IMG/VR virus record: IMGVR_UViG_3300025712_000040
Location: 1 to 23,224 of that record
From: a virus
Strand: one strand, 5' to 3'
DNA length: 23,224 bases
The notes below the pieces were generated by a model, which saw nothing but the letters and a program-made list of their open reading frames with translations, was not told where the DNA came from and did no database searches. Positions 1 through 23,224 of the stretch are shown here, piece by piece (within the stretch, counting starts at the first letter, position 1; the number at the start of each line of letters is the position of its first letter). The position numbers were made by a program, and so were the translations under genes.

Positions 1-1
1 C

Positions 2-586
2 AATGAAAAGTCTCACACCACGATACGACCAGACTATAAAGCAACCACACTTCCAGAGACAGTTGGGTTTACACTACCAGCAGACAATACCATCAAACCC
101 AAATATCCATTTAATAAAACACTCGAGACGGAATCAGGACATTATTTTGAAATAGATGACACTGTAGGTAGGGAACACATTGTGAATTTCCATCGCAGTG
201 GTACATATAATGAGATCACAAACACAGGGGATAGTATTTATCGTCATGTCAATGATCATTATGAGGTAATTTGTAAAGATGAAAATGTATATATTGGTGG
301 CAATGCGACACTCCATGTTGAGTCTGGTAATATCACTATTAATGTGCAAACAGGTGATGCCAGCATACATGTTGGAGGCAATGTTTCCGCCACGATCGGA
401 GGTTCAACAACCATTACATCCACCGAAGATATTAGCATGACTGCTCCTACGATCGCGATTGATGGGGAAGTCACAGTAACAAAAAATATAGTTGCTCAGG
501 GTGAAGTGACAGGTAAAGAGATAGAACTGTCAACTCATGTCCATACTGAACAGGGTGATGGTAAAGATGTATCCAAACCCAAATAG
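2..586 (+). CDS. gp5: Baseplate spike, gp5-type C-terminal part (5' partial)
   Basis: The frame is open from base 2, so the gene begins before the window; 194 residues are visible. The visible part becomes a repetitive beta structure (blocks such as IGGNATLHVESGN and VGGNVSATIGGSTTIT), as expected for the triple-stranded beta-helix of gp5/gpV/VgrG-type spikes. Sixteen residues from the C-terminus is a His-x-His motif (HVH, codons at 536-544), placed like the iron-binding HxH at the tip of the P2 gpV and phi92 gp138 spikes. The chain ends GKDVSKPK. In the virion this would be the membrane-piercing tip of the central hub. The T4-type lysozyme domain, if present, would lie upstream and cannot be seen. 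It is followed by gp25 and gp6, which supports the baseplate assignment. Confidence is good for spike, moderate for the exact gp5 label. Confidence 0.8.
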   Translation, partial: NEKSHTTIRPDYKATTLPETVGFTLPADNTIKPKYPFNKTLETESGHYFEIDDTVGREHIVNFHRSGTYNEITNTGDSIYRHVNDHYEVICKDENVYIGGNATLHVESGNITINVQTGDASIHVGGNVSATIGGSTTITSTEDISMTAPTIAIDGEVTVTKNIVAQGEVTGKEIELSTHVHTEQGDGKDVSKPK

Positions 587-630
587 ATGGGTTTTCATGT
601 ATAATCTCTTGAGTAAATCCATACAAACTG

Positions 631-638
631 TATAAATA
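631..638 (+). promoter_or_regulatory. T4-type late promoter before gp25
   Basis: Exact TATAAATA octamer, the -10 element used by T4 late transcription (sigma factor gp55 with co-activator gp33 and clamp gp45). In T4 spacing the start of transcription would fall about six bases after the octamer, near base 644, immediately at the gp25 start codon. It lies in the 58-base gap 587-644, which otherwise shows no feature. Confidence 0.7.
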
Positions 639-644
639 ACTGAT

Positions 645-1067
645 ATGGCAACTGAAATAGTAAACAAAGGTAAGAATGTCGCGAAGAAATACTTTACCGA
701 TCTAGATCTTAAATTTGGTGCGAACCCAGTGACTCGAGACGTGAATCTTAAGAGTGACTCTGATGCCATTCGACGAGCAGTCAAGAACCTTGTGTTGACA
801 GACAACTTTGAAAGACCCTTTAAACCTGGAATCGGAGCGAACATCCGAGGACTCTTATTTGAGTTAACAGGGGAGGATCTGATAGATGAAATCGAACTAC
901 GCATTAAGAAACTGCTCCGCAACTTTGAACCTCGTATTGATAATATAAAAATTGTTGCGAGTGAAGACACCCTAGACAGCAACGAATTGGCAGTGTCAAT
1001 ATATTATGATATAACAAATGATCCAAGACCCCAACAGTTGGATATAATACTCAATAGAATCAGATAG
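645..1067 (+). CDS. gp25: Baseplate wedge subunit gp25
   Basis: A 140-residue protein of the gp25/GPW family. The N-terminal YFTDLDLKFG and the following AIRRAVKNLVLTDNFERPF are the family signature, with FELTGEDL further on. The family forms the inner baseplate wedge core around the hub, contacting gp6 and the sheath end, and also occurs in contractile injection systems. Length is close to T4 gp25 (about 132). The start is the only ATG in the frame; an in-frame TAA lies at 633-635, and any GTG start would remove the conserved motif. No Shine-Dalgarno sequence precedes it, because the late promoter box ends seven bases upstream. gp6 follows after eight bases. Confidence 0.93.
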   Translation: MATEIVNKGKNVAKKYFTDLDLKFGANPVTRDVNLKSDSDAIRRAVKNLVLTDNFERPFKPGIGANIRGLLFELTGEDLIDEIELRIKKLLRNFEPRIDNIKIVASEDTLDSNELAVSIYYDITNDPRPQQLDIILNRIR

Positions 1068-1075
1068 GAAATAAC

Positions 1076-2947
1076 ATGGCGATCAACAGTTCATCCCTCA
1101 ATGTAACAGAAACTGACTTCGAGAATATATCAGATAATCTGAAAGAGTTCCTCAAAGGTCAAAGCACACTGAAAGACTATGACTTTGAAGGTTCTACACT
1201 GAGTATCCTGATCGATCTCTTAGCATATAACTCACACATCTCAGCATTTAATACCAACTTGGCAGCATCTGAATTATTTTTAGAAACTGCACAGTTGAGA
1301 AAGAATGTGATCAGTAGAGCCAAAGAGTTAGGATATGTGCCGACTTCATATTCAGGTGCATCCTCACAGTTTGAGATGCAACTGCTGAATGTCCGCAGTG
1401 CTGATGGTTCTTATCCATCCTTGAGTGAGATGACTCTGGTACGAGGATCTCGATTCTCTACTGTGTTTGACAGTTCTACTTATAACTTTGTGGTGACTTC
1501 ATCGGTCACTCCTACACAAAATGGTTCCACCTATACATACAGCAGCATCCCTTTAAAACAAGGTACATATGTCACGGATACTTATGTGTACGATAGTCAA
1601 CTTTCAAATCCTAAATTTAAACTCAGCAACGAAAGAGTGGATGCAGGTTCTATCTCACTGTCTGTGAACAGCGACAGTGTGACCACAGGTTGGACGAAAG
1701 CAGGGGATCTTTCCAGTATTACCACAACTTCAACAGTATTCTTTACGCAAGAAAATGATGAAGGATTCACCGAAATATATTTTGGTGACAACACCATTGG
1801 ATTATCTCCTAAAGACGGAGATGTGATTACAGCAACTTACATTGTTGTGGATACAGTTCATGCCAATGGTGCTAAAGTATTTTCATTGATTGATGCGATC
1901 AATGGATTCTCTAATGCAATCGTGACCAATGTGACCACTGCTTATGGTGGTGCAGAGAACGAAAGCATTGAGTCAATTAAATTTAAAGCATCCAAGTTTT
2001 ATTCATCGCAAAATCGTTTGGTGACTCTCAATGACTATAAAGCAAAGGTCACTGAGTTTTATCCTAACGCAGATGCGATAGCAATATGGGGTGGAGAAGA
2101 TAATGATCCACCAGAGTATGGCAAAATCTTTTTAACCATTAAACCTATTAATTCAGATTATTTAAGTGAAAATGAAAAAGATGTGATCAAGTCTCGTTTG
2201 CGTGACTTGAACATGCTCACTGTTCGACCTGTGATTGTAGATGCGGAAGTAATAGATATATTAATTAAATCTACCTTTAAATACAATCCAAGAACAGCAA
2301 CAGTTTCCAAGGGAGAACTAGAATCTCTAGTGACCTCTACTATTACAACATTTGATACCAACAATCTTAATGGATTTGATGCGGTGTTCCGATCATCTAA
2401 CTTGTCGAAAGACATTGATGCCACGGATCCAAGTATCTTATCAAATGTCACAACAGTTAAACTGAGAAAAACATTGAAACCAACCCTCAATACTTCGTTG
2501 GGATACACTCTCAACTTTGGTAATGCACTCTATCATCCGCACAGTGGACATGCAAGTACGACAGGAGGAATTTTGGTTTCTACAGGATTTAAAATATCAG
2601 GTGATAGTGTAACAACTTATTACTTTGATGATGATGGTGCTGGTAATTTGAGAAGATATTACTTCTCTGGTTCTACACGTGTGTATTCCGATCCTACAGC
2701 AGGAACGATTGATTACACCACAGGAAAAATTACCATCAACGGAATCATTGTAACAGGTACATCTAACACTGATAAATCAATTTACTTCACCATCGTCCCA
2801 AACAGTTATGATGTAACTGCGACTCGAGGACAACTCATTGATATTAAACAAGGTTTGATAACAGTGACAGGTGAAGCAGACACCATCGCAAGTGGTGAAT
2901 CGAGTGCTGGTGTCGGATATTCATCCGTGACATCATACTCCACATAA
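1076..2947 (+). CDS. gp6: Baseplate wedge subunit gp6
   Basis: A 623-residue protein, close to T4 gp6 (660). The N-terminal 110 residues contain the recognisable gp6/baseplate_J pattern: DYDFEGSTLSILIDLLAYNS, then NLAASELFLETAQLR and SRAKELGYVP. The middle holds the beta-rich J-like domain, with YFGDNTIGLSPKDGDVITATYI and NRLVTLNDYKAKV. gp6 dimers join neighbouring wedges into the continuous inner baseplate ring and interact with gp25 and gp7. The start has a good ribosome site: AGGAAA overlaps the gp25 stop codon, giving tight coupling between the two genes. Arginine is coded by CGN and AGA in similar numbers, unlike the AGA-dominated fibre genes downstream. Confidence 0.93.
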   Translation: MAINSSSLNVTETDFENISDNLKEFLKGQSTLKDYDFEGSTLSILIDLLAYNSHISAFNTNLAASELFLETAQLRKNVISRAKELGYVPTSYSGASSQFEMQLLNVRSADGSYPSLSEMTLVRGSRFSTVFDSSTYNFVVTSSVTPTQNGSTYTYSSIPLKQGTYVTDTYVYDSQLSNPKFKLSNERVDAGSISLSVNSDSVTTGWTKAGDLSSITTTSTVFFTQENDEGFTEIYFGDNTIGLSPKDGDVITATYIVVDTVHANGAKVFSLIDAINGFSNAIVTNVTTAYGGAENESIESIKFKASKFYSSQNRLVTLNDYKAKVTEFYPNADAIAIWGGEDNDPPEYGKIFLTIKPINSDYLSENEKDVIKSRLRDLNMLTVRPVIVDAEVIDILIKSTFKYNPRTATVSKGELESLVTSTITTFDTNNLNGFDAVFRSSNLSKDIDATDPSILSNVTTVKLRKTLKPTLNTSLGYTLNFGNALYHPHSGHASTTGGILVSTGFKISGDSVTTYYFDDDGAGNLRRYYFSGSTRVYSDPTAGTIDYTTGKITINGIIVTGTSNTDKSIYFTIVPNSYDVTATRGQLIDIKQGLITVTGEADTIASGESSAGVGYSSVTSYST

Positions 2948-2959
2948 TGAATAAAGTGG

Positions 2960-2993
2960 TGCGAGTCCCGCAAGTAGTTTCCCTCGAAAGAGG
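2960..2993 (+). promoter_or_regulatory. Two small hairpins in the gp6 to next-gene gap
   Basis: The 68-base gap 2948-3015 can form two 4-bp hairpins. The first is TGCG/CGCA (2960-2963 with 2969-2972) around a 5-base loop. The second is CCTC/GAGG (2982-2985 with 2990-2993) closed by a GAAA tetraloop and followed by ATTTTAATTTT. The second resembles a very short intrinsic terminator or an mRNA end stabiliser. The next gene's ribosome site TTAGGAG (3003-3009) lies just after the T-rich run. Stems are short, so this may be chance. Confidence 0.3.
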
Positions 2994-3015
2994 ATTTTAA
3001 TTTTAGGAGAATAAA

Positions 3016-3498
3016 ATGGCAGATAAAAAAATAACTGCATTGACCCAAGTGTCTAACTCAGACATCGGTGGTGCAGATTTACTACACATTGTTGACGATC
3101 CAGGTGGAACACCTGTCAACAAAAAAATGACAATTAACCAATTGTTTGAAAATATCCCTACATTTTTAGCATCTGATGATCTTACCACATACACAGGTAA
3201 TGCAAGTGCTGACCTCAATACTGAGTTCACAACATTGTATGACTTGAATGCTGCAGCATCATCAACGACTGCTACAGGTACATTGGGCGATGGATCAAAC
3301 ACAGGTCAATTAAAAATAATCGGTATGACGACTGCTCCTTCCACAAGTTCAACTGCTGTAATTACAGTCACGAACTTTGGTTCTACAGGAACTGCAACTA
3401 ACCAACTCACATTTGATGCAGTTGGTGAGTTCACACTCTTGTTCTGGAACGGAAGCAAATGGTATGTCGTTGCAAACTATGGTGCAACAGTAGCATAA
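3016..3498 (+). CDS. Small fibre-like virion protein between gp6 and gp7
   Basis: A 160-residue protein I recognise only by type. The first 45 residues (KKITALTQVSNSDIGGADLL ... KKMTINQLF) match the head pattern of many marine phage tail-fibre proteins, in which a short 'KIT.LT ... L.I.D' segment precedes a shaft. The second half is Ser/Thr/Gly-rich and ends in LFWNGSKWYVVANYGA, a C-terminal beta motif common in marine phage adhesion and decoration proteins. No membrane segment or catalytic motif is visible. The start has a strong ribosome site (TTAGGAG, 7 bases away). It ends one base before the gp7 start. Its position inside the wedge operon suggests a structural part attached to gp6 or gp7; T4 has no gene here. 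Confidence 0.75.
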   Translation: MADKKITALTQVSNSDIGGADLLHIVDDPGGTPVNKKMTINQLFENIPTFLASDDLTTYTGNASADLNTEFTTLYDLNAAASSTTATGTLGDGSNTGQLKIIGMTTAPSTSSTAVITVTNFGSTGTATNQLTFDAVGEFTLLFWNGSKWYVVANYGATVA

Positions 3499-3499
3499 T

Positions 3500-6400
3500 A
3501 TGCCTTTTTCAGTAGACAAGTTTTCTAATCAAATAACCAGACTCCTCCCTGGATTCGTCCAAGAGGAGTCTGATGGATTACTTGCCTTCTTAAAAGCATA
3601 CTTCGAATTTCTTGAGAGTGGGGTTCTCACTCTCAAGTCTGAAGAAGAACTAGATTTCTTAAGTCTAGAGGCAGAGACAGGATCGGTCTTATTTGAAGAT
3701 GCGACCACTGCTCCGACTCCGACTGCGAAATCAAAAATAGTAGCAGAGCAAAACTCCAACAATGATAACATTGGTGCGACTGCTTTTATTAATGGAGAAT
3801 ATATCTTTGGTAATGCCTCTGGTGCACTCGCAAAGATTCGTGTTGTCGCTGACAGCAAAATATACATAGAAGAAATTAACTCTAGAACTTTTGAACCAGG
3901 AGAGACTATTATCGGTAGAACCTCTCAGCAACAAGGTGTCATTGCAAGTTTCCAAGAAAACAGTATCGCAGCAAATAATAATCTGCTTAAATATGCAGAT
4001 ATTGATACGACCATAGGATCATTCCTTACTTTCTTCCAACAAGACTTCATGCCGAGTATCGACTTCTCTGTATCTGCAGATAAACGATTACTCATTAAGC
4101 ATGTCAAAGATTTATACCAACGCAAAGGAACTAAAGAATCATTAGAGTTCCTCATGCGTATCTTATATCAACAGGATGCAGAAGTTGCATATCCTATTGA
4201 GAATACTCTACACGCATCCGATTCATCTTGGATAGAACCTAACATCATACAAGCATATGTTGCCGAAGGGCAACCACCCAACAATGGTAAAGTGGTGCGA
4301 TATGCTGCCGATGGGGTGACCATAGAAGCAGAAGCGATCATTGAGAATGTATACTTTACAGCAGGGGATGAAACTGCGTATCGTTGTGAGATCTCAATCA
4401 ATCACCTTGGCACTTTTGCTGTGGGTGATGCAGTATCTTTTATTAATAGAGATGACAATACTGTTACGACAGGTGTTTTGCGTGGAGTAGTCAGTGGCAT
4501 TAATGTCGATGAAAGTTCTACCTATTTATCTGATGCCGATGGAGATAGAATCCTATTAGAGGGTGACACAGGTTCAGGTTTATATCTCGAAGGAGGGGAT
4601 GCTGGTTCTAATTATAGTATCTCTGATCAAATTAATTTTTCTTCCGCAATCGGAGACGATGCAGTTGATGCAACTGCTCAGATTAACGGATTAACCTCTG
4701 GTGGTGTGACTGAAGTCTATGTTGAGGACGGAGGTTCTGGTTATTCCACTGGAGACTTAGTTATATTTGATGATTCGTCTACGATGGGTTCTGGTGCTTT
4801 CGCACAAATAGAATCAATCGGAGATCAGATTTTATTAGAATCTGGTACACAATGGGGTCATTTTAAATTCACAGCAACAAATGGACAAACCATCTTCGAA
4901 GGACATGATGACTTACATCAGATGATGGCATTTGATTCTGCCACAGTGGTAGTCTATCAGAATGATGTAAAACTTACTTCAGGATACAATGTCTTCACCA
5001 ATAAGATCGTATTATCCTCAGGTGCAGCACTCAATGATAAGATAGAAGTCTATGCTTATTTTAACAACCTAACTTTTGAAGACGGATCTGTCGTTGGATT
5101 AGATACCAACCAAACAGAAATAAGATCTATTCAAATTAGTTCTCCTGGAGCAGGATATCAATTTACACCTCTTGCTTATCCAGGTGGGTTTATGTATTTT
5201 TCTGATGTGACTGGATTCCAAAAAGGTGAAGTCATTACAGGCAGTGATGCAAGTGCTACAGGTATTATCGTGTATGTAGACACAGAACTGAATCGTTTGG
5301 TGGTCGGAAGAAGAAGTTCCGATGCTAATGTATTCGCAGCAACCGATACAATTACAGGAGGCACCTCTGGTACTTCCGCAACAATTATCAACCACAATGT
5401 GACATCAGGTACAGGTGCAATCCTTATACCTCATGGCGATAACATTGGTGGTATCGCATCCTTGCGTATGCAAGATGCAGGAAACAAGTATGATGAGAGT
5501 GGTATATTAGATGATGCCGATACCATTGTCACGATGCTTGTTACCACACCAAGTACAACTCCGACTAGAGATACAGTTTTAACAGGAGATACTTCAGGTG
5601 TGACAGCAACCATTGTCGATTATAATAGCAATCGACATATATTAAAAGTTAAAAACATATCAGGTCCATTCTTAGAAGGTGAGACTTGTACATTCTCTAG
5701 CAGTGAATCCCTCAAAGTTGCTAAGTATAGACCTCTCAATGCGAGAGGTAATTTAGCAGGGGAAACTGAAATCGATGGAAACTTCTTAAACGATTATGGT
5801 TACACCGATGCATCAGGAATGGCAATACATGATTCACTTTATTACCAATCACATTCTTATGTGGTCAAGGTTGGTGAATCTATTAATAGATATCGTTCTA
5901 TTGTCAAAGACTTAGTCCATCCGACAGGTCATATCTTCTTTGGTGAAGTAGCAATACGATCTGATATTAATGCACAAGCAAATATATACAACAGAATATT
6001 TGATGGCACGAATGTCTCTCGTTCTTTTGTACCTACATTATACATTGGGTCTAAGGTTGACGCATTGGGTATTGTTTATGAAGACAATACATGGTACGAT
6101 GAAATAGAGGGTATTAATAACGAATATGCAGTAGGTCTAGAAGATGACAGTGGTGTATTACGAGCAGAAAGATACTATCAAGAAGGTTCAACTATTTATG
6201 ATCAAGTCACAGGACAAGGATTCGTAGTTGGTACTGACATTGTAGAAGATACCGATGACTTCTATCGAAGAATCGTAGAGGCAGAGGCAAAGATGCATGC
6301 CAAGCATGATATTAAAGTTATTATCCCTACAGCAAGTGCAGATGTGTCTGACGAAAGTCCAGTACTACGAGCAGCAGGTGTTCCTGTTGTAAATACTGAT

Positions 6401-7273
6401 CCAAGAACCGATGGATCTATTACTGAACCTAACACCGAATATGGTGACTCAGAAATGAGAAGTCGACATGTAAACCTCTTTATCGTTCAATCAATCGCTT
6501 CCGCATCCTCACAAGTAGGAACTAGAACAGACCAAAGTTCATCCACAGCAACAACCCTTGCGATTGATTCAGGATCTCATGATTACTTTAATAGAGATGG
6601 AATCAAGAGACCAGCAAGAGAAGGAAAAGTTTATCAAGTATCTATGTTCGAAGAAGAACGATTGGTACTCGAAACAGGTGAGCATATCTTACCTGAACCA
6701 GAGCATGGAAACATGCGTATGGAAAATGGTATTAACCAGAATAACAATACCAACTTAATTACAACCTCTACCATTTTGCCACCAGATGATCATCTGGCAG
6801 AGCATGGAGATAATATCCAATTAGAAGATGGTGATCGTCTGGGATTAGAAGAGGCAACTGTAAATGAGATACAGGGATATTTCGTCACAGAGCGATCTTA
6901 CGAAACATCTAAATACCTTATGTCTGAAGATAATGATAGAATCATCAGTGAAAATGACGAACCTATCTTACAAGAAAACGCAGGAGAAACTTTAGTCACA
7001 TTTGCTAGAGTTGGACCCTCTGTGCGTACGATTGATATTATACAAAGACAACAAGTTTACGATATATCTTACTACATTTTAGACGAAGAAGAAGATAATA
7101 TCATAATGGAAGATCAGTTTGGTTCTCTTATGTCAGAGGCATCATCCTCTGAAGGATTAAGAATCGCTGATATAAACCACACTTATGCTAACTATACAAT
7201 ACAACAATTGGATGAGCATAAGCATAATAAGACTAATTTTTCTCTTTCAGCACATGTTGTGTCTGGAGAATGA
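3500..7273 (+). CDS. gp7: Baseplate wedge protein gp7, rearranged and enlarged
   Basis: A 1257-residue protein (T4 gp7: 1032). Homology to the C-terminal third of T4 gp7 is visible: FLKAYFEFLES (about residue 30) matches T4 FCEAYIQYLS; SADKR followed by YQRKGTKESLEFLMRILY (192-222) matches T4 NADKR and YSTKGIEASYKFLFKVLY; LVHPTGHIFFGEV (805-817) matches T4 VHPVGFGFIA. These T4-like pieces now begin at the N-terminus, and about 580 residues of beta-module insertions separate the last two. Inserts include Gly-rich 'GGSGY' segments and repeated 'GExIxGxTSG' units. The C-terminal tail (about 1053-1218) carries acidic 'LxED/LLE' repeats. gp7 initiates wedge assembly with gp10 and binds gp8 in T4, and here gp8 is the next gene. 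The start has a weak ribosome site and sits one base after the previous stop, so coupling is likely. Confidence 0.85.
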   Translation: MPFSVDKFSNQITRLLPGFVQEESDGLLAFLKAYFEFLESGVLTLKSEEELDFLSLEAETGSVLFEDATTAPTPTAKSKIVAEQNSNNDNIGATAFINGEYIFGNASGALAKIRVVADSKIYIEEINSRTFEPGETIIGRTSQQQGVIASFQENSIAANNNLLKYADIDTTIGSFLTFFQQDFMPSIDFSVSADKRLLIKHVKDLYQRKGTKESLEFLMRILYQQDAEVAYPIENTLHASDSSWIEPNIIQAYVAEGQPPNNGKVVRYAADGVTIEAEAIIENVYFTAGDETAYRCEISINHLGTFAVGDAVSFINRDDNTVTTGVLRGVVSGINVDESSTYLSDADGDRILLEGDTGSGLYLEGGDAGSNYSISDQINFSSAIGDDAVDATAQINGLTSGGVTEVYVEDGGSGYSTGDLVIFDDSSTMGSGAFAQIESIGDQILLESGTQWGHFKFTATNGQTIFEGHDDLHQMMAFDSATVVVYQNDVKLTSGYNVFTNKIVLSSGAALNDKIEVYAYFNNLTFEDGSVVGLDTNQTEIRSIQISSPGAGYQFTPLAYPGGFMYFSDVTGFQKGEVITGSDASATGIIVYVDTELNRLVVGRRSSDANVFAATDTITGGTSGTSATIINHNVTSGTGAILIPHGDNIGGIASLRMQDAGNKYDESGILDDADTIVTMLVTTPSTTPTRDTVLTGDTSGVTATIVDYNSNRHILKVKNISGPFLEGETCTFSSSESLKVAKYRPLNARGNLAGETEIDGNFLNDYGYTDASGMAIHDSLYYQSHSYVVKVGESINRYRSIVKDLVHPTGHIFFGEVAIRSDINAQANIYNRIFDGTNVSRSFVPTLYIGSKVDALGIVYEDNTWYDEIEGINNEYAVGLEDDSGVLRAERYYQEGSTIYDQVTGQGFVVGTDIVEDTDDFYRRIVEAEAKMHAKHDIKVIIPTASADVSDESPVLRAAGVPVVNTDPRTDGSITEPNTEYGDSEMRSRHVNLFIVQSIASASSQVGTRTDQSSSTATTLAIDSGSHDYFNRDGIKRPAREGKVYQVSMFEEERLVLETGEHILPEPEHGNMRMENGINQNNNTNLITTSTILPPDDHLAEHGDNIQLEDGDRLGLEEATVNEIQGYFVTERSYETSKYLMSEDNDRIISENDEPILQENAGETLVTFARVGPSVRTIDIIQRQQVYDISYYILDEEEDNIIMEDQFGSLMSEASSSEGLRIADINHTYANYTIQQLDEHKHNKTNFSLSAHVVSGE
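6656..7155 (+). repeat. Acidic LLE/LED repeats in the gp7 C-terminal tail
   Basis: About residues 1053-1218 of the gp7 homologue repeat a short hydrophobic-acidic unit: RLVLETGEHIL, NIQLEDGDRLGLEE, YLMSEDNDRIISENDEPILQE and NIIMEDQFGSLMSE. Two earlier copies are DRILLEGDTGSGLYLEGG and DQILLESG. Such units are seen in phage fibre-like proteins and could form a stacked beta repeat. Period is irregular. Confidence 0.6.
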
Positions 7274-7274
7274 G

Positions 7275-7282
7275 TATAAATA
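7275..7282 (+). promoter_or_regulatory. T4-type late promoter before gp8
   Basis: Exact TATAAATA two bases after the gp7 stop codon (TGA, 7271-7273). The predicted start near 7288 gives a leader of about 24 bases that contains the ribosome site AGGAG (7301-7305) and the ATG at 7312. Confidence 0.75.
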
Positions 7283-7311
7283 GTATAACAATTAAATATT
7301 AGGAGCAAAGA

Positions 7312-8781
7312 ATGGCTGCAATTATCACAGAAAAGTTTCGTCTGAATAATGCCCGACAATTCAAGGAAGACTTTGGTGAATCTGCTTCTAGCACATACAT
7401 GTTTATCGGTCGCCCATGGTTATGGGGAACTGACGATACTGTCGTAACACCAGTGGATAATAATTCCAATGAAATCGACGCATATGACGACATGGTTGCT
7501 TTGAAGAAAATCACCTCATCCGATGTGTCACATGGTATAGTCAGAAGAGACTGGACAAGTGGAACAACTTATGACGAATATCGTCATGACTATTCCTCAT
7601 CAAACACTTCGCCCACAGGGGCATCGAATCTTTATGATTCAAAATTTTATGTAATTACTGAAGATTACAATGTTTACAAATGTATTAGAACTGGAAGAGA
7701 TTCTTCTGGTAATGCTATAGCATCTGATGTAAAACCAACAGGAACTTCAAGTTCTACTTTGGTTGCTACTTCAGATTCAAGTGCTGCAGCAGGTAGAGGA
7801 TATCTCTGGAAATACATGTACAGCATTAGTGCATCAGATGTAATTAAATTCGTAACAAATGACTTTATCCCAGTTAAAACTATTGGAGCACAAACCGAAG
7901 TGATCGGTGACAGTGCTGCTATAGGTTCAGCAGCAGCAGACGATAGTTCTGCACAATGGGATGTTGAGAACGACGCAGTTGATGGAGCAATTCTTCATGT
8001 AGCAGTTGACTCAGGTGGAGCAGGAATGAACAATGGTACTTACACCAGTGTCCCAATTAAAGGTGACAATGGTTCTGGTACTGATGCAGAATGTACTGTG
8101 ACCATCGCAGGTGGAGTGATTACTCACATCACCATGACAACAAATGGTACAGGATATAGAAATGCTCAGTTAAACCTTGCTGACATTTCAGGTGCAGGGA
8201 CTAACTCTGGTACATTAACAATAACACCTGTTATCTCACCAATTTATGGACATGGATCAGATCCTGTTTCTGAGTTGGGTGGAAACTATGTCATTCTAAA
8301 TGCTCGTTTAGAGTATGCAGAAGGGTCTGGTGATTTCCCTACAGATAACGATTTCCGAAGAATCGGATTAGTAGTTGACCCATTTAATGATGGTACTACT
8401 ACAGTTGCTACAGCAAGCACACTATCAGCATCGAATAAATTTATATTCGCATCTGGTGGATCAGCCAGTGTAGATGATATCATTATGGACGCAAGTTCTG
8501 ATGGAGTCGGTGTAGCAGTTGGGCGAGTCGTTTCTTATAATAGTTCTACAAGAGAAGTTTCATACATCCCTGTTCAAAACAGTGATGGTACAGTAGAAGA
8601 CTTCGCAGGTTCCGATACAGTTTATGTATCTGGTGCTTCAGTAGGAACTGTTTCCTCTATTACTGCAGGATATCCTGAAGTAGAAAGATACTCTGGTCAA
8701 GTAACTTACATTGAAAATAGAGGTGCTGTATCAAGAGCAGCAGACCAAATCGAAGATATTAAACTAATCATAGAGATGTAA
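7312..8781 (+). CDS. gp8: Baseplate wedge subunit gp8
   Basis: A 489-residue protein with T4 gp8 signatures in order. GRPWLW (33-38) corresponds to the T4 GRSEPW segment. IVRRDW (76-81) matches T4 IPRRDW. RGYLWKYMYSI (162-172) matches T4 GYVWEYLFEI. The last 33 residues (YSGQVTYIENRGAVSRAADQ ...) match T4 HSGEMIYMENRPPIIMAMDQ nearly position by position. T4 gp8 has 334 residues; the extra length lies mostly at about 205-320, a Gly/Ser/Thr-rich beta insert with GGAGMNNGTY and NGTGYRNAQL motifs similar to inserts in gp7 here. gp8 is a dimeric wedge component that binds gp7 and gp10 in T4. It has its own late promoter and a good AGGAG site. Confidence 0.9.
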   Translation: MAAIITEKFRLNNARQFKEDFGESASSTYMFIGRPWLWGTDDTVVTPVDNNSNEIDAYDDMVALKKITSSDVSHGIVRRDWTSGTTYDEYRHDYSSSNTSPTGASNLYDSKFYVITEDYNVYKCIRTGRDSSGNAIASDVKPTGTSSSTLVATSDSSAAAGRGYLWKYMYSISASDVIKFVTNDFIPVKTIGAQTEVIGDSAAIGSAAADDSSAQWDVENDAVDGAILHVAVDSGGAGMNNGTYTSVPIKGDNGSGTDAECTVTIAGGVITHITMTTNGTGYRNAQLNLADISGAGTNSGTLTITPVISPIYGHGSDPVSELGGNYVILNARLEYAEGSGDFPTDNDFRRIGLVVDPFNDGTTTVATASTLSASNKFIFASGGSASVDDIIMDASSDGVGVAVGRVVSYNSSTREVSYIPVQNSDGTVEDFAGSDTVYVSGASVGTVSSITAGYPEVERYSGQVTYIENRGAVSRAADQIEDIKLIIEM

Positions 8782-8794
8782 TTGAGGAAGCATA

Positions 8795-11700
8795 ATGGAG
8801 AAGACTGATCTAAATGTATCGCCATATTACGATGACTTTAACGAAAGTAAAAAGTTTCATCGTGTATTATTCAGAGCAGGTAGACCGATACAAGCAAGAG
8901 AACTTACACAGGCACAGTCCATATTACAGAACCAAATCGAAAGATTTAGTGATCATGTATTTGAGGAAGGGTCTATTGTTCTTGGAGCACAATCGGATGC
9001 AGACTTCGAGTACCATTATGTAAAAGTCAAAAACACTAACCCAGAATCACTGGGTACTGCAGACGTCGAAAGTTATAGAGCAAGTTTCCACGATAAGTAT
9101 TTACAAGGTGGAACTACAGGAATCGTCGCAAAAGTTGTTAACTCTACAGCAGAAACAACTGACGATTCACTGACTCTTTTTGTCAAATACCTTGCAGCAG
9201 GTACTGACACCAACAACTCTCGATTCTTTGATGCTCTAGAAGTATTGTCCGAAGTGACAGTAGGATCTGATGGTTCTATTACTTCAGCATCAAACAATAA
9301 TCAATTCCAAGTTGAATCTGAAGATAAGGTTCCAACAGGAAGAGGTTCAGCAGCAGCAATCTCAGAAGGTATCGTCTATGTAAGAGGATACTTTGTTAAG
9401 GTGGACGCACAAACAGTTATCTTGGAGAAATATTCTCCAAGACCATCTTATAGAATTGGTTTAGATATCACAGAATCCTTAGTCTCAAGTGCTAATGATT
9501 CTACACTCCTAGACAATGCACAAGGATCATCTAATGAAAATGCTCCAGGTGCCGATCGTCTTAAAATAGATTTTAATTTTGCTAAGAAAGGATTAACAAC
9601 TACCACTGATGTCAACTTTATTGAATTGTTAAGAGTCAACAATGGTATAATCGAAAACAAAGTTAGCAATACGAATTACAGTGAAATCGAAAACACATTG
9701 GCAAGACGAACCTTTGATGAGTCTGGTGATTATGTGGTACAACAATTCACTACCTCGTTGAGAGAACATCTAGACGATGGTACAAATCGAGGATATTATT
9801 CTGAAGCGAATGGTGGAGACAGTACAAAATTTGTCGTACAAGTTTCCCCAGGAAAAGCATATGTAAAAGGATTTGAGATAGAGAAAACAGCAACGACTCC
9901 TGTATCAATACAGAAAGCAAGAACAACTCAATCCTTAACTGCTGCAAATACTCCTGTTCGTATAGGAAATTACCTCAAAGTCACAGATGTACATAGTGAA
10001 CCTGAGTTTGGTAATGAGTCAGGTGATGATACACAAGCACCATACAACTATGTGAAGTTGTGGGATACTGCGATTGCTACTCCAGGAACTGCACCTTCTA
10101 GCATACATATTGGTTATGCTCGTGTAAGAAACTTTGATCATCTAAGTGGCACATCTTCAACTGTAGGCAACTATGGTATCTACGATCAAACGGATAATTT
10201 CCAGATGTATCTTTTCGATGTCAAGATGTTTACAAAGATTACTTACTCAGGAAAGACTGGTACTTTTAGTGCTGGTGACCAAGTAAGAAACGCAGACAAT
10301 ACCAAATCAGGTATTGTAGCATATGATGCATCTAGCAATCTATACTTACATGATGTTGTAGGTAATTGGGATGATGCAGATTCAGTGACTTCTTATGGTA
10401 CTGGATCTGGTGCTATATCTGCAGGGCAAAATACAGCAACAAGAAATTATAACATCGATAGAGTAAGAGGTGTTTCTCAAGTTCCGAATAACTCGGCAAG
10501 AGAAACCTTTACTGCTGATGTTGTTACAGATAATGACTTTATCCTAACAGGAACAGTATCACTTACGAGTGGTTCTACAACTGTGACAGGGTTTGGATCA
10601 TTATTTAGTACAGAACTCAAAGAGGGAGATATCTTAGTTGACTCAGCAGGAAACGAAAGAATCGTTTCTTCAATCGCAGGTGACACTTCACTTACATTGT
10701 CTTCAACTGCAGGTTCAACACAAACAGGTAATATCACTCGAAGAAGAACTAAGATTTACAATCAAGAACAAACAGTTGCTATCACATCATGGGCAAGAGA
10801 CTATGTATCTAACCATACACCTGATCAATTATCAGTTAGAAGGCAAATAGTAGATACAGTAGCATCCCAACAGATAGCAATCGAAACTCAAACAGGGGAA
10901 ACCTTTGATACTATTACAGCAGATAACTTTATTCTTGCTGTAGTAGAACCTGCTGGTGGTGGAAACTTAAACGCAGGTGATATCATAGATGTATCTGATA
11001 ACACAAACAACATTACAACTGCTATTACAACTTCAGGATCACAGCAAACATTAACGATCTCAGGTTTTGATGCTGCAGATGATGGTGCAATTTTAAAAGT
11101 CACCTACACTGTTGATATCAACTCCCCACAAAATAGAGACAAAAACTTAAAATCTGCTAGAGTATTGAAAGTAGGAAGTGCCAGAACTGCTGGTGGTTTC
11201 TATGGTACAGCATATGATGACAAAGAAATCACATTAGGTGTATCCGATGCTTTCAAACTAAGAGCAGTCTATGAGGGTGTAGATGGTGCCGATGCTATCA
11301 CTCCTTCTTTCACAGTCACACAAACTACTTCTGCTGGATTTGATCAAGGTGAAGTCATCGTAGGTCAAACTTCAGGTGCAAGAGGTGTGATGATTAACTA
11401 TGGTGGTACAGGAAACACTTCTTATTACTACCTTACTTCGACAACTGCATTTACTGATGGAGAATCTATTATCGGTTCAACATCTACAGCAGCAGGAACA
11501 TTGGGTTCCTTAGATGCAGGTTCAAAAGTTATTACAAACAACTACTTCTTTGACGATGGTCAAAGAGATGGTTTCTATGACTTAGCAAAAATCGTTAGAA
11601 AACCTGGAGCACCTGCTCCTGTTTCACCTGTGATGGTGGTGTTTGATTATTTCACATCATCAGGTTCTGGTGATTTCTATGATGTCAATTCTTATAATGG

Positions 11701-14700
11701 TATTGACTATGATGAAATTCCTCAGTATATTTCTAACAGAGTAGATCCTGAGTCATTAGAACCAGATGGAGAATATGAATTAAGGGATGCTGTTGATTTC
11801 AGACCATCTCTTGGGCAGATATTAGGTACAACAACATTTAGTACCTCAACACCTGATCCTAGTTCACCTGTAGACTTATCTAATTCTACAAGTGGTGCTG
11901 TTCGTGCTCCATACTATTACGAAAACAAATCATTTGAATCATCCACTACAGGAGTCACAGCATCTGGTGCATCTATCGTTGATATGCTAGTACCAGGATC
12001 CAATGTTGTTGGTGATTTAACTTTCTATGTTGGTAGAATAGATAAACTGTATCTACATAAGACTGGTTCATACCAAGTCGTTCATGGTACACCATCTTTA
12101 TCTCCAACTAAACCAGCACCCATCGATGATGCTATAGAATTATTTGAGTTCTCACTCAAACCTTATACAGAATCTCTCGATGATGTCGTGATCAAATCAC
12201 AAGACCATAGACGATATACAATGAAGGATATCGGCAAACTTGCTGATAGAGTTAAGAATCTAGAAAGGGTAACAACACTTTCTTTACTTGAAAAAGATAC
12301 TCAATCAATGCAAATAATTGATGGTGATGGATTTGATAGATTTAAGTCTGGTTTCTTAGTAGACAATTTTAGAGGTCATGGTGTTGGTGATGTAAACCAC
12401 CCTGACTATAGAGTAGCAATAGATGCGGAAGAGGGTAGTCTCAGACCAATGTCTGTTTCTAACTTCTTTGATATTAGTTTAGACACTACAAACTCAGCAA
12501 ACTATGTAAGAACAGGTGATCTTATCACTTTACCATTTACACAAGTTTCTTTTATTAATCAAAGCAAAGCAACAAAAGCAATTAATGTAAACCCATATAA
12601 TGTGTTTGCCTTTGTGGGTACTGTACGACTATCTCCAGGAAGTGATGTATGGAATGATACAAGTACACTCCCTGCAATTAGAGTCAATAGAGAAGGAAAC
12701 TTTGACACAGTATTAGCAGGCAATGCCAATTCATTAGGTACAGTTTGGAATAACTGGCAGACAACATGGGTTGGTCAACCCAATAATTCAGGAACAGATA
12801 CGATTACAAATCGTGCAGGTTCATGGGAAGGAACTCCAGGACAAGGTGGTCGTTGGGTTCCAGGTGCTAGAACTACAAGAACAATTACTGAAACTCCAGA
12901 AACACAAACAAGATCTGGTATTAGAACTTCTGTTGTAGAAGAATTTACTGAAGATAGAAACACAAGAACTGTTGGTATCAGTATCATACCATTTATTAGA
13001 TCACGTGATATTACAGTCACAGGTGATGGATTTAAACCTAACACAAACCACTTCGTATTCTTTGATGGTATTGATGTAGACTCTTTCTGTACTCCAGGAA
13101 GTTCTACCTATTCACAAACAGGAAGTGCGTCTTTGGGTGCAGGTGTTAAGTCTGACCGATCTGGTGATATATCCTTTACATTTAGCATACCAAATAGTTC
13201 AGCACAAAGATTCCCTACAGGAGAAAGAACTCTACTAGTTACTGCGTCTTCAACTCAGTCTATAGATTCTGATTCTAAAGGGCAAGCATCATATAGTGCT
13301 AGAGGATTATTACAATCTAACCAAACAACAATTACTTCTACTAGAAATGGTAGAGTGGTACAAGAAAGACAAACAGGATCAAGGTCAATCACTCGTAGAG
13401 GTGAAGAACTTAACCAAGTTGAATTTGATGTACAAGCACCTCCTGTGCCTGTGCGTGCACCTTTGCCAATACCTACACCTCCAGCACCTGTGGTGCCTGC
13501 GATAGTAGAACCTGTTTTACCACCAAGAAGATTACCAGCACCAATAGTTGCTCGAAGACTACCTATCAGAATGAACCAATTTATGGGTCAGATACAGTTA
13601 GATGGTGGATGGAGAGACCCACTTGCTCAATCATTTATGGTTGAAGCAGATGGTGGTATGTTTGTATCATCTGTTGATCTATACTTCAAAACCAAAGATG
13701 ATTCATTACCTGTGAATGTAGAAATCAGAAACATGGTTAATGGATATCCTGGTCAAATAGTATTACCATTCTCATCAGTATCATTGAAACCAGCAAGTGT
13801 GAATACATCTGCTGATGGTTCAACAGCAACAACCTTTAGTTTTGAATCTCCAGTGTACTTAGAAGATGGAATAGAATATTGTGTGGTTGTACTTTCTAAC
13901 TCTAACAGTTATGAAGCATTCGTATCTGAGATGGGTGGAACAGATTTAATTACACAAGAAGTGATTGCTGATCAACCATATGCTGGTGTATTATTCAAAT
14001 CACAAAACGCATCAACATGGTCTGCTGAGCAATTAGAAGATCTTAAGTTCAATTTAAAACAATGTGCTTTCCACAGTGATTTAAGTGGTACAGTTAGATT
14101 TAACAACGATGCACTAGACACAACAACATTAGGATCTGCTCCTATATCATTTATATCTGGCAACAGCAAAATTAAAGTTGATCATTATTCACATGGCATG
14201 TATGATGCTAGTGGTAATGTCACTCTGACAGGTATCGTAGGAGATAGAACCAACTCAGTGTTGACCATCACGAACCCATCTGCAGTTGGTTCTGGGTCAC
14301 TCCCTGCTGATGGTACTTATGATGACATCGCAACTACGACTTCTGGATCTGGAACAGGTGCAACAGTCAAAGTGATTGTCGCATCAAGTGCTATTAGTTC
14401 TTGGAAAATTAAAAACCCTGGATCTGGGTATGATGCTGCTGATACACTCACAGTGACTAACTTTGGTTCTGCTACAAACAGCACAACCTTTGCGATTGAT
14501 ACTGTAGGTGATACTTTGGGTGGATTCCCTATCGCAGCATTGAATGCAACCTTTACAGCATTGACTGATATAGAAATAGATTCATACACTGTAACACCTG
14601 ATGTTTCTGCATACGACTTAGTTGGTTCTGCGATTGAAACTTCTAAAGGTGGAGGAACTGCAGTAAAAGCAACACAAGATTATTACTTTGATACATTACA

Positions 14701-15439
14701 CACAATGATACCATCTCTAACATTTAAAGATACATCATTATTATGTAATGTACGAACAACACCTGCTAAATCACCAGAGGGTGTGATTAATGGTACACAG
14801 TACTCTAGAAACAGTACATCTTCATATATTGCCTTAAACGATAATGTCTTCTTCGCTGATGGACAAATGATCGCTTCTGGTATAAATGAAAATAACGAAA
14901 TGTCAAATGCGAAATCATTTACATTACAATTGTCATTACAATCATTTAATAACAACCTATCCCCAGTGATAGATTTAAGTACAATTGGTTGCTTGGCAAT
15001 ACATAACAGAATTAACAATGTAGATACTTCATCCGATGTTGGATCTTACAGCACATTCTCTGATAGCACTGAACCTGAAGGAGATAACAATGCTATGGTT
15101 TACCTCACCAAGAGAGTAAACCTCAAAACTCCTGCAACTGCTATTAAAGTAATGGCAGATATCTTTAGAAATAATTCTAACGATGTCAAACTCATGTATA
15201 AAGTTTTAAGAAACGATGAGTCTTTACCTTTTGATGAAATAGGATGGACATACTTCAATACAAATGGAAGTCCAGATATTACAGTAGAGGCAGATTCTAG
15301 AAACTTTAAAGAGTATGAATACACTGTAAGCAACATTGCTGAGTTTACTGCTTTCGCAATTAAAGTTGTAGGACAAGGTACAAAAACAACTGAGATACCT
15401 ATCATGCAAAACTTTAGAGCAATAGCACTCGCAACATAA
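8795..15439 (+). CDS. Giant DUF4815-type baseplate/virion protein
   Basis: A 2214-residue protein. The N-terminus has the DUF4815 signature as I know it: FHRVLFRAGRPIQARELTQA, QIERFSDHVFEEGSIV, then IVYVRGYF (193-200), LDNAQGSS and APGADRLKIDF. Further landmarks are YELRDAVDFRPSL (about 1000), IIPFIRSRDITVTGDGFKPN with FFDGIDVDSFC (about 1390-1430), a proline-rich hinge (1548-1590), and DPLAQSFMVEADGG with VDLYFKTKDDSLPVNVEIR (about 1605-1645). Internal beta modules such as FDQGEVIVGQTSGARG repeat those of gp7. No membrane segment or catalytic site is visible. In related marine phages this gene follows gp8 and is annotated as a structural protein. It probably extends the baseplate rim or carries fibres, a role T4 gives to gp9/gp10. 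The ribosome site GAGGA lies six bases before the ATG. Confidence 0.85.
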   Translation: MEKTDLNVSPYYDDFNESKKFHRVLFRAGRPIQARELTQAQSILQNQIERFSDHVFEEGSIVLGAQSDADFEYHYVKVKNTNPESLGTADVESYRASFHDKYLQGGTTGIVAKVVNSTAETTDDSLTLFVKYLAAGTDTNNSRFFDALEVLSEVTVGSDGSITSASNNNQFQVESEDKVPTGRGSAAAISEGIVYVRGYFVKVDAQTVILEKYSPRPSYRIGLDITESLVSSANDSTLLDNAQGSSNENAPGADRLKIDFNFAKKGLTTTTDVNFIELLRVNNGIIENKVSNTNYSEIENTLARRTFDESGDYVVQQFTTSLREHLDDGTNRGYYSEANGGDSTKFVVQVSPGKAYVKGFEIEKTATTPVSIQKARTTQSLTAANTPVRIGNYLKVTDVHSEPEFGNESGDDTQAPYNYVKLWDTAIATPGTAPSSIHIGYARVRNFDHLSGTSSTVGNYGIYDQTDNFQMYLFDVKMFTKITYSGKTGTFSAGDQVRNADNTKSGIVAYDASSNLYLHDVVGNWDDADSVTSYGTGSGAISAGQNTATRNYNIDRVRGVSQVPNNSARETFTADVVTDNDFILTGTVSLTSGSTTVTGFGSLFSTELKEGDILVDSAGNERIVSSIAGDTSLTLSSTAGSTQTGNITRRRTKIYNQEQTVAITSWARDYVSNHTPDQLSVRRQIVDTVASQQIAIETQTGETFDTITADNFILAVVEPAGGGNLNAGDIIDVSDNTNNITTAITTSGSQQTLTISGFDAADDGAILKVTYTVDINSPQNRDKNLKSARVLKVGSARTAGGFYGTAYDDKEITLGVSDAFKLRAVYEGVDGADAITPSFTVTQTTSAGFDQGEVIVGQTSGARGVMINYGGTGNTSYYYLTSTTAFTDGESIIGSTSTAAGTLGSLDAGSKVITNNYFFDDGQRDGFYDLAKIVRKPGAPAPVSPVMVVFDYFTSSGSGDFYDVNSYNGIDYDEIPQYISNRVDPESLEPDGEYELRDAVDFRPSLGQILGTTTFSTSTPDPSSPVDLSNSTSGAVRAPYYYENKSFESSTTGVTASGASIVDMLVPGSNVVGDLTFYVGRIDKLYLHKTGSYQVVHGTPSLSPTKPAPIDDAIELFEFSLKPYTESLDDVVIKSQDHRRYTMKDIGKLADRVKNLERVTTLSLLEKDTQSMQIIDGDGFDRFKSGFLVDNFRGHGVGDVNHPDYRVAIDAEEGSLRPMSVSNFFDISLDTTNSANYVRTGDLITLPFTQVSFINQSKATKAINVNPYNVFAFVGTVRLSPGSDVWNDTSTLPAIRVNREGNFDTVLAGNANSLGTVWNNWQTTWVGQPNNSGTDTITNRAGSWEGTPGQGGRWVPGARTTRTITETPETQTRSGIRTSVVEEFTEDRNTRTVGISIIPFIRSRDITVTGDGFKPNTNHFVFFDGIDVDSFCTPGSSTYSQTGSASLGAGVKSDRSGDISFTFSIPNSSAQRFPTGERTLLVTASSTQSIDSDSKGQASYSARGLLQSNQTTITSTRNGRVVQERQTGSRSITRRGEELNQVEFDVQAPPVPVRAPLPIPTPPAPVVPAIVEPVLPPRRLPAPIVARRLPIRMNQFMGQIQLDGGWRDPLAQSFMVEADGGMFVSSVDLYFKTKDDSLPVNVEIRNMVNGYPGQIVLPFSSVSLKPASVNTSADGSTATTFSFESPVYLEDGIEYCVVVLSNSNSYEAFVSEMGGTDLITQEVIADQPYAGVLFKSQNASTWSAEQLEDLKFNLKQCAFHSDLSGTVRFNNDALDTTTLGSAPISFISGNSKIKVDHYSHGMYDASGNVTLTGIVGDRTNSVLTITNPSAVGSGSLPADGTYDDIATTTSGSGTGATVKVIVASSAISSWKIKNPGSGYDAADTLTVTNFGSATNSTTFAIDTVGDTLGGFPIAALNATFTALTDIEIDSYTVTPDVSAYDLVGSAIETSKGGGTAVKATQDYYFDTLHTMIPSLTFKDTSLLCNVRTTPAKSPEGVINGTQYSRNSTSSYIALNDNVFFADGQMIASGINENNEMSNAKSFTLQLSLQSFNNNLSPVIDLSTIGCLAIHNRINNVDTSSDVGSYSTFSDSTEPEGDNNAMVYLTKRVNLKTPATAIKVMADIFRNNSNDVKLMYKVLRNDESLPFDEIGWTYFNTNGSPDITVEADSRNFKEYEYTVSNIAEFTAFAIKVVGQGTKTTEIPIMQNFRAIALAT
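13436..13567 (+). repeat. Proline-rich hinge in the 2214-residue protein
   Basis: Residues 1548 to about 1590 contain 16 prolines, with units such as PVPVRAPLPIPTPP and PAIVEPVLPPRRLPAP. It joins the FFDGIDV-containing body to the conserved DPLAQSF C-terminal part and probably acts as a stiff or extended linker. Confidence 0.8.
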
Positions 15440-15440
15440 G

Positions 15441-15659
15441 ATGGGTATTAAAGTAGACGGACATAAGAATCTACTAAGAGATGAACAGTCAGGTGCTATA
15501 GTGAGCACTGACATGGAAGCATACAGTGCTGCCAAAAAAAGAAAACAAGTATGGGTGACTTCTCAACTGGAAATAAAAATATTAAAAGACGAGGTATCAT
15601 CTATCAAAGGAATGCTTAAACAAATTATTGGGACTTTAGAAAATGGCAAAGACAGTTAA
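15441..15659 (+). CDS. Small coiled-coil protein between virion genes
   Basis: A 72-residue protein that begins one base after the stop of the giant protein and overlaps the start of the fibre gene by 17 bases. Residues 1-30 read DGHKNLLRDEQSGAIVST, a pattern I associate with small conserved proteins in T4-like marine phages. Residues 32-66 are Lys/Glu-rich with hydrophobic spacing (LEIKILKDEVSSIKGMLKQI), suggesting a short coiled coil. Weak ribosome site, so expression is probably coupled. Function unknown; a small virion part or a fibre chaperone/linker are both possible. Confidence 0.75.
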   Translation: MGIKVDGHKNLLRDEQSGAIVSTDMEAYSAAKKRKQVWVTSQLEIKILKDEVSSIKGMLKQIIGTLENGKDS

Positions 15660-17274
15660 TCAACAAGATACTTTTGAAACATGGAGAAGTAGATATAACG
15701 AACTCGCGACAAGTGTAGGGGATACTGCAGGTCTTAGAACTATCAATCAGACATCTATTGTAGATGCTGTAAATAGTATACAAGATTTGTCGTTCTTTTT
15801 CAAAGAGTTTGAGTTTACTGCTACAGCAGGTCAAACGACTTTTACAGGTGCCGATAGTGTTGGCGAAACATTATCTTTCAGACAAAACAGAACACAAGTA
15901 TTTAAGAATGGACTTATTCTTAGAAATGGTGTTGACTATTCAGTTGGTGGAGCATCAGGTGGATTGTTTACATCTATCACTTTAACTTCATCAGCAAGTC
16001 TTAGTGACATTATTCGTATATGTACATTTACAGGTTCTTATCTGAATGTACAAGATTCAACAGGTGGGTCTGCAGATGATTGGGAACTCACAGCATTAGG
16101 TGCAATTTATAACAATAACTCTACAGGTGTAATTATTAATGGAGACGGATCTACTCCGACTACTACATTAGAATCAGGTTATAGAATTCAATTAGAAGGT
16201 AATACTTTCGTTGATGGTGATCTAACACTTGACACAGGTCATTCTTTAGAGGCACCAACTCTTACCGATGGAACAGCAAGCATTACAGGTGGAGTAGGAA
16301 CAGGATTTTCTAGCATTACATCAACTGCTTTTGTAGGTACACTTACAGGTGCACCAACAAGTTTATCTGGTTTAGATACAGACGATCTCTCAGAAGGATC
16401 TACCAATCAATATTTTAGTAATACATTAGCAAGAAATGCAATATCAGCATCTGGTGATTTATCTTATGATTCATCTACAGGTGTGATTAGTTTCTCTGCC
16501 AGTTCTTCACCTGTCACCAGTGTTAATACTTTAACAGGTGCAGTTGTTTTAGATACTGACGATCTAGCAGAAGGAACAAATAAGTTCTACACTGACGAAA
16601 GAGTAGATGATAGAGTTGATACTTTACTCACAGCAGGAACAGGCATCAGTTTATCTTATGATGATTCTGCTGGTTCATTGACAATCACAAACTCAGCAAC
16701 TACAGATACAGAAAGCATACAAGATATCGTTGGTGCCCAACTAGTCACTAATGGTACTCATACAAACATCACTGCATCATATGATGACGCAGGTGATGGT
16801 GCGATTGATCTAAGTGTATCAAATCTACCAAACTCAGCATTAGCAAATTCTGCTATTACTATTAATGGTACATCTGTTTCACTCGGTGGAACTAGAACAC
16901 TAGACACTGATGATTTTTCTGAAGGCACTAACAAGTTCTATACTGATGAAAGAGTAGATGACAGAGTTGCTAATTTGATTACAGCAGGAACTAACATATC
17001 AAAAACTTATGATGACTCTGCTGGAACTTTAACACTAAATAATACATACGAATGGTATGCTATCGATGGTGACGGAACACAAGTCACTGTTGATGGAAAT
17101 AAATATTTAAAATATGTAGAAGGAGCAGGTATTGATGTCAACTTAACTGACACAACTCCAGGTTCTTCTTCTGACCCATACGATTTAAGTATAGCATTAG
17201 ATTATGAGATTACAAGTAGTGCACCAACTGACGCAACAGGAACTTCCACAGGACATCTTTGGTTCGTGGTCTAA
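15643..17274 (+). CDS. Tail fibre protein with DTDD...TNKFYTDER repeats
   Basis: A 543-residue fibre protein. The N-terminal 50 residues (QQDTFETWRSRYNELATSVG, then TSIVDAVNSI) are a frequent marine phage fibre head that probably anchors to the baseplate. Residues 55-135 form a beta domain with GQTTFTGA and VFKNGLILRNGVDYSV, a pattern shared by many fibre proteins. A shaft contains three units starting DTDD (244-287, 304-350, 420-467), the last two with SEGTNKFYTDERVDDRV-like cores and YDDSAG turns. The C-terminus ends STGHLWFVV. No catalytic or chaperone-cleavage motif was recognised. Arginine is almost always AGA. The start overlaps the preceding small gene. It likely mediates host attachment, but receptor specificity cannot be read. 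Confidence 0.85.
   Translation: MAKTVNQQDTFETWRSRYNELATSVGDTAGLRTINQTSIVDAVNSIQDLSFFFKEFEFTATAGQTTFTGADSVGETLSFRQNRTQVFKNGLILRNGVDYSVGGASGGLFTSITLTSSASLSDIIRICTFTGSYLNVQDSTGGSADDWELTALGAIYNNNSTGVIINGDGSTPTTTLESGYRIQLEGNTFVDGDLTLDTGHSLEAPTLTDGTASITGGVGTGFSSITSTAFVGTLTGAPTSLSGLDTDDLSEGSTNQYFSNTLARNAISASGDLSYDSSTGVISFSASSSPVTSVNTLTGAVVLDTDDLAEGTNKFYTDERVDDRVDTLLTAGTGISLSYDDSAGSLTITNSATTDTESIQDIVGAQLVTNGTHTNITASYDDAGDGAIDLSVSNLPNSALANSAITINGTSVSLGGTRTLDTDDFSEGTNKFYTDERVDDRVANLITAGTNISKTYDDSAGTLTLNNTYEWYAIDGDGTQVTVDGNKYLKYVEGAGIDVNLTDTTPGSSSDPYDLSIALDYEITSSAPTDATGTSTGHLWFVV
16372..17043 (+). repeat. Three shaft repeats in the tail fibre
   Basis: Units begin at residues 244, 304 and 420. Copies 2 and 3 share EGTNKFYTDERVDDRV, then LxTAGTxIS and YDDSAGxLT; copy 1 is diverged (EGSTNQYFSNTLARNAI). 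Divergence at DNA level in third codon positions suggests old copies under protein selection. Confidence 0.8.
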
Positions 17275-17284
17275 AGGATAGATC

Positions 17285-18664
17285 ATGGCAGATGATATCT
17301 ATGTAAATATCGGGAGTAACTTCCAACAGCCATACACGGCATTCAGACCTATACAACAACCTGCGACCAGACCTGCATCTGGACAAAGACCAGCAAATCG
17401 ACCTGCTCAACAAGCATATGATGCTACAAGACCAGCAACAGGAACTGTACCTCTACAAGCAACAAGACCTGCGAATGGTACCAGACCTGCAACAGGGCAA
17501 ACTCCAGCACAAACACCTGCTACAAGACCAGCCAATGGAACAAGACCTGCAAATGGAACATATCCATTTCAACAACCTTATGCATTCCAGCAACCTTTTC
17601 AGCAGAACTATAGTTTTCAACAACCTTTTCAGCAACCTACACCTGCTCAGCAACCTTCAACTAGAACGAGTGTAAGACCTGCGTCAGGTACAGCACCATA
17701 TCAAACACCGAAAGGTGCTGCGCAAGCACCTTATCAGTTTCAGCAACCCTTTACTCAACCATATCAGAGAACAAACCCTGCTCTCGTGAGCACCTATGCT
17801 GTACAAGCAAATGTAGGTTTACCGAGATCTACTGTAACATTAGCATCTCCATTTGGTCAAAGCAATACACCTATTCAAGCACAATTAAATAAGGGTGACA
17901 CTCTTAATTGGCAAATGGGTCCGCAAGGTTACTTCGCAGGAGATGCTCAAGATGGTGAGTTTGATTTGATTGCTCAAACTCCAGCAATTGCAAACACATA
18001 CCTTATCTCTGGTGCAACAGCAGTTCCTGAAGGATCATACCAATTTACTGCAGGAACTTCAGGTCCATATGGTTTCCAAGTTAATTGGAGTATGGAAGAT
18101 GAAACTTTTGAACAAGGAGACAGTGAACCAAGTCCTGAATTCTATGATGCAAGTAACACATTAAATGCTCAGGCAGCAACGATTAATACAACTTTCCAGA
18201 CAGCATCAACTAGACCTATACAGGCACAAAGACCTGCTACTCGTCCTGCTAATGGGGTAAGACCTGCAAATGGTACATATCCATTTCAACAACCTTATGC
18301 TTTTCAACAATCTTATCAGCATACATATCAAACACCATATCCATTTCAGCAACCTTATAGTTTTCAACAACCTTATGCATTCCAGCAACCATATGCGTAT
18401 CAACAAACCTATAGTGCTCAGAGACCAATACAACAAGCATATCAGCAAGCATATAATTTTCAGCAGACATATCAAAACCCTGCTCAACAACCATATTCTG
18501 CGACTAGACCTATAGGTCCGATAGCGAAAGCAAAGGGAGTATATATAAATCAGGGTGGTACAATTAGGAAAGCACAAGAGATCTATGTGAATGATCCAAC
18601 TGCTCCTGCTAACGACATTAGTAAAATACACCAGACTGTACCAACCCCACAGTTTAATTTATAA
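17285..18664 (+). CDS. QQP/RPANG repeat protein with central folded domain
   Basis: A 459-residue protein of strange composition, dominated by Gln, Pro, Ala, Thr, Tyr and Phe. Residues 13-167 are repeats of RPANGT/RPATG and YPFQQPYAFQQPF type. Residues about 168-300 are a normal beta-rich domain (LNKGDTLNWQMGPQGYF, VPEGSYQFTAGTSGPYGFQV). Residues 305-408 return to the same repeats, including TYPFQQPYAFQQ again. The C-terminus (GVYINQGGTIRKAQEIYVND) has the 'YVN.GGT' motif found at ends of marine phage structural proteins, and the N-terminus begins MADDIYVNIG, a similar short unit. This argues for a virion protein. The repeats could be an extensible or sticky fibre, a phase-separating segment, or a scaffold for modification. 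No catalytic motif is seen. The ribosome site AAGGA precedes the ATG. The stop codon overlaps the start of a 59-residue gene by one base. Confidence 0.75.
   Translation: MADDIYVNIGSNFQQPYTAFRPIQQPATRPASGQRPANRPAQQAYDATRPATGTVPLQATRPANGTRPATGQTPAQTPATRPANGTRPANGTYPFQQPYAFQQPFQQNYSFQQPFQQPTPAQQPSTRTSVRPASGTAPYQTPKGAAQAPYQFQQPFTQPYQRTNPALVSTYAVQANVGLPRSTVTLASPFGQSNTPIQAQLNKGDTLNWQMGPQGYFAGDAQDGEFDLIAQTPAIANTYLISGATAVPEGSYQFTAGTSGPYGFQVNWSMEDETFEQGDSEPSPEFYDASNTLNAQAATINTTFQTASTRPIQAQRPATRPANGVRPANGTYPFQQPYAFQQSYQHTYQTPYPFQQPYSFQQPYAFQQPYAYQQTYSAQRPIQQAYQQAYNFQQTYQNPAQQPYSATRPIGPIAKAKGVYINQGGTIRKAQEIYVNDPTAPANDISKIHQTVPTPQFNL
17321..17785 (+). repeat. N-terminal QQP/RPANG repeat block
   Basis: Encodes residues 13-167 of the repeat protein: first a RPANGT/RPATG half, then a FQQPY/FQQPF half. 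DNA copies vary at third positions (CAACAA, CAGCAA, CAACAG), so the protein pattern is conserved beyond simple slippage. Confidence 0.85.
18197..18508 (+). repeat. C-terminal QQP/RPANG repeat block
   Basis: Encodes residues 305-408. It repeats the order of the first block: RPANG units, then TYPFQQPYAFQQ, then many YxFQQPY units. A stretch near 18260-18300 is almost identical to one near 17543-17583, which points to segment duplication or exchange between the two blocks. Confidence 0.85.
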
Positions 18665-18843
18665 TGGAAAAATCAACATCTTTAACTAATAGTCAAACTT
18701 ACATTGATGTTCTAAAAGCAGAATCTGATAACGAAGAAGATCTTCGTGGTGCCATGGCACTCTTTGAACCTAAAGAACCAAGAATCAAAACTGCTATTAT
18801 AGAACGAGGATTTTATAATGACAGAAAGGATACCAGCAGTTGA
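18664..18843 (+). CDS. 59-residue peptide before the radical SAM gene
   Basis: A small gene whose ATG overlaps the TAA of the QQP protein by one base (TAATG) and whose TGA lies 26 bases inside the radical SAM gene. The product begins MEKSTSLTNSQTYIDVLK and ends RGFYNDRKDTSS; it is rich in charged residues, with an acidic stretch SDNEEDL at 21-27 and a more basic second half. There is no cysteine, signal peptide or membrane segment. No own ribosome site is seen, so it would rely on coupling. The open frame fills the gap exactly, and the gap is otherwise unexplained. It could be a precursor-like substrate or partner of the enzyme that follows, a small virion part, or a leader reading frame. Function unknown. 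Confidence 0.6.
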   Translation: MEKSTSLTNSQTYIDVLKAESDNEEDLRGAMALFEPKEPRIKTAIIERGFYNDRKDTSS

Positions 18844-19741
18844 TCAATATGGTTTCTTAGAGCATCGTAGAGAACAAGAACGAAAGCACTTCGAAAAGCA
18901 TCACAATCAACTTGACAAACCCTTATCTTCAATACTTACAATAGAGATTAATACCACAGAGTTGTGTAATAGAACATGTGTGTTTTGTCCTCGTCACGAT
19001 CCAGAAGTATTCCCAAATAGAAATTTACATCTAACAATCAAAGGTGCACAGATCATCGCAGAAGAGTTAGCAGAAAATAATTACAGTGGTAAAATTTCAT
19101 TTAGTGGGTTTGGTGAGAACTTACTCAATCCAGATTTTAGAGATATCGTTAAAATTTTCAGAACAGAGTTACCTTATGCTACATTAGAATGTAACACTAA
19201 TGGTGATAAGTTAGATCATAAGTATCTAGTAGATCTTATTCACAATAACGGATTAGATTTAATTTACATTAATCTTTATGATGGTCCAGAACAGATGGAA
19301 CATTTTGATGAGTTAATTCTTTGGGCAGAGATTCCTAGAGACAAATATAAGTATCGGATGCATTGGGGTGATTTTGAAAAACATGGATTGATACTCAACA
19401 ATAGAAGTGGTGTGATCGATTGGGTTGGTATCGAAGAGTCCGACATCAAATCTCTACAAGGTAAACCATGCCACTATCCTTTCTATAAAATGTTTGTAGA
19501 TTGGAATGGGGATGTGTTGTTTTGTTCAAATGATTGGGGTAGAGAACATGTCGTAGGAAATCTTTTACAATCGTCATTACATGATGTGTGGTTTAGTAAA
19601 CCCATGAAAAAAATAAGAAACAAATTAAGAAAAGGAGACAGAAGTCAATCCCCTTGCAACAAATGCAGTGTAGACGGATCACTCTTTGGCAAACCAAGTT
19701 TTGACTTGATAAACAAATATGAAGATAGCAATCACAGGTAA
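18818..19741 (+). CDS. Radical SAM enzyme with Twitch/SPASM-like tail
   Basis: A 307-residue radical SAM protein. The cluster motif CNRTCVFC (Cys50, 54, 57) is the canonical CxxxCxxC that binds the [4Fe-4S] cluster and S-adenosylmethionine. GFGE (97-100) stands where the family has its GGE motif, preceded by the beta strand KISFS. The C-terminal part has Cys218, Cys236, Cys280 and Cys283, in KPCHYPFYKMFVDWNGDVLFC and SPCNKC. This is the SPASM/Twitch pattern, and four cysteines suggest one auxiliary cluster. Family members modify peptides and proteins or small molecules by radical chemistry. The start has GAGGA seven bases upstream. It overlaps the SDR gene by 23 bases. An enzyme of this type inside a tail-fibre region is unusual. 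The substrate is unknown; a virion protein or the adjacent peptide are inferences. Confidence 0.88.
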   Translation: MTERIPAVDQYGFLEHRREQERKHFEKHHNQLDKPLSSILTIEINTTELCNRTCVFCPRHDPEVFPNRNLHLTIKGAQIIAEELAENNYSGKISFSGFGENLLNPDFRDIVKIFRTELPYATLECNTNGDKLDHKYLVDLIHNNGLDLIYINLYDGPEQMEHFDELILWAEIPRDKYKYRMHWGDFEKHGLILNNRSGVIDWVGIEESDIKSLQGKPCHYPFYKMFVDWNGDVLFCSNDWGREHVVGNLLQSSLHDVWFSKPMKKIRNKLRKGDRSQSPCNKCSVDGSLFGKPSFDLINKYEDSNHR

Positions 19742-20294
19742 AAGTGGACTCGGCAAAAAACTAGCAGAGTATCTAGAACAATTTAGTTATATTAAGATAG
19801 TTGCCTTTTCGAGTAAAGGAACTTCTATTGAGAATGTGGATGAAGTCATATCGAAAGCAAAAGACTGTGATGTTTTTATAAACTTAGCACATCTTCGCTT
19901 CCGACAAACTGAATTGCTACATGCTATCTTTAATGAATGGAGACATGACCCTAAGAAACTAATTATTAACATTTCATCTAGAGCAGCAGAACCCAATATC
20001 TCAAAGGGTTATCTTTATGCTGCACAGAAAGCATCATTAAACCATTTAGCAAGCAACTTAACTTACAATTCGACTAAGAGATGTAGAATATCTACACTCA
20101 ATCTAGGACTCTTAGAAGATCCAGATCTGGACTCTTTATCTCATGATTATGTAATACAAAAAATTCATGAGATTATAGATACTGATGTAAACATAGAAAT
20201 CCCTGAGTTGACTATTCAACATTCAGCAAACTACAAAGAAGTGCAAAGTATGAAAGAAGCACTACGAGATATAGAAGATTATGGCGAAAAATAG
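19719..20294 (+). CDS. Short SDR-like NAD(P)-dependent oxidoreductase
   Basis: A 191-residue Rossmann protein. The N-terminus has TGKSGLG (6-12), a short glycine-rich nucleotide-binding loop after beta strand 1. INLAH (54-58) lies where SDRs have NNAG. The catalytic pattern is NISSRA (84-89) and YAAQK (100-104), giving Ser86/87, Tyr100 and Lys104 as the likely triad. The protein is shorter than a usual SDR (about 250), with a reduced C-terminal substrate region. It overlaps the radical SAM gene by 23 bases and the next gene by 14 bases. Extended SDRs often act on nucleotide sugars, so a role in sugar or side-chain chemistry is possible, but the substrate is not visible. Confidence 0.8.
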   Translation: MKIAITGKSGLGKKLAEYLEQFSYIKIVAFSSKGTSIENVDEVISKAKDCDVFINLAHLRFRQTELLHAIFNEWRHDPKKLIINISSRAAEPNISKGYLYAAQKASLNHLASNLTYNSTKRCRISTLNLGLLEDPDLDSLSHDYVIQKIHEIIDTDVNIEIPELTIQHSANYKEVQSMKEALRDIEDYGEK

Positions 20295-20898
20295 ATTTTG
20301 GGATGCTAAAGATTTCTGGATGTTTTCTATTGAAGGCAAGAAAGGAGAAGTCTATACTCCCAACACTCATCTACCCCAAAAAGGCAGAGAACTAGAACAA
20401 AGACATAGCAACTTTAGATGTGTCATTGGTGGCACTATCGTTAATGAGATGGATGCTCCAGCAGCAGATGGTTCTGGTGTCACACGTCGTGTGCATGCAC
20501 ATGGGTGGAATAACATAAACTATTTTAGGCAATTAGACCCTAATCCATTTCAAGGAACTCCTTCTTGGCCAGGATACACAGGCACTTCGATTAAGTGGAT
20601 GTTCCAAGATGATGCGATGTCACTCTGCGTATTGGCAAACCCTAAAACAATGCGTGATGTAGAATGCGTATGGGACTTTGCTCAATTACAAAAAGGTGAG
20701 TACATCAGATTGAAACATCCTGGCAAACGAGTTTGGGTGTTTGCTTTACATGGAAAAGTAAAGATACTCAATCGTGGAAGATATAAAGATAGTGATGTAA
20801 TAGATTCTATAAACTTTATTACTATTTCAGGAAACAAAGATTACGATATACAAGGCAGATCTTCAGATAACATGGTTTGTGTGGTATCTGAATTATGA
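20281..20898 (+). CDS. Beta-domain (cupin-like) protein, paralogue 1
   Basis: A 205-residue protein related to the next gene. Shared features are NTHLPQKGRELEQRH (28-42), HGWNNINYF (74-82), PNPFQGTPSW (88-97) and VWDFAQLQKGEYIRL ... VWVFALHGKVKI (130-162). The last part looks like the end of a small beta barrel: 'L.KGEYI.L ... V.V..L.GKV.I', as in cupin/RmlC-type folds. Histidines 72, 74 and 30 could bind metal, but a classic cupin metal motif is not evident. It overlaps the SDR gene by 14 bases and the next gene by 4 (ATGA). It may be an enzyme, a ligand-binding protein or a tail attachment part. Confidence 0.7.
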   Translation: MAKNRFWDAKDFWMFSIEGKKGEVYTPNTHLPQKGRELEQRHSNFRCVIGGTIVNEMDAPAADGSGVTRRVHAHGWNNINYFRQLDPNPFQGTPSWPGYTGTSIKWMFQDDAMSLCVLANPKTMRDVECVWDFAQLQKGEYIRLKHPGKRVWVFALHGKVKILNRGRYKDSDVIDSINFITISGNKDYDIQGRSSDNMVCVVSEL

Positions 20899-21485
20899 AA
20901 TGGCAATGGTACAACTACGACGATGTCTTAGTATTTGATAACCATGCTAAAGTAGATGAGTTCTATCAAGTAAACACTCATCGATTCGAGGAGGGTAGAG
21001 AAGGTGAACGACCAAGTTCCGCAATTCATATATTTACTGAGAGGCATGATGTCCTTTTTGGAAAAGACTCTCATAGTTTTGGTGTTGCTCCTAGTGGTTG
21101 GTGTAACATACATTATGCTAATACAGGTCTCAAACCAAATCCTATGCCAGGAAGACCATGGTATCCTAACCACACTGATGCATCCGAAGTTAGGATGCAC
21201 TTTATAGACGGAGGACATCTTTACTGCATTCATCCTAAGCATAAGATGCAAGAAAAGGAACTTGTGTACGATTATGCCACTCTACAAAAAGATGAATACA
21301 TCAAGATCGGCAACATGGGTGGAAATATACATATCTTTATAGCAAAAGGACGTGCTCAAATTAATGACAACCATGTTAAGGGGTTTGAATACTGTAGAGC
21401 ATCATCTGGTAAAGACATTACCATACGAGCAAAGAATGAAGTCATGGTTGCTATTATAACTGAAATCAATAATGATACCAAATAG
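20895..21485 (+). CDS. Beta-domain (cupin-like) protein, paralogue 2
   Basis: A 196-residue paralogue of the preceding gene. Matching segments are NTHRFEEGREGERP (27-40), GWCNIHYANTGLKPNPMPGR (68-87), and VYDYATLQKDEYIKIGN ... IHIFIAKGRAQIN (124-157). It is rich in histidine (about 13), including DSHSF, NIHYA and MHFIDGGHLYCIHPKHK, so metal or ligand binding is plausible. The start overlaps the previous stop (ATGA), and the end overlaps the next gene by 14 bases. Divergence between the two copies is high, so they probably have different roles or form a hetero-complex. Confidence 0.7.
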   Translation: MKWQWYNYDDVLVFDNHAKVDEFYQVNTHRFEEGREGERPSSAIHIFTERHDVLFGKDSHSFGVAPSGWCNIHYANTGLKPNPMPGRPWYPNHTDASEVRMHFIDGGHLYCIHPKHKMQEKELVYDYATLQKDEYIKIGNMGGNIHIFIAKGRAQINDNHVKGFEYCRASSGKDITIRAKNEVMVAIITEINNDTK

Positions 21486-22266
21486 AATTAGTAAAACATA
21501 TAAATGTGAAACCTTTACAGTCGAAAGATCTATCTTAGACAAAGGTTATGTTACCAGATACTCTGCTCCGACTGATCATGCATTAGAAGCAACTCATCCT
21601 GTAGACAGAGAAGAACTTTGGAAACACATCAAACAGATCTATGCCAAACATTTAAAAAAGACAGACATAACTGAGCAAGAAGTTTGGGATACAGTCAAAG
21701 AGTGGGATCCTATCTTTTACAAATCTTTAAAGATGATGGATGATGGCAACTTAGTCCACAATAAAAGGATACACATATATACAAAAGGTGAAATAGAAGT
21801 CGTTGCTATAGACAAAGATGGCAATCCTTCAGATTATGAGTTAGATAAAGAAAATCCAGGACATATAGATAAGAGAGGTGATCATAATGTAAGCAAAGTT
21901 GATCGCATACCGAAGATTAACATAGAAAACTCTCGAAATGAAAATCCCGAAGAGATGTATCATGTGACCACAACTTCTTTAGTTGATGGTTCAACTATAA
22001 ATTGTATCTCTAATAATTACAATCCTCAAACTTTACCCACCCCATTTGACTTCTGGAAATATGATGTACATGTACTTGAACCTGAAGATTTCGTGTATAT
22101 TAGACCTGAAGGTGAAAAATCTGTGCTACTATTGTTAGATGGTACCATAGATATAAACAATAAAGAATATGAAGGTGTGCAAGAGTTTAATGTCTCGAAA
22201 GAGTCGCGAACTACTGCGAAAACACCTGTAATTATGTTATTTGGAGCACAGCAATACAACCTCTAA
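21472..22266 (+). CDS. Third related beta-domain protein with N-terminal extension
   Basis: A 264-residue protein. The C-terminal 75 residues (FDFWKYDVHVLEPEDFVYIR ... SVLLLLDGTIDIN, 192-229) follow the same 'W.Y ... L...D.V.I ... V.L.L.G.I.IN' pattern as the two genes before it. The N-terminal half is different: helical, charged, with LWKHIKQIYAKHLKKTDITE (49-68) and WDTVKEWDPIFYKSLKMM, then a linker rich in Asp, Gly and Asn (115-160). It overlaps the preceding gene by 14 bases and ends the overlapping chain. No known enzyme motif was recognised. It could supply an oligomerisation or docking part for the other two. Confidence 0.65.
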   Translation: MIPNRISKTYKCETFTVERSILDKGYVTRYSAPTDHALEATHPVDREELWKHIKQIYAKHLKKTDITEQEVWDTVKEWDPIFYKSLKMMDDGNLVHNKRIHIYTKGEIEVVAIDKDGNPSDYELDKENPGHIDKRGDHNVSKVDRIPKINIENSRNENPEEMYHVTTTSLVDGSTINCISNNYNPQTLPTPFDFWKYDVHVLEPEDFVYIRPEGEKSVLLLLDGTIDINNKEYEGVQEFNVSKESRTTAKTPVIMLFGAQQYNL

Positions 22267-22269
22267 TTG

Positions 22270-22277
22270 TATAAATA
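22270..22277 (+). promoter_or_regulatory. T4-type late promoter before short fibre genes
   Basis: Exact TATAAATA just after the stop of the cassette. The predicted start near 22283 leads into a short leader with TAAGGAAC (22283-22290) and the ATG at 22297. It separates the enzyme cassette from the next fibre-type genes. Confidence 0.72.
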
Positions 22278-22296
22278 AGTTGTAAGGAACTACAAT

Positions 22297-22629
22297 ATGG
22301 CATCAATCTCAAATCTTTATGTGGATCAAGGATCCGACTTTAGTTTCACTGTTGACTTAACTAACAGTGATGGTTCAGTCATGGATTTAACTGGATACAC
22401 TGGAGCAGCAGAGGTTAAAAAATCATATAGTAGCAGTTCTGCAGCAGCAACATTTAATGTGGTAGTGACTGAAGCAAGTGGACAATTGACTTTAGAACTC
22501 ACTGATACACAAACTGCAGCATTGGAATATGGAAGATATGTCTATGACTGTGTCATCACAGCATCTGGAGGGGATAAGACCAGAATAGTTGAAGGACAAG
22601 TTATAGTTACACCTGGAGTCACTGTATAA
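22297..22629 (+). CDS. Small Ig-like virion protein (BppU-like pattern)
   Basis: A 110-residue protein: NLYVDQGSDFSFTVDLTNSD, then MDLTGYTGAAEVKKSYSSSS, then LELTDTQTAALEYGRYVYDC and VEGQVIVTPGVTV. This pattern of short beta strands, with the 'DLTGYT' turn and the 'A.L..GRYVYDV' strand, is frequent in marine phage structural proteins and resembles the N-terminal domain of baseplate upper proteins (BppU family). It is probably one Ig-like beta sandwich, a structural or docking domain. It has its own late promoter. Its TAA overlaps the next ATG by one base. Confidence 0.75.
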   Translation: MASISNLYVDQGSDFSFTVDLTNSDGSVMDLTGYTGAAEVKKSYSSSSAAATFNVVVTEASGQLTLELTDTQTAALEYGRYVYDCVITASGGDKTRIVEGQVIVTPGVTV

Positions 22630-22865
22630 TGCCAAAAATTAGAGTTAACACAGGTCCATCAGTAAGAGCAAGAGTTTCTTCTTCTGCTGGTGGGGCAAAA
22701 ATAAAACAAGTAGCAATCGGTTCATCTAACGCAGGAGTTTCGACTTCTGAGTTGAATGATCTTGCTGATGTAAATGCGACAGAAAGCGATGATGGTTTGC
22801 TGTCGTACGATGCTGCTACTGATAAGTGGGTGACAACTACCATTTTAGATGGTGGTACTTTTTAG
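22629..22865 (+). CDS. Short fibre-type protein (LxDLADVN motif)
   Basis: A 78-residue protein. The N-terminus is basic (PKIRVNTGPSVRARVSSS), with Gly/Ser-rich residues to 40. The second half, ELNDLADVNATESDDGLLSYDAATDKWV-like, is a well-known fibre unit ('L.DL.DVN....DG..L.YD..T.KW') used as a module in many phage fibre proteins. It starts by overlapping the previous gene (TAATG). It may be a short fibre or the remnant of a larger one; the stop codon is clear. Confidence 0.7.
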   Translation: MPKIRVNTGPSVRARVSSSAGGAKIKQVAIGSSNAGVSTSELNDLADVNATESDDGLLSYDAATDKWVTTTILDGGTF

Positions 22866-22884
22866 TTCCCTGTCATCATTACAT

Positions 22885-22892
22885 TATAAATC
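22885..22892 (+). promoter_or_regulatory. Variant T4-type late promoter (TATAAATC)
   Basis: TATAAATC differs from the consensus at the last base and lies in the 77-base AT-rich gap 22866-22942. The predicted start near 22898 gives a leader of about 45 bases with the ribosome site AGAGGA (22929-22934). The rest of the gap is A/T-rich with no further feature seen. Confidence 0.55.
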
Positions 22893-22942
22893 AACTATAT
22901 TATATTACACTTTTAATAATTAACTAACAGAGGAAATTTCAA

Positions 22943-23224
22943 ATGGCCACAGTTATACAAATTAAAAGATCTACAGGTAGTGCTGCCCCCATCGATAGTA
23001 ATTTATCGGCAGGGGAAATGGCATATGCTCAGGATAAGTCTAACGACGGAGCAAGTGCGAAACTATATATCGAATCGGTAAACAACGACGAATCAGTTGC
23101 TGTTCATGCGGTCGGTGGTAAGTTTTACACAGACGTCGTAGATGGTTCTGCTCCAACACCTTCGAATTTTATCGTAGGTAATGGCGCAACTGCTGGTGCA
23201 ACTTTACAACTTAGAGAAGATACC
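22943..23224 (+). CDS. Tail fibre/virion protein, N-terminal part (3' partial)
   Basis: The frame is open from the ATG to the last base (94 codons), so the gene continues past the window. The product begins MATVIQIKRSTGSAAP, then LSAGEMAYAQDKS and AKLYIESVNND. This 'IQIKRST....P..L..GE.AY ... LYI' pattern is a well-known head of fibre and structural proteins in marine T4-like phages. Later residues (FYTDVVDGSAPTP, FIVGNGATAGATLQL) start a repeated shaft-like section. The ribosome site AGAGGA lies nine bases before the ATG. Confidence 0.85.
   Translation, partial: MATVIQIKRSTGSAAPIDSNLSAGEMAYAQDKSNDGASAKLYIESVNNDESVAVHAVGGKFYTDVVDGSAPTPSNFIVGNGATAGATLQLREDT

Follow-up and report, generated by a model that had tools for sequence, protein, structure and literature searches.

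The conserved unit in this stretch of viral DNA is a pair of genes encoding a BtrN-like radical SAM protein (rSAM) and an SDR-like protein (SDR), not the six-gene block in which the pair lies. The two enzymes probably form a sugar or cyclitol redox module for remodelling of host-surface glycans, for which we infer the substrate, the order of steps, the target glycan and the purpose. The window, meaning the whole stretch analysed, comes from a marine T4-like virus and is a 23,224-base fragment in IMG/VR.

Gene block and flanking genes

The block and its surroundings comprise the following features.

8795 to 15439, plus strand: VrlC-like baseplate protein, the left edge marker of the host-recognition region, with tblastn matches to VrlC-annotated proteins of cyanophages and pelagiphages
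17285 to 18664, plus strand: QQP-repeat tail gene, left neighbour of the block, followed directly by LtfC in relatives
18664 to 18843, plus strand: p59, an ORF of 59 aa without cysteine and without a family match
18818 to 19741, plus strand: rSAM, a BtrN-like radical SAM protein with C50, C54 and C57, a four-cysteine Twitch domain (C218, C236, C280 and C283) and R196, the equivalent of BtrN R152
19719 to 20294, plus strand: SDR, an SDR-like protein of 191 aa with an invariant YxxxK (Y100, K104) and SS (S86-S87)
20281 to 20898, plus strand: B4, a beta protein, possibly of cupin or pirin type, and a paralogue of B5
20895 to 21485, plus strand: B5, an all-beta protein, bicupin-like in a low-confidence model
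21472 to 22266, plus strand: B6, a protein of 264 aa whose C-terminal part is marginally related to B4 and B5
22270 to 22277, plus strand: TATAAATA, a T4 late-promoter-like motif between the block and LtfC, also present at the empty site of relatives
22297 to 22629, plus strand: LtfC-like fibre-assembly gene, right neighbour of the block (Pfam LtfC, 4.3e-07; phrog_3304, L-shaped tail fibre assembly)

The ORF coordinates confirmed the architecture described in the first-pass annotation, with overlaps of 26, 23, 14, 4 and 14 bases from p59 through B6, a one-base overlap between the QQP gene and p59, and baseplate and fibre-type genes on both sides in the same direction. The VrlC-like upstream gene encodes 2,214 aa and also matches a gene of Methylophilales phage Melnitz.

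A BtrN-type radical SAM protein

That the second gene encodes a radical SAM protein with Twitch/SPASM-type cysteines was borne out by Pfam matches to SPASM (5.6e-14) and Radical_SAM (9.2e-11), both above the curated cut-offs. The only PDB sequence match in a profile search was BtrN (E 5e-22, about 25% identity), an enzyme that carries out a two-electron alcohol oxidation and has a fully ligated auxiliary cluster (PMC9012708). The predicted rSAM model (pLDDT 78, pTM 0.83) aligned with BtrN over 235 residues at Z 22.3, the next family following at Z 15.6; peptide-modifying SPASM enzymes are among its structural relatives at Z 13-16. All matches to NCBIfam maturase models were far below cut-off.

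The residues expected of such an enzyme are in place. The cysteines of the CxxxCxxC motif are invariant in 78 of 78 homologues, the Twitch cysteines align with those of BtrN, and all of these cysteines together with R196 are kept in 76-78 of the 78, R196 itself in 77. The BtrN counterpart of R196, Arg152, is reportedly an active-site residue; their correspondence rests on the alignment and not on the model, since model pLDDT falls under 50 at residues 185-200. BtrN F188 and E189 correspond to S237 and N238, directly after the second Twitch cysteine and next to the auxiliary cluster. From these replacements the rSAM substrate is probably not DOIA and is expected to differ from that of BtrN, and F188 and E189 would be substrate-specific rather than family-defining. 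Within the radical SAM family, similarity is a poor guide to fold or function, and enzymes that resemble each other in their Twitch fold carry out widely different reactions; membership of the family therefore does not fix the chemistry (PMC6231123). The best reading is that rSAM is a BtrN-type Twitch radical SAM protein, for which oxidation of an alcohol to a ketone is predicted by analogy.

The SDR partner and the conserved pair

The proposal of an SDR-like third gene also held: the match to Pfam adh_short (2.1e-05, 24.5 bits) lies just under the cut-off of 26.6, and in an alignment of 14 members the catalytic residues S86-S87, Y100 and K104 are invariant. The same alignment has an N-terminal motif TG.(S/T).L, as against the classical TGxxxGxG nucleotide motif.

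One scan confirmed 309 viral stretches related to rSAM. Among the best 80 of these plus the window, SDR follows rSAM in 77 of 81 loci, and in the other four the contig ends within 221 bases (three loci) or within 845 bases (L018). The reverse search with the SDR family found rSAM in 77 of 80 loci, the remaining three contigs beginning less than 300 bases upstream; the rSAM-found and SDR-found locus sets have some contigs in common. The two genes overlap in 66 of the 77 paired loci, by 26 bases in 43 and by 23 bases in 11, so the overlap belongs to the pair and is not peculiar to the window locus. The six genes had been taken to form one unit, a view contradicted by relatives that keep rSAM and SDR without p59, B4, B5 or B6. 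In a cultured-phage collection, rSAM relatives occurred in eight records only, all under 31% identity, and SDR and DNA searches gave no matches.

The pair occurs in at least three settings away from tail genes (A, B and C), near genes of DNA metabolism. It adjoins a 5'-3' exonuclease-like gene in T4-like phages, or lies near DNA polymerase, lysozyme and Hsp20-like genes, or near PhoH and helicase genes, the gene names being assigned partly by eye. Two sequences filed as bacterial MAG sequence (L127, L128) resemble exonuclease-setting phage contigs. In 27 viral loci, a GT8-like gene, rSAM, SDR and a GT29-like (sialyltransferase) gene run end to end, the GT8-like gene ending at the start of rSAM and the GT29-like gene starting at the SDR stop. 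The majority of viral copies of the pair have no adjacent glycosyltransferase, and none was found within the window, a 23-kb genome fragment.

Several other genes accompany the pair. In the DNA-polymerase setting, a gene directly upstream of rSAM (L031:8777-9910) matches the defence-system protein Druantia DruA (Pfam, 1.4e-08), and the DruA-matching gene cluster is present in about 18 loci. Extra genes within or after the pair encode an AAA-type P-loop protein (L003:10915-11349) and, judged by eye and with no Pfam match, a possible sulfotransferase (L263:2002-2637) and a possible 2OG-oxygenase (L073:10902-11441).

Insertion at a tail-gene junction

Forty relatives were fetched with the VrlC end as query. 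In all 33 loci where both homologues were visible, the QQP gene was followed by LtfC 8-20 bases later, and none contained the block. The motif TATAAATA stands just before LtfC, exactly in 18 of 35 loci and as near-matches in most others; in the window it stands before LtfC at 22270, after B6. The block thus lies between the end of the QQP gene and the late-promoter-like motif. The window has three copies of TATAAATA, at 631-638, 7275-7282 and 22270-22277 (+), a number within chance, although their placement, on the coding strand and shortly before a gene start each time, is suggestive. A scan for sigma-70 promoters and terminators gave no excess over shuffles.

The tail-located form is confined to the window and two close contigs. 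One (L002/L083) carries p59, rSAM and the start of SDR, and the other (L004/L082) carries rSAM, SDR, B4, B5, B6 and LtfC; since each covers only part of the block, the complete gene order is known from the window alone. Among the tail-module contigs that were searched whole, rSAM was found in L105 alone, far from the tail, and in long T4-like contigs that have both, the pair lies at a great distance from the tail module. In the tree, the window rSAM groups with that of L002 inside the genes of the exonuclease setting (support 99), a setting away from tail genes; this is most simply read as a relocation of the pair to the tail site.

The insertion site has the traits of a host-recognition cluster, lying directly after VrlC, containing fibre genes and varying between relatives; the neck gene gp14, the right boundary of such clusters, lies beyond the end of the window. 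The sections of PMC7029224 on this cluster in pelagimyophages place tail fibres, LPS-type genes and radical SAM cassettes in a hypervariable region located right after VrlC. The tail location would then be a consequence of where the hypervariable host-recognition region lies.

Local passengers

The remaining four genes appear to be local passengers. They are absent from the other loci of the pair; p59 was found only in the window and one close contig (L002, 81% identity), and B5 and B6 each in one other IMG/VR contig, and on these grounds we rejected the six genes as one unit. We also rejected p59 as a peptide precursor, as it has no cysteine and is not conserved with rSAM across contexts. The description of B4, B5 and B6 as three related beta-domain proteins stood for the paralogues B4 and B5 (30% identity), whereas B6 is linked to them only marginally. 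B4 has a weak match to Pirin_C_2 (E 0.18), and pirins and bicupins head the structural list for B5 at Z 5-6, from a model too weak for assignment (pLDDT 49, pTM 0.55). Read by eye, the alignment of B4 with B5 shows no conspicuous metal-binding cupin motif; on the Pirin_C_2 and structural matches, the two may be cupin-like. Searches detected no B proteins in other tail loci and no matches to B4 or B6 in cultured phages. A different cupin-like small protein, recognised by eye, is encoded directly upstream of an LtfC homologue in another contig (L165:4612-4953).

Relatives in bacteria and SAR11

Homologues from bacteria and SAR11 share only 34-58% identity with the phage rSAM and could act on other substrates. 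Downstream of both of the nearest bacterial homologues (L129 and L130) lies a gene related to the phage SDR, incomplete in L129. Gfo/Idh/MocA genes occur in all eight bacterial loci tested, directly beside rSAM in seven, and a DegT aminotransferase gene is beside it in another. Nearby genes in bacterial rSAM loci encode UDP-GlcNAc 2-epimerase, cytidylyltransferase, a DAHP-synthase-like protein and an acyltransferase, and the GT8-like family (36% identity) is also present in five such loci, with one member near the Glyco_transf_8 cut-off.

Among 385 genomes sampled from the class to which a Rhodospirillaceae-labelled relative belongs, only 4 had rSAM at E<=1e-40, but in the family of a Pelagibacteraceae genome 36 of 297 had it. 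SAR11 rSAM clusters contain NeuB, NeuC, CDP-glucose 4,6-dehydratase and sugar nucleotidyltransferases, and full SDRs abut rSAM in about 12 of 30 SAR11 loci. Several clusters also encode DHQ-synthase-like proteins, hinting by analogy at a cyclitol pathway as in butirosin biosynthesis. Three of these proteins, below the AroB cut-off, are encoded at L205:7458-8567, L206:7142-8251 and L211:13728-14837.

Relation to known systems

BtrN, the 2-deoxy-scyllo-inosamine dehydrogenase of butirosin biosynthesis, shares with rSAM the Twitch fold, the positions of the four-cysteine auxiliary cluster, R152 and an NR.G motif, but the window rSAM has an N-terminal extension of about 30 residues, an SDR partner and a phage location, and does not keep F188/E189. 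Bacterial glycan clusters, including those of SAR11, place the same rSAM family beside an NAD(P)-type oxidoreductase; in many this is Gfo/Idh instead of SDR, and the SAR11 SDRs are full-length (about 240 aa) compared with 191 aa in the phage. The literature also notes phages rich in radical SAM genes (PMC5332604). Campylobacter phages carry a BtrN-annotated radical SAM gene (30% identity), but in CPt10 and WX1 (contigs L123 and L124) several radical SAM genes are clustered with amidinotransferase and aminotransferase genes, and no SDR partner is annotated. The host-recognition cassettes of pelagimyophages resemble the window in the region after VrlC, the tail fibres, the LPS-type genes and the radical SAM cassettes, whereas the cluster sections of PMC7029224 describe no rSAM-SDR pair, no kinship to BtrN and no presence outside the region. 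Radical SAM cassettes in the host-recognition region are already known from those sections; our literature search found no paper describing the rSAM-SDR pair.

Proposed role and alternatives

As in BtrN, rSAM would abstract the hydrogen on the carbon that bears an alcohol group, and its auxiliary cluster would take up an electron to give a ketone. SDR, with NAD(P)H, would then either reduce the ketone, so that the overall result is an epimerisation, or work at an adjacent position. Glycosyltransferases of the phage or the host would transfer the resulting building block to the host surface polysaccharide, and the coat so changed during infection might, for example, exclude other phages. In the window virus, the pair would be cargo in the hypervariable host-recognition region, with no action on the tail. 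A sugar or cyclitol as the substrate of a BtrN-like oxidation and an SDR reaction fits the glycan contexts of both bacterial and viral copies, and use on host-surface glycans would be in line with the view of LPS genes in the host-recognition cluster given in the corresponding sections of PMC7029224.

The first-pass annotation had proposed a modification or ligand-synthesis system serving the tail. A Twitch/SPASM-type enzyme with an SDR does make modification or biosynthesis likely, but service to the tail found little support. We consider it distinctly unlikely that the block modifies a tail component (the QQP protein, a fibre or p59) by radical chemistry or sugar attachment and so serves host recognition directly. 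Its position between fibre-type genes, the end-to-end overlaps, the recurrence of p59, rSAM and SDR together in L002, and the structural kinship to peptide-modifying SPASM enzymes would agree with such a role. Against it stand the 33 junctions with QQP and fibre homologues that lack the block, the tail-module contigs searched whole, which lack rSAM save for the distant copy in L105, and the pairs that elsewhere adjoin exonuclease, DNA polymerase, PhoH or glycosyltransferase genes. A lack of linkage to fibre genes in relatives, named beforehand as refuting the proposal, was largely what we observed. The suggestion of a peptide or protein substrate fares no better, as the nearest solved enzyme acts on a cyclitol, the bacterial relatives lie in surface-sugar clusters, and no conserved precursor peptide was found beside rSAM across contexts, SDR alone being common to them.

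DNA hypermodification is frequent in T4-like phages, and settings A, B and C, near 5'-3' exonuclease, DNA polymerase, PhoH and helicase genes, would suit a pair that makes a small molecule for non-glycan use, for example a cofactor, a signalling metabolite or a nucleotide that carries a modification into phage DNA. This is unlikely, since no gene for nucleotide modification or a cofactor was seen to accompany the pair consistently. What recurs in linkage with the pair are glycosyltransferases, and in bacteria the loci belong to surface-sugar clusters. We regard it as very improbable that all six genes are merely cargo, selfish or in decay, with no role in the window virus. A recent relocation, the sharing of the block with two other contigs and the rarity of the neighbouring B genes would speak for it; however, the catalytic residues are all intact and copies from widely differing contexts retain 76-90% identity to rSAM, which indicates strong constraint.

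Beyond the glycan-remodelling module itself, we tentatively suggest that an uncultured, widespread marine phage lineage may carry a dedicated radical epimerase pair, a BtrN-like rSAM with a minimal SDR and in some members a GT8-rSAM-SDR-GT29 operon, which inverts or oxidises a specific host surface-glycan sugar and attaches it. Hundreds of viral contigs have this rSAM family, of which cultured phages hold only distant relatives. The pairing, which is obligate, the operons with glycosyltransferases and the homologues in SAR11 make surface sugars or cyclitols a concrete class of substrates to test for a gene that databases list as an anonymous radical SAM auxiliary gene. If true, radical SAM sugar editing would be a phage coat-switching mechanism, and radical chemistry would be tied to the way in which phages reshape the coats of highly abundant marine bacteria.
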